A stretch of DNA of 64,000 nt from Longitalea arenae (GTDB lineage Bacteria; Bacteroidota; Bacteroidia; Chitinophagales; Chitinophagaceae): the NCBI RefSeq assembly GCF_016924755.1, contig NZ_JAFFJX010000002.1, positions 434,001-498,000 on the forward strand, written 5' to 3'. A program made the translations under genes and the position numbers. Shown here piece after piece: positions 1-64,000 of this stretch (position 1 is the stretch's first letter; every line of letters begins with the position of its first letter). The notes under the pieces were generated by a model, which saw nothing but the letters and a program-made list of their open reading frames with translations, was not told the origin of the DNA and did no database searches.

Positions 1-943
1 CAATCATCCGCATGTGGAGATCGCTTTTGTGAATAGTAAAAGCAATGCAGGCAATCCGGTTCACCAGGTGCATGCCGACCTCATAGGTGAAACCCAGCTC
101 CAATTTTCCGACGACCTCTCCGCTTTAGCGGATGGAAGCATCGATGCTTTGTTCCTCTGTGTAGGCCATGGCGATGCGCGGAAATTCTTAACAGAGTACA
201 CAGTAAATGATAAAATAAAGATCATCGATCTGTCGCAGGACTTCAGGTTGAGCGCCAAATCATCGATCGGCAACCGGCAATTCGTTTACGGATTACCAGA
301 GCTGAATAAAGAAAAGATCAAAGCTGCGCAGAACATTGCCAACCCCGGCTGTTTTGCTACCGGCATTCAGTTGGGCCTGTTGCCATTGGCCAGGGCCGGA
401 CTGCTCAGCTCTGTTTACACCACCGGCATTACCGGATCAACCGGCGCCGGCCAGAGCTTATCGGCCACTTCTCATTTTTCATGGCGGGCCAATAACATCC
501 AGGCGTATAAAACGCTTACGCACCAGCACCTGAAAGAGATCACACAGTCATTGCAGCAATTGCAACCCTCTTTCTCACCCACCTCTGCCGAGGGCGCAGA
601 CGCATTGAGCTTTATTCCCTGGCGGGGCGATTTCACCAGGGGTATCTTTATCAGCTCACTGGTTGATTGCGACTGGAAGATGGAGCAGCTACAGGAATTG
701 TATGCAGCCTTTTACCAGGACCAGCCATTCACGGTCATGAGCCAGGGTGAGATCTTTTTAAAGCAGGTAGTGAATACCAACAAATGTATCATTCAGCTGG
801 AAAAAGTAGGCAGCAAACTCGTGGTGCACAGTGCCATTGATAACCTTACCAAGGGCGCTTCCGGCCAGGCGGTTCAAAATATGAATCTGATCTTTGGCAT
901 TGATGAGTGCGCCGGGTTGAAATTGAAGGCTAACTATTTCTAA
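1..943 (+). CDS. argC: N-acetyl/N-succinyl-gamma-glutamyl-phosphate reductase, 5' end outside window
   Basis: This enzyme reduces N-acyl-glutamyl phosphate to the semialdehyde with NADPH, the third step of arginine synthesis. The reading frame is open from base 2 to the stop at 943, and the first codons give NHPHVEIAFVNS, which matches family sequence lying just after the missing N-terminal Rossmann glycine motif. The gene therefore starts upstream of the window, and the internal GTG at 14 is not its start. The active-site Cys lies in NPGCFATG (codon 350-352), followed by the GSTGAGQS segment. It is the first visible gene of a same-strand arginine operon, 42 bases before argD. In Bacteroidota the acyl group is probably succinyl, judged from the argF' type downstream (inference). 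Confidence 0.95.
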   Translation, partial: NHPHVEIAFVNSKSNAGNPVHQVHADLIGETQLQFSDDLSALADGSIDALFLCVGHGDARKFLTEYTVNDKIKIIDLSQDFRLSAKSSIGNRQFVYGLPELNKEKIKAAQNIANPGCFATGIQLGLLPLARAGLLSSVYTTGITGSTGAGQSLSATSHFSWRANNIQAYKTLTHQHLKEITQSLQQLQPSFSPTSAEGADALSFIPWRGDFTRGIFISSLVDCDWKMEQLQELYAAFYQDQPFTVMSQGEIFLKQVVNTNKCIIQLEKVGSKLVVHSAIDNLTKGASGQAVQNMNLIFGIDECAGLKLKANYF

Positions 944-985
944 TTATAACGCGGAGCGGGTAACCGCTGATTAAACCTTTTAGTA

Positions 986-2131
986 ATGAAGTTATTTGAT
1001 GTCTATCCTGTCAACAACATTTCCATCGAAAAAGCAAAAGGCTCTTACGTATGGGATGACAAAGGAGAACAATACCTTGACCTGTATGGCGGTCATGCGG
1101 TGATTTCTATTGGCCATACCCATCCGCATTATGTTGAACGAATTACCAACCAGTTAAATAAAGTAGGCTTTTATTCCAATTCAGTTAAAATGCCCCTGCA
1201 GGAAGAACTGGCGGAGAAGCTGGGCAAGTTATCCGGCAAACCCGATTATCAGTTATTCCTGATCAGCTCAGGTGCAGAAGCCAATGAAAATGCATTAAAG
1301 CTGGCCTCCTTTCACAATGGCCGCAAAAAAATAGTTGCTTTTAAAAAAGCTTTTCACGGTCGCACTTCCCTGGCCGTTGCTGCCACCGACAATCCCGGCA
1401 TTGTTGCCCCGGTGAACCAAACGCCGAACATTATCTTTCTTCCCTTCAATGACGTAGCCGCGCTCGAAGCCTGCTTCGCAGAACAGGGATCAGAGATCTC
1501 ATCGGTGATCATCGAAGGCATACAGGGCGTTGGCGGCATCAATGTAGCCAGTGAATTGTTTTTACAAACCATCCGTCGCTTATGTACCGAACATGGCGCT
1601 GTATTCATTGCCGACAGCGTGCAATGTGGTTATGGCAGAAGCGGCAAATTCTTTTCACAGGATTATGCCGGTGTAAATGCAGACATCTATACCATGGCCA
1701 AAGGCATGGGCAATGGCTTCCCGGTGGCCGGTATCATCATCGCCCCGCATTTGCAACCCAAACACGGTATGCTGGGCACTACCTTCGGTGGTAATCACCT
1801 TGCCTGTGCAGCAGCACTGGCGGTAGTAGAAGTAATAGAGAAAGAGAACCTGATCCAGAACGCCGCCACCGTTGGGCAGTACCTGATGGACGAACTGAAG
1901 AAGATAAAGCAATTGGAAAATGTGCGCGGCCGTGGCCTGATGATCGGCTTCGATGTACCCGAGGCGTTCAAAGACCTGCGCAAGAACTTACTGTGGAAGC
2001 ATAAGATCTTTACCGGTGAGGCCAAACCCAATGTGATCAGGTTATTACCATCCCTGGCTTTACGTAAATCGGATGCAGACCAGTTACTCGAAGCCATCAA
2101 AGAAGAAATCCAGGTTGGCGCAGAAGCATAA
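986..2131 (+). CDS. argD: Acetylornithine/succinylornithine aminotransferase
   Basis: A class-III PLP aminotransferase that converts N-acyl-glutamate semialdehyde to N-acyl-ornithine, with glutamate as amino donor. It has 381 residues, a normal length. The family features are visible: SSGAEANENALK in the cofactor domain, the FHGRT segment, the Asp of IADSVQCGYGRSG that contacts the pyridine nitrogen, and the Schiff-base Lys239 in TMAKGMGNG. The ATG at 986 gives the expected N-terminus (MKLFDVYPV). It sits between argC and argF' in the arginine operon, so biosynthetic ArgD fits better than the catabolic AstC/GabT relatives. Confidence 0.95.
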   Translation: MKLFDVYPVNNISIEKAKGSYVWDDKGEQYLDLYGGHAVISIGHTHPHYVERITNQLNKVGFYSNSVKMPLQEELAEKLGKLSGKPDYQLFLISSGAEANENALKLASFHNGRKKIVAFKKAFHGRTSLAVAATDNPGIVAPVNQTPNIIFLPFNDVAALEACFAEQGSEISSVIIEGIQGVGGINVASELFLQTIRRLCTEHGAVFIADSVQCGYGRSGKFFSQDYAGVNADIYTMAKGMGNGFPVAGIIIAPHLQPKHGMLGTTFGGNHLACAAALAVVEVIEKENLIQNAATVGQYLMDELKKIKQLENVRGRGLMIGFDVPEAFKDLRKNLLWKHKIFTGEAKPNVIRLLPSLALRKSDADQLLEAIKEEIQVGAEA

Positions 2132-2184
2132 CGCCCACCCATCAATATATTTTTTCATCATTAAAATTCCTTCCTGCTACAGGC

Positions 2185-3153
2185 ATGAAAAATTTTACAA
2201 GTGTGCACGATGTGCCGCAAATAGATGCACTGGTAAAAAAAGCGCTCGCATACAAGGCCGATCCTTTTAAAGACAAATCCTTAGGAGCCGGCAAGCGCAT
2301 TGGGTTATTATTCCTGAATCCCAGTATGCGAACCCGCCTTAGCACCCAGATCGCTGCACAGAACCTGGGCATGGAACCCATTGTATTCAACGTGGGCCAG
2401 GAAGGCTGGGCCCTGGAGTTTGAAGACGAGGCTATCATGAGCGGCAGCACCGTTGAACACGTAAAAGACGCTGCGCCCATTATGGGTAACTATTTTGATA
2501 TCCTGGCGATCCGTACCTTCCCTTCTTTAAAGAACCGTGAGGACGATTACAGCGAACTGTATATAAAACAATTTATCAAATACGCCGGCATTCCGGTGGT
2601 AAGTCTCGAAAGCGCCACCCTGCATCCTTTGCAAAGCCTTACAGACATCATTACCATCAATGAATGCCTGAAAGCATCGCCCCTGCCTGCTGGCAGGAAA
2701 CCAAAGATCGTATTGACCTGGGCGCCGCACGTAAAACCCTTGCCGCAATGCGTGGCCAATAGTTTTTCGCAGTGGGTAAATGCCTGGGGACAAGCCGACT
2801 TCGTGATCACCCATCCCGAAGATTATGAGCTGGATGAACAATTCACCAAAGGCGCTACCATCACCCATGATCAGAATGCGGCATTAGAAGATGCTGACTT
2901 TGTATATGTGAAGAACTGGAGCACCTTCAAAGATTATGGTAAGATCTATACCAATGATCCCGAGTGGATGCTCACCAATGAAAAGCTGAGCGTAACCAAG
3001 AATGCCAAAGTAATGCATTGTTTACCGGTTAGGCGTAATGTGGAGTTGAGCGATGAAATACTCGACGGCCCCAACAGCATTGTCACGCAGGAAGCCAGTA
3101 ACCGGATCTGGGCAGCACAGGCGGTACTTAGTGAAATATTGTCTGCTCACTAA
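2185..3153 (+). CDS. argF': N-succinylornithine carbamoyltransferase (ArgF'-type)
   Basis: It transfers the carbamoyl group of carbamoyl phosphate to an N-acylated ornithine. The carbamoyl-phosphate motif is SMRTRLST (47-54) and the HCLPVRRN motif lies near the C-terminus. The sequence resembles Bacteroides fragilis succinylornithine transcarbamylase rather than classical ArgF. Residue 90, Pro in the B. fragilis enzyme and Glu in N-acetylornithine transcarbamylases, is Val here. From memory, mutagenesis of that position showed that Val, like Pro, Ser or Ala, gives succinyl specificity, so succinylornithine is the likely substrate. A perfect palindrome at 2682-2697 adds about seven residues (SPLPAGR, 165-171) relative to the B. 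fragilis protein. It is followed by argB after 123 bases. Confidence 0.93.
   Translation: MKNFTSVHDVPQIDALVKKALAYKADPFKDKSLGAGKRIGLLFLNPSMRTRLSTQIAAQNLGMEPIVFNVGQEGWALEFEDEAIMSGSTVEHVKDAAPIMGNYFDILAIRTFPSLKNREDDYSELYIKQFIKYAGIPVVSLESATLHPLQSLTDIITINECLKASPLPAGRKPKIVLTWAPHVKPLPQCVANSFSQWVNAWGQADFVITHPEDYELDEQFTKGATITHDQNAALEDADFVYVKNWSTFKDYGKIYTNDPEWMLTNEKLSVTKNAKVMHCLPVRRNVELSDEILDGPNSIVTQEASNRIWAAQAVLSEILSAH
2682..2697. repeat. Small palindrome inside argF' (CCTGCC-N4-GGCAGG)
   Basis: A perfect 6-bp stem with a TGCT loop lies in frame in the argF' coding sequence and encodes part of an extra loop (SPLPAGR) before the conserved KPKIVLTWAPH segment. It has the same core, CCYGCC-N4-GGCRGG, as the palindrome in argB. 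Confidence 0.7.
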
Positions 3154-3276
3154 GCCATACCCCTGCCCCATCCCCCTCCCCCTAAAGGGAACCAGAAACA
3201 AAGTGCGTTTGATGAGATCTGAGGGGGAATGTGAAGATCCGGTATTCAGTTTAACATATCGAAAAGTTCAAGCACA
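3154..3276. repeat. argF'-argB spacer with C-rich/G-rich inverted stretches
   Basis: The spacer holds a run of CCCC-rich units (CCCCATCCCCCTCCCCCT, about 3167-3183) and, 40 bases later, GAGGGGGAATG (3221-3231), so the two can pair. It resembles a degenerate intergenic repeat more than a regulatory leader. I see no clear promoter motif in it. Confidence 0.4.
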
Positions 3277-4107
3277 GTGAGTGGAAAAAAGCAATTATAC
3301 GTAATTAAGATTGGGGGCAATATTATAGATGATGAGTATAAGCTCACCAATTTTCTCAAACAATTTGCGAATCTCTCCTCTCCCCGCCAGTTGGCGGGGC
3401 CGGACGCACCGGAGGTACATAAGATCCTCATTCATGGCGGTGGCAAACTGGCTACCAAACTGGCTGAGCAAATGAATATTCCGCAACAAATGATCGATGG
3501 CCGCCGCATTACCGATGCAGAGACCCTGAAGATCGTTACCATGGTGTATGCCGGTTATATCAATAAAAATATCGTAGCCCAGCTTCAGGCGAATAATTGT
3601 AATGCCATTGGATTAACCGGTGCCGACGGCAACGTGATACTGGCGCATAAAAGAAATCATCCGACTATTGACTACGGTTTTGCCGGTGATGTAGACACCA
3701 TTGACACGAACCTGTTGAAAAGCATCCTCGATCAGCAGATCGCTGTGGTGATGGCCCCTATTACGCACGATCAAAAAGGGCAGTTGCTGAACACCAATGC
3801 TGATACCATTGCCCAGGAAGTAGCCAACGCCTTGAGCACCCTCTACGATGTTCAGTTGATCTACTCGTTTGAGAAAAGCGGGGTGCTGCTCGATGCCAAT
3901 GACGATAACACGGTAATTTCATCTATTAACCCGGCCTATTACCAGCAATTGAAATCAGAACAAAAAATATTCGCTGGTATGATCCCTAAACTGGATAACG
4001 CTTTTGCTGCCCTGAACCGGGGAGTAAAAAAAGTGATCATCGGCAAGGCCGAACAGTTAACCGATCTCATCACCGGCAAGGCCGGAACAAGCATTGTACA
4101 TGAGTAA
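3277..4107 (+). CDS. argB: N-acetylglutamate/N-succinylglutamate kinase
   Basis: An amino-acid-kinase-fold enzyme that phosphorylates N-acyl-glutamate. It starts with GTG at 3277 (MSGKKQLYVIKIGG); the KIGGN and LIHGGGK (51-57) phosphate-binding motifs follow. It has 276 residues, against about 257-260 for related proteins as I recall them. The excess is residues 34-48 (SSPRQLAGPDAPEVH), encoded by a 45-bp GC-rich palindromic segment lying between the first helix and the HGGG loop. That position is a surface turn in the family, so activity may be kept. The stop overlaps the argE start by 8 bases, which implies translational coupling. Confidence 0.93.
   Translation: MSGKKQLYVIKIGGNIIDDEYKLTNFLKQFANLSSPRQLAGPDAPEVHKILIHGGGKLATKLAEQMNIPQQMIDGRRITDAETLKIVTMVYAGYINKNIVAQLQANNCNAIGLTGADGNVILAHKRNHPTIDYGFAGDVDTIDTNLLKSILDQQIAVVMAPITHDQKGQLLNTNADTIAQEVANALSTLYDVQLIYSFEKSGVLLDANDDNTVISSINPAYYQQLKSEQKIFAGMIPKLDNAFAALNRGVKKVIIGKAEQLTDLITGKAGTSIVHE
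3376..3420. repeat. In-frame palindromic insertion in argB
   Basis: The core is CCCCGCC (3382-3388), loop AGTT, GGCGGGG (3393-3399). Outer CCTC and GGAGG stretches extend the symmetry. The segment is 45 bases, a multiple of three, and encodes residues that have no counterpart in typical ArgB. Confidence 0.7.
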
Positions 4108-5173
4108 TCTTACATTACATACCCTTCAGCATAGCGCTGTAGAATTACTGAAGCAGTTGATCAGCACCCCTTCCTTCAGTAAAGAAGAAGACAAAACAGC
4201 TGATATCCTGAAAACCTTCCTCGAAAACTATGGTGTAGCGGCAAAAACCGTTAAACACAACGTGTATGCCCGCAACGCTTCTTTCGACGACAGCAAACCA
4301 ACGATCTTATTGAACTCGCACCACGATACGGTAAAGCCCAATAAGAATTATACCCTCGATCCTTTCACCCCGGTTGAAAAAGACGGCAAACTATTCGGCC
4401 TCGGCAGCAATGATGCCGGCGGTCCCCTGGTGGCATTGATAGCTACCTTTCTATATTTCAATCAGCGAGCTGATCTTAAATACAATGTGGTATTAGCGGC
4501 TTCCGCAGAAGAAGAGATCAGTGGCAAGGACGGCATAGAACTGGTACTGCCTCATCTTGGTAAAATAGATTGCGCCATTGTAGGCGAACCGACCCAAATG
4601 CAAATGGCGGTGGCTGAACGCGGACTCATGGTGCTGGATTGTATAGCGCATGGCAAAGCCGGTCATGCCGCCCGCAATGAAGGGGAGAACAGCATTTATA
4701 AAGCCATAAAAGATATAAGCTGGTTTCAATCGTACCAGTTCCCTAAGGTATCTGACCTGCTGGGACCGGTAAAAATGAGCGTAACGGTCATTGAAACCGA
4801 TAATAAAGCGCATAACGTAGTGCCTGCTCAAACAAAGTTTGTGGTAGATACGCGGGTGAATGAGTTGTACACCTTTGAAGAGATCCTGGACACCATTCAC
4901 CAGCATGTGCAGTGTGAAGTAGCGCCCCGCAGTACACGGTTACGCTCCACTTCCATTGCCCTCGATCATCCATTGGTTCAATCAGGTGTTGCATTAGGCA
5001 GAACGTATTACGGCTCTCCTACTACCTCCGACAAAGCCCTGATGCCTTTCCAGGCCCTGAAAATGGGCCCCGGCGATTCAGCACGCAGCCATACGGCGGA
5101 TGAGTATATTTACATAAATGAGATTCTGGAAGGAATAGAGATATATATTAAATTGTTAGAAAACATACTGTAA
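4100..5173 (+). CDS. argE: M20-family acyl-ornithine/acyl-citrulline deacylase
   Basis: An M20 metallopeptidase that removes the acyl group in arginine synthesis. In organisms with ArgF' the substrate is expected to be N-acyl-citrulline. The metal ligands are visible in LLNSHHDTVKP, LGSNDAGGP and AEEEISG, and VGEPTQMQ follows. The start is taken as ATG 4100 (MSNLTLHT), which overlaps the argB stop by 8 bases; an upstream TTG at 4094 is possible but less likely. The protein has 357 residues. The stop is followed by a family A array and a four-helix-bundle gene before argH. Confidence 0.9.
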   Translation: MSNLTLHTLQHSAVELLKQLISTPSFSKEEDKTADILKTFLENYGVAAKTVKHNVYARNASFDDSKPTILLNSHHDTVKPNKNYTLDPFTPVEKDGKLFGLGSNDAGGPLVALIATFLYFNQRADLKYNVVLAASAEEEISGKDGIELVLPHLGKIDCAIVGEPTQMQMAVAERGLMVLDCIAHGKAGHAARNEGENSIYKAIKDISWFQSYQFPKVSDLLGPVKMSVTVIETDNKAHNVVPAQTKFVVDTRVNELYTFEEILDTIHQHVQCEVAPRSTRLRSTSIALDHPLVQSGVALGRTYYGSPTTSDKALMPFQALKMGPGDSARSHTADEYIYINEILEGIEIYIKLLENIL

Positions 5174-5180
5174 TTAATTG

Positions 5181-5230
5181 TTACAGGTTACCAGTCACCG
5201 ATAACCAGTCGCCGGTTACCAGACACCAGG
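5181..5230. repeat. Family A heptamer array, left arm of four-helix-bundle cassette 1
   Basis: About seven degenerate heptamers (TTACCAG, TCACCGA, TAACCAG, TCGCCGG and similar) begin 8 bases after the argE stop. The orientation is RCCRGTT on the plus strand, opposite to the array downstream of the four-helix-bundle gene. Confidence 0.75.
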
Positions 5231-5290
5231 AATACAGAACGTGGTTAATACTTTGATTAGAGTGCATTTTATAATAAAAATCACTCTATT

Positions 5291-5668
5291 ATGTCAAGTT
5301 ACCGGGACCTGGACATTTATAAAGAATCAAAACGCCTGGCTATTGAGATTCACAAAATGACGATGTCCTTACCCAAACACGAGTTATTTGAAGAAGGGAG
5401 TCAAATAAGACGTTCTTCGAAATCAATTGCATCGATGATTGTAGAAGGATACGGTAGAAGAAGATATAAAGGCGACTTTATTAAATACTTAATATTTTCT
5501 CAATCTGAATGTGACGAAACAATAGTACATCTGGATTTTCTATTTGAAACAAATTCTCTCAGCGACGCTGAGGTATATAAAAAATTGAGAAGCGATTACG
5601 ACCTATTAAGTAAAAGAATTAATAAGTATATTCAGTGGGTAGAATCAAATCTCAACGATTTCAATTAA
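5291..5668 (+). CDS. Four-helix-bundle protein (S23/IVS-type, TIGR02436-like)
   Basis: A 125-residue, mostly helical, charged protein. The sequence (YRDLDIYKESKRLAIEIHKMT near the N-terminus, then EEGSQIRRSSKSIASMIVEG) is that of the four-helix-bundle family. Its members include proteins encoded by intervening sequences in 23S rRNA genes, and it is related to the Avd protein of diversity-generating retroelements. No enzymatic motif is visible and the molecular role is unknown. The gene is clearly more AT-rich than argE and argH, interrupts the arg operon, and is bracketed by family A arrays in opposite orientation (5181-5230 and 5678-5740), which suggests it arrived as a unit. No reverse transcriptase or rRNA gene lies nearby. 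Confidence 0.85.
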   Translation: MSSYRDLDIYKESKRLAIEIHKMTMSLPKHELFEEGSQIRRSSKSIASMIVEGYGRRRYKGDFIKYLIFSQSECDETIVHLDFLFETNSLSDAEVYKKLRSDYDLLSKRINKYIQWVESNLNDFN

Positions 5669-5677
5669 CAAAACAAA

Positions 5678-5740
5678 GTAACAGGGTACTGTATCTGGTA
5701 GCCGGCCCGGCAACCGGAAACCGGTAACCGGAAACTGAAA
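5678..5740. repeat. Family A array, right arm of four-helix-bundle cassette 1
   Basis: Units such as GCAACCG, GAAACCG, GTAACCG and GAAACTG run right up to the argH start codon. They are the reverse complement of the left-arm units, so the two arms could pair across the gene. Confidence 0.75.
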
Positions 5741-5744
5741 CATA

Positions 5745-7046
5745 ATGAAACTCTGGAGCAAAGAATCAACCAGCACTTCACAACTAGTAGAGCAATTCAC
5801 CGTAGGCCGCGATAAGGAATTTGATTTCCTTCTGGCAAAATACGATGTGCAGGGTTCTATAGCACATGTACGCATGCTGGGCGAAGTAGGTTTAATGTCG
5901 AAAGAAGAAGCCGATACCGCTGTAAAAGGACTGGAAGCTATTGCTGCCGACATTGAAGAGGGCCGCTTCCGCATTGAAGAAGGCATTGAAGATGTACACT
6001 CCCAGGTTGAATTCATACTTACCCAACGCATCGGCGAAGCCGGCAAAAAGATCCATAGCGGCCGCAGCCGGAACGACCAGGTAGCGGTTGATATAAAATT
6101 ATACCTGCGCGCGGAAGTACTGGCAATAAAACAGGAAGTAAAAGAAACGTTCGACCTGCTGATCGCCCAGAGTGAAAAATTCAAAGACCATTTATTACCT
6201 GGATATACACACCTGCAGATCGCCATGCCCTCCTCTTTTGGATTATGGCTGGGCGCTTATGCGGAAAGCCTTACCGACGATATGGAAGGCCTGGCAGCCG
6301 CCTTCCAGGTAGCCAACAAAAACCCATTGGGCAGTGGCGCCGGATATGGCTCTTCCTTCCCATTAAACAGAAAACGGACTACAGAATTACTGGGCTTCAA
6401 AACCCTGAACTGGAATTCGGTATACGCCCAAATGAGCCGTGGGAAAACTGAAAGAGTGATTGCTACAGCCCTGTCGGGCATTGCGGGCACTATCGGCCGC
6501 CTGGCCATGGATTGCTGTTTATATATCAATCAGAATTTCGGGTTTATCTCCTTCCCTTCCGAATTAACGACCGGCAGCAGTATCATGCCGCATAAAAAGA
6601 ACCCCGATGTTTTTGAGCTGATCAGGGCCAAATGCAACCGCATTGTGGCAGTTCCGAATGAACTATCGCTCCTGCTCGCAAATCTGCCCTCGGGGTATCA
6701 CCGCGACCTGCAGCTGACCAAGGAAATCTTATTCCCGGCTATTGAGGAATTAAAAGCCTGTCTGCAAATGACCCGCTTAATGCTGCAGCACCTGTCGGTT
6801 AAAACGAATATCCTGGATGACGAGAAATACAAATACCTGTTTAGTGTAGAAGCCGTGAATGAACTGGTGAACAAAGGCATTCCTTTCCGTGAAGCGTATA
6901 AACAGGTAGGTAACCAGATCGAAGAAGGCGAGTTCGCCTTCGATTATAAAAAACAGCTGCAGCACGTGCACGAAGGGAGTATTGGAAACCTCTGTAATGA
7001 CGAGATCGTGGGGGTAATGAATGGGGTATTGCAGAAATTTAGTTAG
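5745..7046 (+). CDS. argH: Argininosuccinate lyase
   Basis: It cleaves argininosuccinate to arginine and fumarate, the last step of the pathway. It belongs to the fumarase/aspartase superfamily: HSGRSRNDQ and the signature GSSIMPHKKNPD, whose Ser278-279 are the expected catalytic loop residues, are present. At 433 residues it is slightly shorter than many homologues, which lack nothing obvious here. The ATG at 5745 directly follows the repeat array. argG (argininosuccinate synthase) is not in the window and probably lies upstream of argC. The gene ends the operon; a convergent pair of family A arrays follows its stop immediately. Confidence 0.95.
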   Translation: MKLWSKESTSTSQLVEQFTVGRDKEFDFLLAKYDVQGSIAHVRMLGEVGLMSKEEADTAVKGLEAIAADIEEGRFRIEEGIEDVHSQVEFILTQRIGEAGKKIHSGRSRNDQVAVDIKLYLRAEVLAIKQEVKETFDLLIAQSEKFKDHLLPGYTHLQIAMPSSFGLWLGAYAESLTDDMEGLAAAFQVANKNPLGSGAGYGSSFPLNRKRTTELLGFKTLNWNSVYAQMSRGKTERVIATALSGIAGTIGRLAMDCCLYINQNFGFISFPSELTTGSSIMPHKKNPDVFELIRAKCNRIVAVPNELSLLLANLPSGYHRDLQLTKEILFPAIEELKACLQMTRLMLQHLSVKTNILDDEKYKYLFSVEAVNELVNKGIPFREAYKQVGNQIEEGEFAFDYKKQLQHVHEGSIGNLCNDEIVGVMNGVLQKFS

Positions 7047-7174
7047 CCTGTCGCCGGTCGCCAGTTACCGGTTGCCCGGCCTTGAACTTTAAACCTGTTT
7101 ACAATTAATCGGACAGCTGAAATCAGTTACCGGCAACCGGTACCTGGTACCTGGTAACTGGTAACCGGTAACTG
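7047..7174. repeat. Convergent family A array pair between argH and the M28 gene
   Basis: The left arm (7047-7080, CCGGTCGCCAGTTACCGG-like) starts at the base after the argH stop. The right arm (7124-7174) is in reverse orientation (GGTAACTGGTAACCGGTAAC). The spacer is about 43 bases. As RNA it would form a long imperfect hairpin between two convergent genes, so it may also end transcription. Confidence 0.75.
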
Positions 7175-7232
7175 AAAGCTCATTCCTGACATCCGTAAGC
7201 GTAAAACAAACCGATGACTGGCACATGTTAAG

Positions 7233-8522
7233 TTATCGCTTCAAACTCTCACTAGTCACCCTCGTAGGCGTATCCTTCCCTGCCACAATAGAAGTTGAAC
7301 TGATGGCAATGGCTTTGATGATAGCCGCCATATTCTTCATATCGAGCGTTTCAATTTCATCTTCCTGCGTATGATAATATTTTTCGCTATCCATTTTTGA
7401 GGTAGAAATGGTATGCGCAGGCACCCCCAGTCTGGCCAGGGTCGCATTATCGCTTCGGTAAAACAATTGCTGGCTGGGATATGGATCGGGATAAAAAGTA
7501 AAGCCCGTTCCTTTCAGGTTCTTCTCCAGGATCTTGCCCATATCCGTTTTTTCATACCCGGTGATAAATGCCGAGTTGGTGCCCCACTTGCTTTCGGTAC
7601 CGATCATTTCTATATTGAACATAGCCATCACCTGGTCGGGATTGAACTGCTGCGAAAAATAGCTTGATCCAAATCCGCCGCTTTCCTCTGCTGTAAATGC
7701 GGCAAAGATGAGGGTACGTTCATTATTCTTTTGTTTGGCAAAGTAGTTGGCCAGCATGATCACGGCTGTAACACCTGCGGCGTCATCATTAGCGCCATTA
7801 TAAATACTATCGCCGGCCGTATTGGCGCTGCCAACGCCCAGGTGATCATAGTGCCCGGAGAAGATCACGTATTCTTCCTTTTTTGATTTGCCGGGTAAAA
7901 TGCCTACCACATTCTTGAGGGGCATGGTGGCCACCGTTTGTTTAAATTCTATAGCATATTCACCGGCTTCCTGGTTCGACAATACCATCACAATATTTCC
8001 TTTGGAAGCAAACTGCGAACGGCCGCCTCTTTTAATTCTTTCAAAAAGGGGGCGATGCGCCGTATCAACCATCAACAGGTAATCGCCGTCTGTTCGTTGT
8101 AAACGGCCTATTGTAACAGGGAGCGTATCCTTAGCCTGTATTCGAACCTGCTTATAGCCCGATGCCTGGTTCACCGATAATGCTGACTGGGATGAAATAA
8201 CGGCAATGTCTTTGTCGGCAAGCGTTTTGCCGTTCATTGTTCCGCTGGCCGAAACCGGTGCAGTGCGCACCATGGCAAATTCCTGTAAATAGGAATTGTC
8301 TTTTACCGGCTGTATACCTGCTTTTTTAAATTCTGCGGCTATAAAATCGGCGGCTCGGTCAATATCGGGGGTAAATATTTTGCGGCCCCGCATCTCATCT
8401 GAAGCTAATGTTCTTTCAATCCGTTCAACTTCCTGGGCATTGATGATCTTGTCTATAGACTGGCAAAAGGCCGCCTGCTTAACAAGCAGCAAGAGGATAA
8501 AGTAAGAGTAGCGCTTAACCAT
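7233..8522 (-). CDS. Secreted M28-family metallopeptidase
   Basis: A zinc aminopeptidase-like protein with an N-terminal signal peptide (YFILLLLVKQAAFCQ), so periplasmic or exported. The M28 metal ligands are visible in FSGHYDHLG, GANDDAAG, TAEESGGFGS, the Glu/Met segment FNIEMIGTE and the late His of YYHTQEDE. The region between about 70 and 200 may be a protease-associated insert, as in many bacterial members. It has 429 residues. It is the last gene of a minus-strand operon behind a LytTR regulator (20-base gap), so its expression may follow that two-component system (inference). Its peptide substrate is unknown. Confidence 0.88.
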   Translation of the reverse strand: MVKRYSYFILLLLVKQAAFCQSIDKIINAQEVERIERTLASDEMRGRKIFTPDIDRAADFIAAEFKKAGIQPVKDNSYLQEFAMVRTAPVSASGTMNGKTLADKDIAVISSQSALSVNQASGYKQVRIQAKDTLPVTIGRLQRTDGDYLLMVDTAHRPLFERIKRGGRSQFASKGNIVMVLSNQEAGEYAIEFKQTVATMPLKNVVGILPGKSKKEEYVIFSGHYDHLGVGSANTAGDSIYNGANDDAAGVTAVIMLANYFAKQKNNERTLIFAAFTAEESGGFGSSYFSQQFNPDQVMAMFNIEMIGTESKWGTNSAFITGYEKTDMGKILEKNLKGTGFTFYPDPYPSQQLFYRSDNATLARLGVPAHTISTSKMDSEKYYHTQEDEIETLDMKNMAAIIKAIAISSTSIVAGKDTPTRVTSESLKR

Positions 8523-8542
8523 GTGTTTTTTATGAGTAGTGT

Positions 8543-9277
8543 TTATAAGCTCATCATTTCTTTAAATTTCACCGTTTGGCGGCGGCTCACTTCTATCTTT
8601 TCCCCACCTTTCAGTTCCAGCAACAAACCGCCGTTGAAATAGGGTTCAATTTTATCGATCAGCCGCAGGTTCACAATATGTTTACGATTGGCCCTGAAGA
8701 AGGTCTTTTCATCAAGCCTTTCTTCCAGAGCGTTCAGGGACTTTAAAATAAGTGGTTTATTGGGACCAAAATATACTTTGGCATAGTTGCCAACACTTTC
8801 AAACAAGCGGATATCCGACAGCTTTACAAACCAGCAGCGCTCCCCATCTTTTACAAAGACCTGGTCGTTCTCGCTCAGGATGCTGCGGTTAAAGTTCACC
8901 GGCACCATGGGTCCCTGTTCACGTTCTTCCTGCAGGTGTAGTTTCTGAATGGCATCGGCCAGCCGTTTCGGCTCTACCGGCTTCAACAGGTAATCGAGCG
9001 CATTTACTTCAAATGCTTTCAGCGCAAACTCATCGTAGGCCGTGGTAAAAATAACATGGGGCGCCTTATCGAGCTCCGACAACATATCGAAACCGGTTTT
9101 CCCGGGCATACTTATATCAAGAAAGATCAGGTCGGGATTTATGTTCTCTATTTTCTCAACACCTTCACCGGCATTGCTGGCTTCAGCCACCACTTCAATT
9201 TCAGGAAAGTCCATCAACAGTTTCCGCAGTTCAGTTCTGGCCAGCCGTTCGTCATCGATAATTATGGCTTTAATCAT
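8543..9277 (-). CDS. LytTR-family response regulator
   Basis: A 244-residue two-domain regulator. The N-terminal receiver domain (about 1-120) has the acidic pair IDDE, phospho-acceptor Asp54 in LIFLDISMPG, and the conserved Lys in LLKPVEPKR. The C-terminal LytTR DNA-binding domain (about 140-244) shows the typical FRANRKHIVNL and KIEVSRRQTVKF segments. It lies 8 bases downstream of its cognate LytS-type kinase, and the two surely form a pair. Targets cannot be read from sequence; the M28 gene directly downstream and a dyad at 10439-10470 in front of the kinase are candidates. Confidence 0.93.
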   Translation of the reverse strand: MIKAIIIDDERLARTELRKLLMDFPEIEVVAEASNAGEGVEKIENINPDLIFLDISMPGKTGFDMLSELDKAPHVIFTTAYDEFALKAFEVNALDYLLKPVEPKRLADAIQKLHLQEEREQGPMVPVNFNRSILSENDQVFVKDGERCWFVKLSDIRLFESVGNYAKVYFGPNKPLILKSLNALEERLDEKTFFRANRKHIVNLRLIDKIEPYFNGGLLLELKGGEKIEVSRRQTVKFKEMMSL

Positions 9278-9285
9278 AACTGGTA

Positions 9286-10341
9286 TTATTTAATTTCAAC
9301 CGGGATCAATATGCGTGCTTCCACCAGGTCGGATCCCACTTGCTTTATTTCAAAATTCGCTTTTTCGCCAAACAATAATTGCAGCCGGTTCCTCGTACTG
9401 AACAGGCCAAAACCATCACCTTCCTGGATATGCCCGTTCAGGTAACCGGTATTCAGCACCACCAGCTCATGAAAATTCTCTTTAAAATCCGAGATCACTT
9501 TTACCAATCCACCACCGATCTGTTTGCCAATGCCATGTTTAATGGCGTTTTCTACCAGGGTTTGCAGCATCATGGGCGGCACCGGTTGATCTAGGGTATC
9601 TTCATCGATCTGGTATTCTATCTTCAGCCGGTCTTCAAACCGGATATATTCCAGCGCCAGGTAATCTTTTACGATATCAAGTTCTTTCTCAAACGGAACC
9701 GTTTCCACTTTTTCTGCCTGCATGCTGCTGCGCAGAATATTGCTGAGCTCTGTTATGGCATTGCGCGCGCGGTTGGGGTTCTCATCGATCAAAGCCCGGA
9801 TGCTGTTAAGCGCATTAAAAATAAAATGCGGATTGATATGCGCCTTGATGGTCTTCAGCTCCAGTTCTTTTACCAATGACTCCAGGCGGATCTTATCCAA
9901 TTGCGCCTGCCGCGTTTTTAAAATGTAGTGATATGCAAAGTAGATGAGGTTCCAGATCAAAATGAAGGTAAAGCAGCCCATGGATGCCCGCATGATCTTG
10001 TTGAACAAGGTAAGCGATCGCTGCCGCTCTGCTTCAATTCTCAGTACCTGCTCCATAGTAGCGCCGATAGTAGCATAGATAAGCGAGAACAGGATAGAAA
10101 TAAAGAATATATAAAACACCTGTTCATTCACCGGCTTATCCACAAACTTATATCGCTGTATAAAGAACCGCATCACATGGGTGACCAGGAATCCGATCAC
10201 CGCCTCGGCCACCAATACATGGTAGAACCATTCGGTTTCCCGGGTACGCAGGGTAAGATAGAAAAAGATATACACCAGTATAAAGGCGCTCCAGCCTACA
10301 AACTGGCATAGCCAGTAATATGGAATTCTCTGCTTTATCAT
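9286..10341 (-). CDS. LytS/YehU-type sensor histidine kinase
   Basis: An inner-membrane kinase of about 351 residues. Four hydrophobic segments occupy roughly the first 140 residues, then a short coiled linker, then the His_kinase domain with the phospho-acceptor His172 in HINPHFIFNALNS, and a C-terminal ATPase domain with VENAIKHG and GFGLFSTRNRL. The start is taken as ATG 10341 (MIKQRIPYYW); a TTG ten codons upstream is possible. No extracellular sensor domain is visible, which is usual for this class in Bacteroidota. It is the first gene of an operon with the LytTR regulator and an M28 peptidase. Confidence 0.9.
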   Translation of the reverse strand: MIKQRIPYYWLCQFVGWSAFILVYIFFYLTLRTRETEWFYHVLVAEAVIGFLVTHVMRFFIQRYKFVDKPVNEQVFYIFFISILFSLIYATIGATMEQVLRIEAERQRSLTLFNKIMRASMGCFTFILIWNLIYFAYHYILKTRQAQLDKIRLESLVKELELKTIKAHINPHFIFNALNSIRALIDENPNRARNAITELSNILRSSMQAEKVETVPFEKELDIVKDYLALEYIRFEDRLKIEYQIDEDTLDQPVPPMMLQTLVENAIKHGIGKQIGGGLVKVISDFKENFHELVVLNTGYLNGHIQEGDGFGLFSTRNRLQLLFGEKANFEIKQVGSDLVEARILIPVEIK

Positions 10342-10431
10342 ACGCGTTGGAACTGTAACAAATCTAGGCAATTAGCCCGCTCTGGTTCTGTAAATTGGAT
10401 ATGTGGCCGAATAAATAGGTTAAAGGCAGTA

Positions 10432-10470
10432 CAAAGTAGGAAAATTGTCAGGAACTGACAGGTATTTTCC
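10432..10470 (-). promoter_or_regulatory. Dyad operator candidate and -7-like element for the kinase operon
   Basis: GGAAAAT-TGTCAG (10439-10451), GAA, CTGACA (10455-10460), GGT, ATTTTCC (10464-10470) forms a near-perfect dyad. Next to it the minus strand reads TACTTTG (10432-10438), a one-base-short form of TAnnTTTG. A factor bound to the dyad would cover the -33 region of the kinase operon. Confidence 0.4.
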
Positions 10471-10552
10471 ATACAAAAGCAGATCGTTGAACCCGGCATG
10501 CTTTTTATTCTGTTAAAATGTTCCCTTTATTAGGGCTCATGATTTAAAGCTG

Positions 10553-10560
10553 TATTTTTG
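10553..10560 (+). promoter_or_regulatory. dxs promoter -7 element (TATTTTTG)
   Basis: This is an exact match to the Bacteroidota -7 consensus TAnnTTTG, 20 bases before the dxs ATG, and gives a very short leader. A -33 TTTG is not clear. Confidence 0.55.
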
Positions 10561-10580
10561 TCGATAAATTTCAAACTAAC

Positions 10581-12512
10581 ATGGACATCACGCCCGGCCC
10601 CCTGTTGACTACCATTAATTCCCCGGCCGATCTTAAACAATTGAGCAGAGAGCAGTTACATCAGGTCTGCGATGAATTGCGGCAATATATCATCGATGTG
10701 GTCAGTGTGCATGGAGGTCATTTTGCAGCCAGCCTGGGTGTGGTAGAATTAACCGTAGCATTACACTATAGTTACAATACCCCGTACGATCAACTCGTAT
10801 GGGATGTAGGTCATCAGGCGTACGGCCATAAGATCCTCACCGGCCGTCGCGACGCATTTCATACGAACCGCAAATACGGTGGCATCAGCGGCTTTCCCAA
10901 GCGCAGTGAAAGTGAATACGATACTTTTGGAGTAGGTCATTCTTCCACCTCTATCTCCGCCGCCTTGGGTATGGCCATGGCTGCCAAATACAAGGGTGAG
11001 AACCGCAAATCGGTGGCGGTTATCGGCGATGGCGCTTTAACTGCCGGCCTTGCTTTCGAGGGAATGAACCATGCAGGGGTAGCCGATTCAGACATCCTGA
11101 TTATCCTGAACGATAACTGCATGAGCATCGACCCAAATGTGGGTGCGCTGAAAGAATATCTCACCGATATCACTACCTCTCATACCTATAACCGGCTGAA
11201 GGATGATATCTGGAAAGCCCTGGGAAAATTACCAGTTGGGAAAAACTTTACCCGGGAAATGGCCAGCAAACTCGAGCATAGCATCAAAGGCTTTATCAAC
11301 AAAAGCAGTAACCTGTTTGAAGCTTTAAAGCTCCGTTACTTCGGCCCTATCGACGGGAATAATATCACCAAACTGGTTGATACCTTGCAGGACCTGCAAA
11401 AGATTCCCGGTCCCAAATTACTGCATGTACTTACGGTGAAAGGAAAGGGTTATGCCCTGGCTGAAAAGGAACAAACCCTGTGGCATGCGCCCGGTTTGTT
11501 CGACAAGATCACCGGTGAAATTTATAAAAAGAAATACGATACCCCGCAACCGCCCAAATACCAGGATGTATTTGGTCATACCATCATTGAGCTGGCCGAA
11601 AAGAACGACAAGATCTTTGGCGTAACACCTGCCATGCCGTCCGGTTCTTCGCTCAAGTTCATGATGGATAAAATGCCCGACCGCGCTTTTGACGTAGGCA
11701 TCTGCGAACAACATGCCGTTACGCTCAGCGCTGGTATGGCTACCCAGGGAATGCGGGTGTTCTGTAATATCTATTCTTCCTTTATGCAACGCGCCTACGA
11801 CCAGGTAGTGCATGATGTAGCTATTCAAAAGCTGCCTGTAGTGCTCGTGCTCGACCGGGCCGGCCTGGTTGGCGAAGATGGACCAACCCATCATGGCGCC
11901 TACGATATTGCCTACATGCGTTGTATTCCGAATATAATCATCAGCGCTCCCATGAACGAGAGCGAACTGCGCAACCTGATGTATACCGCCCAGCTCGACA
12001 GCATGGAGTATCCTTTTGTGATCCGCTATCCGCGTGGCCAGGGTGTACTTCCCGAATGGCGCACACCATTCGAAGAGATTCCTATTGGTAAAGGCAGAAA
12101 GCTGAAAGACGGTCAGGATATCGCTATTCTTACTATCGGCCATCCCGGCAATTTCGCCACAGTAGCTATCCGTGAATTGAAAATGGCCGGCCTGAACCCG
12201 GCGCATTATGATCTGCGTTTTGTTAAACCGCTCGATGAAGCTTTATTACATGAAGTGTTCAGTAAGTTTGACAAAGTGGTTACCGTGGAAGATGGAACGG
12301 TTACCGGCGGATTCGGCAGTGCTATCCTCGAGTTCATGGTGCAACACAACTACAAAGCCGAAGTAAAGATCCTGGGTATTCCCGATGAGATCGTGGAGCA
12401 TGGCACCCCAAAAGAATTGTACCGTGAATGCGGCTACGATGCGCAGGCTATCAGAGAAACAGTGCTTGCAATGATGAAAGACAAGGTTACGGTAAATCAG
12501 TTGTTGGGATAA
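10581..12512 (+). CDS. dxs: 1-deoxy-D-xylulose-5-phosphate synthase
   Basis: A thiamine-diphosphate enzyme that condenses pyruvate and glyceraldehyde 3-phosphate, the first step of the MEP isoprenoid pathway. It has 643 residues, normal length. The conserved DVGHQAYGHKILTGR and GISGFPKRSES segments, the cofactor motif GDGALTAGLAFEGMNHAG with the following LNDN, and the transketolase-like pyrimidine and C-terminal domains (CEQHAVTLSAGMA, RYPRGQG) are all present. The start follows a -7 element by 20 bases. It is divergent from the kinase operon, and a family A array pair follows its stop. Confidence 0.96.
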   Translation: MDITPGPLLTTINSPADLKQLSREQLHQVCDELRQYIIDVVSVHGGHFAASLGVVELTVALHYSYNTPYDQLVWDVGHQAYGHKILTGRRDAFHTNRKYGGISGFPKRSESEYDTFGVGHSSTSISAALGMAMAAKYKGENRKSVAVIGDGALTAGLAFEGMNHAGVADSDILIILNDNCMSIDPNVGALKEYLTDITTSHTYNRLKDDIWKALGKLPVGKNFTREMASKLEHSIKGFINKSSNLFEALKLRYFGPIDGNNITKLVDTLQDLQKIPGPKLLHVLTVKGKGYALAEKEQTLWHAPGLFDKITGEIYKKKYDTPQPPKYQDVFGHTIIELAEKNDKIFGVTPAMPSGSSLKFMMDKMPDRAFDVGICEQHAVTLSAGMATQGMRVFCNIYSSFMQRAYDQVVHDVAIQKLPVVLVLDRAGLVGEDGPTHHGAYDIAYMRCIPNIIISAPMNESELRNLMYTAQLDSMEYPFVIRYPRGQGVLPEWRTPFEEIPIGKGRKLKDGQDIAILTIGHPGNFATVAIRELKMAGLNPAHYDLRFVKPLDEALLHEVFSKFDKVVTVEDGTVTGGFGSAILEFMVQHNYKAEVKILGIPDEIVEHGTPKELYRECGYDAQAIRETVLAMMKDKVTVNQLLG

Positions 12513-12514
12513 AC

Positions 12515-12595
12515 CGGTCGCCGGTTACCAGTCGCCGGTTACAGGTTGCAGGGAAGTTCTATTGGCGTTGCCGTGTAACCTGAACCTGTAACCTC
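12515..12595. repeat. Convergent family A array pair after dxs
   Basis: The left arm 12515-12552 (CCGGTCGCCGGTTACCAG and on) begins two bases after the stop. The right arm 12572-12595 (TGTAACCTGAACCTGTAACC) is inverted. The spacer is about 20 bases. The rest of the spacer to the next gene (to 12729) holds only a weak hairpin (AGCCT-ATCA-AGGCT, near 12683). Confidence 0.7.
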
Positions 12596-12729
12596 TGATA
12601 TTTTCTTAGAGTATTCAGGGTCCTTACGCTTGCCATATTGCCATTTGCATTCCCCTGTAAATTGTGCCTGTAACGCTTTTTTAGCCTATCAAGGCTTTAC
12701 TTTTACCATATTGTCTGTTGATTAGCTGA

Positions 12730-13554
12730 TTACAGTACCGAACTAGGTTGTCTGTCGGGATCATCATCGGGATTGATAGGCGGCTGATTGGGATCGATAT
12801 CCTGCTCCCAGTTCTCATTCCACTCAACCAGGAAGTTATTACGGCCTTCACCCACCATAATGGTCATGTACTTCATCTGGATCAGTTCCAGCACAGAAAG
12901 GAATATAAAGATGGCGTGAATGCGGTCCTGGCAGATATCAAACACTTTTTCGAACGACATTACCTTCTCTTTCTTCACCGTTTCCAGGGCATACTGGCGG
13001 CTTTCCTCCATGGTATAGTTGTATTTCACAACCGTATGCACCGGCTTTACGTTCCGCTGTTCAACACGCTTCATTACCCTTTCAAATGTTTTCATCAATT
13101 TGAAAAGGGTAATGGTTTGAATTTCAGTTCCTTCTCCACTTTCTTCGCCGATCTGGGAAATTTCCTTCGCCAGGTTGCCGCGGCGTACCATCAGCATCCG
13201 CATGGCCTCCATTTCAGCCATTTTTGCGGAAGCTTCCTTAAAGCGCTTGTATTCAAGGATCTTGTCAACCAGTTCCTGGCGGGGATCGATCTCATTGCCC
13301 TGTGCATCCAGCTCTTTACGGGGAAGCAACATCCTGGCCTTGATGCGCATCAGGGTAGAAACGAAGAGGATGAACTCGCTCGAAAGCTCGATGTTCAACT
13401 GTTCCTGCTGATGAATATAATCAAGGAAATCCTTAATGATACTGCTGATAGGAATATTATAAATATCCAGTTCGTCCCGCTCAATGAAGAACAGTAACAG
13501 GTCGAACGGACCTTCAAACTGCGGTAACTTGATCTGATACGAGGGTTGATTCAC
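12730..13554 (-). CDS. scpA: Segregation and condensation protein A (ScpA)
   Basis: The kleisin subunit of the bacterial SMC condensin. It bridges the SMC heads and binds ScpB. The N-terminus has the family hallmark IKLPQFEGPFDLLLFFIERDELDIYN-like segment, a mainly helical middle (ELSSEFILFVSTLMRIKARMLLP), and a C-terminal winged-helix region. The GTG at 13554 (VNQPSYQIKLP) is chosen as start because family homology begins there; an upstream TTG at 13593 would add 13 residues. The protein has 274 residues. It stands alone on the minus strand, and scpB is not in the window. Confidence 0.9.
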   Translation of the reverse strand: MNQPSYQIKLPQFEGPFDLLLFFIERDELDIYNIPISSIIKDFLDYIHQQEQLNIELSSEFILFVSTLMRIKARMLLPRKELDAQGNEIDPRQELVDKILEYKRFKEASAKMAEMEAMRMLMVRRGNLAKEISQIGEESGEGTEIQTITLFKLMKTFERVMKRVEQRNVKPVHTVVKYNYTMEESRQYALETVKKEKVMSFEKVFDICQDRIHAIFIFLSVLELIQMKYMTIMVGEGRNNFLVEWNENWEQDIDPNQPPINPDDDPDRQPSSVL

Positions 13555-13679
13555 GTGCTTCTGTTTTTTCAATATCCCAATGGGAGCCAACAAACCTACG
13601 CCAAAAAAACAATTGCAGGAAATTAGCGGAAGCGCCCGGCCGATATTGTATATAAGTTGTGAAAAGGATGATGATTTTG

Positions 13680-13780
13680 TTACCAGTTACCGGTTGCCAG
13701 GTACCTGGGCTTGAATTTCGATCATTCTTCCCATTGCAGCGTCTTAAAATTTGTAGCTCGGTGACCGGAAACCGGCAACT
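13680..13780. repeat. Convergent family A array pair upstream of scpA
   Basis: The left arm 13680-13709 (TTACCAGTTACCGGTTGCC) and the inverted right arm 13758-13780 (GTGACCGGAAACCGGCAAC) flank a spacer of about 48 bases. It lies between the DUF3078 gene stop and the scpA start, both minus strand. Confidence 0.7.
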
Positions 13781-13856
13781 GACGAACAGTTTCACGATGC
13801 CCTCAATAGCTATCAACCTGATTCACAATCCCATATAGGCTTTCATAATCACAGCT

Positions 13857-14789
13857 TTAGAACTTTCGCTGGTAACCGATGCCGATAAACTGCCTTACCT
13901 GCAGCCTGGGGGCATTCTTCTCTTTCCCAAAGGTCCTTACATCGTCGTCGTAAATAAGATCGGCTCCCAAATTAAAAGAGAAGCCCTTGTACACATTCAT
14001 GCTTAACAGGTTGGTCATGAACAGGTCGATGTTCTGCGGATTGTGTTTATAGTTAGAGAAGAGGTCGAGCTTGGCTTTATAGGTCAAATTCTTGATGATC
14101 TCCCTGTTAACGGTGGCGGTTAAATAAGCACCGATCTCATTGCGGGAAGTGCGGCCGGTGTCTACCCCATAAGCGCCTTTGGCAGATAAACTATCATCAC
14201 GCACAATGACCCAGCGGCTGGTGATGGGCGAAAGGAATAAAGAGAAGGTAGGACTCGGCTTCCAGTCCATACCCAGCGCTACGATCACGTAAGCCGGGGC
14301 CAGGAAGGTTGACTGTTTTATTCTGGTAGTATCATTGGGATAGGTATATCCTTCGGTGAACTGTGAACGAAAGTTAAACAGTCCGGTCAGGTACATATGG
14401 TCGAACAACTGGCAGCCATATTTGGAGATAATATCGAGCCGGTCATTCGTTTTGCGGGTACCCAGTGAAGTAGAATTGATATAACCCAATTCCATGTCAA
14501 TACTGTTATCCCAGGAATGAATGCCTTTTTTATAAAATGCATAAAGACTTAATAATCCATTTGCGTTGAAAGAGAACTGGTCGCCACCGGCCGCCCAGTT
14601 CGAGAGCGAGGTTTGGCCCACCGTACCATTGAACATGCCGCCTGTTTTCCAGGTTTTAGCCACCGTGTCCTTATCGTCCTTTGTTATTGATTTTCCCGAT
14701 TCCTTTCTTAATTCCTGAACCGTCTTGTCCTGTGCTACACTAATAATTGTAAGAAATACAAAAGCCACGGCGAACGCCACCTGTTTCAT
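13857..14789 (-). CDS. DUF3078 family outer-membrane protein
   Basis: A 310-residue protein with a signal peptide (VAFAVAFVFLTIISVAQ). After a charged linker it shows the DUF3078 pattern: TWKTGGMFNGTVGQTSLSNW, then many alternating aromatic/polar strands, and a final GIGYQRKF ending in Phe, as in outer-membrane barrels. It is therefore probably a small beta-barrel in the outer membrane. The function of DUF3078 proteins is not known to me. It is transcribed separately from mscL upstream, since a minus-strand terminator separates them. Confidence 0.85.
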   Translation of the reverse strand: MKQVAFAVAFVFLTIISVAQDKTVQELRKESGKSITKDDKDTVAKTWKTGGMFNGTVGQTSLSNWAAGGDQFSFNANGLLSLYAFYKKGIHSWDNSIDMELGYINSTSLGTRKTNDRLDIISKYGCQLFDHMYLTGLFNFRSQFTEGYTYPNDTTRIKQSTFLAPAYVIVALGMDWKPSPTFSLFLSPITSRWVIVRDDSLSAKGAYGVDTGRTSRNEIGAYLTATVNREIIKNLTYKAKLDLFSNYKHNPQNIDLFMTNLLSMNVYKGFSFNLGADLIYDDDVRTFGKEKNAPRLQVRQFIGIGYQRKF

Positions 14790-14811
14790 ATGATAATTTA
14801 TAGATTAAAAA

Positions 14812-14842
14812 AAGGCATTTTGAGGATAGTTCAAAATGCCTT
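14812..14842 (-). terminator. Intrinsic terminator after mscL
   Basis: AAGGCATTTTGA (14812-14823) and TCAAAATGCCTT (14831-14842) form a 12-bp perfect stem. Read on the minus strand it is followed by a run of seven or more T, so it ends mscL transcription before the DUF3078 gene. Confidence 0.8.
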
Positions 14843-14876
14843 GCAAATATAAAACGCAGGTGGAACTTATTATAAG

Positions 14877-15248
14877 CTATTTCCTTAATGAATCGCGTAT
14901 TTCGCGTAACAATATGATCTCTTCCGGTGTAACCGGGGCAACAGCTTCTTCTTTGCGCTTAAAGCGGTTTATACCTTTTACAATTAGAAATAAAATGAAT
15001 GCAACTATTAAAAAGTTGATCACGGCAGAAAGGAATACACCCGCTTTAACGGTTCCAAAGATCACCAGTTTATCCAGGTCTTTGAGATTGGTCGCCTCAA
15101 GCGCTGGTTTCAATAAGAGCGGTGTAATTACATCATCAACAAGCGAACTAACAATTTTGCTGAATGCCGCGCCAATGATAACACCAATGGCCAGGTCAAC
15201 CACGTTGCCCTTCATGGCAAATTCCCTGAATTCTTTTATCATTCCCAT
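14877..15248 (-). CDS. mscL: Large-conductance mechanosensitive channel
   Basis: A homopentameric inner-membrane channel that opens under membrane tension and protects against osmotic downshock. At 123 residues it is typical. The N-terminal helix and TM1 carry the family pattern [24 protein letters not shown], followed by a periplasmic loop, TM2 ([12 protein letters not shown]) and a cytoplasmic C-terminal helix. The start MGMIKEF at 15248 is used; the second Met is also possible. It is a single-gene unit with its own terminator. Confidence 0.96.
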
Positions 15249-15381
15249 AATGAATAGTTTTAGTTATTAATGATATTTACCACGCTAAACGCAAAACGCA
15301 TTCATGTTATGCGGTCAGCGTTCAATCAACTAATATATTAATTTTTTACATCAATGGCCGCAAACATATAACAATTGCCTG

Positions 15382-16131
15382 TTACCCTTTCTTTAATCCG
15401 GGGTATTGCATATCCAGCTTCGATAAGGCTTTATGGAGCGTATCTGCAATTACATATTCCTTATACCAGTTCTGATCAGCGGGCACTATGGTCCAGGGCA
15501 CATCATTACAATGCGCGAAACAATCATCATAGGCTGCCATGTAATGATCCCACAACCTGGCTTCCTCAAAATCCTTTTCATTGTATTTCCATTGTTTTGA
15601 TGGATTGTGAATTCGTTCCTGCAAGCGCTCCTGTTGTTCTTCCGGAGAGATATGCAAATAGAATTTCAATATGGTGGTATTGTTATGCTCCTGCAATAAC
15701 TGCTCAAAGGCATTGATGGCCTTCATCCGCTTTTTGACGGTCTTTTCGTCTATCCATTTATGTACACGGGTAACCAGCACATCTTCATAATGCGAGCGGT
15801 TGAAGATCTGAATAACGCCTTTTGGCGGCGCGGCTGCATGTATGCGCCATAAAAAATCATGGCTTAATTCCAGGTCTGTAGGCACTTTGAACGATTGCAC
15901 GCGTACGCCCTGCGGATTCAGGGTTCCAAAAACTTTCCGGATGGTACTGTCCTTACCACTGGCATCCATACCCTGCAATACGACCAGTACCGAGTGTTTC
16001 GATTCTGCAAATAACAAATTCTGTAACTCATCTAGCTGCGACAGTATTGCCGCTGTTTTCAGCTTTGTTTCTTCCTTGTTCCAATCTTTGGGCGCCCGGG
16101 TGCTGACTTCTTTCAATTTGATCGTTGCCAT
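15382..16131 (-). CDS. ppk2: Polyphosphate kinase 2 family phosphotransferase
   Basis: It transfers phosphate between polyphosphate and nucleotides. The Walker A motif is GMDASGKDSTIRK, the lid/Walker B region FNRSHYEDVLV, and the single domain of 249 residues is that of PPK2 proteins. In the family, single-domain members act on ADP, AMP or both, and the sequence alone does not tell me which class this is. It is monocistronic, divergent from the EamA exporter. Confidence 0.9.
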   Translation of the reverse strand: MATIKLKEVSTRAPKDWNKEETKLKTAAILSQLDELQNLLFAESKHSVLVVLQGMDASGKDSTIRKVFGTLNPQGVRVQSFKVPTDLELSHDFLWRIHAAAPPKGVIQIFNRSHYEDVLVTRVHKWIDEKTVKKRMKAINAFEQLLQEHNNTTILKFYLHISPEEQQERLQERIHNPSKQWKYNEKDFEEARLWDHYMAAYDDCFAHCNDVPWTIVPADQNWYKEYVIADTLHKALSKLDMQYPGLKKG

Positions 16132-16197
16132 GAGAATATGTTTCGTTTAATTTATTACATTTCGAAGTTATTACCTGATTTTTGAGCAAATTTTTAC

Positions 16198-17082
16198 ATG
16201 TCAGATTACAGGGGGGCATTCATAAACGCGATCATCTTTACAGGGCTTTGCATTATCTGGGGCAGTTCTTTTATTCTTATCAAAGAAGGAATAGCAAATT
16301 TAAGCCCATACCAGGTAGCCACCATCCGCATCCTGAGTGCAGGGCTTGTGTTATTACCGGTTGCTGTACGTGAATGGAAACATATTCCAACTAACAAGCT
16401 GGGTTATGTTTTTCTCTCTGGCCTCCTGGGCAGCTTTTTCCCGGCCTATTTGTTCTGCCTGGCTGAAACAAAGATCGACAGTTCCCTGGCCGGCTTTCTC
16501 AACTCCCTCACGCCTGTTTTTACCATCTTTATTGGTTTATTGTTCTTTGGCCAGGTATTTCAACTGCATAAGCTGGCAGGCGTACTGATCGCTATCAGCG
16601 GCATGCTGGTGTTGCTTTTTGCCAAAGGCAATGTAAGTATGCAGTTCCTTTCCTATGCTTCCTTTGCGTTAGTAGCTACCATATTGTATGGATTGAACAT
16701 TAACCTGGTTGGCCGTCACTTACACGAAACGCCTTCCCTGGCCGTAGTGGCCGTAAGCTTTGCATTGTTGCTGCTTCCCTGTATTATTATTCTTTGGGTG
16801 ACCGGTTACTTTTCGTTACCGCTCGGCGAAAAGCAGGTGCTCTTTTCCAGCGGCGCTTCTGCAGTGCTGGGTATTATGGGCACGGCCGTTGCCACCATTC
16901 TTTTTTATATGCTGATAAAACGGTCGGGCGGCTTGTTTGCCTCGATGGTAACTTATGGCATACCCTTTATTGCGTTAACCTGGGGATTACTGGATGGTGA
17001 AACGATCAATGGCTGGCAGGTGCTTGGACTGATCATCATTCTCGTTGGCGTGTATGTTACTACACGGAAGAAGGGCCGGTAG
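16198..17082 (+). CDS. EamA/DMT-superfamily transporter
   Basis: A 294-residue inner-membrane protein with about ten hydrophobic segments arranged as two EamA repeats (roughly 10-140 and 150-290). The first repeat starts with the typical IIWGSSFILIKEG segment. Family members export amino acids and small metabolites or have unknown substrates; no specific substrate can be read here. Its stop is followed without a gap by a family C octamer array. Confidence 0.88.
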   Translation: MSDYRGAFINAIIFTGLCIIWGSSFILIKEGIANLSPYQVATIRILSAGLVLLPVAVREWKHIPTNKLGYVFLSGLLGSFFPAYLFCLAETKIDSSLAGFLNSLTPVFTIFIGLLFFGQVFQLHKLAGVLIAISGMLVLLFAKGNVSMQFLSYASFALVATILYGLNINLVGRHLHETPSLAVVAVSFALLLLPCIIILWVTGYFSLPLGEKQVLFSSGASAVLGIMGTAVATILFYMLIKRSGGLFASMVTYGIPFIALTWGLLDGETINGWQVLGLIIILVGVYVTTRKKGR

Positions 17083-17250
17083 ATTTCTGATTTCGAGATT
17101 TCTGATTTAGAGATTTCTGATTTCGAGATTTTGAGATTTAGAGATTTTGAGATTTAGAGATTTTGAGATTTAGAGATTTTGAGATTTAGAGATTTTGAGA
17201 TTTACCAGGTATATAAAACCTGAACAGATCACAAAATCTCCATCTCCCAA
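17083..17250. repeat. Family C octamer array with short inverted partner
   Basis: From the base after the EamA stop to 17203 there are about 15 octamers, alternating GAGATTTT and GAGATTTA with CTGATTTC variants at the start. The last part is a regular 16-bp tandem. After a 27-base spacer, ACAAAATCTCCATCTCCC (17231-17248) is the inverted partner. It lies between the convergent EamA and frr genes and may serve as their terminator region. Confidence 0.8.
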
Positions 17251-17269
17251 TTTTTTAATAAAAAGTATG

Positions 17270-17833
17270 TTATACAGTCATGATCTCTTTTTCCTTCGCC
17301 ACCAGGTGTTTATCAACCAGTGATATATAGCGGTCGGTCATTTCCTGGATCCTGGCTTCCGCATCTTTGCAGATATCTTCGCTTAAACCGTTTTTCTGCA
17401 ATTTTTTCACCTGCTCCATCGCATCGCGGCGGATATTACGAATGGCCACTTTTGAATGTTCGCCTTCACTGTGTGATCTTTTCACCAGCTCTCTACGCCT
17501 TTCTTCAGTTAATGGGGGCATAAATAAGCGGATCATAACGCCATCGTTCTGTGGGTTGATGCCGATATTGGCGGCGATAATGGCCCTTTCAATGGGCTGA
17601 AGCATATTTTTTTCCCAGGGCTGAATGGTCAGGGTACGCGCATCGGCCACCGAAATATTTCCTACCTGGTTGATAGGGGTAGGTGTTCCGTAATAATCTA
17701 CAACAATGCCATCTACCAGGTTTGGATTGGCTTTTCCGGCACGTACTTTCACTAACTCTGTTTCCAGGTGACTAATGGCCTTATCCATATTCTCCTGGGC
17801 TGATTCCCTGATTTTATTTAATTCATCTGACAT
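17270..17833 (-). CDS. frr: Ribosome-recycling factor
   Basis: It splits post-termination ribosomes together with EF-G. The length of 187 residues is normal. The sequence shows the family features: an N-terminal helix with MDKAISHLETELVKVRAGKANP, the second domain with YYGTPTPINQVGNI, and the C-terminal helices with RRDAMEQVKKL. The ATG at 17833 is preceded by a minus-strand -7 element at 17856-17863. The usual neighbour pyrH is not upstream here, since wecA-like lies there instead. Confidence 0.96.
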   Translation of the reverse strand: MSDELNKIRESAQENMDKAISHLETELVKVRAGKANPNLVDGIVVDYYGTPTPINQVGNISVADARTLTIQPWEKNMLQPIERAIIAANIGINPQNDGVMIRLFMPPLTEERRRELVKRSHSEGEHSKVAIRNIRRDAMEQVKKLQKNGLSEDICKDAEARIQEMTDRYISLVDKHLVAKEKEIMTV

Positions 17834-17855
17834 AGGAAGAAATATTAAATGCCTG

Positions 17856-17863
17856 CAAACCTA
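17856..17863 (-). promoter_or_regulatory. frr promoter -7 element (TAGGTTTG on minus strand)
   Basis: An exact TAnnTTTG match 23 bases upstream of the frr ATG, read on the minus strand. Confidence 0.5.
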
Positions 17864-17927
17864 CTTAAATTTTTTCGGATGGGAAGGCTCAATAGACAAT
17901 TGGCAATTGGCAATAGACAAGAGACAA

Positions 17928-18064
17928 AGTTACCGGGTACCGGTTTCCGGTTACCGGCGCCCTCATTGCAGATTAATAATTGTAATTCCAGCTTCATGCG
18001 CCTCGGGGGGTGCTCCCTTCCCGGCAACTGGTAACTGGCAACTGGTAACTGGTAACCGGTAACT
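17928..18064. repeat. Convergent family A array pair between frr and the wecA-like gene
   Basis: The left arm 17928-17961 (GTTACCGGGTACCGG and on) and the inverted right arm 18019-18064 (GCAACTGGTAACTGG repeated) flank a spacer of about 57 bases. The right arm runs into the stop codon of the wecA-like gene (stop at 18063-18065). Confidence 0.75.
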
Positions 18065-19196
18065 AATTCTTATGCTCCAATATCGTATCGGTAGTGAGGG
18101 GAACGATCTTGGACGTTTTCAGTTCCCCGTCGGGCGTATCTATGGTTTTGGCAACAAAGAGCCTTGCACGCGGACGTGTATAGTACAAAGCCGCTATACC
18201 TGAGAAGAAAACGATCAATATGGCCAGGATGATCCAGGTGCAACCCAGGTTACGCCCTGCATAAGCGGCCAGTATGAACAATACATTAATGGAAACCAGC
18301 AGTAATGTTATAAAGCGATGTGAAAAACCCCTGTCGAGCAGCAGATGATGAATGTGGTTCCTGTCGGGACTAAAAGGCGAACGGCGGTGGAATGTACGGA
18401 TCGCAAACACCCGTAATGTGTCCATTAAAGGTATAACCAAAATGGCTACACTGATGGCAGGCGATGCAAGTATGGGATAGGCGATATCTGTTTGATTGGC
18501 CACACCAATAAACTTTACCACCAATATCGCGTTTACCAAACCGATCAGCAGGGAACCTGTATCGCCCATGAATATTTTTGCCGGCTGAAAGTTGAAGATC
18601 AGGAAGGCTACCAGGCTGCCTGCCAGTGCAAAGGCAAGGATCGCATAAGGCAGCATGTTAACCTGCAGAAAATAAAATCCGAATACAGTAGAAGCCACTA
18701 ACCCCAATGAACCGGCCAATCCGTCAATTCCGTCGATCAGGTTGAAAGAGTTGATGATCACGATGATGGTGAGATAGGTCAATAGCAGGCTGAACATTTC
18801 AGGCAGTTCATGTATGCCCATAAAGCCATACATGCTTTTGATCTGAATATTACCCTTATAAATGATAAGGAAAGCCGCTAATACCTGGCCAATGAATTTT
18901 TTTATGGGAGATATAACTAAAATATCATCTTTCAACCCAAGGAAGAAGATCACAAATGCAGCTGCAAAATAATATTGAAAGTCAGTAGCGACCTGATATG
19001 GTATAGCTATAAGACATGCTAACATGAACCCGGCGAAGATGCCAAGGCCTCCTAAAGAAGGAATCGGGCTTTGGTGCACTTTTCTTTCGTCAGGAATGTC
19101 AAATAATTTTTTCTGTTCTGCTACGGTTATAATTACCGGAATAGCTAAAAAGGTAATTGCAAATGAAATAGCTATAGAAAATAATACATCAAACAT
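18063..19196 (-). CDS. Undecaprenyl-phosphate sugar-1-phosphate transferase (WecA/TagO/MraY family)
   Basis: A polytopic inner-membrane enzyme that moves a sugar phosphate, most often GlcNAc-1-P, from a UDP-sugar onto undecaprenyl phosphate to start surface polysaccharide synthesis. It has 377 residues and about ten hydrophobic segments. Visible motifs are the early EQKKLFDIPDERKVH, FNLIDGIDGLAGSLG, the Mg-binding FMGDTGSL segment and the HIHHLLLDRGFSH motif. The last motif separates it from MraY, so WecA/TagO-like is preferred. No glycosyltransferase genes are adjacent, so the pathway served (O-antigen, exopolysaccharide or other) is unknown. Confidence 0.9.
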   Translation of the reverse strand: MFDVLFSIAISFAITFLAIPVIITVAEQKKLFDIPDERKVHQSPIPSLGGLGIFAGFMLACLIAIPYQVATDFQYYFAAAFVIFFLGLKDDILVISPIKKFIGQVLAAFLIIYKGNIQIKSMYGFMGIHELPEMFSLLLTYLTIIVIINSFNLIDGIDGLAGSLGLVASTVFGFYFLQVNMLPYAILAFALAGSLVAFLIFNFQPAKIFMGDTGSLLIGLVNAILVVKFIGVANQTDIAYPILASPAISVAILVIPLMDTLRVFAIRTFHRRSPFSPDRNHIHHLLLDRGFSHRFITLLLVSINVLFILAAYAGRNLGCTWIILAILIVFFSGIAALYYTRPRARLFVAKTIDTPDGELKTSKIVPLTTDTILEHKN

Positions 19197-19411
19197 CAGC
19201 CTGATTTTGTGAGTCTTGGAATATGATACGTGCTACCAATCGGGCCGGTTGGGCTCATAAACACAAAGCCTCCGCAAATTACAGCGTATTTTCGGATTTC
19301 CAACTATTAATAACACTTACTTTCGATCCAAAGTAAACCATTGAACAACGCGCTTTGATATAAAAATATTGGGAAAGTTTAATTTGATTTATTGATACAA
19401 AACAATTCCTT

Positions 19412-19419
19412 TAGTTTTG
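19412..19419 (+). promoter_or_regulatory. Transketolase promoter -7 element (TAGTTTTG)
   Basis: An exact TAnnTTTG match 21 bases before the ATG at 19441. TTG at 19392-19394 lies 17 bases upstream and could be the -33 element. It shows that an upstream in-frame TTG at 19417 is not the start. Confidence 0.6.
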
Positions 19420-19440
19420 CAACCAAATTTAAATCTTGCT

Positions 19441-20277
19441 ATGCCAGCTTTAAAGGACATTGCTACACAAATTCGCAGGGATATCGTTCGTATGGTTCAC
19501 GGCTGTGCCAGTGGTCACCCCGGGGGTTCACTGGGCTGTACTGAGTACTTTACTGCATTATATTTTAAGGTAATGCAGCATAATCCACAGTTTTCCATGG
19601 AAGCCCGCAATGAAGATGTATTTATATTATCAAATGGCCATATTTCCCCGGTATTTTATTCTACATTAGCCCGTTCGGGTTATTTCGACGTAAAAGAACT
19701 GGCCACCTTTCGTAAAATAGACTCCCGCTTACAGGGCCATCCTGCTACCCATGAGCATCTGCCTGGCATTCGTATTGCCAGTGGTTCATTGGGCCAGGGT
19801 ATGAGTGTAGCATTGGGTGTTGCTTTATCGAAAAAGCTTAATGGCGAGAACAATATAGTATACTCTTTGCATGGTGATGGTGAGCTGGATGAAGGTCAGA
19901 ACTGGGAAGCGATCATGTTTGCTGCCCACCATAAAGTTGATAACCTGATCGCCACAGTTGACTGGAATGGCCAGCAGATCGATGGTCCAACTGATAAGGT
20001 AATGGCATTGGGCGACCTGGGTGCGAAATTCGCCGCTTTTGGCTGGGATGTTATGCACCTTGACAAAGGCAATGATATCGATGCAGTAGTAGCAGGTCTT
20101 GAACAGGCCAAAGCCCGTACAGGCAAAGGCAAACCTGTTGTTATCTTAATGAGAACGGTAATGGGTGCCGGTGTTGACTTTATGGAAGGTCATCACGAAT
20201 GGCATGGTATTGCTCCTAACGATGAGCAATTAGCTAAAGCATTAGCTCAGCTGCCAGAGACCATTGGTGATTATTAG
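19441..20277 (+). CDS. Transketolase, N-terminal (thiamine-diphosphate) subunit
   Basis: The N-terminal half of a split transketolase, 278 residues. It holds the pyrophosphate-binding half of the active site: SGHPGGSLG near the start, RIASGSLGQGMSVALG, and the ThDP/Mg motif GDGELDEGQNWE ending in VDWN. The reaction moves two-carbon ketol units in the pentose phosphate pathway and needs a C-terminal partner with the pyrimidine-binding domain. That partner is normally encoded right downstream, but here a strong terminator follows and the next gene is an unrelated minus-strand permease. The start is the ATG at 19441, fitted to the promoter at 19412. Confidence 0.9.
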   Translation: MPALKDIATQIRRDIVRMVHGCASGHPGGSLGCTEYFTALYFKVMQHNPQFSMEARNEDVFILSNGHISPVFYSTLARSGYFDVKELATFRKIDSRLQGHPATHEHLPGIRIASGSLGQGMSVALGVALSKKLNGENNIVYSLHGDGELDEGQNWEAIMFAAHHKVDNLIATVDWNGQQIDGPTDKVMALGDLGAKFAAFGWDVMHLDKGNDIDAVVAGLEQAKARTGKGKPVVILMRTVMGAGVDFMEGHHEWHGIAPNDEQLAKALAQLPETIGDY

Positions 20278-20304
20278 TCTTATTAAAGAGATCAAAAATA
20301 TATC

Positions 20305-20337
20305 GACCGTTCGGGTTTACCCTGAACGGTCTTTTTT
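20305..20337 (+). terminator. Intrinsic terminator after transketolase N subunit
   Basis: GACCGTTC (20305-20312) pairs with GAACGGTC (20324-20331), with an inner GGG/CCC extension, followed by TTTTTT. Confidence 0.9.
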
Positions 20338-20388
20338 GTGGGTATTTGTTACGTTGAGATCTAACTTAAACGTTGTACAACTGAGGTA

Positions 20389-21612
20389 TTAACTCCTCAA
20401 CTCAATGGGTTGCAGCGCTGCGCGGCGCGAAGGGAACCAGGAAGCCAGGAAGGCAACCAGTGAAACGGTGATCAATACGAGCAGAAAGTCGGAAGCTACC
20501 AGCTCTACCGGATAATAATCAATTAAAAAAGTACCGCCCTGAATCGCGATCAGCTTGAAGTTCACCTGCGCCCAGCAAAAGAGCAGCGCTAATACCACAC
20601 CTGTTGCTGAACCAATACCAGCCAGTAATAAACCTTCACTTAAAAAGATCTTTTGTATTAAACTGTTGTTGGCGCCCATCGATTTCAGCACCTGTATATC
20701 TTTCTGCTTTTCCAGTACCAGCATGGTCAAACTGCCGATCATGGTGAATGCAGCTACTATGAGCATCAGCGTAAGAATTCCGTAAATAGCCCATTTCTCC
20801 AGGTTCATTACACTATACAAACTCTGATTCTGTTCATATTTTGTCTCCACTTTATAGTTCAATCCTAATTTCTGTTGAATGGCTCTTTGTACCTCATTCG
20901 CATTCACCCCCTGCTGCAGGGCCAGCTCCAGGGCGCTGTATTCATTGGGTCCCAATCCCATCATCAGTTTCATGAACGCCAGATTGGTGATGGCATACTT
21001 GTTATCGATATCCTGTTGTATTAAAAAGGTACCAGCAGTAACGATGCTGGCAGCGGCCAGCGCCTGTGAAGGATCAGCCACATTGTAGTTCATGCCGCGT
21101 TTGAAAGCATACACGGTGAGCGGATATATGAATTTGTCGCTTTCCACACCAACCGCATTTTCAACCCCATTCCCCAATACCAGCGATGGTTCATCGATAT
21201 TACCGGTTTGAAAATTCCCCCTTATCAGTTTCTGTGCTACATCGGTTACCGATTCATATGAGGTATCAACGCCTTTGAGATTTACAGGCACCTGTACATC
21301 ACCATTGATGAGCAATGTCTTTTCTTCTGCCACCAGGCTGTAGGCACGAACACCTTTTAACCCGGCCAGTTCCTGTAATTGCTGCTGCGTAAGTATAATG
21401 GTCTTGCCCGATCTTGCGGAGATCTTAATATCGGGATAGAAAGAAGAATACAATGATTTTACCAGTCCCTCAAAGCCATTGAACACACTCAACACCACAA
21501 TAAACGCAAACGTAATACCCATAACGGCAATAATGCTCACCCATGCTATTACGTTTATGGCATTGGTACTTTTTTTTGCCTTAAAATATCGCCAGGCGAA
21601 GAGGAAGTTCAA
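20389..21612 (-). CDS. FtsX/LolC/E-type ABC transporter permease
   Basis: A 407-residue inner-membrane protein with the LolC/E layout: an N-terminal helix (WVSIIAVMGITFAFIVVLSVFNGF), a large periplasmic domain of about 230 residues, then three helices at the C-terminus, ending LASWFPSRRAAL. The LolCDE complex releases lipoproteins from the inner membrane. Members of the wider FtsX family also work in drug export and cell division, but the segment FNGFEGLVKSLYSSFYPDIKI resembles LolC/E. The ATPase subunit LolD is not in the window. Confidence 0.82.
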   Translation of the reverse strand: MNFLFAWRYFKAKKSTNAINVIAWVSIIAVMGITFAFIVVLSVFNGFEGLVKSLYSSFYPDIKISARSGKTIILTQQQLQELAGLKGVRAYSLVAEEKTLLINGDVQVPVNLKGVDTSYESVTDVAQKLIRGNFQTGNIDEPSLVLGNGVENAVGVESDKFIYPLTVYAFKRGMNYNVADPSQALAAASIVTAGTFLIQQDIDNKYAITNLAFMKLMMGLGPNEYSALELALQQGVNANEVQRAIQQKLGLNYKVETKYEQNQSLYSVMNLEKWAIYGILTLMLIVAAFTMIGSLTMLVLEKQKDIQVLKSMGANNSLIQKIFLSEGLLLAGIGSATGVVLALLFCWAQVNFKLIAIQGGTFLIDYYPVELVASDFLLVLITVSLVAFLASWFPSRRAALQPIELRS

Positions 21613-21674
21613 TAGTATATGTTTGAATTGTGGTTGGTGAGTAGACGTAAATGATCGCCTTTATTTTTCACTAA

Positions 21675-21763
21675 CTGCTACAAGTTCCAGGGTTCAGCGT
21701 ACAGGGCCTCAATTACTGACGTGCCTTATTACCCCTGCAACCTGTACCTTGCAACCTGTAACC
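21675..21763. repeat. Degenerate family A array pair before the rbfA stop
   Basis: The left arm (21675-21705, CTACAAGTTCCAGGGTTCAG and on) is decayed. The right arm (21731-21763, CCTGCAACCTGTACCTTGCAACC) is inverted and clearer, and ends three bases from the rbfA stop. Confidence 0.6.
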
Positions 21764-21765
21764 GC

Positions 21766-22143
21766 CTATTCTTCTTTCCCCGGTTCTTTTCCCGATGGAT
21801 TGATCTTTTTAAACAATTCTTCCATCTTAAACACATGGTCCAGTGTATCGTCGAGAAAGAATTTCAGCTCAGGCATACGCCGTAATTGTTTCGCCACCCG
21901 GCTCGCCAGTTCCCGCTTAATTTCCCAGGCTCTTTCCTCTATCTTTTTCAAAGCCTCCTGCGCATCCTTCACCTGAAAAAAGCTCAGGTAAATGCGGGCT
22001 TCCAGCAGGTCAGGCGTCATCTTTACGGAAGAAATGGATACCATGCCCCCATCGACCATATTCAGCCCCAGTCGCTGAAAAATTAAATTTAATTCTTCAC
22101 TCAATAAACTTCCCACCTGTTTTTGACGTTTCCCTTCTTGCAT
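21766..22143 (-). CDS. rbfA: Ribosome-binding factor A
   Basis: A small KH-fold protein (125 residues) that binds the 30S subunit during late maturation of 16S rRNA. The N-terminal GKRQKQVGSLLSEELNLIFQR, the DLLEARIYLSFF strand and the RMPELKFFLDDTLDH segment near the end fit the family. It is divergent from the ABC exporter. Confidence 0.93.
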   Translation of the reverse strand: MQEGKRQKQVGSLLSEELNLIFQRLGLNMVDGGMVSISSVKMTPDLLEARIYLSFFQVKDAQEALKKIEERAWEIKRELASRVAKQLRRMPELKFFLDDTLDHVFKMEELFKKINPSGKEPGKEE

Positions 22144-22211
22144 TTCCTTAACGGTTTAATAGCCGTAAAATTAGTTACTTTGCACCGTTTACTCATTATT
22201 TTAACTGATTC

Positions 22212-24029
22212 ATGAAGCGATTTTCAAGGATTTTCTTTTACCTCCGCAATCAGAAGGGAAAAATTCTATTATACGTAGTTTTCAACCTGTTATCCGTTCT
22301 TTTCTCCCTGGTTTCGCTGGCGATGCTGGCCCCTTTTCTAAAACTCCTGTTTTCCAAGGAAGCCCCTGTTACCGAAAGGCCAGTGTGGGTGTTCAACTCC
22401 GATGGTGTAATGGCCCAGTTGAAATACGGACTTTCCTACCTCATTATCAATTATGGATATGCCCAGGCCCTGGCTGCCGTATGCCTTGTGATCATATTTT
22501 CCATCTTATTCAAGAACCTATTCTTATACCTCAGTTACCGTACGCTTATTCCCATGCGAAACCGGGTTATGACCAATTTCAGGGAAGACCTGTACGATAA
22601 GATCCTCATCCTGCCGGTAAGTTATTTTACCGACCAACGCAAGGGTGATATGATGTCGCGCATGAGTAACGATATGAACGAAATTGAATGGTGCGTTATT
22701 GGTACACTGGAAGGATTGATCAAAGACCCGCTGAATATCCTGATAGTACTGTGTGCGCTTATTTTCCTCAGCCCCATGTTATCTCTTGTTATGCTGGTGC
22801 TGCTGCCCATCGCCGGGTTTATCCTGGGCCGGGTAAGCCGCTCGCTGAAAAGACAATCAGGCGAAGCGCAGGAACAACAGGGTTTGTTATTAAGTACGCT
22901 CGATGAAACCCTCGGCGGCCTGCGGGTAGTGAAGGCTTTTAATGCCGAGAAACTGATGCGTAACCGTTTTGTGAGCACCAATAACCTGTTGAACAAACTG
23001 CGCATCCAGATGGCCTTTAAACGCGACCTGGCCTCGCCCATGTCGGAGTTCTTGGGGGTCATGATCTTTTGTTCTATCCTGCTGATCGGCGGTCAGTTCG
23101 TTTTTGTTGGAAAACTGCTGCAACCGGAAGCGTTCATTACTTATCTTACTTTGTTCTACCAGATCATACAGCCATCCAAATCGCTTTCCCAGGCTTTTTA
23201 TAATATGCGCCGCGGCGCTGCAGCCATCGAACGGATAGAAAGTGTACTGGGAGCGCCCCTGGCCGTTAAAGAGGCTGATACGCCCCGTCACCTGCATGCT
23301 TTTGAGAAGAAGATCGAGTTCAGGAACGTTACTTTCAAATACGACGATGTAACTATTCTCGATAACATCAACCTTATTATTGAAAAAGGTAAAACAGTTG
23401 CCCTGGTAGGCTCATCAGGGGCCGGCAAAAGCACCCTGGCCGATCTGATCCCCCGCTTTCATGATGCCACCACCGGTGAACTGTTGATCGATGGCATCAA
23501 CATCAAAGAGTACTCTTTATTGTCGTTACGCGACCAAATGGGTATCGTTACCCAGGAGCCCATCCTGTTCAATGATACCATTGCGGCCAATATTGCCCTG
23601 GGCAACCCGGTGGCCAATATCGCCGAAATTGAACAGGCCGCCCGCGTGGCCAATGCGCACGACTTCATTATGCAGAAAGAAGAGAATTATCAAACCAATA
23701 TCGGCGACCGCGGCAGCAAACTGAGTGGTGGCGAACGCCAGCGGGTAACCATTGCGCGGGCGGTTCTCAAGAACCCGCCCATTCTTATTCTCGATGAAGC
23801 CACTTCTTCCCTCGATACAGAAAGCGAGCGCCTGGTTCAGGATGCCATTAATAAGATGATGGCCAACCGTACCAGCATTGTGATCGCGCACCGGTTAAGC
23901 ACCATTCGCCATGCCGATGAGATCATAGTGCTGCAAAAAGGAAAGATCGTTGAACGTGGTACGCACGATAACCTGATAGCCCAAAATGGTTTTTATAAGA
24001 AGCTGGTTGATATGCAGGAGGTGAAGTAA
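22212..24029 (+). CDS. MsbA-like ABC exporter (fused permease and ATPase)
   Basis: A 605-residue half-transporter that works as a dimer. Six transmembrane helices occupy about residues 1-330 and the nucleotide-binding domain the rest: Walker A GSSGAGKST, Q-loop VTQEP, signature LSGGERQRV, Walker B ILILDEATSSLDTE, H-loop IVIAHRL. The domain order and charge pattern are those of MsbA lipid flippases, but multidrug or peptide exporters cannot be excluded. A variant -7 element (TACTTTG, 22176-22182) is about 30 bases upstream. Confidence 0.87.
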   Translation: MKRFSRIFFYLRNQKGKILLYVVFNLLSVLFSLVSLAMLAPFLKLLFSKEAPVTERPVWVFNSDGVMAQLKYGLSYLIINYGYAQALAAVCLVIIFSILFKNLFLYLSYRTLIPMRNRVMTNFREDLYDKILILPVSYFTDQRKGDMMSRMSNDMNEIEWCVIGTLEGLIKDPLNILIVLCALIFLSPMLSLVMLVLLPIAGFILGRVSRSLKRQSGEAQEQQGLLLSTLDETLGGLRVVKAFNAEKLMRNRFVSTNNLLNKLRIQMAFKRDLASPMSEFLGVMIFCSILLIGGQFVFVGKLLQPEAFITYLTLFYQIIQPSKSLSQAFYNMRRGAAAIERIESVLGAPLAVKEADTPRHLHAFEKKIEFRNVTFKYDDVTILDNINLIIEKGKTVALVGSSGAGKSTLADLIPRFHDATTGELLIDGINIKEYSLLSLRDQMGIVTQEPILFNDTIAANIALGNPVANIAEIEQAARVANAHDFIMQKEENYQTNIGDRGSKLSGGERQRVTIARAVLKNPPILILDEATSSLDTESERLVQDAINKMMANRTSIVIAHRLSTIRHADEIIVLQKGKIVERGTHDNLIAQNGFYKKLVDMQEVK

Positions 24030-24030
24030 G

Positions 24031-24190
24031 TACCTGGGTGCCGGTTACCAGTTACCGGTTGCCGGTTGCCAATTACCAGTTACCGGTTACCAGTTACCGG
24101 TTACCAGTTACCAGGCGTCAACGGCAGGGCAAGTATGGCAGCAACCATCAGAACTTTCAGGCCCGGTAACCGGTAACTGGTAACCGGCGA
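24031..24190. repeat. Large convergent family A array pair after the ABC exporter
   Basis: The left arm 24031-24115 holds about 12 heptamers (ACCAGTT and ACCGGTT alternating) starting two bases after the stop codon. The right arm 24161-24190 is inverted (CCGGTAACCGGTAACTGGTAA). The spacer is about 45 bases. It is among the best-preserved pairs in the window. The rest up to 24300 shows nothing further. Confidence 0.8.
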
Positions 24191-24300
24191 CGCTGCCTTT
24201 TCCATTTGCCAGTCGTCAATTGGTTCAACCACTCACCCTTCAAACCTTATCCAAGTTATCTAAATAGCTAATTTTCTATCCTAAACAATAAAATCGCTAC

Positions 24301-26412
24301 ATGAAAAGGGCTGCTGCAAAAGGTATGTTATTGCCATGCCTGCTAGTAATTGCAATTACCTCACACGCACAAAAGAATTTCAGCTTCGACCAGCTATTCC
24401 GCAATGGGGAGACCAATGTGGTAAAACAACTGCCTGTTGTTAAAGGCTGGGCCGATGATACCCATTATTTACTGACACAAAAAGAAGCCGATGGAAAGAT
24501 GGCCACCTATATGGTAGACGTTAAAACCGGCCAATCGGTCCCCTATCCCAATGTGGAAACCAGTCAGTTAAACCCTTCAGTGAATATCCAGGGCGGTATT
24601 AATATCAGTTTTTCGCCCGATAAGAAATGGGCCGCTTACACCAAAAAAGACAATAATCTCTACGTATTCAATGTGGCCGGCGGCAAAGAAACGGCCATTA
24701 CCACCGACGGTTCTGCTACCATTCTGAACGGTTATGCCTCCTGGGTATATTATGAAGAGATCCTGGGCCGCGCCAGCCGCTATAAGGCTTTCTGGTGGAG
24801 TGAAGACAGCAAACGCATTTGTTTTATGCGGTTCGATGATTCGCAGGTCCCTGTGTTTCCCATTTATGTAGCCGATGGCCAGCATGGCTACCTCGAAAAT
24901 ACCCGCTACCCCAAAGCCGGCGATAAGAATCCCGAGGTGAAGATCGGCATTGCAACAGTGAATACCGGCGAAACCATCTGGGCCGATTTCAATGCCGGCG
25001 ATGACCAGTATTTCGGAACCCCGGCCTGGTCGCCCGATGGACAATTATGGGTGCAATGGATGAACCGGAAGCAGAATAACCTGAAAGTTTATAATATCGA
25101 TCTTACGAATGGCAGTAAAAAGGAAGTGTACGATGAGAAACAGGAAACCTGGATCGACCTGGATGAAACCGAGCGTATTACCTTCCTTTCTGCCGGCAAA
25201 GGATATATCATTAAAAGCGACCGCGATGGCTGGGATAATCTTTATTACTACGATAACAATGGCCAGTTAAAGAACCCGGTAACCAGCGGCAATTTCTGGA
25301 GCACCAGTATCATTAAGGTCGATGAAAAAGCCGGCCTGATCTATTTCAAATCGAGGAAGGAAAATTCGGCCCGCTTCGACCTGTATAAAGTAGGGTTCAA
25401 CGGAAAGGGACTTACCCGCCTGAGTTTTGGTGAGTTCAGCCATGATATGGTAAGCATTTCACCCAAAGGAAGCTATTTTATAACCACTTATTCCAACCTG
25501 AATACGCCGCCGGCAACGGCTTTGTGCGATGCCAAAGGAAAGCTGATCCGGGAAATAGCCAATAGCAAGGGAAGTGATTTCGGGCTGTACAACCTGCCTA
25601 AAAGCGAACTGAAATACGTTAGTTCTGCCGATGGCCAGTTCCAGTTGCCGGTGCTCATCACCTACCCCATCAATTTCGATCCCACGAAAAAATACCCCGT
25701 GCTTATCAGTATTTATGGCGGACCGAATGCCGGCACCGTATACGACCGCTGGCGGCCAACCGTATCGCCGGCCCAATGGTGGGCGCAGGAAGGTTTGATA
25801 CAGGTTTCTTTCGATAACCGCAGCAGCGGGCATTTTGGCAAGAAAGGCCTGAACTATATCTTCCGCCAGTTGGGTAAATATGAAATTGAAGATTATATGG
25901 CCTGCGGCCGCTGGTTGAAGAAACAGCCCTGGGTCGACAGCAATAAGCTGTGTATCACCGGTGGCAGTTTTGGCGGTTATATGACCTGTATGGCCCTTAC
26001 CTATGGAGCAGACGTATTCCCCTATGGCATTGCCAATTCATCGGTTACCGACTGGCAGTTCTATGATACCCACTATACCGAGCGGTTCATGAACAGGCCC
26101 CAGGATAACCCCGAGGGATATAAACTGACCTCGGTTTTATCCTATGCCAACAAATACAAAGGGCTCCTGCGCATTGTACATGGCACTTCAGATGATAATG
26201 TGCATATGCAGAACAGCATAGTGCTGATGAATAAACTGCAGGACCTGAAAAAGCATTTTGAATGCATGGTGTACCCGGGTGAGCGGCATAGCATTATGGG
26301 TTTGAAGGGTGTACATAACCGCTATGAAGCCTATAAGTTCTATTACCAGTATCTGCTGGAAAAGCCGATGCCGTCGGTCTTCTGGGCGCCGGATTCTCAA
26401 AGAGGGTTTTAG
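24301..26412 (+). CDS. Secreted S9 prolyl oligopeptidase (dipeptidyl peptidase IV-like)
   Basis: A 703-residue serine peptidase with a signal peptide (MLLPCLLVIAITSHAQ), so periplasmic or surface-bound. Residues about 30-430 form the beta-propeller region (DPP IV N-terminal type, with WVYYEEILGRAS as the expected Glu-Glu motif that binds the substrate amino terminus). The alpha/beta hydrolase domain carries nucleophile Ser556 in GGSFGGYM, an Asp pair at 631-632 in HGTSDDNVH and His663 in GERHSIMG. It probably releases N-terminal X-Pro dipeptides. It is a single gene with a terminator-like hairpin after it. Confidence 0.92.
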   Translation: MKRAAAKGMLLPCLLVIAITSHAQKNFSFDQLFRNGETNVVKQLPVVKGWADDTHYLLTQKEADGKMATYMVDVKTGQSVPYPNVETSQLNPSVNIQGGINISFSPDKKWAAYTKKDNNLYVFNVAGGKETAITTDGSATILNGYASWVYYEEILGRASRYKAFWWSEDSKRICFMRFDDSQVPVFPIYVADGQHGYLENTRYPKAGDKNPEVKIGIATVNTGETIWADFNAGDDQYFGTPAWSPDGQLWVQWMNRKQNNLKVYNIDLTNGSKKEVYDEKQETWIDLDETERITFLSAGKGYIIKSDRDGWDNLYYYDNNGQLKNPVTSGNFWSTSIIKVDEKAGLIYFKSRKENSARFDLYKVGFNGKGLTRLSFGEFSHDMVSISPKGSYFITTYSNLNTPPATALCDAKGKLIREIANSKGSDFGLYNLPKSELKYVSSADGQFQLPVLITYPINFDPTKKYPVLISIYGGPNAGTVYDRWRPTVSPAQWWAQEGLIQVSFDNRSSGHFGKKGLNYIFRQLGKYEIEDYMACGRWLKKQPWVDSNKLCITGGSFGGYMTCMALTYGADVFPYGIANSSVTDWQFYDTHYTERFMNRPQDNPEGYKLTSVLSYANKYKGLLRIVHGTSDDNVHMQNSIVLMNKLQDLKKHFECMVYPGERHSIMGLKGVHNRYEAYKFYYQYLLEKPMPSVFWAPDSQRGF

Positions 26413-26476
26413 CAAATGATCACGGTCCGACTGGCCATTTTCCAACCCTTACACATGCTTCGTTACAATAAAAGAA

Positions 26477-26502
26477 AAGCTCTGGCGGTATTGCCAGAGC
26501 TT
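26477..26502. terminator. Terminator hairpin between the DPP-IV-like gene and the dksA-like gene
   Basis: AAGCTCTGGC (26477-26486) and GCCAGAGCTT (26493-26502) form a perfect 10-bp stem with a 6-base loop. A/T-rich flanks on both sides suggest use in both directions between the convergent genes. Confidence 0.75.
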
Positions 26503-26595
26503 AATTATTTATATTGCTATTGCGTTTCGTTACGGCATAACACTACAATTCCACTTTTAGTAGAATGGTAACCAACCGATTATACAGCACTAAGC

Positions 26596-27480
26596 TTACT
26601 TATTCATCATTTGCTTGGCCTCGATGCTCAGGGTAGCGTGCGGAACCGCCCGTAACCTGGCTTTATCGATCAGCTTGCCCGTAACCCGGCAAATGCCATA
26701 AGTCTTGTTCTCGATGCGCATGAGGGCTTTCTCCAGGTGATCAATGTAGTTGATCTGCCGGCTGGCCATTTGGGCCAACTGCTCCCGTTCCATACTCATA
26801 CTGCCATCTTCCATGGTCATGTAGCGATTTTCGGTTTCATCGCCACCCATTTCGTCTTTGCGGGTAATTAAACCCTGTAAATAAGCCAGTTCTTTCTTTG
26901 CCTGTTCTAATTTTTTTAAAATCAGATCTTTGAACTCGCTCAATTCGGCATCACTATATCTCATGGTTGGTCCTGTTTGAATGTTTTCTGGTTGATCTAA
27001 TACTGATTTTGTGAATTCCGGTTCGTATTTGCGTGCTGTTTTCGTTTTTATTTCCGGGATTACCACCTTTACCGGTTTAGCCGGTTCTGGCTTTTTCGGT
27101 GGCGGCGGCGGTGGGATCACAGGTTCTATTTTCTTGACTTCCACCTTTACTTCCGGCTTTTCGACTTTAACAGGAGCTTCAACTGCTTTTTTTACCTCTT
27201 TCGTTTCTTTTATTTCAACGTGTTTGGCAACTGGCTTGGCGGTAGGCGCAGGAGAAGGTTTGGCATGTGCTTTGGCGGTTACATGGTGAGTTATAGGTTG
27301 GTGTTTGGCCGGGACCTTTTTCTCAACAGGTTTGGCTGTCTTTTTTGCAGCAGGCTTAACATCCTTCTTAGCAACTACTTTTTTAGCAGCAGGTTTGGCT
27401 GCCCCGCCGGCCGGTCGGGCTGGCTTTTTAGGGGCAATCGTTTTTTTTGCTGGCTTGGCCGCCTTTTTCTTGGTTGCCAT
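26596..27480 (-). CDS. DksA/TraR-like protein with histone-H1-like basic N-terminus
   Basis: A 294-residue fusion. Residues 1 to about 140 are Lys/Ala/Pro-rich (KKAAKPAKK-type motifs, then KPEVKVEVKK and a PPPPPP stretch), like histone-H1-type tails. The C-terminal part (about 160-294) is DksA/TraR-like: a coiled coil and the segment YGICRVTGKLIDKARLRAVP. The zinc finger is degenerate: of the four Cys only Cys264 remains and the others are Thr, Ser and Ala. From family knowledge such proteins bind RNA polymerase's secondary channel, and the tail could add DNA binding, but both roles are inferred. It starts 4 bases after ileS and is probably co-transcribed with it. Confidence 0.85.
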   Translation of the reverse strand: MATKKKAAKPAKKTIAPKKPARPAGGAAKPAAKKVVAKKDVKPAAKKTAKPVEKKVPAKHQPITHHVTAKAHAKPSPAPTAKPVAKHVEIKETKEVKKAVEAPVKVEKPEVKVEVKKIEPVIPPPPPPKKPEPAKPVKVVIPEIKTKTARKYEPEFTKSVLDQPENIQTGPTMRYSDAELSEFKDLILKKLEQAKKELAYLQGLITRKDEMGGDETENRYMTMEDGSMSMEREQLAQMASRQINYIDHLEKALMRIENKTYGICRVTGKLIDKARLRAVPHATLSIEAKQMMNK

Positions 27481-27484
27481 ACTT

Positions 27485-30400
27485 TTACGCTTTTTTTGTA
27501 ACGAACACTTTTAATGGAATATCGTTCACTTCAATTTCGGTGCCATCAGGTATTTCAGGTACTAGTTCAAGTTTATCTGCCAAAATTTCTGCGCAAATAT
27601 AATTATTAAATTGGGCGATCGATTGGCTCAGCTCCTGGTGTTCGGTCACCTTAACCAGTATTCGATCAGTGAGTTCAAAACCACTGTCTTTTCGGATTTT
27701 CTGGATACGATTAACCAATTCGCGGGCATTTCCTTCGCTGACCAGTTCTGGGGTAACGGTTACATCCAAAGCCACGGTGAGAGCATCTTTATTGGCCACC
27801 ATCCACCCGGGGATATCTTCACTGGTGATCTCTACTTCATTAGTTTGTAATATTAAGGGTTCGTTCTCAATATTCAATGAAATACTGCCATCTTTTTCCA
27901 ATTTCGCTATGTCATCCTGACTAAATTCGGCTAATGCTGCCGCTACCGGCTTCATTTTGGCTCCCAACTTCTTACCCAGCACCGTATAATTGGGTTTTAT
28001 CTTCTTTTTGATAAACCCGTTATCTTCGGTTAAATAGGTTATTTCTTTAACATTCACCTCGCTCTTTATCAGGTCTTCTACCAGCTCAATCTGGTCTTTC
28101 ATGTGTTTATTCAACACCGGGATCAGCACTTTTTGCAAGGGTTGCCGTACTTTTTGCCTGGCCGTCTTGCGCAATGACAATACGAGGGAGGAGATATCCT
28201 GGGCCAGCTGCATGCGCTCTTCGAGGGAGGCATCGATAGCGGCCGGTTTACTAACAGGGTAATCGGCATGGTGCACCGATTCTGTGTTATGCCTGCCTGT
28301 TACAGCGTTCAGATTCTGGAACAAGGCATCGCTGAAGAATGGCGAAATAGGCGCCATCAGCTTCAACACGGTTTCCAGGCACTCGTACAGGGTCTGGTAT
28401 GCGCATACTTTATCATGTTCATACTCCCCTTTCCAGAACCGGCGGCGGCACAAACGTACGTACCAGTTACTAAGATGCTCATCCATAAACTCTTCTATGG
28501 CCCGGCCAGCCTGGGTAGGCTCATAATCGTCCATATACTCCGTTACCTTTTTTATGAGGGTGTTCAGGGAAGAAAGGATCCAGCGGTCGATCTCGGGCCT
28601 TTGTTCCAGCGGGATATACGCCTCTTTGAATGCAAAGCCGTCTACATTGGCATAGAGCGCAAAGAACTGATAGGTATTATAGAGCGTTCCGAAGAACTTA
28701 CGTTGCACTTCCTTGATGCCTTCCAGGTCGAACTTCATATTCTCCCAGGGCGAAGCATTGGTGATCAGGTACCAGCGGGTAGCATCGGCGCCGTATTGTT
28801 CAATGGTCTTGAACGGATCGACCACATTCCCCAGGCGCTTACTCATTTTGTTGCCATTTTTGTCCAGTACCAGTCCGTTCGACACACAGGTTTTATATGC
28901 CACAGAATCAAACAATAAGCCGGCTATGGCATGCAGGGTATAGAACCAGCCACGGGTTTGGTCAACCCCTTCGGCGATGAAATCGGCCGGGTAATTCTTG
29001 TTGAATGGCTGTTTGAACGGATAGGGATCACCGGCTTTCAGCTTCTCGTGATCGAGGCCCCATTGGGCGTATGGCATGGCGCCGCTATCGAACCAAACGT
29101 CAATCAGGTCTGGAACCCGTTTCATGGGTTTGCCCGATTCACTTACCAAGATGATATCGTCTACATAAGGTTTATGCAGATCGAGGTCGGCCATGATCTT
29201 TGCATTGTTGGTGCCCAGTGTTTTGTCGGCTTTGGCTGCTTCTTCTTTTAACCGGGGTACTGAGCCAATGCATTTTTCTTCGCTGCCATCCTCGGTTTTC
29301 CAGATGGGTAAGGCCGTGCCCCAGAAACGGCTGCGGCTCAGGTTCCAGTCAACCATATTTTCGAGCCAGTTGCCAAAACGGCCTTCGCCGGTTGATCTGG
29401 GCTTCCAGTTGATCGTTTTATTCAAGGCTACCAGCCTGTCTTTCAACGCAGTGGTTTTTATGAACCAGGCATCTAACGGATAATATAATACGGGTTTATC
29501 GGTGCGCCAGCAATGCGGGTAATTGTGCTCATACTTTTCGATCTTGAAGGCGCGGTTCTCTTTCTTCAGTTTAACGCAGATGTCTACGTTCACATCTACA
29601 TAATCTTTATCGTCTTTATAATTCTTTACATACCGGTTGCTGAACTCGCCGAGGCCATCTACAAATTTGCCCTGGCGGTCGACCATGGTGAGAATTCCGA
29701 TATTGTATTTCTTTCCTACTCTATAGTCATCTGCACCAAAAGCAGGCGCCGTGTGTACAATGCCGGTACCATCTTCGGTGGTAACGAAATCGCCTAATAA
29801 TACGCGGAAGGGGTCGCCACCGCTTTTCTCTGGACTGTTGGCTTCGAAGGGCAACAACTGTTCATAACGGCAACCTTCAATCTCTGCCCCTTTGAACTCA
29901 GTGAGTATACGCCAGGGCAACACTTTGTCGCCTTCTTTATATTCCCCGAATCCGGTGTTTTCAGCTTCGGGTTTGAAGTATTTACCCAGCAGATCTTTGG
30001 CAAGCACCACGTTTATGGGCAAGTGCGTATATGGGTTGAAGGTTTGCACCAGCACATAAGTGATGCGCTCCCCTACCGTTAAACCCAGGTTCGAAGGCAG
30101 GGTCCACGGGGTGGTGGTCCAGGCCAGGAAGAAGGGTGAATGGTCAATGGCCAATGGTGAATGGCCCGTTTCAAGTTCAGCTCGCGACGCCTGACGGCCT
30201 GCATTGGCCACGGCTTCAAAGAGGAAAGCCGATTTTTCATCCTTCACCGCCCTGAACATCACAACAGCGCTGGTATCCTTCACCATTTTATAGGTGCCGG
30301 GCTGGTTCAGCTCGTGTGAGCTTAAGCCCGTACCGGCAGCTGGTGAATAGGGCTGAATGCTCACGCTTTCATACAATAAGCCCTTTTCGTACAGTTTGCT

Positions 30401-30895
30401 CAACAGGTACCAAAGGGTTTCTATATAATTGTTATCGAAGGTGATATAAGGATCGTTCAGATCGACCCAATAGCCCATTTTTTTGGTGAGGTCGTCCCAT
30501 TTATCTTTATAGCGCATCACCGCTTCGCGGCATTTGCGGTTATATTCCTCAACAGTAATTTTTTTACCGATATCTTCTTTGGTGATGCCCAGTTCTTTTT
30601 CAACGCCCAGTTCAATGGGAAGGCCATGGGTGTCCCAGCCGGCTTTACGGTTTACCTGGAATCCACGCATGGTCTTGTAGCGGCAAACCAGGTCCTTCAA
30701 TGTGCGGCTGATAACGTGGTGAATGCCAGGCATGCCGTTGGCGCTGGGCGGCCCTTCGTAGAAAACAAAGGAGGGGGCATCGTTCCGCAGCGACACGCTT
30801 TTTTCAAAAGCCTGATTTTCACTCCATTTAGCTAACATTTCCTGTTCTATAACAGGCAAATTCAATTTCTGGAACTCTCTGTAGTTAACTGCCAT
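27485..30895 (-). CDS. ileS: Isoleucyl-tRNA synthetase
   Basis: It charges tRNA-Ile with isoleucine. It is a class I synthetase of about 1136 residues, as in other Bacteroidota. The HIGH-like motif is in PPSANGMPGIHH, the KMSKS motif is NKMSKRLGN, the Trp-rich AWTTTPWTLPSN leads into the CP1 editing domain, and the C-terminus has the anticodon-binding and extension domains. The ATG at 30895 (MAVNYREF) is chosen from homology; an open frame extends 31 codons upstream without family similarity. Residues of about 235-256 contain an in-frame stretch (ETGHSPLAIDHSPF) encoded by family B heptamers and absent from typical IleS. The dksA-like gene follows after 4 bases. Confidence 0.94.
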   Translation of the reverse strand: MAVNYREFQKLNLPVIEQEMLAKWSENQAFEKSVSLRNDAPSFVFYEGPPSANGMPGIHHVISRTLKDLVCRYKTMRGFQVNRKAGWDTHGLPIELGVEKELGITKEDIGKKITVEEYNRKCREAVMRYKDKWDDLTKKMGYWVDLNDPYITFDNNYIETLWYLLSKLYEKGLLYESVSIQPYSPAAGTGLSSHELNQPGTYKMVKDTSAVVMFRAVKDEKSAFLFEAVANAGRQASRAELETGHSPLAIDHSPFFLAWTTTPWTLPSNLGLTVGERITYVLVQTFNPYTHLPINVVLAKDLLGKYFKPEAENTGFGEYKEGDKVLPWRILTEFKGAEIEGCRYEQLLPFEANSPEKSGGDPFRVLLGDFVTTEDGTGIVHTAPAFGADDYRVGKKYNIGILTMVDRQGKFVDGLGEFSNRYVKNYKDDKDYVDVNVDICVKLKKENRAFKIEKYEHNYPHCWRTDKPVLYYPLDAWFIKTTALKDRLVALNKTINWKPRSTGEGRFGNWLENMVDWNLSRSRFWGTALPIWKTEDGSEEKCIGSVPRLKEEAAKADKTLGTNNAKIMADLDLHKPYVDDIILVSESGKPMKRVPDLIDVWFDSGAMPYAQWGLDHEKLKAGDPYPFKQPFNKNYPADFIAEGVDQTRGWFYTLHAIAGLLFDSVAYKTCVSNGLVLDKNGNKMSKRLGNVVDPFKTIEQYGADATRWYLITNASPWENMKFDLEGIKEVQRKFFGTLYNTYQFFALYANVDGFAFKEAYIPLEQRPEIDRWILSSLNTLIKKVTEYMDDYEPTQAGRAIEEFMDEHLSNWYVRLCRRRFWKGEYEHDKVCAYQTLYECLETVLKLMAPISPFFSDALFQNLNAVTGRHNTESVHHADYPVSKPAAIDASLEERMQLAQDISSLVLSLRKTARQKVRQPLQKVLIPVLNKHMKDQIELVEDLIKSEVNVKEITYLTEDNGFIKKKIKPNYTVLGKKLGAKMKPVAAALAEFSQDDIAKLEKDGSISLNIENEPLILQTNEVEITSEDIPGWMVANKDALTVALDVTVTPELVSEGNARELVNRIQKIRKDSGFELTDRILVKVTEHQELSQSIAQFNNYICAEILADKLELVPEIPDGTEIEVNDIPLKVFVTKKA
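30135..30165. repeat. Family B array inside ileS coding sequence
   Basis: On the coding strand it reads CCATTCACCATTGGCCATT and on, four to five heptamers identical in type to the intergenic family B arrays at 35914-35945 and 38730-38761. It is translated as GHSPLAIDHSP, just before the conserved FLAWTTTPWT. Confidence 0.8.
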
Positions 30896-30985
30896 ATAAT
30901 TGCCGGTAAATCTGTTTATTTCTAATATTTCAATGTCCTTTAAAAAAGCTTGCAGAAGAAGTAATTCTGCAGCCCCAAAAGTGTG

Positions 30986-30993
30986 CAAAGGTA
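30986..30993 (-). promoter_or_regulatory. ileS promoter -7 element (TACCTTTG on minus strand)
   Basis: An exact TAnnTTTG match on the minus strand about 90 bases upstream of the ileS ATG. A family A array starts about 7 bases further upstream, so it occupies the -33 region. Confidence 0.55.
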
Positions 30994-30999
30994 CGAAAA

Positions 31000-31153
31000 G
31001 TTACCGCTTGTTGCCGGTTGCCGGTTGCCGGTTACCGGTTACCAGTTACCAGTTGCCGGTTACCCGGTTGCTGGTTGCTGGTTGTCGGTTGCCGGTTGCC
31101 AGTTGGTTGCCAGTTGCCAGTTGGTTGCCAGTTGCCGGTTGCCGGTTGCCGGT
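31000..31153. repeat. Longest family A heptamer array (upstream of ileS)
   Basis: Some 20 heptamers of the RCCRGTT type (TTGCCGG, TTACCAG, TTGCTGG) run in one orientation, with two TTGCCAGTTGG interruptions. It has no clear inverted partner, unlike most other copies. From 31154 to about 31230 lies an AT-richer stretch of TTCAAAG/TTCAGTTC words that may be another, decayed repeat. Confidence 0.8.
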
Positions 31154-31705
31154 TCATCGTTCAAAGCTCCTGATTCTCAGTTCAACATTCTGGATTCAAA
31201 GTTCTTAATCACCGTTCTTTCAGTTCATAGTTATTGTTGACACGCACCGCGAAACGGTGAGCAGCCGTTCACTGTTGAAACATGATCATGAGAAACCAAA
31301 AGAGGCACTGTTATCCCACCTCACAAAATGCTCACATTTCTTAAGGTTCTGATCAGTTTTCAGGTTATAGTGATAGTGGTGCCAGCCTTTGGAACTTATA
31401 TTGGTAACCCGGAAGTTATTTGAAGATTTTTTAACGAAACGGTCAATTTTCAGTCAGGTTTATCCACATTCAGGGCATTTGGCATAATTTATGGAACTAT
31501 TTCTGTGCTCTTTGCAATAGCAAAATGTTGAAAAGTAAAAGAGGAATTTTAGCAGTGACGGAGTGATTTTTGGTACGATATTTTCTAAGTATTAGTCCCG
31601 TCAGTCCTTAGAGGTTTTACCTTGCAGGGCATTTACTTGAAAACGACATTTTTATTACCTCATTATATGAAAAACCTTTTCTACGGTTTAGGGTTTAGGG
31701 GTTAA

Positions 31706-31759
31706 AAAGGGGAGTAGTCCTGCTCCCCTTTCCTTTAAAATTCTAAAACAAAGGAAAGG
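31706..31759 (+). promoter_or_regulatory. Two overlapping, mutually exclusive hairpins, the second followed by a T-tract
   Basis: Hairpin 1 pairs AAAGGGGAG (31706-31714) with CTCCCCTTT (31723-31731). Hairpin 2 pairs CCTTTCCTTT (31727-31736) with AAAGGAAAGG (31750-31759) and is followed by TTTTTCTTTTTT. The two share 31727-31731 and cannot both form, as in attenuators. Confidence 0.5.
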
Positions 31760-31907
31760 TTTTTCTTTTTTACACCTTTTTGTAATCCGCTACCTTCCCG
31801 TTTTTAATCTCTGGTTATGCCTGTGGAAAACCAATCAGGCTACTGTGCACGCCCACGAACAACCCCCGTTTTCGGGAAGCTGAAAAGACATTGGTGCCCC
31901 GTATTGT

Positions 31908-31937
31908 AAAACCTCCTCGCTAAGGGAGGTTTTTTTA
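31908..31937 (+). terminator. Intrinsic terminator in the ileS-hemJ spacer
   Basis: AAAACCTCC (31908-31916) pairs with GGAGGTTTT (31925-31933), followed by more T. The nearest plus-strand gene upstream is far away, so it ends an unidentified transcript. Confidence 0.75.
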
Positions 31938-32189
31938 TTGCAAAAAACTTCCGCTAAACTTCGGTCATACATTTTACAAGTCGCTCGTCCTGAAAACCCG
32001 GCAAGCTATGCGCAATACCAATTTTTGCGCACAACACAAAATCATGAGGGCAGCGGCTATCAAACGTTAGCATTTTTACAACATCTATTGAAAAAACAGA
32101 ACAGATCGTTGAAGCATCCGGTGCAGGAATGCAAGGATCAGCATCAGGTTGTTAAATATGCGGGATGGATCTTTCAATAAACAGAGCTT

Positions 32190-32500
32190 GATCGTTGAAA
32201 AAATCGTTCAATTCGTATAAAAAACTGTTCGGTTCATGCAACAAACACTGCCAGTTTATTTAACAAACAGGTTCAGTTTGTTCAATAAACAGGTACAGTT
32301 TGTTCAATAAACAGCTTCAGTTTGTTCAATAAACGCTTCTGATTTTTCAATGATTGATACCTGTTTGTTCAATGAATTGGGTGCAACTATTCAATAAACC
32401 ATAGCTGGTTGTTCAACAAACTGGTACTGATTGTTGAATAAAGTGGTATTGATCGTTCAATAAACTGATATTGATTGTTCAATGAATTGAGGTGCAAATC
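32190..32500. repeat. Degenerate 22-bp tandem array (TTGTTCAATAAAC units)
   Basis: Between 11 and 14 units with a period of 22 bases (21-23 in some). The core is CAGTTTGTTCAATAAACAGG, best preserved in three successive units near 32268-32333. Each core contains GTTTGTTCAATAAAC with inverted ends. Unit variants include TTCAATGAATTG and TTCAACAAACTG. There is no spacer/repeat division as in CRISPR and no reading frame. Confidence 0.8.
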
Positions 32501-32614
32501 ATTCATATTCACTGATAGTTGTACGGCACCTGCCCTGGCCAACTCCTCTTTCAGGCAGTTATACACCCCAAGAATTCACTTAACTGGCAACGCATAAATC
32601 GGCCAATTGAATAA

Positions 32615-33145
32615 CTATTTCTTCTTCATCCTGATATTTTTATAGATCCTGATCGCACTCATCAGCACGATCACAAACCCTATCAGTCCGGCCAATCCCC
32701 ATACCACACTCATATTTTGTTTTACCACCGCCAGCATCACAATGGCAACCAGGAAAATCGTAGCCACCTCGTTCCAGATGCGCAATTGCTGTGAACTGTA
32801 TTTAAAAATACCCTTCATCTCCTGTTTGTAAATGGCATGCAGGGTAAAGTGATACACATACAAACCTGCTACAAAAAACAGTTTAACGAATAACCAGTCC
32901 GGCAGAACGCCCAGCTGTATCCACATCCATGGACCGAAGATACCTGTGGCAATAGCTGAAGGCCAGGTAATGCCAAACCATAGCCGCCTGATCATTATCG
33001 TAAAGTGGCTGCGTAGAATGTTCTTTTCCGCTTCCTGTTTTTCACCGGCTTCGGTATTGTATATAAACAGGCGAACGATGTAAAACATGCCGCTGAACCA
33101 GGTGACAATAAAAATGATGTGAAGGGCCTTGATGTAGTTATACAT
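32615..33145 (-). CDS. hemJ: HemJ-type protoporphyrinogen IX oxidase (UPF0093)
   Basis: A 176-residue inner-membrane protein with four or five hydrophobic helices. The N-terminal pattern IKALHIIFIVTWFSGMFYIVRLF, with His9 and Arg25, is that of HemJ. It oxidises protoporphyrinogen IX to protoporphyrin IX, the step before ferrochelatase. It lies 23 bases downstream of hemH on the same strand, which supports the assignment. No hemG or hemY gene is present in the cluster. CopD-like copper proteins are related in fold but less likely here. Confidence 0.88.
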   Translation of the reverse strand: MYNYIKALHIIFIVTWFSGMFYIVRLFIYNTEAGEKQEAEKNILRSHFTIMIRRLWFGITWPSAIATGIFGPWMWIQLGVLPDWLFVKLFFVAGLYVYHFTLHAIYKQEMKGIFKYSSQQLRIWNEVATIFLVAIVMLAVVKQNMSVVWGLAGLIGFVIVLMSAIRIYKNIRMKKK

Positions 33146-33168
33146 AGGAGTAATATGCTTCAGGCCGG

Positions 33169-34209
33169 TCAGGCATTGGGGTTATAAGATCGTTCATTTA
33201 TCCAACTCGCGATTGCCTTCACCCACATGGGATGCACATTCAAACAGGGGATCATGGTAAATGATTCACCGCCTGCCTCCAAAAATGTATTCTTTCCCTC
33301 AACGGCAATTTCTTCCAGGGTTTCCAAACAATCGCTCACAAATGCCGGACAGGCAACCAGCAATTTCTTTACACCTTCTTTAGGCAGCTCAGCCAGGCGC
33401 TGGGCGGTATAGGGCTTCAACCACTCATCCCTGCCAAGGCGCGATTGAAAAGAGAAGCTGTATTTCTGTTCGGGTATCTGCAGCAAACCGGCCACTTTTT
33501 TAGTAGTCACCAAACACTGATGCCGGTAACAATATCGATGCGCCTCACTGTTCACTTCACAACAGTTGGCCACTTTCAAACAATGATTGCCGGTAATATC
33601 GCTTTTATGGATATGGCGTTCAGGCACACCATGGTAACTGAACAAAAAATGATCATAGGGCTGCTGCAGGTAAGGCTTCATGCTGTCTGCCAGCGCCTCG
33701 AGGTAGAGCGTATTATCGTAATAAGGTGGAATAATGGTAAGCCTGAATGAATACTTTCCTTTTGCATGTGCCGCTTTCGCGTATTCTACGGCTGTTTCAT
33801 AACTGCTCATGGCGTAGTGCGGATACATAGGCACCAGCACCACCTCTTCAAGGTCAGGTACTTTTTCGAGTAGTTCATCGTAGGCAGTCCAGGGAGCGGG
33901 AGAACCATATCGCATGGCCAGCGCCACCGGTTCAGGTACCTGTTTTTGCAGGGCATCCTGCAATTGCTTGCTCAGTACGATCAGGGGCGAGCCTTCTTTG
34001 GTCCAGATAGAAGCATAGGCATGGGCCGATTTGGGCGCCCGGAAGGGAACAATGATCCCTTTCACCAGTAATAAGCGGCCCAGGTATGACATGTCGATCA
34101 CCCGTTCATCCATCAGGAATTCATTCAAATACCGGCGAACGTCTTTCACCTTCGTAGAGTCTGGCGACCCCAGGTTCATTAAAACGATACCTCTTTTTGT
34201 TGCTGCCAT
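33169..34209 (-). CDS. hemH: Ferrochelatase
   Basis: It inserts Fe(II) into protoporphyrin IX to give protoheme, the last step of the pathway. It has 346 residues. The opening RGIVLMNLGSPDS, the catalytic-His segment FSYHGVPERH, and the acidic segment SDCLETLEEI are family features. A run of Cys residues (HCLKVANCCEV) occurs in the middle and may be a metal site, as in some bacterial ferrochelatases that carry 2Fe-2S clusters, but that is uncertain. The ATG at 34209 sits only 10 bases from a minus-strand -7 element. It is divergent from hemA and precedes hemJ. Confidence 0.95.
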   Translation of the reverse strand: MAATKRGIVLMNLGSPDSTKVKDVRRYLNEFLMDERVIDMSYLGRLLLVKGIIVPFRAPKSAHAYASIWTKEGSPLIVLSKQLQDALQKQVPEPVALAMRYGSPAPWTAYDELLEKVPDLEEVVLVPMYPHYAMSSYETAVEYAKAAHAKGKYSFRLTIIPPYYDNTLYLEALADSMKPYLQQPYDHFLFSYHGVPERHIHKSDITGNHCLKVANCCEVNSEAHRYCYRHQCLVTTKKVAGLLQIPEQKYSFSFQSRLGRDEWLKPYTAQRLAELPKEGVKKLLVACPAFVSDCLETLEEIAVEGKNTFLEAGGESFTMIPCLNVHPMWVKAIASWINERSYNPNA

Positions 34210-34553
34210 AATAAGAGTGCAAAAGTAACGCGCTTAGTAACTTAAAACTCAAAATTTATTCCCGTGAAAAGACCGGCTTAGCCGGCAAAAAGCAGTTTTT
34301 ACCGCAGGATGACAGTGGAATTAGCCGGTTGGATCTTTGGTTACCGGTATAAGCCTGGCCGGAAGCCCTGACAGCAGTGCATTTTAGTTCTTTGACAGAT
34401 AGCAGTTCTTCCGGCGAACAAACGTTCGCAAAAGCGAATGATCTCTGGCCGCGCAGGCATGTATGATTTTACTCATACGCCCGCTTGATGATAATCAGGC
34501 AGTAAAATGACAGAGTAATGACAGACATATTAGGACAATGACGAGTCCGAAAG
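34210..34553. other. hemH-hemA divergent intergenic region
   Basis: About 340 bases between two outward promoters. It contains short hairpins (GCCGGCTTAGCCGGC near 34270; GAACAAACGTTCGC near 34416) and weak family A words near 34325-34365. I see no recognised operator or riboswitch. Confidence 0.45.
34220..34227 (-). promoter_or_regulatory. hemH promoter -7 element (TACTTTTG on minus strand)
   Basis: An exact TAnnTTTG match on the minus strand ending 10 bases before the hemH ATG, so the mRNA leader would be only a few bases. Confidence 0.55.
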
Positions 34554-34561
34554 TATTTTTG
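34554..34561 (+). promoter_or_regulatory. hemA promoter -7 element (TATTTTTG)
   Basis: An exact match to TAnnTTTG, 28 bases before the hemA ATG. It is the same octamer as upstream of dxs and gatB. Confidence 0.6.
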
Positions 34562-34589
34562 CAGTGTCAATTTTCAGAATTCGATATTC

Positions 34590-35828
34590 ATGCACGGAAA
34601 CAGTACTAAGGATATAACCAAGTTTTTTATAGCCGGGATCAATTACAAAAAATCCGATGCTGCGATAAGAGGCCAGTTTGCAGTGAGTAATGATCAATAC
34701 GCTACCCTACTTAACCAAGCCCCCGCCTTTGGTTTGCATGAGTTATTTGTTTTAAGCACCTGCAACCGTACCGAAATTTACGGTTTTGCCGAAAGTGCCG
34801 ATCAACTGATCAACCTGCTCTGCACCCAAACCGAAGGAAACGCTTCCACTTTTACCAAATTAGCTTATATCAAGAACGGGATGGCTGCCATTGAGCACCT
34901 TTTCTCAGTAGCCGCCGGTCTCGATTCCCAGATCTTGGGGGATTATGAAATTGTAGGGCAGATAAAACAGGCCGTAAAATTCAGCAAGGAACATGGCTAT
35001 ACCGACACCTTCATGGAACGCCTGGTAAACTGTGTGCTGCAGTCTTCCAAAGCGATAAAGAACCAGACCAACCTGAGTGGCGGAACCGTTTCGGTATCTT
35101 TTGCCGCCGTTCAGTATATCAGGGAGAAAGTAGCTGATATTTCCGACAAGAAAATATTATTGCTGGGTGTTGGCAAAATTGGCCGTAACACCTGCAAAAA
35201 CCTGGTCGATTACCTCGATGCCGACCACATAACACTTATAAACCGCACCCACGATAAAGCTGCCCAGCTGGCAGAAGAATTAGACCTGCACCACGCGCCT
35301 TTATCGGAACTGGCCGCCAATATAGAAACAGCTGATATCATCCTGGTAGCCACTAATTCAGTAGAACCTACCATTAAAAAGTCGCACCTCGAAGGCAAGG
35401 GCGAGAAACTGATCATCGACCTCTCGGTTCCTTTCAATGTAGAAGAAAGCGCCCAGGAATTGCCGAATGTTCACCTCGTGAATGTAGATGAGCTGTCGAA
35501 ACTGAAGGATGAGACCCTGCAAATGCGGGAAGCCGAAGTACCGAAAGCCTGGGATATCATCCGTGAACACATTGACGAATTCATCGAGTGGTTCGAAATG
35601 CGCAAGCATGTACCGGTATTCAAAGCCGTTAAGATCAAATTAAAAGAGATCCAGACCTTTCCATCATATATACAGCTTTCACCCGAAATGGCTGCATGCC
35701 AGACTATCAATGCCGACGAGAAAATACAACGGGTAATCAATGGCATGGCTTCTAAAATGCGTCAGCGCAACCAGCGTGGCTGTTATTATATAGAAGCTAT
35801 CAATGAGTTCATTGCACCCTCGAACTGA
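34590..35828 (+). CDS. hemA: Glutamyl-tRNA reductase
   Basis: It reduces glutamyl-tRNA to glutamate-1-semialdehyde, the entry step of the C5 heme pathway. It has 412 residues. The N-terminal catalytic domain carries Cys58 in STCNRTEIYG, the middle is the NADPH domain (ILLLGVGKIGRNTCKNL), and the C-terminus is the dimerisation helix. The ATG at 34590 is placed just after a -7 element. It is the first gene of the plus-strand heme operon. Confidence 0.95.
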   Translation: MHGNSTKDITKFFIAGINYKKSDAAIRGQFAVSNDQYATLLNQAPAFGLHELFVLSTCNRTEIYGFAESADQLINLLCTQTEGNASTFTKLAYIKNGMAAIEHLFSVAAGLDSQILGDYEIVGQIKQAVKFSKEHGYTDTFMERLVNCVLQSSKAIKNQTNLSGGTVSVSFAAVQYIREKVADISDKKILLLGVGKIGRNTCKNLVDYLDADHITLINRTHDKAAQLAEELDLHHAPLSELAANIETADIILVATNSVEPTIKKSHLEGKGEKLIIDLSVPFNVEESAQELPNVHLVNVDELSKLKDETLQMREAEVPKAWDIIREHIDEFIEWFEMRKHVPVFKAVKIKLKEIQTFPSYIQLSPEMAACQTINADEKIQRVINGMASKMRQRNQRGCYYIEAINEFIAPSN

Positions 35829-35832
35829 TTGG

Positions 35833-35945
35833 GGTCAACGGTAAATAGTGAATGGTGAAAAGAGCCCGGTTCGCGAGGTCAACAATTAACACGGGAATCA
35901 GAAATTTCTTGACCTCATTCACCATTGACCATTCACCATTGACGA
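35833..35945. repeat. Convergent family B array pair between hemA and hemC
   Basis: The left arm (35833-35860, GGTCAACGGTAAATAGTGAATGG) begins four bases after the hemA stop. The right arm (35914-35945, ATTCACCATTGACCATTCACC and on) is inverted. The spacer is about 50 bases. The hemC -7 element follows at once. Confidence 0.75.
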
Positions 35946-35951
35946 ATGCAT

Positions 35952-35959
35952 TAGCTTTG
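35952..35959 (+). promoter_or_regulatory. Internal promoter -7 element before hemC (TAGCTTTG)
   Basis: An exact TAnnTTTG match 20 bases before the hemC ATG, directly downstream of the family B array, so hemC onward may have its own promoter. Confidence 0.5.
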
Positions 35960-35979
35960 CAAAAATTGAACAAGCACTG

Positions 35980-36930
35980 ATGAATAAAGTGATCCGTATT
36001 GGAACCAGGGAAAGCCAACTTGCGGTTTGGCAGGCTACCCAGGTGCAGAACCTGTTAATGCAGTTTGGATTTTCCGCAGAACTGGTATATATAAAAAGCG
36101 AAGGGGATATCGATCTCAAAACACCGTTGTATGAAATGGGCGTACAGGGCATCTTTACCCGCAGCCTGGATCTTGCCCTGCTGAATGACCGCATCGATAT
36201 TGCCGTGCATTCCCTGAAAGATGTGCCCACGCAATTACCCAAAGGCATTGTTACCGCTGCTGTTCTGAAAAGAGCTTCTTATAAAGATCTGTTTGTCGTC
36301 AATGGGGAATGGTCAACGGCCAATGAGGTACTGCAAATGGAGCCGCCATTCACCATGCACCATTCGCCATTCACCATAGCTACCAGCAGCATTCGCCGCA
36401 AGGCCCAATGGCTGAACCGATACCCGCAACATACCATCGAAAACCTGCGCGGCAATGTAAATACCCGCTTACAAAAGCTGGCCGATAGCCACTGGAACGG
36501 CGCTATTTTCGCTGCCGCCGGCCTCGAAAGGATCGGCTTGCGGCCGGCCCACTCCATTGAACTCGACTGGATGTTGCCTGCTCCCGCACAGGGCGCTATT
36601 GTAGTTGCCTGCCGCCATGATGATGAATATGCTTTTGAAGCCTGCCGCTTATTTAATGATGCGGATACTGCTTTATGCACTGCCATTGAGCGGGATTTCT
36701 TAAGGGCCCTGCTGGGCGGTTGCTCTACACCGATCAGCGCCCTGGCAAGTATCGTGAACGGTGAGCTTCATTTTGAAGGGAATATCTTGTCGCTGGATGG
36801 AAAAGAGAAAGCCAGCATTGAAAAAACAGTGGCCGTGAACAACTGTGACAAACTCGGCGTTATTGCCGCCAACGAATTATTAGCAAATGGCGGACAGGTT
36901 ATCGCCGATAAGATCCGAAATGCCAAATAA
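35980..36930 (+). CDS. hemC: Porphobilinogen deaminase (hydroxymethylbilane synthase)
   Basis: It polymerises four porphobilinogens into hydroxymethylbilane. The family motifs GTRESQLAVWQ, HSLKDVPTQLP and TSSIRRKAQW are present, and Cys248 in LLGGCSTPIS holds the dipyrromethane cofactor. It has 316 residues. Residues about 107-132 (from VVNGEW to HHSPFTI) are an extra stretch between KDLF and ATSSIRRKAQ that typical HemC does not have. Its DNA (36298-36376) is an inverted pair of family B arrays. The hemD start overlaps its end by 11 bases. Confidence 0.93.
   Translation: MNKVIRIGTRESQLAVWQATQVQNLLMQFGFSAELVYIKSEGDIDLKTPLYEMGVQGIFTRSLDLALLNDRIDIAVHSLKDVPTQLPKGIVTAAVLKRASYKDLFVVNGEWSTANEVLQMEPPFTMHHSPFTIATSSIRRKAQWLNRYPQHTIENLRGNVNTRLQKLADSHWNGAIFAAAGLERIGLRPAHSIELDWMLPAPAQGAIVVACRHDDEYAFEACRLFNDADTALCTAIERDFLRALLGGCSTPISALASIVNGELHFEGNILSLDGKEKASIEKTVAVNNCDKLGVIAANELLANGGQVIADKIRNAK
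36298..36376. repeat. Inverted family B array pair inside hemC
   Basis: The left arm is AATGGGGAATGGTCAACGG and on (36301-36327), the right arm CCATTCACCATGCACCATT and on (36349-36380). They are in opposite orientation with a spacer of about 20 bases, the same layout as the intergenic pair upstream of hemC, but kept in frame. Confidence 0.8.
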
Positions 36931-37621
36931 GATCTACATACTGAGCACCCGGCCGTTGGAAACGGCATTGATCGAAGCTGCCAAGGCGAAGGATATTCAT
37001 ATTGACATCGTATCCTTCATCGACACTACGCCTGTAGCCACCACCAGCATCAAAGAAGAGATTGCCAAAATAATAAAACAACCCGCTTCGGTCGTATTCA
37101 CCAGTATGAATGCGGTGAATACAGTGGCTGCTCATATCAATGGGCAGATCCCCGATTGGAATATTTTCTGTATCGGCCATACCACCCGCCAGCTGGTTGC
37201 CCGCTATTTCGGTGAACAGTCGATCCATACCGTTGGCAACAATGCCGTCGAGCTGGCCGATAAAATGATCAGCAACAAGCAGGTGAAACAGGTAGTTTTT
37301 TTCTGTGGCGATCAGCGCCGCGAAGAATTACCCGGCAAGCTCCGCCAGAACGGGATCATGGTGCAGGAAGTGATCGTATACCATACCATCAGCACGCCCC
37401 ATAAGATCGAGAAAGCGTATGATGGAATTTTGTTTTTTAGTCCGAGCGCGGTACATAGTTTCTTTTACGCCAATGCCGTATTACCCTCCGCTATCTTATT
37501 CGCCATTGGCCAAACGACGGCCGACGCTATAAAATCATTTTCCACCAATACGGTCATTGAGTCGGAAAAACCCGGCAAAGATGAGCTGGTGAAAAAAATG
37601 TTTCAATTTTTTAAAAAGTAA
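36920..37621 (+). CDS. hemD: Uroporphyrinogen-III synthase
   Basis: It cyclises hydroxymethylbilane with inversion of ring D. HemD is poorly conserved, but the fold signals are here: an N-terminal ILSTRPLE strand, [12 protein letters not shown], the central [15 protein letters not shown], a [14 protein letters not shown] segment, and [11 protein letters not shown] near the end. It has 233 residues. The start is ATG 36920 (MPNKIYILS), overlapping hemC by 11 bases; an upstream in-frame codon would add 11 residues without homology. The position between hemC and hemE settles the assignment. Confidence 0.9.
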
Positions 37622-37634
37622 CATACTACATATT

Positions 37635-38675
37635 ATGCTGCAAAACGACCTGTTATTAAGAACCCTGAATGGAGAACAAGTAGAACGCCCCCCTGTATGG
37701 ATGATGCGCCAGGCCGGCCGGTATTTACCCGAATATATGGCCTTACGCGAGAAATATGGCTTCTTCGAACGGTGCCAGACACCCGAACTGGCCTGCGAGA
37801 TAACCATTCAGCCCGTTGATATCATTGGCGTTGATGCGGCCATTCTCTTTTCCGATATTCTGGTAGTGCCCCAGGCCATGGGACTGGAAGTACAGTTGAT
37901 AGAAAGCAAAGGCCCCTTTTTGCCAGAGCCTGTTAAAAATATAAATGATCTCAACCGCATCCGGGTGCCTGATGTAAACGAAACCCTGCACTATGTTTTT
38001 GATGCGGTAAAACTGATCAAACAGGAACTGAATGGCCGCGTACCATTAATTGGTTTTGCCGGCGCTCCCTGGACCTTGCTGTGTTATATGGTACAGGGCA
38101 AAGGTTCCAAAACGTTTGACGAAGCCAAGATCTTTTGCTATACCCAACCCGAAACGGCGCATCGCCTCTTACAAATGATCACAGATACCACTATTGCTTA
38201 CCTGAAAGGCCAGGTGAAAGCAGGGGTTGATGTTATTCAGATCTTCGATAGCTGGGGCGGCTTGCTGGGCCCCGATGACTTTGAGAATTTCTCCCTGAAA
38301 TATATTCACCAGATCGTAGCCGCCCTGAAAGGTGAAGTAGCTACTATCATCTTTGCCAAAGGCGCCTGGCATTCGCTGCAAGCCATGGCTGCTACCGGTG
38401 CGCATGGCCTGGGTATCGACTGGTGTATAACACCGGCCATGGCCCGCCAGCTGGCAGGAGCGAATGTAACGTTGCAGGGGAATTTCGATCCGGCCAAATT
38501 GTTATCGCCCATACCGGTGATCCAAAAGGAAGTAAAACAAATGCTGAAGGATTTCGGCGGACAGCGTCATATCGCCAACCTGGGCCATGGTATTTTACCG
38601 AATGTGCCGGTGGATCATGCACGGGCCTTCGTTGATACGGTGAAAGAATACAGGAATGAAGGTGTAAAGGCTTAG
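37635..38675 (+). CDS. hemE: Uroporphyrinogen decarboxylase
   Basis: It removes four acetate carboxyls to form coproporphyrinogen III. The start of the mature domain carries the family signature [19 protein letters not shown], and the second signature [13 protein letters not shown] is present. It has 346 residues, a normal length. It follows hemD after 13 bases and is followed by a family B array and hemF. Confidence 0.96.
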
Positions 38676-38729
38676 AGTGTTGGGAGTTGACAAATTAAGA
38701 TGTTGAAAAGCCGACAGCGCTAATGTGAT

Positions 38730-38761
38730 TGACCATTGACCATTCACCATTGACCATTCAC
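38730..38761. repeat. Family B array upstream of hemF
   Basis: Four to five heptamers (ATTGACC and ATTCACC alternating) end four bases before the hemF ATG. A matching inverted arm is not clear in the preceding 50 bases, so it may be a half-copy. Confidence 0.7.
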
Positions 38762-38765
38762 AGCA

Positions 38766-39677
38766 ATGAATATAAAAGAGAACTGGATCAATTATATCCA
38801 CAACCTGCAAGACCGCATCTGTGCTGCTTTGGAAGCAGAAGACGGTAAAGCCAGGTTCCAGGAAGACCTTTGGCAACGCGCGGAGGGAGGCGGTGGCAAA
38901 ACCCGCGTGATCGCTGATGGACATGTGTTTGAGAAAGGCGGCGTGAACACATCCGTAGTGTTTGGCGAAGTGACCGAACCTATGCGCCAACAGCTAAAGA
39001 TCGATGGCAGGAGCTGGTTTGCCTGCGGCCTGTCGCTGGTACTACATCCTGTTAATCCATTTGTACCCACAGTACATTGTAATTACCGGATGTTTGAAGT
39101 CTATGGCGGGAATGAAGACGTCATCGACCGTTGGTTTGGCGGCGGTACGGATCTTACGCCCTATTACCTGTTTGAAGAAGATGCAAAACATTTTCACCAG
39201 ACCTATAAAACTGCCTGCGATGCATTTGACCCTGGCTTTTATGGGTCCTTTAAAAAAGAGTGTGACAATTATTTTGTGAACTGGCACCGCAATAAGGAAC
39301 GCCGCGGAATTGGCGGCATCTTTTATGATCACCAACGTCCATCGGCGGAGAAAGATGTACAGTTCTGGTTCAATTTCGGCAAAACCTGTGGCGATGCGTT
39401 CTTAGCGGCTTACCTGCCCATTGTACAGAAAAGAAAGCAACTGCCGTATACAGCGCAGCATAAACACTGGCAGGAAATCCGGCGCGGCCGTTATGTTGAG
39501 TTCAACCTTGTACATGACCGCGGGACTTTGTTCGGCCTGAAAACAAATGGAAGAATAGAAAGTATTTTGATGAGCCTGCCGCCTACCGTGAGGTTTGAAT
39601 ACAACTATCAACCAACGCCAGGCAGTGAAGAAGACAGATTATTACAGGCTTGTTTGAACCCGGTTGAGTGGGTGTAA
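38766..39677 (+). CDS. hemF: Coproporphyrinogen III oxidase, oxygen-dependent
   Basis: It decarboxylates coproporphyrinogen III to protoporphyrinogen IX with O2. At 303 residues it is normal. The FGGGTDLTPYY and KEDGKARFQED-like segments (here EDGKARFQEDLW), the NYFVNWHRNKERRGIGGIFYD region and the RGRYVEFNLVHDRGT segment are typical. Its presence suggests aerobic growth. The stop at 39677 is followed by a family C array within three bases. Confidence 0.95.
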   Translation: MNIKENWINYIHNLQDRICAALEAEDGKARFQEDLWQRAEGGGGKTRVIADGHVFEKGGVNTSVVFGEVTEPMRQQLKIDGRSWFACGLSLVLHPVNPFVPTVHCNYRMFEVYGGNEDVIDRWFGGGTDLTPYYLFEEDAKHFHQTYKTACDAFDPGFYGSFKKECDNYFVNWHRNKERRGIGGIFYDHQRPSAEKDVQFWFNFGKTCGDAFLAAYLPIVQKRKQLPYTAQHKHWQEIRRGRYVEFNLVHDRGTLFGLKTNGRIESILMSLPPTVRFEYNYQPTPGSEEDRLLQACLNPVEWV

Positions 39678-39681
39678 AACG

Positions 39682-39775
39682 ATTTCTGATTTTGAGATTT
39701 CTGATTTTGAGATTTCGGGATTTCGGGATTTCGGGATTTCGGGATTTGGGGATTTTGGGATTTTGGGATTTCGGG
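39682..39775. repeat. Family C array, left arm of four-helix-bundle cassette 2
   Basis: Octamers of two kinds: CTGATTTT/GAGATTTC near the start, then TCGGGATT repeated about five times and a few GGGATTTT. Plus-strand orientation is GATTT, opposite to the right arm at 40198-40258. Confidence 0.8.
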
Positions 39776-39814
39776 ACTTGGAATGCGATTGATTTACAAA
39801 AGAAATCAGTCGAT

Positions 39815-40282
39815 ATGAACAAGTTTGATTTGCAAAAACGAACAAAACAATTTCATGTAAATGTAATAAAGTTGTGCAGTCGCTTTCCAAAAAACGCTGC
39901 TGGTTTCGAAACAGCCAAACAACTGATAAGAGCAGCAGGATCCGTTGGTGCGAATTACAGAGCTGGCTGCCGCGCAAAGTCAAATGCAGATTTTATTTAT
40001 AAGATCGAATTGGTTCTGGAAGAAGCTGATGAATCACTTTATTGGCTTCAGCTTACAAAAGAAGCGGAATTAGTGCAAGGAAATGATTTAGAAGCATTGA
40101 TAAAGGAAGCGAATGAATTAGTAAGCATTTTCAATGCAAGCGACAAAACAGCCAAAAGAAACAAAGCGAACAATCTTACTAAAAAAAATAACAGGTTAAA
40201 TTTTGATTTTGAGATTCCGGCAAAATCCAAAAATCTCAAAATCGCAAAATCAAAAAATTGTATTTATGTATTTGCAGCGTAG
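39815..40282 (+). CDS. Four-helix-bundle protein (S23/IVS-type), second copy
   Basis: A helical protein of 155 residues from ATG 39815 (MNKFDLQKRTKQFHVNVI). The family pattern is seen in ELVLEEADESLYWLQL and in GSVGANYRAGCRAKSNADF. It belongs to the same family as the gene at 5291 but is only distantly similar. Function unknown. The C-terminal tail (about residues 128-155, KSKNLKIAKSK and on) is encoded by the inverted family C array and overlaps the hemB start by 17 bases. An open frame upstream to 39668 consists only of translated repeat and is not counted. The gene is AT-richer than the heme genes around it. Confidence 0.82.
   Translation: MNKFDLQKRTKQFHVNVIKLCSRFPKNAAGFETAKQLIRAAGSVGANYRAGCRAKSNADFIYKIELVLEEADESLYWLQLTKEAELVQGNDLEALIKEANELVSIFNASDKTAKRNKANNLTKKNNRLNFDFEIPAKSKNLKIAKSKNCIYVFAA
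40198..40262. repeat. Family C array, right arm of four-helix-bundle cassette 2
   Basis: AAATCTCAAAATCGCAAAATC is the reverse complement of GATTTTGCGATTTTGAGATTT and so matches the left-arm octamers in opposite orientation. It codes for the tail of the four-helix-bundle protein and runs to four bases before the hemB ATG. Confidence 0.75.
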
Positions 40283-41240
40283 AAACCGCATACTACGTCA
40301 ATCACCGGCGATCAGGAGCCTGGTGGCTGAAACTATTTTAACACCCAATGATTTCATCGTTCCATTATTTATAAACGAAGGCGAAAACTATAAAGAAGAG
40401 ATTGCTTCCATGCCCGGCTATTACCGCATGAGCCTCGACAATACCGTGAAAGAAGTAAAAGAATTGTGGAGCATGGGATTGAAAAGCGTATTGCTCTTCA
40501 TTAAATGTAAAGATGAACTGAAAGACAATAAAGGCACCGAAGCATTGAACCCGAAAGGACTGATGCAAAGAAGCATCCGGGCAATAAAAGAGGCTTGTCC
40601 GGATATGCTGGTGATGACCGATGTAGCCCTTGACCCATTCTCATCGTACGGGCACGACGGCATCGTAGAAGGGTCTGAGATCGTGAACGACGCCACGGTG
40701 GAAGTATTGGCGCAGATGAGTGTGAGTCATGCCCAGGCAGGCGCCGATTTTGTAGCGCCCAGCGATATGATGGATGGTCGTATTGCCGCCATTCGCGAAG
40801 CCCTGGAAGAAAATGGCCTTCACAAGACCGGTATCATGAGCTATAGCGCCAAATATGCCTCCAGCTTTTATGGCCCCTTCCGAGATGCGCTCGACAGCGC
40901 TCCTGGCTTTGGCGACAAAAAAACCTACCAGATGGATTACAGCAACCGCGTGGAAGCCGTTAAAGAAACCCTGATGGACGTGGAAGAAGGCGCTGATATC
41001 GTAATGGTGAAACCGGCCCTGGCTTACCTCGATATCATCCGCGAAGTGAAGAATGCGGTATCTGTTCCCGTTAGCGCCTATAATATCAGCGGCGAATATG
41101 CCATGATAAAAGCGGCCGCCAGAATGGGCTGGATAGACGAGAACAAAGCCATTCTGGAAACGCTCACGGCCATCAAGAGAGCCGGCGCTGATCTGATCGC
41201 TACGTATTTTGCAAAAGACGCCATAAAACTGATTAGCTGA
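40266..41240 (+). CDS. hemB: Delta-aminolevulinic acid dehydratase (porphobilinogen synthase)
   Basis: It condenses two 5-aminolevulinates to porphobilinogen. It has 324 residues from ATG 40266 (MYLQRRNRILRQSPAIR). The metal segment is DVALDPFSSYGHDG, with Asp in place of the Cys triad of zinc enzymes, so this is the Cys-less, probably magnesium-dependent type. The two active-site Lys lie in SYSAKYASSFYGPF and VMVKPALAYLD. A frame that runs upstream to 40203 is translated repeat. The stop is inside the first unit of a family D array. Confidence 0.95.
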   Translation: MYLQRRNRILRQSPAIRSLVAETILTPNDFIVPLFINEGENYKEEIASMPGYYRMSLDNTVKEVKELWSMGLKSVLLFIKCKDELKDNKGTEALNPKGLMQRSIRAIKEACPDMLVMTDVALDPFSSYGHDGIVEGSEIVNDATVEVLAQMSVSHAQAGADFVAPSDMMDGRIAAIREALEENGLHKTGIMSYSAKYASSFYGPFRDALDSAPGFGDKKTYQMDYSNRVEAVKETLMDVEEGADIVMVKPALAYLDIIREVKNAVSVPVSAYNISGEYAMIKAAARMGWIDENKAILETLTAIKRAGADLIATYFAKDAIKLIS

Positions 41241-41289
41241 TTTGCTGATATGCTGATGTGCTAATGCGCTCATGTGATTAGTGCTAATT
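41234..41289. repeat. Family D octamer array (TGCTGATN) overlapping the hemB stop
   Basis: Units AGCTGATT, TGCTGATA, TGCTGATG, TGCTAATG, CGCTCATG and TGCTAATT follow each other. The hemB stop codon (TGA, 41238-41240) lies in the first unit. Confidence 0.7.
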
Positions 41290-41310
41290 GAAAAATAGAA
41301 CGCAAAAACT

Positions 41311-42597
41311 ATGTTTGAAAAAAGTATTGCTTTATTTTCCCGGGCGCAGCAAAGCATTCCCGGTGGTGTGAATTCTCCGGTTCGGGCCTTTAAAAGCGTG
41401 GGCGGAACACCTGTATTCATGAAATCGGCCAAAGGCGCTTATATGTTCGACGCCGATGGCAACCGCTACCTCGACTATATCAATTCCTGGGGCCCCATGA
41501 TCCTGGGTCATGCCTACGAACCGGTAGTAAAAGCCATACAGGAATATGCGCAATATTCCACTTCGTTCGGAGCGCCTACTGAACTGGAAATAGAAATGGC
41601 CGAGCTCATTATAAGCATGGCGCCCAACGTTGACCTCATTCGTATGGTAAGCAGTGGCACCGAAGCCTGCATGAGCGCCATCCGGCTGGCAAGAGGTTAT
41701 ACCGGCCGCAATAAGGTCATCAAGTTCGAAGGCTGTTATCATGGTCATGCCGATTCCTTCCTGGTAAAAGCAGGCAGCGGGCTGGCAACCTTTAATATTC
41801 AAACCGTACCTGGCGTAACGGCCGGCGTAGCCAATGATACGCTTACCTGCGCCTATAATGACCTGGCGGCTGTTGAACGCCTGGTAACAGAACATGCCGG
41901 CGAGATCGCTGCAATTATCATAGAACCGGTAGCCGGCAATATGGGTTGTATTCTGCCCCAGCCGGGTTTCCTCGAAGGATTGCGAAGCATTTGCGACAAA
42001 GAGGGCATTGTGTTCATCATGGATGAAGTGATGACCGGATTCAGGCTTGCCCCCGGCGGCGCCCAGGAACGCTTACACATAAATGCCGACCTGGTTACCT
42101 ATGGTAAGGTGATCGGCGGTGGGATGCCGGTAGGCGCTTTTGGCGGTAAAAAAGAGATCATGCAACACATATCTCCGCTCGGCAATGTGTACCAGGCAGG
42201 CACCCTGAGCGGCAACCCGCTGGCCATGATCGCAGGTTTCGTAATGTTAAAAACGCTGAAAGAAAATCCGGCTATTTATAAACAGCTCGATGAATCGACC
42301 GGCTACCTGCGCAACGGGCTCAATGATGTGTTGAAAGCAAGCGGCACTCCTTATGTGATCAATCAACTGGGCTCTATGATCAGCATTCATTTCAGCGAGC
42401 ACCCGATCATCAATTTCTCATCGGCAGCAGCTGCCAATAATGAGCTGTTCAAAAAGTTCTTCCATGCCATGCTGAAGCGGGGCGTGTATTTACCGCCTTC
42501 CGCTTTTGAGACCTGGTTTCTCTGCAGTGCATTGACCAAAGACGATCTGGATATGACCATACAGGCAGCAAAGGACAGTCTGAAAGAGATATTATAA
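41311..42597 (+). CDS. hemL: Glutamate-1-semialdehyde 2,1-aminomutase
   Basis: A PLP enzyme that makes 5-aminolevulinate from glutamate-1-semialdehyde. The N-terminus IPGGVNSPVRAFKSVGGTP is diagnostic for HemL, the Asp of IMDEVMTGFR contacts the cofactor, and Lys266 in YGKVIGGGMPVGAFGG forms the Schiff base. It has 428 residues. It closes the plus-strand heme operon. Together with hemA it shows that this organism makes ALA by the C5 route. Confidence 0.96.
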   Translation: MFEKSIALFSRAQQSIPGGVNSPVRAFKSVGGTPVFMKSAKGAYMFDADGNRYLDYINSWGPMILGHAYEPVVKAIQEYAQYSTSFGAPTELEIEMAELIISMAPNVDLIRMVSSGTEACMSAIRLARGYTGRNKVIKFEGCYHGHADSFLVKAGSGLATFNIQTVPGVTAGVANDTLTCAYNDLAAVERLVTEHAGEIAAIIIEPVAGNMGCILPQPGFLEGLRSICDKEGIVFIMDEVMTGFRLAPGGAQERLHINADLVTYGKVIGGGMPVGAFGGKKEIMQHISPLGNVYQAGTLSGNPLAMIAGFVMLKTLKENPAIYKQLDESTGYLRNGLNDVLKASGTPYVINQLGSMISIHFSEHPIINFSSAAAANNELFKKFFHAMLKRGVYLPPSAFETWFLCSALTKDDLDMTIQAAKDSLKEIL

Positions 42598-42784
42598 AAG
42601 ATATAGCACTGTTCCTAAGCCATTTGAGCTATCTAATAAGCGGGATATTCCAGCTGTACCTGTTTACGTTCAAATATTTTAAATTAAGCCGTTGACGGAA
42701 TAAATGCCCGATACGGCTTTTTTCATTAATATACATGTAGAAGAGCCGGTAGACCTGACAACATTCATATTGTAACCCAATAGT

Positions 42785-43975
42785 ATGCCCTCATTTAAAC
42801 AACGACTTGCTTCTATTGATGTATTCAGAGCATTGACCATGTTCCTGATGATCTTTGTAAATGACCTTTGGACCCTCACCAATATTCCCCAATGGCTTGA
42901 GCATACCCAGGCGGCGGAGGACGGTATGGGTTTGGCCGATACGGTATTTCCAGCCTTTCTGTTTATTGTCGGCCTTTCAATTCCCTTTGCAATAGGCAAC
43001 CGCTGGTCGAAGGGTGCTTCGCAAACCAGCATTCTCGGGCATATCCTGGTACGCACCCTTGCATTGCTGGCAATGGGTTTCTTTCACGTAAACCTGGAAA
43101 ATTATAATAATCAAGCGGCCTTGCTGCCCAAAGGCATCTGGGAGATCCTGCTCACGACCAGTTATTTCCTGATCTGGCTCGATTATGCACCTTCTTTATC
43201 AAAACAAAAAAAGCGATTGCTGCAGGGATCGGGTATTTTGCTGCTGCTGTTTTTGGCCATCACTTACAAAGGCAGTGAAAACGGAGAAACGGTTTGGTTA
43301 AAGCCACACTGGTGGGGCATCCTGGGGCTCATCGGGTGGTCTTACCTGCTGTCGGCCCTTATATTCCTATATGGAAAAGGAAAGCTGCCGGTACTGGCAG
43401 GATCGCTTATCTTCTTTACTGTATTTAATATAGCAGCAAAAGCAGGATGGCTGCAGGTGCTGGAACCGGTGAGGCCCTATATCTGGATCACCGGCGACGG
43501 CTCCTCGCCTTCGCTTACCATCGCCGGCATCATTACAGCAGTTGTGTATGCACAGTTTGCGGAAAAAGGGAAATACAATACCTGCTTTATGGTACTGTTG
43601 CTAATGGGCGTATTGATGTTAGCCGGTGGATTTGCGATCAGGCCCCTGGCAGGGATCTCCAAGATCCGGGCTACTCCTTCGTGGGTAATGATCTGCACCG
43701 GCATCAGCATCCTGGTCTTTGTCGCCCTGGTCTGGCTGATTGACCGTAAAAACAAAAAGCAGGGCTTTGCCATTATAAAACCCGCCGGTACCAGTACGCT
43801 GACTGCCTATTTACTGCCCTATATTTTCTATCCATTGTTTCAGTTGGCGGGACTGGGCTTACCCGCATTGCTGCTGGCGGGGGGCGTTGGTATCGTCAAA
43901 TCTCTGGCTTTTGCCCTGCTGATCATCCTGCTGACGGGTTTGCTGGAAAAACGGCGGATCCGGTTAAAAGTATAA
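42785..43975 (+). CDS. DUF5009/heparan-alpha-glucosaminide N-acetyltransferase-like membrane protein
   Basis: A 396-residue polytopic inner-membrane protein with about ten helices. The N-terminus RLASIDVFRALTMFLMIFVND and the GLADTVFPAFLFIVGLSIPFA segment are typical of the HGSNAT/DUF5009 acyltransferase-like family in Bacteroidota. Such proteins are thought to acetylate sugars across the membrane, but no substrate can be named here. It stands alone between hemL and a large inverted repeat. Confidence 0.78.
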   Translation: MPSFKQRLASIDVFRALTMFLMIFVNDLWTLTNIPQWLEHTQAAEDGMGLADTVFPAFLFIVGLSIPFAIGNRWSKGASQTSILGHILVRTLALLAMGFFHVNLENYNNQAALLPKGIWEILLTTSYFLIWLDYAPSLSKQKKRLLQGSGILLLLFLAITYKGSENGETVWLKPHWWGILGLIGWSYLLSALIFLYGKGKLPVLAGSLIFFTVFNIAAKAGWLQVLEPVRPYIWITGDGSSPSLTIAGIITAVVYAQFAEKGKYNTCFMVLLLMGVLMLAGGFAIRPLAGISKIRATPSWVMICTGISILVFVALVWLIDRKNKKQGFAIIKPAGTSTLTAYLLPYIFYPLFQLAGLGLPALLLAGGVGIVKSLAFALLIILLTGLLEKRRIRLKV

Positions 43976-44006
43976 ACGACTTGATCTTTGTTAATAAGTT
44001 CTAAAA

Positions 44007-44058
44007 TGAAAACACAAAGATACATATGAATGATTTTATATGTATCTTTGTGTTTTCA
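44007..44058. terminator. Perfect 21-bp inverted repeat between convergent genes
   Basis: The left arm TGAAAACACAAAGATACATAT (44007-44027) is the exact complement of the right arm (44038-44058), with a loop of 10 bases. As RNA, in either direction, it ends in UUUU. It is probably a bidirectional terminator. Each arm also contains TATCTTTG on its outward-reading strand. Confidence 0.7.
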
Positions 44059-44097
44059 TAGGATAAGGTTTAATGGTTAATGGTATTTGATTAGTAC

Positions 44098-44126
44098 AGC
44101 CTTCTCGATTATCGAGAGGGCTTTTT
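44098..44126 (+). terminator. Terminator hairpin overlapping the PepSY gene stop
   Basis: AGCCTTCTCGAT pairs with ATCGAGAGGGCT, followed on the plus strand by TTTTTC. The minus-strand PepSY gene's last codons are encoded by this hairpin. Confidence 0.65.
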
Positions 44127-45227
44127 CTTTCTTCTACCCCACCAGATCATGAAACCGGTAATGGGCAGACTGGCCGCAATAAGCGATCCGCAAAAAGCTA
44201 AGATCTTTCCGGGCAAGCCCCATATAGCACCTACATGGATGTCATAATTCATACGCAACAACTTATCCGCGCCTTTAGCGTCTTTGAAACGGCCGTAGAT
44301 ATGGTCAACCGGCAATTCTTTCATGGTGTACTGGTCAAAGAAGCGGTAATCGGTTCGCCAGTAGGTGTCGGCATCTGTATTCACCGCCACCTCAATAGAA
44401 GAGGAATCAGTGGCGGGGAAATGCATTTCGATGGTCTCGGCATCCCGGTGTTCCTGCTGCATCTGCACCCATAGTTTGTCGACCGGCATGGAAACCGCCC
44501 GGGCAAATTTCGAAGTGTCTGACAAAGGTTCCTGGTAAGTCAGTGATTTTTCGCCGCCAGCGGTTTTGTAAATAGCATTTGCCAGCAATTGCCATCCGAA
44601 TATGAGTCCGGTAATGGCCATGAAAATAACCACCCAGGTCATATAAAAACCAAGCACATTATGCAGGTCGTAATTCTTCCGGCGCCAGGCGGCGCTCCAT
44701 TTAATGCGGAAGCGTTGTTTGGCAGCCGCTTTATTCCTTGGCCACCATAAAATGATACCTGTGATCATCATCACCACAAAAATGATGGTGGCATAGATGG
44801 TGATGCGCTGGCCTACTTCATGCGGCAGCCACAGGTAATAATGGCCCATCAGCACGATGCGGAAGAAATCGCGGTCCATATTCTTCACCTTCAGCACCTC
44901 GCCGGAATAGGGATTCACATAAATGGTATAATAATATTCGGGTTCAACACTGTAAAAGGTCACTACCACCGCCTGATCTTTTGCTCCGTACTGCACACTG
45001 TGCAGGTGTTTGCCGGGCAGCTTCGCTTCGGCGATCTGCTTGATTTGGGTAGGCGGCAGGTAAGTTTTTTCCTGCGGAACCACTTTCCGGAAATTTTTTC
45101 CAGTCATGGCACTTATTTCTGCCTGAAATGCATATAAGCAGCCTGTAACGGCAATAATGAAAACAATGATCCCTGAAGTAAACCCCAGCCACAAGTGAAC
45201 TTTTCCAATGATCTTTTTAACAGTCAT
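44109..45227 (-). CDS. PepSY-associated TM-helix protein (iron-regulated type)
   Basis: An inner-membrane protein of 372 residues with four hydrophobic helices: residues about 10-35 (LWLGFTSGIIVFIIAVTG), about 130-155, about 185-215 and about 330-355. Large periplasmic PepSY-like regions lie between them. Family members are often encoded with TonB receptors and siderophore genes and may reduce ferric chelates at the membrane. The AraC regulator next to it supports a link to iron, but no receptor gene lies nearby. The ATG at 45227 (MTVKKIIGK) is preferred to one six codons upstream. Confidence 0.82.
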   Translation of the reverse strand: MTVKKIIGKVHLWLGFTSGIIVFIIAVTGCLYAFQAEISAMTGKNFRKVVPQEKTYLPPTQIKQIAEAKLPGKHLHSVQYGAKDQAVVVTFYSVEPEYYYTIYVNPYSGEVLKVKNMDRDFFRIVLMGHYYLWLPHEVGQRITIYATIIFVVMMITGIILWWPRNKAAAKQRFRIKWSAAWRRKNYDLHNVLGFYMTWVVIFMAITGLIFGWQLLANAIYKTAGGEKSLTYQEPLSDTSKFARAVSMPVDKLWVQMQQEHRDAETIEMHFPATDSSSIEVAVNTDADTYWRTDYRFFDQYTMKELPVDHIYGRFKDAKGADKLLRMNYDIHVGAIWGLPGKILAFCGSLIAASLPITGFMIWWGRRKKKPSR

Positions 45228-45480
45228 ATTATAAAATTGCGCCAACCAAGGACGGTAAGCAACAAAAATGCACCTACATCTTCAATTTCGCTTTATACAA
45301 TTGGTAAAATGGTTTACGCAATGAGAAAAAACTGGGCAAAATATTTTTAGTGCAGCGCGGAAGGAATAGAAAAAGAGGGAACGCCCAGCGCCGAACGTTG
45401 AATACATAGCTCCTGTTTATCCGGGAATATTTAATGTCATTTGCATTTCGCCTTAAGCGTTGCACATTCCGCTTCCGCAA

Positions 45481-46422
45481 TTAATGCAATAACAGTTCAC
45501 AGGGTTTCAACCCGGTTTGTTTCTTAAATGCTGTTGAGAAATGGGAAATGGAAGAATAGCCCAGCATCATTGAAACTTCGGTTACGGTAAGTCCTTTTTC
45601 GTATAATAAGTACCGTGCATGTTCCATGCGCTGGCTTTGGTAGAAGTCGAAGATGGTCGTTCCGTATAATTCTTTAAAGCCTTTTTTGAGATAACATTCA
45701 TTGATGGCCACTTTTCGGCTGAGTTCCTTGATCGTAATGGGCTCACCAATATGTTGCAGTAAGATTTCCCGGGCCTTAACGATCTTTTCGCGATCGGCTT
45801 CATTCGCCAGGAATTTGCACTGGAACGATTCGATCTCTTTATCATCGCCCAGCATACACTCGAGGCTGTACAGCAACAGCATCTGGCTTTGGCCGTTGAT
45901 AAAAATATTCTCCAGGCTATCTGTATAAGAATGGCTCAGTAATGCTTCCAGCACCTGGCGGGTGCGGCCGCATAAAGGCAGGATCTTTGAAAATGAGGAA
46001 GGATGAACAAATTGCAATACCTCGTCGGTAATGGTCTTTCCCTTACCGGGTTTTACAAATTGTGTTAAGTGCACTGCGGAGAAACGGAAGCTCATCACAT
46101 CGATGCTTTCAACCCTTTCAGCGCAGCTTTTTGATGTATTGAGCTTGCAGTTGTCGCACTCAACTTCTTTCTTATTACAATACATATTACCCGCAATACA
46201 AAAACGAAGCTCCACATAGTTGTCCTGCGGCGCCGCTTTTTTGTAATGATATACCAGTACACCCGTATCCTCAATATTCCATTGGGAATGTTTCCGGTAT
46301 CTTTTGATAGCATACTGAACCGAACCAGGCATCTGTTGCTCTTTTTCCTGCAACAGCTGTAACTGATCGTGCATGATCGGTTGCTTGTAAGCCAGTGAAA
46401 GTATATCAGGCGGATTATACAT
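45481..46422 (-). CDS. AraC-family regulator with an N-terminal Cys cluster
   Basis: A 313-residue regulator. The C-terminal ~100 residues form the double helix-turn-helix (REILLQHIGEPITIKELSRK and VSMMLGYSSISHFSTAFKKQTG). The N-terminal part has five Cys in the order C75-X6-C82-X6-C89-X2-C92-X7-C100, which looks like a metal or iron-sulfur site. The next gene, 250 bases away and transcribed the same way, is the PepSY protein, as in iron-responsive PchR-like systems (inference). The ATG at 46422 is chosen because an upstream Met would lie inside the -7 element at 46432-46439. Confidence 0.88.
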   Translation of the reverse strand: MYNPPDILSLAYKQPIMHDQLQLLQEKEQQMPGSVQYAIKRYRKHSQWNIEDTGVLVYHYKKAAPQDNYVELRFCIAGNMYCNKKEVECDNCKLNTSKSCAERVESIDVMSFRFSAVHLTQFVKPGKGKTITDEVLQFVHPSSFSKILPLCGRTRQVLEALLSHSYTDSLENIFINGQSQMLLLYSLECMLGDDKEIESFQCKFLANEADREKIVKAREILLQHIGEPITIKELSRKVAINECYLKKGFKELYGTTIFDFYQSQRMEHARYLLYEKGLTVTEVSMMLGYSSISHFSTAFKKQTGLKPCELLLH

Positions 46423-46431
46423 ATTCGCGTG

Positions 46432-46439
46432 CAAATTTA
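46432..46439 (-). promoter_or_regulatory. Regulator promoter -7 element (TAAATTTG on minus strand)
   Basis: An exact TAnnTTTG match on the minus strand, 10 bases before the ATG at 46422, so the mRNA is nearly leaderless. Confidence 0.55.
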
Positions 46440-46498
46440 CAGGTCCAATGTTAATTTCCCAATGCTTTATTGGGTTTAGCAGTCATATAAATGTCAGA

Positions 46499-46540
46499 AA
46501 CGGTCAATGGTCAATAGTCAATGGTCAATGGTGAATGAAT
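46499..46540. repeat. Family B array between the AraC gene and the M23 gene
   Basis: GGTCAATGGTCAATAGTCAATGG and on, about five heptamers in one orientation. The remaining 46541-46806 is a spacer with GC-poor, unrecognised sequence and the degenerate family A words TGCCAGTT and CCTGTAAC. Confidence 0.7.
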
Positions 46541-46806
46541 ACAAGTCACCAACTGCTGAAAGCCAGTGGCTTATTCAGACAACAGACAAACGATAGCCAA
46601 TAACATGGCTGCCATTAAAATTGTTTGATGAACAATTAAAAAGTGAAGATGAGTTGGCAATGGGCCATTGCAAGACTGGGAAAGACCGGGGAATGGACAA
46701 GACTGACAAAGCCTTTGAATGTATGCTGTTGCCAGTTAAAAGTAACGCCGAAACCTGTATCCTGAAACCTGTAACATTTCATAGAAACATCGCATGAATA
46801 CATGAA

Positions 46807-46836
46807 AACCGGTACGCGGTAACCGGCAACCGGAAC
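46807..46836. repeat. Family A half-array at the M23 gene stop
   Basis: ACCGGTACGCGGTAACCGG and CAACCGGAACC end one base before the minus-strand M23 stop codon (46837). A decayed partner (TGCCAGTTAAAAGTAACG) lies at about 46735-46750. Confidence 0.6.
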
Positions 46837-47808
46837 CTAATCAAAGCTTTGGTTGCTTGAAGAAGACATCTTCAACAGGCGGTCAAATTGTTCAGGGGAA
46901 AGGTCATTATAAAAGAAGTAAACGGGATCGAGGTGGCGGCCATTCTTATGTACTTCGTAATGGCAGTGGGGGCCTGTTGATTTACCGGTACTGCCTACCC
47001 AACCGATGATCTCACCGCGTTTAATGCGTTCACCGGGTTTTACTTTGATGCGGTACATGTGGCCGTAGAGCGTTTCATAGCCATAGCCATGGTTCAGCAC
47101 TACGTGGTTACCATAGCCATTGCCCAGGTTACCGGCCACTTTAACAACGCCGTTGGCGGTGGCATAGATCGGTGTTCCCTGCGGGGCGGCGAAATCGAGA
47201 CCGCCATGGAATTTCACGGTTTTGTATACCGGATCGATGCGGTAACCAAAGCCGGAGGCTACGCGTTTCAGATCGCTGTTGCTCACCGGCTGAATGGCCG
47301 GCGTGCACGCTAACAACTGTTCTTTGTTTTTAATAAATCCAGTTATTTCAACATATGATTTCTCCTGGGCCGCCATGCGGTTCTCCAGGTTGCGGAGGGA
47401 GTGTACAATAGAGTTTTCCAGCTCATAATTGGTCATGCTGGCCACCATTTCCATTTCCTTTTGCTGGGCCAGGTCCCTGGCCCGCGTACTGTCGGGAATG
47501 GGATTGGCCTCGAAAATCGTGCGGTAAATATCATTATCGCGTTCTTCCAGCTGGTTCATGCGCTGCTGCATTTTGGCAACCTGCTCATCGAGCACCCAAT
47601 AGCGCTCCTGCAGCTGCTCATTATACTGCATCAATGCTTTTTCCTTAGTGGAAGGAAAATACCGGTAAGCGATGGAAACGATTATAATTGAGGTAACTAT
47701 AGCGGCCGATATAAAACCGAGCACCCGCAGCAGCTTTACATGCAGCGGAGTCTCCAGTTTTTCATATCGGAGAGTATTGGTATTGTAGTAGTACTTGATT
47801 TTCTTCAT
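46837..47808 (-). CDS. Membrane-anchored M23 peptidase (LytM/NlpD type)
   Basis: A 323-residue protein with one N-terminal transmembrane helix (residues about 25-50, VLGFISAAIVTSIIIVSIAY), then a coiled coil (about 60-150), and a C-terminal LytM domain with zinc ligands in HGGLDFA and HCHYEV and the GWVGSTGKSTGPH segment. It probably cuts peptide cross-links in the periplasm and may act as an EnvC/NlpD-type activator if inactive, but the metal ligands appear intact. The start is Met 47808 (MKKIKYYYNTNT); an upstream frame would add 12 residues. Confidence 0.9.
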   Translation of the reverse strand: MKKIKYYYNTNTLRYEKLETPLHVKLLRVLGFISAAIVTSIIIVSIAYRYFPSTKEKALMQYNEQLQERYWVLDEQVAKMQQRMNQLEERDNDIYRTIFEANPIPDSTRARDLAQQKEMEMVASMTNYELENSIVHSLRNLENRMAAQEKSYVEITGFIKNKEQLLACTPAIQPVSNSDLKRVASGFGYRIDPVYKTVKFHGGLDFAAPQGTPIYATANGVVKVAGNLGNGYGNHVVLNHGYGYETLYGHMYRIKVKPGERIKRGEIIGWVGSTGKSTGPHCHYEVHKNGRHLDPVYFFYNDLSPEQFDRLLKMSSSSNQSFD

Positions 47809-47862
47809 GGATACAAGCCGATTACCAAGGTTGCTTTTCAGCAAAACAGCCCAAATTTAAGT

Positions 47863-47870
47863 TACCTTTG
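47863..47870 (+). promoter_or_regulatory. alaS promoter -7 element (TACCTTTG)
   Basis: An exact TAnnTTTG match 78 bases upstream of the alaS start. The leader contains a small CCGTT-GCCCCAAA-ACGG hairpin. No T-box is seen. Confidence 0.5.
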
Positions 47871-47947
47871 CAGCCGTTGCCCCAAAACGGTAACATTTAC
47901 AAATATAAAGGCTTAAGTGCCAATTTTATCAAAGATCGTTCCGTTTT

Positions 47948-50587
47948 ATGATGACCAGCGCAGAAATACGACAGCTTTTCATGGATTTTTTCCGCAAGAA
48001 AGCACACGAAATTGTACCATCGGCTCCTATTGTGGTAAAGAACGACCCTACCCTGCTTTTTACCAATGCAGGTATGAACCAGTTCAAAGATTATTTCCTC
48101 GGCAATAAAAAAGCCCCCTTCCCCCGGGTGGCCGACACCCAGAAATGCCTTCGGGTGAGCGGTAAACACAATGACCTGGAAGAAGTGGGTGTGGATACCT
48201 ACCACCATACCATGTTTGAAATGCTGGGCAACTGGAGCTTTGGCGACTATTTTAAAAAAGAAGCCATTGCCTGGAGCTGGGAATTGCTCACCGAAGTATA
48301 TAAAATACCGAAAGACCGGTTATATGTCACTTATTTTGAAGGTGATGCCGCTGAAAAGCTGCCTAAAGATGAAGAAGCTTATAACGAATGGGCCAAACTG
48401 ATAGCTGCCGACCGTATTCTGGCTGGTAATAAAAAAGATAATTTCTGGGAAATGGGCGATACGGGCCCCTGCGGTCCCTGTTCTGAAATACATGTAGACT
48501 GCCGCAGCGAGGAAGAAAGAAGCCAACGAAGCGGCGCCGAGCTGGTAAACAAAGACCACCCCCAGGTGATCGAGATCTGGAACAACGTGTTCATGCAGTT
48601 TAACCGGAAAAAAGACGGCAGCCTTGAATCCCTGCCCGCCAAACATGTGGATACCGGGATGGGCCTTGAACGCCTGGTTCGCGTACTGCAGGGCAAACAA
48701 TCGAACTACGATACGGATGTGTTCACCGGCACCATCGCGGCCATTGAGCAGATCACGAAAAAGAAATACGATCCCAACACCCCGCCATCCACCAGTGCCG
48801 ACTGGCACCAGGCGGTGGCGTTCCGCGTGCTGGCCGATCATCTGCGCGCCATCAGTTTTACCATTGCCGATGGCCAACTGCCTTCCAATACCGGGGCTGG
48901 TTACGTGATCCGCCGCATTTTGCGCCGGGCCGTTCGTTATTATTATTCTTATTTAGATTATAAACAACCATTGCTGCACCAATTGGTGCCCGTGCTGGCT
49001 GAGCAATTCAAAACTGTTTTCCCCGAACTGCAACAGCAACAGGATTTTGTTGCCAAAGTGGTGAAGGAAGAAGAAGATGCTTTCCTGCGCACACTGGAAA
49101 AAGGACTGAAAAAGATCGATGAGATCATCAGTTCGGCCAGGAACAAGGTCATCAATGGTTCATCAGCCTTTGAGTTGTACGATACATATGGCTTCCCGAT
49201 TGACTTAACCCGCCTTATTGCCCGTGAAAATAAGCTGGAGGTAGACGAGAAAGGGTTTGAAGCCGAAATGCAGCAACAGAAAGACCGCGCCCGCGCCGCT
49301 ACAGCGATCAGCGCTGAGGATTGGGTTGTTCTGGGTGAAGAGGGCAGCACCAGCTTTGTAGGCTACGATCAAAGCCAGGCGGAAGCCAAAGTGCTGAAAT
49401 ACCGGAAAGTGACCGCTAAAGGAAAAAGCTCTTTCCAACTGGTGCTCAGCAAAACGCCCTTTTACGCGGAGAGCGGTGGCCAGGTAGGCGATACGGGCAC
49501 CCTCTTCTTTGAAGGCGAAGAAGTGGCGGTGATAGACACCAAAAAAGAAAATGACCTTATCATTCATTTTGTTGAAAAGCTGCCCATCAACATTACCGGC
49601 ATTGTAGACGCCCGCATCAACACCGGCCGCCGGGCCCGTACAGCCGTTCACCATTCGGCTACCCACCTGCTGCATGCTGCCTTACGGAAAGTACTTGGCA
49701 CACACGTGGCGCAAAAAGGTTCGCTGGTGAATGAGGAGTACCTGCGGTTCGACTTTTCGCATTTCGCTAAGATGACGGGTGATGAAATAGCCAAAGTAGA
49801 AGCTATAGTAAACGAAAAGATCCGCGCGAATATTCCGGTGGTGATCAAAGAACTGCCCAAGGATGAAGCCCTGAAACTGGGCGCCATGGCGCTTTTTGGC
49901 GAAAAATACGGAGATGTCGTTCGCGTAGTGATCATCGATCCTGCCTATTCCGTGGAATTATGCGGGGGTACGCATGTAGGCGCCACCGGTGAACTGGGCC
50001 TCTTTAAAATAAAACATGAATCAGCCGTGGCAGCAGGCGTACGCCGTATTGAAGCGATCTGCGGACTGGCGGCTGAGTTATATATCAATGACCAGCTAAG
50101 CCAGCTGCAACAGGTAAAAGAAGAGCTGAAAAACCCGGCCGACCTGTTGAAAGCAGTACAGCATATGGCGGCCGAGAACAGCGAGTTGAAGAAGAAACTC
50201 GAGCACCTGGAAAACCGTATGCTGGTCGGCATCCGCAATGAGCTGCTGCATAAAGATGAGATCATTAACGGCGTTACGTTTGTTGGCGACATTGTTGAAG
50301 TAGGCAATGCCGATGCATTAAAGAAATTGTGCTTCGACCTGAAAAATAACCTTAATGATCATGTGGTGGTATTATGCGCCAATATCGGCGGCAAACCCTT
50401 CGTAGCTGTAGGTATTGCCGACACCGTAGCAGCAGCCCGCCAGCTCGATGCCGGAAAGATCATTAAGGAACATATTGCCCCGCTCATTAAAGGTGGCGGT
50501 GGCGGTCAAAAGACCCTGGCTACCGCCGGTGGACAGGATGCCAGCAACCTGCAGCAGGTGATCACGAAAGTGAAAAGCTTGTTGTAA
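47948..50587 (+). CDS. alaS: Alanyl-tRNA synthetase
   Basis: It charges tRNA-Ala with alanine. It is a class II enzyme of 879 residues, normal for the family. The catalytic domain has the motif FTNAGMNQFKDYFLG, and the editing domain carries HHSATHLLHAAL and the downstream Cys/His site VELCGGTHVGATGELG. A glycine-rich segment precedes the end of the C-terminal C-Ala domain (KGGGGGQKTLATAGG). The M28 gene follows after 8 bases, so the two are likely co-transcribed. Confidence 0.97.
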   Translation: MMTSAEIRQLFMDFFRKKAHEIVPSAPIVVKNDPTLLFTNAGMNQFKDYFLGNKKAPFPRVADTQKCLRVSGKHNDLEEVGVDTYHHTMFEMLGNWSFGDYFKKEAIAWSWELLTEVYKIPKDRLYVTYFEGDAAEKLPKDEEAYNEWAKLIAADRILAGNKKDNFWEMGDTGPCGPCSEIHVDCRSEEERSQRSGAELVNKDHPQVIEIWNNVFMQFNRKKDGSLESLPAKHVDTGMGLERLVRVLQGKQSNYDTDVFTGTIAAIEQITKKKYDPNTPPSTSADWHQAVAFRVLADHLRAISFTIADGQLPSNTGAGYVIRRILRRAVRYYYSYLDYKQPLLHQLVPVLAEQFKTVFPELQQQQDFVAKVVKEEEDAFLRTLEKGLKKIDEIISSARNKVINGSSAFELYDTYGFPIDLTRLIARENKLEVDEKGFEAEMQQQKDRARAATAISAEDWVVLGEEGSTSFVGYDQSQAEAKVLKYRKVTAKGKSSFQLVLSKTPFYAESGGQVGDTGTLFFEGEEVAVIDTKKENDLIIHFVEKLPINITGIVDARINTGRRARTAVHHSATHLLHAALRKVLGTHVAQKGSLVNEEYLRFDFSHFAKMTGDEIAKVEAIVNEKIRANIPVVIKELPKDEALKLGAMALFGEKYGDVVRVVIIDPAYSVELCGGTHVGATGELGLFKIKHESAVAAGVRRIEAICGLAAELYINDQLSQLQQVKEELKNPADLLKAVQHMAAENSELKKKLEHLENRMLVGIRNELLHKDEIINGVTFVGDIVEVGNADALKKLCFDLKNNLNDHVVVLCANIGGKPFVAVGIADTVAAARQLDAGKIIKEHIAPLIKGGGGGQKTLATAGGQDASNLQQVITKVKSLL

Positions 50588-50595
50588 ATTAGGGC

Positions 50596-51588
50596 ATGCA
50601 ATACTGTTATACACGGTTAAGCCTGATCCTTCTCTTATCCTGGAATATTACAATATGTTCAGCCCAGTCAAAAAGTATTGACTCTATCATAACGCCTTCG
50701 TCCCTGAAAGAAATGGTTCAACAATTGTCGGCCGACAGCTTTCAGGGACGGCTTACAGGCACCGTTCATGCTTCCCGCGCCGCTTTATACATCAGCTCGG
50801 CATTTGAAAGAGCCGGTGCCCTGCCCATAGCCGGCAACGATGGTTATATAATGCCCTTCACCATCGATGATAAAGCAACCGCCTTCAATGTAGTAGCCGC
50901 TTTACCCGGCCGTTCCAAAGCCGGGGAACTGGTAATTTTCAGCGCGCATTATGATCACATAGGTACAAAAGACCACACCATTCCCTATCATGTACCCGAA
51001 CGCGGTAAACCGGAAAAAGAGGACAAGATCTACAACGGCGCCAACGACAATGCTTCCGGGATCAGCGGACTGATTCACCTCGCCCGCTATTTTGCACAAG
51101 TTCCCGGGCGCGAACGAACGATCATCTTTATTGCTTTTTCGGGCGAAGAAGAAGGTCTGCTGGGTTCCAAACATCTCGCAGAGGCCTTCGACCCTAAAGT
51201 AGTCACTGCCATGGTGAATATGGATATGATCGGGCGGCCGATATCGGAGGATAATAAATATCCTTACATAACCGGGGAGGAGCAGTCGAACCTGCAGGCA
51301 CTGCTCAACAAAAGACTATACGAGCTGGCCCCCGAGTACGGAGAGCGATATTTCCGGCCCGACCGGTTCAGGCAGGAAAGTTTATATGCCCGGTCAGACA
51401 ATTATCCCTTCGCCAAACGGGGCATAATCGCCCATACGATCATTACTTCTTCACCGGTTGACAAATATTATCATAGCCTGAACGATGAATGGGAAACCCT
51501 TGACTACCCCTTTTTGGCGGAAGTGGTAAAGGCCATTGCCCTGGCGACAACGGGATTAGCCACCGGGTTGGATAAGCCGGAGAAATAG
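50596..51588 (+). CDS. Secreted M28-family metallopeptidase, second copy
   Basis: A 330-residue zinc peptidase with a signal peptide (LSLILLLSWNITICSAQ). The metal ligands are in FSAHYDHIG, GANDNASG, FSGEEEGLLGS, NMDMIG and YYHSLNDEW. It resembles the M28 protein at 7233-8522 but lacks its long insert. Its position 8 bases after alaS seems fortuitous. It probably hydrolyses small peptides in the periplasm. Confidence 0.88.
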   Translation: MQYCYTRLSLILLLSWNITICSAQSKSIDSIITPSSLKEMVQQLSADSFQGRLTGTVHASRAALYISSAFERAGALPIAGNDGYIMPFTIDDKATAFNVVAALPGRSKAGELVIFSAHYDHIGTKDHTIPYHVPERGKPEKEDKIYNGANDNASGISGLIHLARYFAQVPGRERTIIFIAFSGEEEGLLGSKHLAEAFDPKVVTAMVNMDMIGRPISEDNKYPYITGEEQSNLQALLNKRLYELAPEYGERYFRPDRFRQESLYARSDNYPFAKRGIIAHTIITSSPVDKYYHSLNDEWETLDYPFLAEVVKAIALATTGLATGLDKPEK

Positions 51589-51990
51589 TTGACGGGTTCA
51601 AAAAGCACACAAGGTTGAGAAGAACAGAGTACTATCGGATCAAAATCTCTAAACAAAGTAAACCGCAGTCACCTCCCTAACTTTTTGATTGGCCGGGCCA
51701 CCGTTTCGGCTTACACCACCGGTTCTTTATTGCCGCTCAACTACTATTGAGCTTTTCATTTTTTTAACTTTTGGGCGGGCAACCCTTTCCCGAAGCGGCT
51801 GCGTCTACCAGCAGTAAGACCCAGGCTGAACCAGCCTTTGCAGAGAATTGTTATACCCTTTGAAACCGGAATTATCTTATGAAAGATGCGCACTGTTTCA
51901 TCCACCTTCGCTTTTGTTACAAGCATTGCAGCAAGCCGCGAACCGGCAGACCTTAACAATTCCGAAAATTTTCGTATTTCGATTAATTTC
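51589..51990. other. Spacer between the M28 gene and the PDZ gene
   Basis: About 400 bases with no gene and no repeat of families A-D that I can recognise. A 67-codon minus-strand frame is present but has no protein character. The last 50 bases hold the PDZ promoter. Confidence 0.4.
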
Positions 51991-51991
51991 C

Positions 51992-52021
51992 TATATTTGA
52001 TGTACGAAAGCCGACGTACAT
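51992..52021 (+). promoter_or_regulatory. Promoter and dyad of the PDZ-protein gene
   Basis: TATATTTG (51992-51999) is an exact TAnnTTTG element. It is followed at once by a perfect dyad ATGTACG (52000-52006) and CGTACAT (52015-52021), which covers the expected transcription start and could be an operator or a leader hairpin. Confidence 0.5.
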
Positions 52022-52051
52022 ATATTCATTAATATCAAAAACCTACATACA

Positions 52052-53047
52052 ATGAGACGATTCCTGATCTCCGGCACCGCTATGGCAATCTTAACATTGA
52101 TGCTGTGCCAACCCCTGGCCGCCCAGGATAAAGAAAAAGATAAAGAGAAGGACAAGACCACCAGGATAACTGATAATGATGAGATCATTATCAAAAGAAA
52201 GGGCGACAAAGACGCCAAGGTCACCATTGAAATGAAAGGCGATGAAGTTATTGTGAATGGTAAACCCCTGGATGAATTTGACGACGATGATATTGTGATA
52301 AAAAAAGGAAGATCAAGAGTTTACGGATTAGCAGCTCCGCACTCCCCTTTCCGTGGGCAGGGAGGCACTTTAAGCTTTGGCGACAATCAGTTATTCCTGC
52401 GTGAAGGCGCCATGCTTGGGGTGTTCACTGAAAAAGATAAGGATGTAAAGGGTGCCATTATACAAAAAGTGACCGAAGGCAGTGCAGCCGATAAAGCGGG
52501 CTTAAAGGAAAATGATGTGATCAAAAAAGTGGAGAACGAGGTGATCGACAGTCCCGAGGACCTTACAGAAGTGATAGGCAAACATAAACCCGAAGACAAG
52601 GTTACCATCACCTACGAAAGAAGTGGCAAAACGAATAAAACGGAAGCTACCTTAGGCAGAAGAAAAGGCAATGCCATGACCTATCGTCCGCATGAATTTG
52701 AATTCCCGAATTTCAATTTCGACTGGAAAGACGGTGATTTCGGTCCCCGGGTATTTTCTAACAGCGGCAGACCCCGCCTGGGCATAAAAGCGCAGGATAC
52801 CGAAGATGGCAAAGGCGCCAAAGTATTGAGTGTAGATGATGAATCACCAGCTGAAAAAGCCGGCATCCAGGAAGATGATGTGATCACCGAGTTTGATGGT
52901 AAAAAAGTGAATACGGCAGATGAACTGGTCAGTGCTGCCCGGGAATCAAAAGATAAAGCGGCTGTTAAAATAACCTTTAACCGCAATGGAAAAACGCAAA
53001 GCGTTGAGGTTAAAACACCTAAAAAACTGAAGACAGCCACGCTCTAA
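52052..53047 (+). CDS. Secreted double-PDZ-domain protein
   Basis: A 331-residue exported protein: a signal peptide (MAILTLMLCQPLAAQ), a highly charged Lys/Asp/Glu segment (residues 25-90), PDZ 1 (about 110-205; VTEGSAADKAGLKENDVIKK) and PDZ 2 (about 240-325; DDESPAEKAGIQEDDVITE). There is no protease domain, so it differs from DegP/HtrA. It may act as a peptide-binding scaffold or an envelope chaperone partner. Expression may be controlled by the dyad at 52000-52021. Confidence 0.85.
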   Translation: MRRFLISGTAMAILTLMLCQPLAAQDKEKDKEKDKTTRITDNDEIIIKRKGDKDAKVTIEMKGDEVIVNGKPLDEFDDDDIVIKKGRSRVYGLAAPHSPFRGQGGTLSFGDNQLFLREGAMLGVFTEKDKDVKGAIIQKVTEGSAADKAGLKENDVIKKVENEVIDSPEDLTEVIGKHKPEDKVTITYERSGKTNKTEATLGRRKGNAMTYRPHEFEFPNFNFDWKDGDFGPRVFSNSGRPRLGIKAQDTEDGKGAKVLSVDDESPAEKAGIQEDDVITEFDGKKVNTADELVSAARESKDKAAVKITFNRNGKTQSVEVKTPKKLKTATL

Positions 53048-53096
53048 GTCTTTTTCAAACATCAGCCCTATAGCCGCCGGGGATAACCCCGACCCA

Positions 53097-53142
53097 AAAA
53101 AAGCCGTTCTTCCCGGCTCAACGGGACGGAGCGGCTTTTTTG
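53097..53142. terminator. Bidirectional terminator after the PDZ gene
   Basis: AAAAAGCCG pairs with CGGCTTTTTT, with an inner CCCG/CGGG pair, so A-runs and T-runs flank a GC stem in both directions. Confidence 0.8.
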
Positions 53143-53168
53143 TCAAAATACCATTGGCGGAAATGAGG

Positions 53169-53176
53169 TATTTTTG
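53169..53176 (+). promoter_or_regulatory. gatB promoter -7 element (TATTTTTG)
   Basis: An exact TAnnTTTG element 33 bases before the ATG at 53210. It argues against an in-frame upstream start at 53174. Confidence 0.55.
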
Positions 53177-53209
53177 CCTGATTTTTCACCATTAGGCAAT
53201 CAGAATAAT

Positions 53210-54658
53210 ATGTCGACAAATTACGATGCATATGAGATAGTTGTTGGTCTGGAAGTGCATGCCCAGTTACTCACAAAGAGCAAATTGTTTTGTGGCGATA
53301 GTGCTGCGTTTGGCGGTGAGCCCAATACACATATCAGTCCCATTACACTGGCCCACCCCGGCACCCTGCCCAAACTGAATAAAAAGGCCATTGCCTATGC
53401 CGTTAAAATAGGGCTTGCCTGTAATTGCACCATCACCCGGCATAATTATTTTGCCCGCAAGAACTACTTTTATCCCGACCTGCCCAAAGGCTACCAGTTG
53501 TCGCAGCATACTACCCCGGTTTGCCAGGGTGGATATATAACCATCCGCACCCAGGAAGGGACACGCGATATCCGGTTGAACCGCATTCATATGGAAGAAG
53601 ACGCCGGCAAAAGCCTGCATGATGTAGATGCCAACAATACCTGTGTGGATTATAACCGCGCGGGCGTTCCCCTGGTAGAGATCGTTACTGAACCAGACAT
53701 TCACAGCGGCGACGAAGCTTATGCATATCTTACCGAATTGAGAAAGCTGCTTCGCTACCTCGAGATCTGTGACGGTAATATGGAAGAAGGCAGCATGCGC
53801 TGTGACGCCAATATCTCTGTTCGCAAAAAAGGCGATCCCAAACTCGGCACCAAGGTAGAAGTGAAGAACCTGAACTCGATCAGGAACGTAAAACGCGCCA
53901 TTGAATTCGAGGCCAAACGTTTGGTGGATATTCTGGAAGCAGGCGAAAAAGTAATTCAACAAACGCGGAGCTTTGATGCCGGCAATGGCACCACCTTCGC
54001 CCTGCGCACCAAGGAAGACGCCAACGATTACCGCTATTTTGCTGACCCTGATCTTACGCCCTTTGTGGTCACCGACGAATTGTTGCAGGAAGTACGTGCC
54101 GCTATTCCGGCATTGCCTGAAGAGCGGGTAGCCAGGTATACTCAACAGTTACAGTTACCTGAATACGACGCCCGGGTGATTACGGATGAAAAAGAGCTGG
54201 CGGTATATTTTGAACAGATCATTGAACATACAGACAATTATAAAGCAGCCGCCAACTGGATGCTGGGTCCTGTTAAATCATGGCTGAACGAAACCGGTGC
54301 ATCCATTACCGGTTTTCCCCTGCAAGCAGCTGCTATTGCATCGCTGATTGCTCTCATCGACAGCAACCAGTTGAACTTCTCAGTGGCTTCAACGAAACTG
54401 TTTGCTGCCCTGTTAAAAGAACCGGGCAAGCAGCCCTTACAATTAGCCAAAGAGCTGAACCTGTTACAGGATTCAGATGAAGGGAATGTGGCTGCCTGGA
54501 TCGAAGAGGTATTGAACAAGATGCCCGATAAAGTGGCAGAATATAAAAAAGGTAAGAAAGGGCTGATCGGCTTGTTTGTAGGAGAAGTAAAAAAGGTATC
54601 GAAGGGGAAAGCCGATCCGAAACTTACCAATGATATTCTTTTGAAAAAGCTGCAATAA
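53210..54658 (+). CDS. gatB: Aspartyl/glutamyl-tRNA amidotransferase subunit B
   Basis: The GatB subunit of GatCAB, which converts misacylated Glu-tRNA-Gln or Asp-tRNA-Asn to the amide. It has 482 residues. The opening YEIVVGLEVHAQL, the RKNYFYPDLPKGYQLSQ segment, and the C-terminal YqeY-like tail domain (ending GLIGLFVGEVKKVSKGKADP) are family features. The ATG at 53210 is supported by the -7 element at 53169. gatA and gatC are not in the window, so they lie elsewhere. Confidence 0.96.
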   Translation: MSTNYDAYEIVVGLEVHAQLLTKSKLFCGDSAAFGGEPNTHISPITLAHPGTLPKLNKKAIAYAVKIGLACNCTITRHNYFARKNYFYPDLPKGYQLSQHTTPVCQGGYITIRTQEGTRDIRLNRIHMEEDAGKSLHDVDANNTCVDYNRAGVPLVEIVTEPDIHSGDEAYAYLTELRKLLRYLEICDGNMEEGSMRCDANISVRKKGDPKLGTKVEVKNLNSIRNVKRAIEFEAKRLVDILEAGEKVIQQTRSFDAGNGTTFALRTKEDANDYRYFADPDLTPFVVTDELLQEVRAAIPALPEERVARYTQQLQLPEYDARVITDEKELAVYFEQIIEHTDNYKAAANWMLGPVKSWLNETGASITGFPLQAAAIASLIALIDSNQLNFSVASTKLFAALLKEPGKQPLQLAKELNLLQDSDEGNVAAWIEEVLNKMPDKVAEYKKGKKGLIGLFVGEVKKVSKGKADPKLTNDILLKKLQ

Positions 54659-54705
54659 CTATTGCCGGTTTCCATCCGGCAAAAAAACAAATAAAAAATT
54701 CACGG

Positions 54706-55905
54706 ATGAAACGAATTTCGCATTGGCTATTGATGATACTGGTGGTTACCGTAAGTGCCTGCTCGCAAAAAGACAAAGGCACCCTGGAGGTAACCGGTAA
54801 CATAGCCAACCTCGATAAAGTAGCGGCCCTGTACCCGAATGCCGTTAAAAAAGGAATGGTAACGCTGTTCTTATATGAAGTTCCTTTTGGCGGCGACATT
54901 CCCCCGGTTCAACTGGACTCAGTAACGGTTTCAGCAGATAAAAGATCCTACACCTTAAAAGGGCCCGCCAAACATATTGGCATGTACAATATTGTAATTC
55001 TCGATGGTCCCATGATCCCGGTGGTGAATGACGTTCCCAATATGACCGTTGATATTGACATGGCGAATGAAAGATTTTATACGGTGGCCGGCTCGGTAGC
55101 CAGCCGCGAACTGCAGGATTTTATTTTCACCTATGATATGAAAAGCGTAAGCGCCGAGCATACCATGAACCAGCTCGACAGCCTCAAACGTATAGGCGCT
55201 CCTGACAGCACCCTGATCAATCTTACCAATCGCAAGAATGCCGCTATTAAGGAGTTGAATGAATATATGAAGCGGATGATGACCGATGCGAGCCAACCGG
55301 TAGTGGCTGCTTTTGTATTGGGCCGGTCGGCCAAAACATTGCCGCAACCTGAGTTTGAAACTGCCCTGAACAGTCTTACGCAGAAATACGCAGGCGATTC
55401 GAACCTGGCAGAAATGAAGAAAAGGTATAATGCCTACAAAGAACAGATCGCAAAGATAAGAGCGGAGCAGGAGCAACAAAATGCCTGGGTGGGTAAAAAG
55501 GCGCCTGAGTTAACCTTGCCCGATGTAAATGGAAAAAAAGTGTCCATTTCTTCTTTCAAAGGCAAATATGTATTGGTTGATTTCTGGGCAAGCTGGTGTC
55601 AGCCCTGCCGTGCAGAAAATCCAAATGTGGTAGCGGCCTTTAACAAATACAAGGATAAGAATTTTACGATTCTGGGGGTATCGCTCGATAAAAAGAAAGA
55701 GAACTGGCTCGAAGCTATCAGGGAAGATCAGTTGAAGTGGACGCATGTGAGTGACCTGGCTTTCTGGGACAGCAAAGCAGTAACTACTTTTGGATTCACC
55801 GGAATACCTTACAATGTACTGATCGATCCGGAAGGCAATGTGGTGGGTGAAGGCTTACGCGGCGAAGCGCTGGACAATAAACTGCACGAGATCTTTCTGC
55901 AATAA
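54706..55905 (+). CDS. TlpA-like thiol-disulfide lipoprotein with DUF4369-type N-terminus
   Basis: A 399-residue lipoprotein: a signal peptide ending in the lipobox VSAC (Cys19), an N-terminal beta-rich region (about 25-130, DUF4369-like), a helical middle, and a C-terminal thioredoxin fold (about 265-399) with the redox motif WCQPC and a cis-Pro in TGIPYN. It is probably anchored in the periplasm and reduces or oxidises disulfides. Homologues of this layout are common in Bacteroidota, but their partners are not known. Confidence 0.88.
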   Translation: MKRISHWLLMILVVTVSACSQKDKGTLEVTGNIANLDKVAALYPNAVKKGMVTLFLYEVPFGGDIPPVQLDSVTVSADKRSYTLKGPAKHIGMYNIVILDGPMIPVVNDVPNMTVDIDMANERFYTVAGSVASRELQDFIFTYDMKSVSAEHTMNQLDSLKRIGAPDSTLINLTNRKNAAIKELNEYMKRMMTDASQPVVAAFVLGRSAKTLPQPEFETALNSLTQKYAGDSNLAEMKKRYNAYKEQIAKIRAEQEQQNAWVGKKAPELTLPDVNGKKVSISSFKGKYVLVDFWASWCQPCRAENPNVVAAFNKYKDKNFTILGVSLDKKKENWLEAIREDQLKWTHVSDLAFWDSKAVTTFGFTGIPYNVLIDPEGNVVGEGLRGEALDNKLHEIFLQ

Positions 55906-55925
55906 GATATAAGACATTTAAACAA

Positions 55926-55957
55926 AAGGCCCCCGCTGTCAGTGCAGCGGGGGCCTT
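55926..55957. terminator. Strong bidirectional terminator between tlpA-like and susD-like genes
   Basis: AAGGCCCCCGCTG (55926-55938) and CAGCGGGGGCCTT (55945-55957) form a perfect 13-bp stem with a 6-base loop, flanked by A-rich and T-rich sequence, between convergent genes. Confidence 0.9.
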
Positions 55958-55981
55958 CCTTTTATCGGAATGTGATTCTGA

Positions 55982-57457
55982 TCAATACCCATCGTTCTGC
56001 ACCAGCACCCGTACGCTTTTATCAATTTCAATCTGCGGCACGGGGAAGATATTTTTCCTGGCGCCGTAAGGCTGTGGCGGTAATAAGGAGGTTCCGTCAT
56101 TGTCATACTTGTTGGTTACAGTTCCCTTAACCCGCATAATATCCCAGAAACGGTGCCCTTCAAAAGCCAGTTCAATGCGGCGTTCACCAAGGATCGCAGC
56201 GACCAATGCATCCTTATTGGGAAAGCTTAAAACGGTATATGGCAGGGCAAGACCCAAAGAACGGTTCCTTACCAGGTTCAGTTTTGCGATCGCATCCGCG
56301 TCTACGCCGGTCTCAAGGCGGGCCTGTGCTTCTGCATAGTTAAGCAACACTTCTGCATAACGGATGATCGGCGCCCAGTCACCGCGGGCTGTGATGGAAC
56401 TGTATTTATTGGTGAATTTAAAAGCCGAAGTTTGATTGGTGGTACCGGAGATGATCATAGCCCTTCTTTTATCATCAGTTGTAAAGTAAGGATTGGTTGT
56501 TGTGCTCAGGAAAGAACTGGATACCGACAGGTCGCCTCTTCCGTCGGGATGATAATGCATGGGCAATGCATTATTGGTATTGGGGTTATCGTTTATGCTG
56601 TTGGGAATTGACCATATGGTTTCACCACTCATATAATTACCATCATTATCGGCAGCAAAAGCCGCATTGGGCGTGCTGTTCAATGCATAGGTACCATAAG
56701 TACCATTGATCACGTCGAGCGAATGTTTCCTTGCGTTGGCATAATCTCCTTTATACAGGTATACTCTCGATAACAGGGATGCCGCCGCGGCTTTTGTTCC
56801 GCGCACCTTGGTATCGTATACCTCTTCATATTCAAGCGGCAGGTCGGCCAGGGCCTCTGTGAGGTCATTGATAACAGCTGTATAGATCGCTCCCACAGAA
56901 GCTCGCGGCTGGTTGGCGGCCGGATCATTAGATGTAAAAGCCTGGGTCATCAGAGGGATTCCAGGATGCGAAGCATCGGCCGTAAATGCATATGGTTGCC
57001 CAAAAAAATTGACGAGGTAAAAATTGGCCACGGCCCTTACAAACTTACATTCTGCCAAAAGCTCTTTGGCTTTCTCAGGCGTAAGTTTATTTATATTGGC
57101 CTCAATACCGGCTATCGCCCGGTTCGAGCGGGCAATGGCCGCAAAACCCGCCGTCCACACATTCGAAGCAATTCCGCTATTGGCCAGCAGGTTGAAGCGG
57201 GGAAGATCTGTGAAATAGTTGGTACGGTCGAAAATGTCTTCGCCCATCAGATCAACATATACCAAAACGCGGCCAGATAAGAACTCAGCACTTTGTAAAC
57301 CATCGTAGTTGCCCAATACTACCGCTTCAATCTTTTGCGGTGTCGAAAAAGCCAGATCGCTCACCAAGAGGTCCTGCGGTGTTATTTCGAGCACCTTTTT
57401 ATTACAGGAACTGGTAATGACAGCTATTGCCAGAAAACTATATAATATATGTCGCAT
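55982..57457 (-). CDS. SusD/RagB-like outer-membrane lipoprotein (pair 1)
   Basis: A 491-residue surface lipoprotein with the lipobox ITSSC (Cys18). It binds nutrient oligomers together with its SusC partner. The TPR-like N-terminal region (FVRAVANFYLVNFFGQPYAF) and the C-terminal family signature RRIELAFEGHRFWDIMRVKGT are present. It follows its susC gene by 43 bases. No glycosidase or sulfatase lies nearby, so the substrate could be a glycan or a peptide. This pair ends at the strong terminator near 55940. Confidence 0.93.
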   Translation of the reverse strand: MRHILYSFLAIAVITSSCNKKVLEITPQDLLVSDLAFSTPQKIEAVVLGNYDGLQSAEFLSGRVLVYVDLMGEDIFDRTNYFTDLPRFNLLANSGIASNVWTAGFAAIARSNRAIAGIEANINKLTPEKAKELLAECKFVRAVANFYLVNFFGQPYAFTADASHPGIPLMTQAFTSNDPAANQPRASVGAIYTAVINDLTEALADLPLEYEEVYDTKVRGTKAAAASLLSRVYLYKGDYANARKHSLDVINGTYGTYALNSTPNAAFAADNDGNYMSGETIWSIPNSINDNPNTNNALPMHYHPDGRGDLSVSSSFLSTTTNPYFTTDDKRRAMIISGTTNQTSAFKFTNKYSSITARGDWAPIIRYAEVLLNYAEAQARLETGVDADAIAKLNLVRNRSLGLALPYTVLSFPNKDALVAAILGERRIELAFEGHRFWDIMRVKGTVTNKYDNDGTSLLPPQPYGARKNIFPVPQIEIDKSVRVLVQNDGY

Positions 57458-57500
57458 AACTATTTGCTGTTTGAATGTTTAATAACAAATCACTGCTGTT

Positions 57501-60500
57501 CTATAAACCCAGGTTAATGCCCACGGTATATGTCCGCGAAAGGTAAGGCCTCGTTCTATCGATACCCAGGCCGATATTCGTATTACCGGTACTGTTTGCT
57601 TCCGGATCGATACCTGTGTAACCGGTAAAGGTGTAGAGGTTACTGCCCTGTATATAGAAGCGCATGCGGCTCACCTTGATCCTGCCTGAAACTGACTTTG
57701 GCAGGGTATAGCCGATCTGCACATTGCGGATACGTACGAAATCACCTTTTTCCAACCAGCGGGTAGAAGCCTGAGACCATTGGTTATCGCCATAGAACAA
57801 GCGGGGCACATCGGTATTGTCGCCCGCCTTTGACCATGCATCCAGAATGTCTTCTGACTTATTCCTTACGTTGGCATAAGACATGATGGTTTGCTTGGTT
57901 TGGTTGTATACATAAAAACCAAAGGCATATTGAAGATCGATGCTGGCATCGAAACTGAGATAGTTGAAGGTTTGTGTTAATCCGCCATAGAATTTCGGGT
58001 AAGGGCTTTTGTTCTTGTCTATAACGCGGTCGGTCGCGGCGATCTGGCTGGTAGTGGAACCGTCCTTTACCATCGTCCAGGTTCTGGTTGCATGGTCGTA
58101 TTGTTTTTGGTTTCCGGCGCTATCGAGGAAGGTAGGCAAACCATTGGCCGGGTTCACGCCTGCCCAGCGGATGAGATAAAAGGCGCCAATGGGATAACCT
58201 GGTTTGGCTACCGAAAAAGTGGCTGCTACATCCTGGTCAAATACAATGTCCCCTACTGAATTGGTAGCCGTTACTTTAATGTTATTCCATGCAAAATTGT
58301 AATTGACATTCCAATGGAAGTTCTTTCGCTGCAAGACAGGTGCCGTCACTGTTAACTCAATTCCATGGCTTCTGAACTCGCCAACATTGGCTTTTATTTC
58401 ATTATCCGGAAAACCCAGGGTAGCCAATACGGGGTTATCGAGGATCAGGTCAATCGTTTTGCGATTATAGTATTCCAGGGTAAAGCCAATATTATTAAAG
58501 ATCACCGCATCGATGCCCGCATCAAATTGTTTATGGCGTTCCCAGCGAAGATCGCTATTGCCGGGATTGGATATTCTCAACACCCCTTTTTCGGCGTATG
58601 AGTCGGGTTCATAGGTACTCAGCGCCGGGAAATAGCCAATATCGGGATTACCGGTCAATCCGTAGCTGGCCCTTAACTTAAGGTCTTTCACAAACGGATA
58701 TTGCCTCATGAAATCTTCTTCAGAGATCCGCCAGGCAAGGGATCCGGAAGGGAAATAGTCCCATCTGTTGGGGCCGAGCAAGCGGCTGTCGCCATCGGTC
58801 CTGAATGTAACAGTGGCGAGGTATTTTTTCCTGAACCCATAGTTAATAGTACCGAAAAATGAGGCCAGGCCGTTATCAATATCGTTGGTTCCGTTTTCAC
58901 CACCTACTTCGTCATAATTGTCAGCGGATATTAGTCTCAGGTCCATATCCCTTATGCCAGCGCCATAGTTGTACGCATATTTTCCGGTATAGCGGATATG
59001 TTCTACACCAGCGAGTGCATTCAATTCATGATCAGCGCCAAACTGGCGGTTATAAGTCAGGGTATTGAACCAGTCCCAGGTATTCACTTCATTGTATACT
59101 GACTGCCGGAGGCCGAAGCCCAGGCCATCGCCAATATCCGGATTCCACCATTGGTCGGTAAAGGCATTTGTATAATCAAGGTTTATCTGGCTTTTAAACT
59201 TCAGGCCCTTTATCAACTGTATTTCGCCGTAAGCACTCCCGATGAACCGGCGGGCATCGCGGTTGTCGTAATTCATATTGATGACTGCCTCCGGGTTGGG
59301 CGTATTATACGAAACAGTGCTGCCGCCTATGCCGTCATAATATTGCCCATCTGGCCCGTATACCGGAATATTTGGCATGGCAGTTAAAGGCCCAAAAGGA
59401 ATACCTGATAAAGCATTACCTGTTCCGGAACCATGACCAAAGGTTTTCGTTTTTGAATATTGAGAACTGATACCAATCGTAAACCAATCAGTCACTTTGG
59501 ATGTCAGATTCAGCCGGGCCGATCCCCGCTTCTGCTGATTGGCATCCATATAACTGTTGAGATCATTATAGTTCACGGAAGCATAGTAGGTTGTTCTTTG
59601 TGAGCCGCCGCTAACCGACAAGTTATAGTTTTGAACGAGCCCTTTGCGGGACACCACATCCTGCCAGTCGGTGTCTACGGTATCCAGTTTACCATCATTA
59701 TTGATATCGCCATAATTGGCAGCATTCGACAGCCCGGCATTGCTTCTCATTTTATTGATGGTAGTGATATAATCGGCCGCATTCAAGACTTTCATATTGC
59801 GGGCTGGTTCGTTAAAACCTACATAAGAATCGAAGTTCAAGGTGTTTTGCCCGGCCTTGCCTTTTTTAGTAGTAATGAGTATAACACCGGCCGTTCCGCG
59901 CGAACCATAAATAGCGGCCGCGGATGCATCTTTCAATACTTCAATATTTTCTATATCGTTTGGATTCAGTTCTGCCAGGCCGTTGGACTTATTATACAGC
60001 TGCCCCTGGTCGCCCTGCGTCAAGGGCACACCATCCATGACAATGAGGGGGCTGCTGCCTGAGGAAATTGAGGCTGCGCCTCTAATGCGGATGGTAACCT
60101 CATCACCGATGGCTCCCGAAGCAGTATTTACCAGCACCCCTGCAGCCTTACCGGTAAGCGCCTGATCAAAGCTGGTTACGGGTCTATTGGCCACTTCCTC
60201 TCCTTTCACGCGGCTTACCGAACCGGTCAGCGACCGCTTGGCAATGGTATTATAACCAACCACAACCACTTCATCCATAGACGTTTCCTGTGCTTTCAAG
60301 ATCATATTATACTCACTCGCCGCTCCAATACTAAGTTCTTCCGACTGCAGATTGATGGAGGAAATAACCAGGGTTTTAGCACCCATTGGTACGTTTAATG
60401 AATACATACCATCTGTATTCGTAACCGTACCCACCCTGGTGCCTTTAACAATGACAGAGGCGTTGGGAACCGGGTTACCATTGGCATCGGTAACTTTTCC

Positions 60501-60581
60501 GGTAAGTGTGCGGGTTTGGGCAAGCAGTTCTCCCGATAGCAGCAATAGGATGCACCAAAGGGATATTAGCGTTTTTCTCAT
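57501..60581 (-). CDS. SusC/RagA-like TonB-dependent outer-membrane transporter (pair 1)
   Basis: A 1026-residue TonB-linked barrel. The signal peptide (ISLWCILLLLSGELLAQ) is followed by a carboxypeptidase-D-like regulatory domain (GKVTDANGNPVPNASV), a TonB-box-like MDEVVVVGYNT, the plug (TSFDQALTGKAAGVLV and GSRGTAGVILITTKKG), and the 22-strand barrel ending in Leu. The region before the barrel lacks a TonB-linked signal-transduction domain, so no anti-sigma pairing is expected. A possible -7 element lies far upstream (60876-60883), leaving a leader of nearly 300 bases. Confidence 0.95.
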   Translation of the reverse strand: MRKTLISLWCILLLLSGELLAQTRTLTGKVTDANGNPVPNASVIVKGTRVGTVTNTDGMYSLNVPMGAKTLVISSINLQSEELSIGAASEYNMILKAQETSMDEVVVVGYNTIAKRSLTGSVSRVKGEEVANRPVTSFDQALTGKAAGVLVNTASGAIGDEVTIRIRGAASISSGSSPLIVMDGVPLTQGDQGQLYNKSNGLAELNPNDIENIEVLKDASAAAIYGSRGTAGVILITTKKGKAGQNTLNFDSYVGFNEPARNMKVLNAADYITTINKMRSNAGLSNAANYGDINNDGKLDTVDTDWQDVVSRKGLVQNYNLSVSGGSQRTTYYASVNYNDLNSYMDANQQKRGSARLNLTSKVTDWFTIGISSQYSKTKTFGHGSGTGNALSGIPFGPLTAMPNIPVYGPDGQYYDGIGGSTVSYNTPNPEAVINMNYDNRDARRFIGSAYGEIQLIKGLKFKSQINLDYTNAFTDQWWNPDIGDGLGFGLRQSVYNEVNTWDWFNTLTYNRQFGADHELNALAGVEHIRYTGKYAYNYGAGIRDMDLRLISADNYDEVGGENGTNDIDNGLASFFGTINYGFRKKYLATVTFRTDGDSRLLGPNRWDYFPSGSLAWRISEEDFMRQYPFVKDLKLRASYGLTGNPDIGYFPALSTYEPDSYAEKGVLRISNPGNSDLRWERHKQFDAGIDAVIFNNIGFTLEYYNRKTIDLILDNPVLATLGFPDNEIKANVGEFRSHGIELTVTAPVLQRKNFHWNVNYNFAWNNIKVTATNSVGDIVFDQDVAATFSVAKPGYPIGAFYLIRWAGVNPANGLPTFLDSAGNQKQYDHATRTWTMVKDGSTTSQIAATDRVIDKNKSPYPKFYGGLTQTFNYLSFDASIDLQYAFGFYVYNQTKQTIMSYANVRNKSEDILDAWSKAGDNTDVPRLFYGDNQWSQASTRWLEKGDFVRIRNVQIGYTLPKSVSGRIKVSRMRFYIQGSNLYTFTGYTGIDPEANSTGNTNIGLGIDRTRPYLSRTYTVGINLGL

Positions 60582-61151
60582 CGGAGTTAGTATTTACTAG
60601 GTTATTAACAGTGGATAAAAAAAATTTATAATGGGTACATTAAAGTAGGACAACTAATCTTTGATAGCGCTGCATTTAATCACATGTTCCGCTCACGACA
60701 TGATTAACATGTTTCAAGGTATTAAATACATAAAAACTTCACTTACATGAACTAGTAACGGTCGGGTGGGATATTCCCGGTATTGCCTGGCTGCTCTTTC
60801 AATCAAAATATTGATCAAAAACAATTATACATGCATCTGCATCGCACATGCTGCAAGGTTACTCGGTAGGGAGTCCAAAGATAAGAACTTAGAGAATAAT
60901 ATATATCTAGATGAAATATTGTCAAGCTGAAACAGAGAGTAAAAAACAATCATGGGTTAAAAATACAACAGGCCACCCACCCTTTGGCAGGCAGCGGATG
61001 TATACTTGCATTACTACATAATTATACTTATTGAGAAAAAGGATGGGAACTGGCATGGTCAACAGCTTTGCCTACCATCCGGGGTTTATCAGAAAATAAA
61101 AAACGCAGCTGTATCTGCTTTGGCAGCCGGGGTGGCCGTTCACAGTAAAAA
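60582..61151. other. SusC1 upstream region
   Basis: About 570 bases without a gene. It contains the possible minus-strand -7 element TATCTTTG (60876-60883), an imperfect palindrome TTAATCACATGT (60676-60687)/ACATGATTAA (60698-60707), and no sigma/anti-sigma or regulator gene. The long leader could carry post-transcriptional control. Confidence 0.45.
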
Positions 61152-61180
61152 AAAAGGGCTGCCCGGTGAGCAGCCCTTTT
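61152..61180 (-). terminator. Terminator after the second susD-like gene
   Basis: AAAAGGGCTG pairs with CAGCCCTTTT, and the minus strand continues into a T-run of about nine. It ends transcription of the second SusC/SusD pair. Confidence 0.85.
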
Positions 61181-61201
61181 CAGGTATGGACAAACTATAA
61201 G

Positions 61202-62635
61202 CTATTGATAGCCCTCATTTTGTTGCGGCTTGATGTTGGGATTGGCATCCACTTCGGCCTGCGGTATCGGCAGGATCCTTCTAAAGTTGGTGAATGCTAT
61301 CGTTCTGGCAGTGCTTGGGTAATTGGCACTACGTACCACATCGCGTTTCAGGCGTTGCAGATCAAGGTAGCGGTCACCCTCAAAGGCCAGCTCTTTTCTG
61401 CGTTCTGTGATAATATCTTCGTACAGTTGAGGGCCGGTAGAAACGATTGGCGCAGCGCCTCTGCGGCTGGTGATCTCGTTTACGTACTTAAGGGCGTCTG
61501 CCGGGTTACTTGCCACAGATGCTTCAGCTGCGATAAGATACACCTCACTCAACCGCAGGACTTTGGTATCACTGCGATCGCCGGCCAAACCGGTATATTT
61601 GTTGATGAATACCACGGGGTTATTTTTAGGGCGTTCGCCGGTTGGGTATAAGGTTCTACGAACATCGCTTGCACTGAACAGGCTGTAGAGATCACTGGCC
61701 ACCAGGAAATCGCCATAGTTACCCGCCTGGCTGTACAGGTATGAAAGCGCATCAAATGCAAGATTGCTTACCGCATCGGAAGAAACTTCAAACAGGGTTT
61801 CCAACTGATCTTCCCGGATAGCATTATTCGCCCAGTAAGCAACATAATCTGACTGCCCTACTAATTTGAACTTGCTGTTGTCAATTACATCCAGCGCGGC
61901 TGTTCTCGCATTCGCCATATCGCCCATGGTCAAATACACTTTGGCCTGTAATGCCCTGGCTGCATATTTACTGAACTGCGAAGAGTTCGTGAAAGTCGTC
62001 ATTAAGTTGTAAGCCTGGGTAAGGTCGCTCTGGATCAACGCATATACTTCGGCAACCGTGTTGCGGGCAGGCTTAAGATCTGGATTGTAGGTGGTAATGA
62101 TGGGCAATCCTGGTTTGCTTGGATCTTCCGTATAGGGCCGGGCATAATACCTTACCAGCGTAAAATAGCAAAGGGCCCGCGTAGCGTATGCTTCCCCTTT
62201 GTACTGGTTTACGTTCGCATTGGCCGCAACCGGCGCATTGATGATATTGTTGGCCCTGAGGATCACCGCATATAAGGAAGCCCAAAACCCTAATGCATTG
62301 GCATCCGTTACGGGAAACGTATAGTTATTATACAGCGTATACCGGTTGGTGTTTTGCGAAGACTGATAAGCATTATCGGCCATAACATCGCCTAATACCG
62401 GAATGGTCCTTCCAAATGCGTCGGGCGCATAACTTGTAGTTCCAATGGTCACTCCCGTACGTAACCCGGCATACATACCTCTTGTGGCAACGAGCAGATC
62501 GGCTTCTGTACTTAATGCAGTTTCCGGTGATACAGATGTGGGGGGAGTCAATTCAAGAAAACTCTTGCTGCACGAAGCAAATGTGGCTACGATAACAGCC
62601 AGCCCTAACAGTTTATATTTAGAAAACAGATTCAT
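61202..62635 (-). CDS. SusD/RagB-like outer-membrane lipoprotein (pair 2)
   Basis: A 477-residue lipoprotein with lipobox TFASC (Cys22). The SusD signatures are present: YATRALCYFTLVRYYARPY with TPR-like helices, and RRKELAFEGDRYLDLQRLKRD near the C-terminus. Only distantly similar to the SusD at 55982, so the two pairs probably bind different substrates. It follows its susC gene after 24 bases. Confidence 0.93.
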   Translation of the reverse strand: MNLFSKYKLLGLAVIVATFASCSKSFLELTPPTSVSPETALSTEADLLVATRGMYAGLRTGVTIGTTSYAPDAFGRTIPVLGDVMADNAYQSSQNTNRYTLYNNYTFPVTDANALGFWASLYAVILRANNIINAPVAANANVNQYKGEAYATRALCYFTLVRYYARPYTEDPSKPGLPIITTYNPDLKPARNTVAEVYALIQSDLTQAYNLMTTFTNSSQFSKYAARALQAKVYLTMGDMANARTAALDVIDNSKFKLVGQSDYVAYWANNAIREDQLETLFEVSSDAVSNLAFDALSYLYSQAGNYGDFLVASDLYSLFSASDVRRTLYPTGERPKNNPVVFINKYTGLAGDRSDTKVLRLSEVYLIAAEASVASNPADALKYVNEITSRRGAAPIVSTGPQLYEDIITERRKELAFEGDRYLDLQRLKRDVVRSANYPSTARTIAFTNFRRILPIPQAEVDANPNIKPQQNEGYQ

Positions 62636-62659
62636 AATTGTAATGATTAGATTTTAAGA

Positions 62660-64000
62660 TTAGAAACCAAGGCTCAATCCTACAGTAATGGTTTTGGGAA
62701 TGAATACGTTCAGGTTGGCCTGGCTATTGGTTCCCTGCTCAGGATCGAATGGCAGGTTATCGTCTTTAACCCAGGTGAACAGGTTGGTGCCACGCACGTA
62801 TACAAAAGCATTCGACAGTTTTGCTTTGGAAGCAACAGAAGCTGGAACCGTATAACCCAATTGAATATTACGCAAGCGGATAAAGTCGCCTTTATTCAGA
62901 TAAAAGGTGGAAGAGCTGTTGAAGTTCTTGTTACCATTATAAATGTATCTCGGCACATCTGTAACATCGCCGGGTTTGGTCCAGCGATCGAAGATGCGCG
63001 ACGCTTTATTATAAGTAGCACCAAAGCCGGCGCCCATATAATAACCGCCCCACTGATCCTGTACATAGTTTCCGAAGTTATAGTACAGTTGGGCATCCAG
63101 TGTAAAGCCTTTGTACCTGAACGTGTTGGTCAATGAACCAAAAACTTTGGGCAGCGCACTTCCTACAATGGCGCGGGCAGCTGATGAATAGTTATTGGTT
63201 GTTGTTTGATGGCTAGCGTCGGTGTACCAGAGCGGATCGCCATTGGCAGGATCTACGCCGGCATACTCTCTAAGGTAGAACGATTGAATACTGCTTCCCT
63301 GACGAAGTACAAAGAAGGTGTTCATTACAATTTCGTTGCCATCGGGCAGGCTGGTGATCCTGTTCCTATTGGTGGCGTAGTTAAAATCAACCGACCACTC
63401 AAATTCTTTTGACTTAACAGGCACTGCATGCAGCGCAATTTCAAGCCCCTTGTTTTCCATGGAGCCTATGTTGCGGGTAACTTTTGAGAAACCAGAGGTG
63501 AGTGATAAAGGCATATCCAGCAGCAGGTCTTCCGATTTTCTGACGTAATAATCAACAGTCAGTTGAATACGGTTTTGCAATACGCCTACATCGATACCCA
63601 CGTTAAAAGGTTTGTTCAATTCCCAGGTGAGGCTGCTGTCACCTACGTTGCTGGGAGCGCTGCCTGGTGTTTGGTTATAGTTGAAACCATATCCATATAA
63701 TCTATACCAGTCGTAGTTTCCAATACCGGCATTACCATTTACCCCATAAGACGCACGCAACTTCAACTGGCTGATCTGTTGGATACTCTCAATGAATGCT
63801 TCTTTATCTACATTCCAGGAGGCGCCGACTGACCAGAAATTACCATACTTGTTATTGGCACCAAAACGGGAAGAACCATCCCGGCGGAAGCTTCCCGACA
63901 GAATGTATTTGTCTTCAAAATTGATATTAGCCGAAGAAAATTGCGACAGGAATGAATAATCACTCAAAGTGGCAGTGGCTGTAACCGGGGTAGCACCTAT
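62660..64000 (-). CDS. SusC/RagA-like TonB-dependent transporter, 5' part outside window (pair 2)
   Basis: The C-terminal ~447 residues of a SusC-like barrel. The frame stays open to the window edge, so the N-terminal regulatory domain and plug lie outside. Barrel strands with the pattern KYILSGSFRRDGSSRFG and LKLRASYGVNGNAGIGNYDWYR, ending TVGLSLGF with the terminal Phe, are clear. Partner of the SusD at 61202. Confidence 0.92.
   Translation of the reverse strand: MGATPVTATATLSDYSFLSQFSSANINFEDKYILSGSFRRDGSSRFGANNKYGNFWSVGASWNVDKEAFIESIQQISQLKLRASYGVNGNAGIGNYDWYRLYGYGFNYNQTPGSAPSNVGDSSLTWELNKPFNVGIDVGVLQNRIQLTVDYYVRKSEDLLLDMPLSLTSGFSKVTRNIGSMENKGLEIALHAVPVKSKEFEWSVDFNYATNRNRITSLPDGNEIVMNTFFVLRQGSSIQSFYLREYAGVDPANGDPLWYTDASHQTTTNNYSSAARAIVGSALPKVFGSLTNTFRYKGFTLDAQLYYNFGNYVQDQWGGYYMGAGFGATYNKASRIFDRWTKPGDVTDVPRYIYNGNKNFNSSSTFYLNKGDFIRLRNIQLGYTVPASVASKAKLSNAFVYVRGTNLFTWVKDDNLPFDPEQGTNSQANLNVFIPKTITVGLSLGF

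Follow-up and report, generated by a model that had tools for sequence, protein, structure and literature searches.

An S23 gene between inverted heptamer arrays

The window, the whole stretch of 64,000 nucleotides of Longitalea arenae that was analysed, carries between argE and argH an open reading frame of 125 aa belonging to the S23/IVP family (Table 1). The names of the two neighbours were taken from the preliminary description of this sequence, and Pfam assigns them to Peptidase_M20 and Lyase_1. The encoded protein scored 91.4 bits against PF05635 (cut-off 33.8) and 94.7 bits against TIGR02436 (cut-off 24), and the GC content of its gene is 0.336, as opposed to 0.468 and 0.481 in the two neighbour genes, in agreement with the preliminary description of an S23/IVS-type gene more AT-rich than both. 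A search of Pfam-A returned PF05635 alone, with no catalytic and no transposase domain. The AlphaFold2 model (mean pLDDT 93.4) has four helices and was matched by Foldseek to 2GSC (XCC0516; TMq up to 0.87), 2RLD and, more weakly, Avd (4DWL); the predicted fold is the four-helix bundle seen in 2GSC.

The left array consists of the units GTTACCA, GTCACCG, ATAACCA, GTCGCCG, GTTACCA and GACACCA, and the right array of GTTACCR units of the inverted type, including CGGCAACCGGAAACCGGTAACCGG. When the left array was compared with the reverse complement of the right a score of 20 was obtained, which was reached in none of 2000 base shuffles (maximum 15), and the earlier claim that heptamers of opposite orientation flank the gene was thus borne out. 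Part of the arms pairs around the gene in the predicted RNA fold of the element (z -4.96 relative to shuffles). The IVS-like layout proposed for this locus was also recovered, in that the S23 ORF lies between complementary ends and outside rRNA; an Rfam search of the window gave no match.

A second S23 gene of the window lies between the genes for coproporphyrinogen oxidase and ALAD (hemF-hemB) and is bracketed by an 8-mer, GATTTCGG/GATTTTGA, unrelated to GTTACCR. The genome as a whole encodes six PF05635-family genes, all six of which are bracketed by inverted short tandem arrays (as judged by eye; scores 21-26), and the six brackets are all different: GTTACCR, CAATAAG/CAATTGG, GTTCAAT/GTTCATA, GTTTATG, GTGCTAAT-type and GATTTCGG. 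The search for further four-helix-bundle genes next to arrays that the preliminary description had suggested therefore found them at all six genes of this genome, and more in relatives and in other phyla (see below); its treatment of the heptamers as one "family A", on the other hand, did not hold, as S23 genes of one genome mostly appear to carry different repeats. One of the six genes (G000:C1:168736-169050) has an in-frame stop and still keeps its bracket.

Two other kinds of repeat were observed in the window. Arrays of CATTGACC/CATTCACC, a second abundant repeat family of this genome and one for which no cognate S23 gene is known here, are found at 35909-35943, 36346-36377, 38728-38761 and 46502-46537, and 22-bp tandem repeats of a different nature (CAGTTTGTTCAATAAACAGGTT, about nine copies) occupy 32252-32483.

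Table 1. S23 elements, host genes and repeat arrays of the window, in window coordinates
Feature	Coordinates	Strand	Basis or remark
argE-type gene (Peptidase_M20), upstream host	4103..5173	+	ORF, Pfam; argE-argH adjacent in relatives compared
Left arm, six 7-bp GTTACCR-type units	5187..5230	+	Begins 13 bp past argE stop codon
S23/IVP four-helix-bundle gene	5291..5668	+	PF05635, TIGR02436, AlphaFold2, Foldseek
Right arm, GTTACCR family, inverted	5695..5738	-	Ends approximate
argH (Lyase_1), downstream host gene	5745..7046	+	ORF, Pfam
Free inverted pair behind argH, GTTACCR family	7050..7172	.	Arms 7050-7070/7152-7172
Single array, GTTACCR family	12517..12537	+
Free inverted pair, GTTACCR family	13679..13779	.
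Free 8-mer array (GATTTAGA)	17089..17204	+	Family of second S23 element
Free inverted pair, GTTACCR family	17929..18063	.
Free inverted pair, GTTACCR family	24044..24191	.	Arms 24044-24113/24164-24191
Long arrays of single orientation, GTTACCR family	31010..31151	+
Left 8-mer arm of second S23 element	39681..39776	+	GATTTCGG/GATTTTGA
Second S23/IVP gene, hemF-hemB	39815..40282	+	Pfam; reading frame continues through own right arm
Right arm of second S23 element	40221..40262	-	End approximate

Brackets in relatives, in other phyla and on plasmids

PF05635 was detected in 25 of 29 genomes, the present one included (152 matches), and in none of 14 control genomes. At each locus the upstream flank was compared with the reverse complement of the downstream flank, a score of at least 16 being counted as a pass. 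The test covered, among the matches listed, 108 of the 152 (107 loci once two fragments had been joined) from 25 genomes; the loci were chosen regardless of their flanks and include partial and broken genes. Inverted matching flanks were found at 94 of the 107 loci, compared with 4.7% of flanks swapped between genes, and the corresponding figures in a first set were 78 of 85 loci and 331 of 7140 swapped combinations. Lags of 7 or 8 bp were the commonest best period within the arms. The bracket is specific to S23 genes: among other ORFs of 80 aa or more in 856 kb from the nine genomes of the genus, 15 of 640 passed, and 1 of 74 among those of 80-160 aa. A conserved inner motif beside the arms, (A/G)TACA, was considered and dropped, being present in only 19 and 13 of 94.

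A scan of genome contigs gave at least 578 relatives, and the best 80 loci among these span Bacteroidota, Acidobacteria, Planctomycetes, Proteobacteria, Firmicutes, Treponema, candidate phyla and others. Matching flanks were found at 65 of the 80 (34 of 42 in Bacteroidota, 31 of 38 elsewhere), compared with 4.9% for swapped flanks. Neighbouring ORFs at these loci passed in 20 of 215 cases, a background above that of the genus and far below the S23 rate; two of the eight passing neighbours that were inspected are S23 genes themselves. An S23 relative was also present in 45 plasmid records, mostly cyanobacterial among the matches listed, and 8 of 14 cyanobacterial plasmid loci passed the flank test (swapped flanks, 14%). 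Their array types include GGGAACA, AAAAGCT and GAAGTCAG, which we take to resemble the cyanobacterial STRR heptamers. Phage records rarely contained the gene, a relative of one S23 query being found in 2 of 50,697 (E 1e-5). Loci with no scored bracket numbered 13 of 107, 15 of 80 and 6 of 14 in relatives, many phyla and plasmids, respectively, and an Rfam search of 14 S23 loci of this kind gave no match. The preliminary description had been ready to give way if arrays proved unrelated to four-helix-bundle genes; the flank test, together with the co-diversification and free-array tests below, relates the two.

An S23 gene within an array bracket lies between cas6 and cas4 on plasmids of Pseudanabaena galeata and Anabaena sp. 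90 (1189-1548 and 1183-1551 of the retrieved stretches). 23S_rRNA_IVP is counted among cas-locus genes in a part of PMC3936711; S23 in cas loci may be a passenger element and not a cas gene, which would explain that listing.

Occupied and empty junctions

The two host junctions were compared across the nine genomes of the genus (G000, the present genome, and G001-G007 and G009). Between argE and argH, gene and arrays are found in G000, G007 and G002, and also in G003 and G009, where the gene is partial (profile match 1-70 of 106) and internally deleted, respectively; in G001, G004, G005 and G006 argE and argH are separated by 19-22 bp with no array. Gene and arrays are thus together present in five genomes and together absent in four, the joint behaviour that the preliminary description had proposed to look for, and each of the five genomes with the gene at this site also has the arrays. 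At hemF-hemB the gene is free of internal stops in G000, G001, G003 and G007, is interrupted by a stop in G006, has lost an internal part but not its arms in G004, and is absent from G002, G005 and G009, the last two perhaps retaining a short scar. This co-occurrence of gene and arms, and the internally deleted forms at both junctions, indicate that the two behave as one unit able to decay to arms alone. Exact insertion ends and a target duplication were not resolved at either junction, the sites being too diverged, and short remnants at some of the empty sites could be scars.

The standing stock of arrays was also set against the presence of the cognate gene. For GATTTNGA (GATTT), array numbers were 96, 42, 27 and 151 where the cognate gene is intact, 21 and 3 where it is broken, and 11, 1 and 1 where it is absent. 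The counts for GTTACC were 322, 181 and 62 with an intact gene, 83 and 29 with a partial or deleted one, and 222 (G001), 31, 16 and 1 without; G001 has its 222 arrays even though both its S23 genes carry other repeats. AAGTARG arrays numbered 130 and 34 with the gene (about half of the 130 lying in one long array), 33 in G009 and 14 in G002, where no cognate was found, and 0-4 elsewhere. AATGGTS arrays numbered 251 in G007, 190 in G001 and 132 in G000, all three without a known cognate, 62 in G006, the only genome with one, and 0-19 elsewhere; for GTTACC and AATGGTS the reversed-pattern control is unclean, as each family read backwards gives the other abundant one. A strict rule by which a repeat family needs its cognate gene in the same genome was not upheld by the GTTACC, AAGTARG and AATGGTS counts. 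A cognate gene need not be present for a genome to have a stock of arrays and, where present, does not always go with the largest one; in genomes without it the gene may have been lost once the arrays had spread, or another S23 protein may serve them.

Co-diversification of protein and repeat

Coupling between protein and repeat was assessed in pairs drawn from 101 loci with arms, using those pairs whose flanking ORFs have no protein-level similarity. Arms matched in 39 of 3295, 40 of 1202, 22 of 232, 27 of 100 and 11 of 17 pairs at protein identities of <30, 30-40, 40-50, 50-60 and 60-70%, while matches in the opposite orientation relative to the gene numbered 24, 6, 3, 2 and 3 in the same classes. 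The 17 pairs of the highest class involve 22 loci and, because pairs share loci, a locus-level permutation was added: 17.2% of the 349 pairs at or above 40% identity match, whereas 2000 permutations gave 2.8% on average and 6.6% at most. A Mantel test of arms against protein was set aside because it is confounded by shared sites. Arm and protein change together, in a fixed orientation, and both the association and the co-diversification are well supported. Among the 324 same-genome S23 pairs without homologous flanks, 7 have matching arms, oriented alike. At orthologous sites no concerted evolution of the two arms was seen, the arms of one locus matching each other no better than arms between species.

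Of 16 ortholog pairs, 10 had a finite dS, with dN/dS values of 0.04-0.09; dS was saturated in the other six. The S23 protein is thus under purifying selection, and matters to something.

Free arrays share the repertoire, order and placement of the brackets

Outside the S23 loci, 99 arrays were found in the 856 kb from the nine genomes of the genus and none in base shuffles, at a density of 10.7-17.6 per 100 kb in seven genomes and of 5.0 and 1.2 in the other two. Random 45-mers proved too lenient a control, and unit-scrambled arrays were used; since these still matched in 290 of 495 cases at a score of at least 16, scores were trusted at 20 and above only. At 22 or more, 83 of the 99 free arrays matched some S23 arm of the genus, compared with 87 of 495 scrambled arrays. 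Matches to an arm of the same genome at 20 or more numbered 45 of 99, where label shuffling predicted 33.5 (p 0.0014; at cut-offs of 16 and 18, p 0.008 and 0.014).

If the left-arm unit is written U and its reverse complement rc(U), the order U...rc(U) seen around S23 genes was found in a ratio of 17:0 among GTTACC sites of the present genome (37 sites among the matches listed, and 6 in the window) and of 15:0 over families, at least two pairs being common to both sets. Of 75 cases between co-directional genes, 65 had U towards the stop codon of the upstream gene and rc(U) towards the start of the gene that follows. In spacers of at least 40 bp, arrays were present in 65 of 275 co-directional, 23 of 92 convergent and 2 of 86 divergent spacers, so that divergent spacers are avoided, and 35 of the 65 arrays in the co-directional class start no more than 36 nt from the stop codon of the gene before them. 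S23 genes have a co-directional upstream neighbour in 98 of 106 cases, compared with 440 of 639 adjacent genes overall, and the left arm of their elements lies a median of 1 nt from the upstream stop. Predicted RNA folds of three free pairs were stronger than those of shuffles (z -4.3, -9.0 and -4.6); a single array, tested as a fourth stretch, showed no folding (z 0.5).

Empty pairs had been taken in the preliminary description for versions of the element without the gene. For the most part they do not look to be so: by eye, 16 cores of free GTTACC pairs appear unrelated, and the conserved cores that REPIN or MITE copies would have were not seen among them. Internally deleted forms do occur, at argE-argH in G009 and at hemF-hemB in G004. 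Because the cores look unrelated, the free pairs would not be copies of one unit, unlike REPINs.

Junctions of the window carry different repeat families, or none, from species to species. At the junction corresponding to 21613-21765, G007 has about four head-to-tail hairpin units of about 75 bp, and the spacers of G003, G004, G005 and G009 measure 23-27 bp. At the junction corresponding to 2132-2184, a heptamer array of G007 starts inside the 3' end of the upstream gene, the final codons of which it seems to have replaced.

A probable partnership of S23 proteins with short tandem repeats

We consider it probable that S23/IVP proteins and short tandem repeats work in partnership, each protein recognising and maintaining its own family, with hairpins seeded over time. 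An element comprises a left array U of 7-8 bp units, the gene and the inverted rc(U), usually just past the stop codon of a co-directional upstream gene with which it may be co-transcribed. The protein would recognise its own repeat family, most likely binding it as the hairpin of U and rc(U), either in the transcript or in single-stranded DNA. Acting in trans, it would maintain, and over time would have dispersed, additional U...rc(U) hairpins downstream of other genes. An action of the protein on the repeats, put forward with reserve in the preliminary description, is suggested by the co-diversification of the two, and the lead given there is real and much wider than was proposed. Against a strict partnership stand the abundant repeat families without a known cognate and the seemingly unrelated cores of the free pairs. 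The loci with no scored bracket also speak against the reading, as do orthologous sites, where arms are no more alike within a locus than between species. As Pfam found no catalytic domain in the S23 protein, any copying would need a helper. RVT_1 was present in all nine genus genomes searched, with 2-6 in each, and none of the six in G000 is on the contig of the window. One candidate helper, an open frame of 507-529 aa for a reverse transcriptase (RVT_1, 99.9-106.5 bits), was observed in the nine genus genomes (e.g. G007:C1:225892-226524).

The same placement of arrays could be read in terms of RNA regulation, in a form that overlaps with the partnership and that we regard as possible, though tentative. 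The arrays would then be hairpins of 3'-UTRs and operon junctions that are not moved, S23 binding would control mRNA processing or stability, and the gene's own bracket would serve autoregulation. The near absence of arrays from divergent spacers, their start close behind the upstream stop, the co-directional setting of S23 genes and the folding of the window element and of three free pairs, but not of a single array, are all consistent with this, as is the description in a part of PMC4990558 of 23S IVS ends that pair and are cut by RNase III. Selection against promoter disruption alone, however, would yield 3' placement too, and the presence at one junction of different repeat families, or of none, according to species would be odd for conserved regulatory sites. 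It is unlikely, by comparison, that the arrays arise by themselves through slippage and hairpin template switching and that S23 genes merely land or survive in harmless hairpins. Free arrays are indeed common in seven of the nine genomes, their unrelated cores fit hairpin-driven copying, and repeat families without a known cognate gene exist; yet arm sequence tracks protein identity at unrelated sites and in one orientation, other genes are rarely bracketed (15 of 640), and the four gene-less argE-argH sites have no array and at most a short possible scar.

Two further accounts were rejected. A 23S rRNA intervening sequence that strayed once into the arg operon would share the protein family and the paired ends, but is very improbable given that this genome has six different brackets, that the 29 genomes contain 152 family matches, that the family spans many phyla, and that 14 loci without a scored bracket gave no Rfam match. 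Chance, or a background rich in arrays as this genome indeed has, is refuted for practical purposes by the swapped-flank, other-gene, scrambled-unit and locus-permutation controls.

To our knowledge, the large S23 family has no known function outside rRNA, and the abundant heptamer repeats have no known maker; the two unknowns here become one testable question. A wider form of the partnership, which we hold to be plausible but somewhat less than probable, would make S23/IVP proteins the missing partners of the heptamers that pepper many bacterial genomes (cyanobacterial STRRs, the G-rich heptamers of Xanthomonas and Nostoc, and the arrays described here). They would form a bacteria-wide class unrelated to transposons, each protein reading a heptamer of its own, perhaps together with reverse transcription in the manner of Avd-RT, and S23-bearing 23S rRNA IVSs would be a special case landed in rRNA. 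If the partnership is true, each S23 gene (at least 578 relatives) brings with it a readable candidate target in its own bracket; binding, specificity and mechanism would become systematically testable, many repeat families could be assigned to a gene, and an origin for the 23S rRNA IVSs would be suggested. A link between S23 genes and heptamer arrays was not found in those parts of the open-licence literature that were consulted.

Comparison with known systems

The comparison below draws on parts of the cited papers. The 23S rRNA IVSs with an S23 ORF, the function and origin of which are said to remain unclear, have the same protein family and hold the ORF within complementary, stem-forming ends (PMC4990558), as is seen here. 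They sit, however, in the 23S rRNA gene, whereas the window element lies between argE and argH and has no Rfam match, and S23 elements in general differ in occurring in protein operons, in having tandem arrays as ends and in having many dispersed gene-less copies.

Heptamers similar in order and placement to the present arrays, GGGAATC and GGGGA(C/T)T, have been described in Xanthomonas and Nostoc by Rehm et al. 2015 (PMC4692102), without mention of a protein partner in the parts consulted; the terms "S23" and "four helix" do not occur in the main text of that paper. A pattern of three GGGAATC units had no match in 274 sampled genomes of one class, among which Xanthomonas may not be included. 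The TAACTGA repeats of Beggiatoaceae, Cyanobacteria and Bacteroidetes (PMC4679880) are likewise intergenic heptamers of patchy distribution. In contrast to the inverted arrays, they are repeated in direct orientation and, in the genome on which that study centred, mostly lie shortly before start codons, and "S23", "four helix" and "intervening" are absent from the main text.

The DGR accessory protein Avd shares its fold with the S23 model (4DWL, TMq 0.76; 8UB8, TMq 0.71 by Foldseek), at E-values of 0.1-0.5 and identities of 9-10%, and two related S23 proteins match Pfam bAvd below the cut-off. Avd works with a reverse transcriptase, and we know of no bracketing arrays as a feature of DGRs. 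PF05635 has been likened to Avd (PMC10053308).

A parallel in organisation is offered by REPIN/RAYT (PMC3116915), whose RAYT protein, a relative of IS200/IS605, is a tyrosine transposase and whose REP repeats are palindromes set at a conserved spacing. As with S23 elements, a single-copy gene stands beside its own extragenic repeats, several distinct gene-repeat pairs exist per genome, and extragenic inverted doublets of the gene-flanking repeat are dispersed over the genome, which is also the situation here. With regard to one gene per repeat family per genome, arms are shared by 7 of the 324 same-genome S23 pairs, but some families have no known gene. The two systems differ in their parts: the window protein has PF05635 only where RAYT has a tyrosine (Y1-type) transposase, and S23 arrays are tandem units of 7-8 bp around cores of varying length and sequence where REPs are palindromes of conserved spacing. 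On our best reading, the S23 partnership would be REPIN/RAYT-like in logic, with an unrelated protein of Avd-like fold and no transposase.
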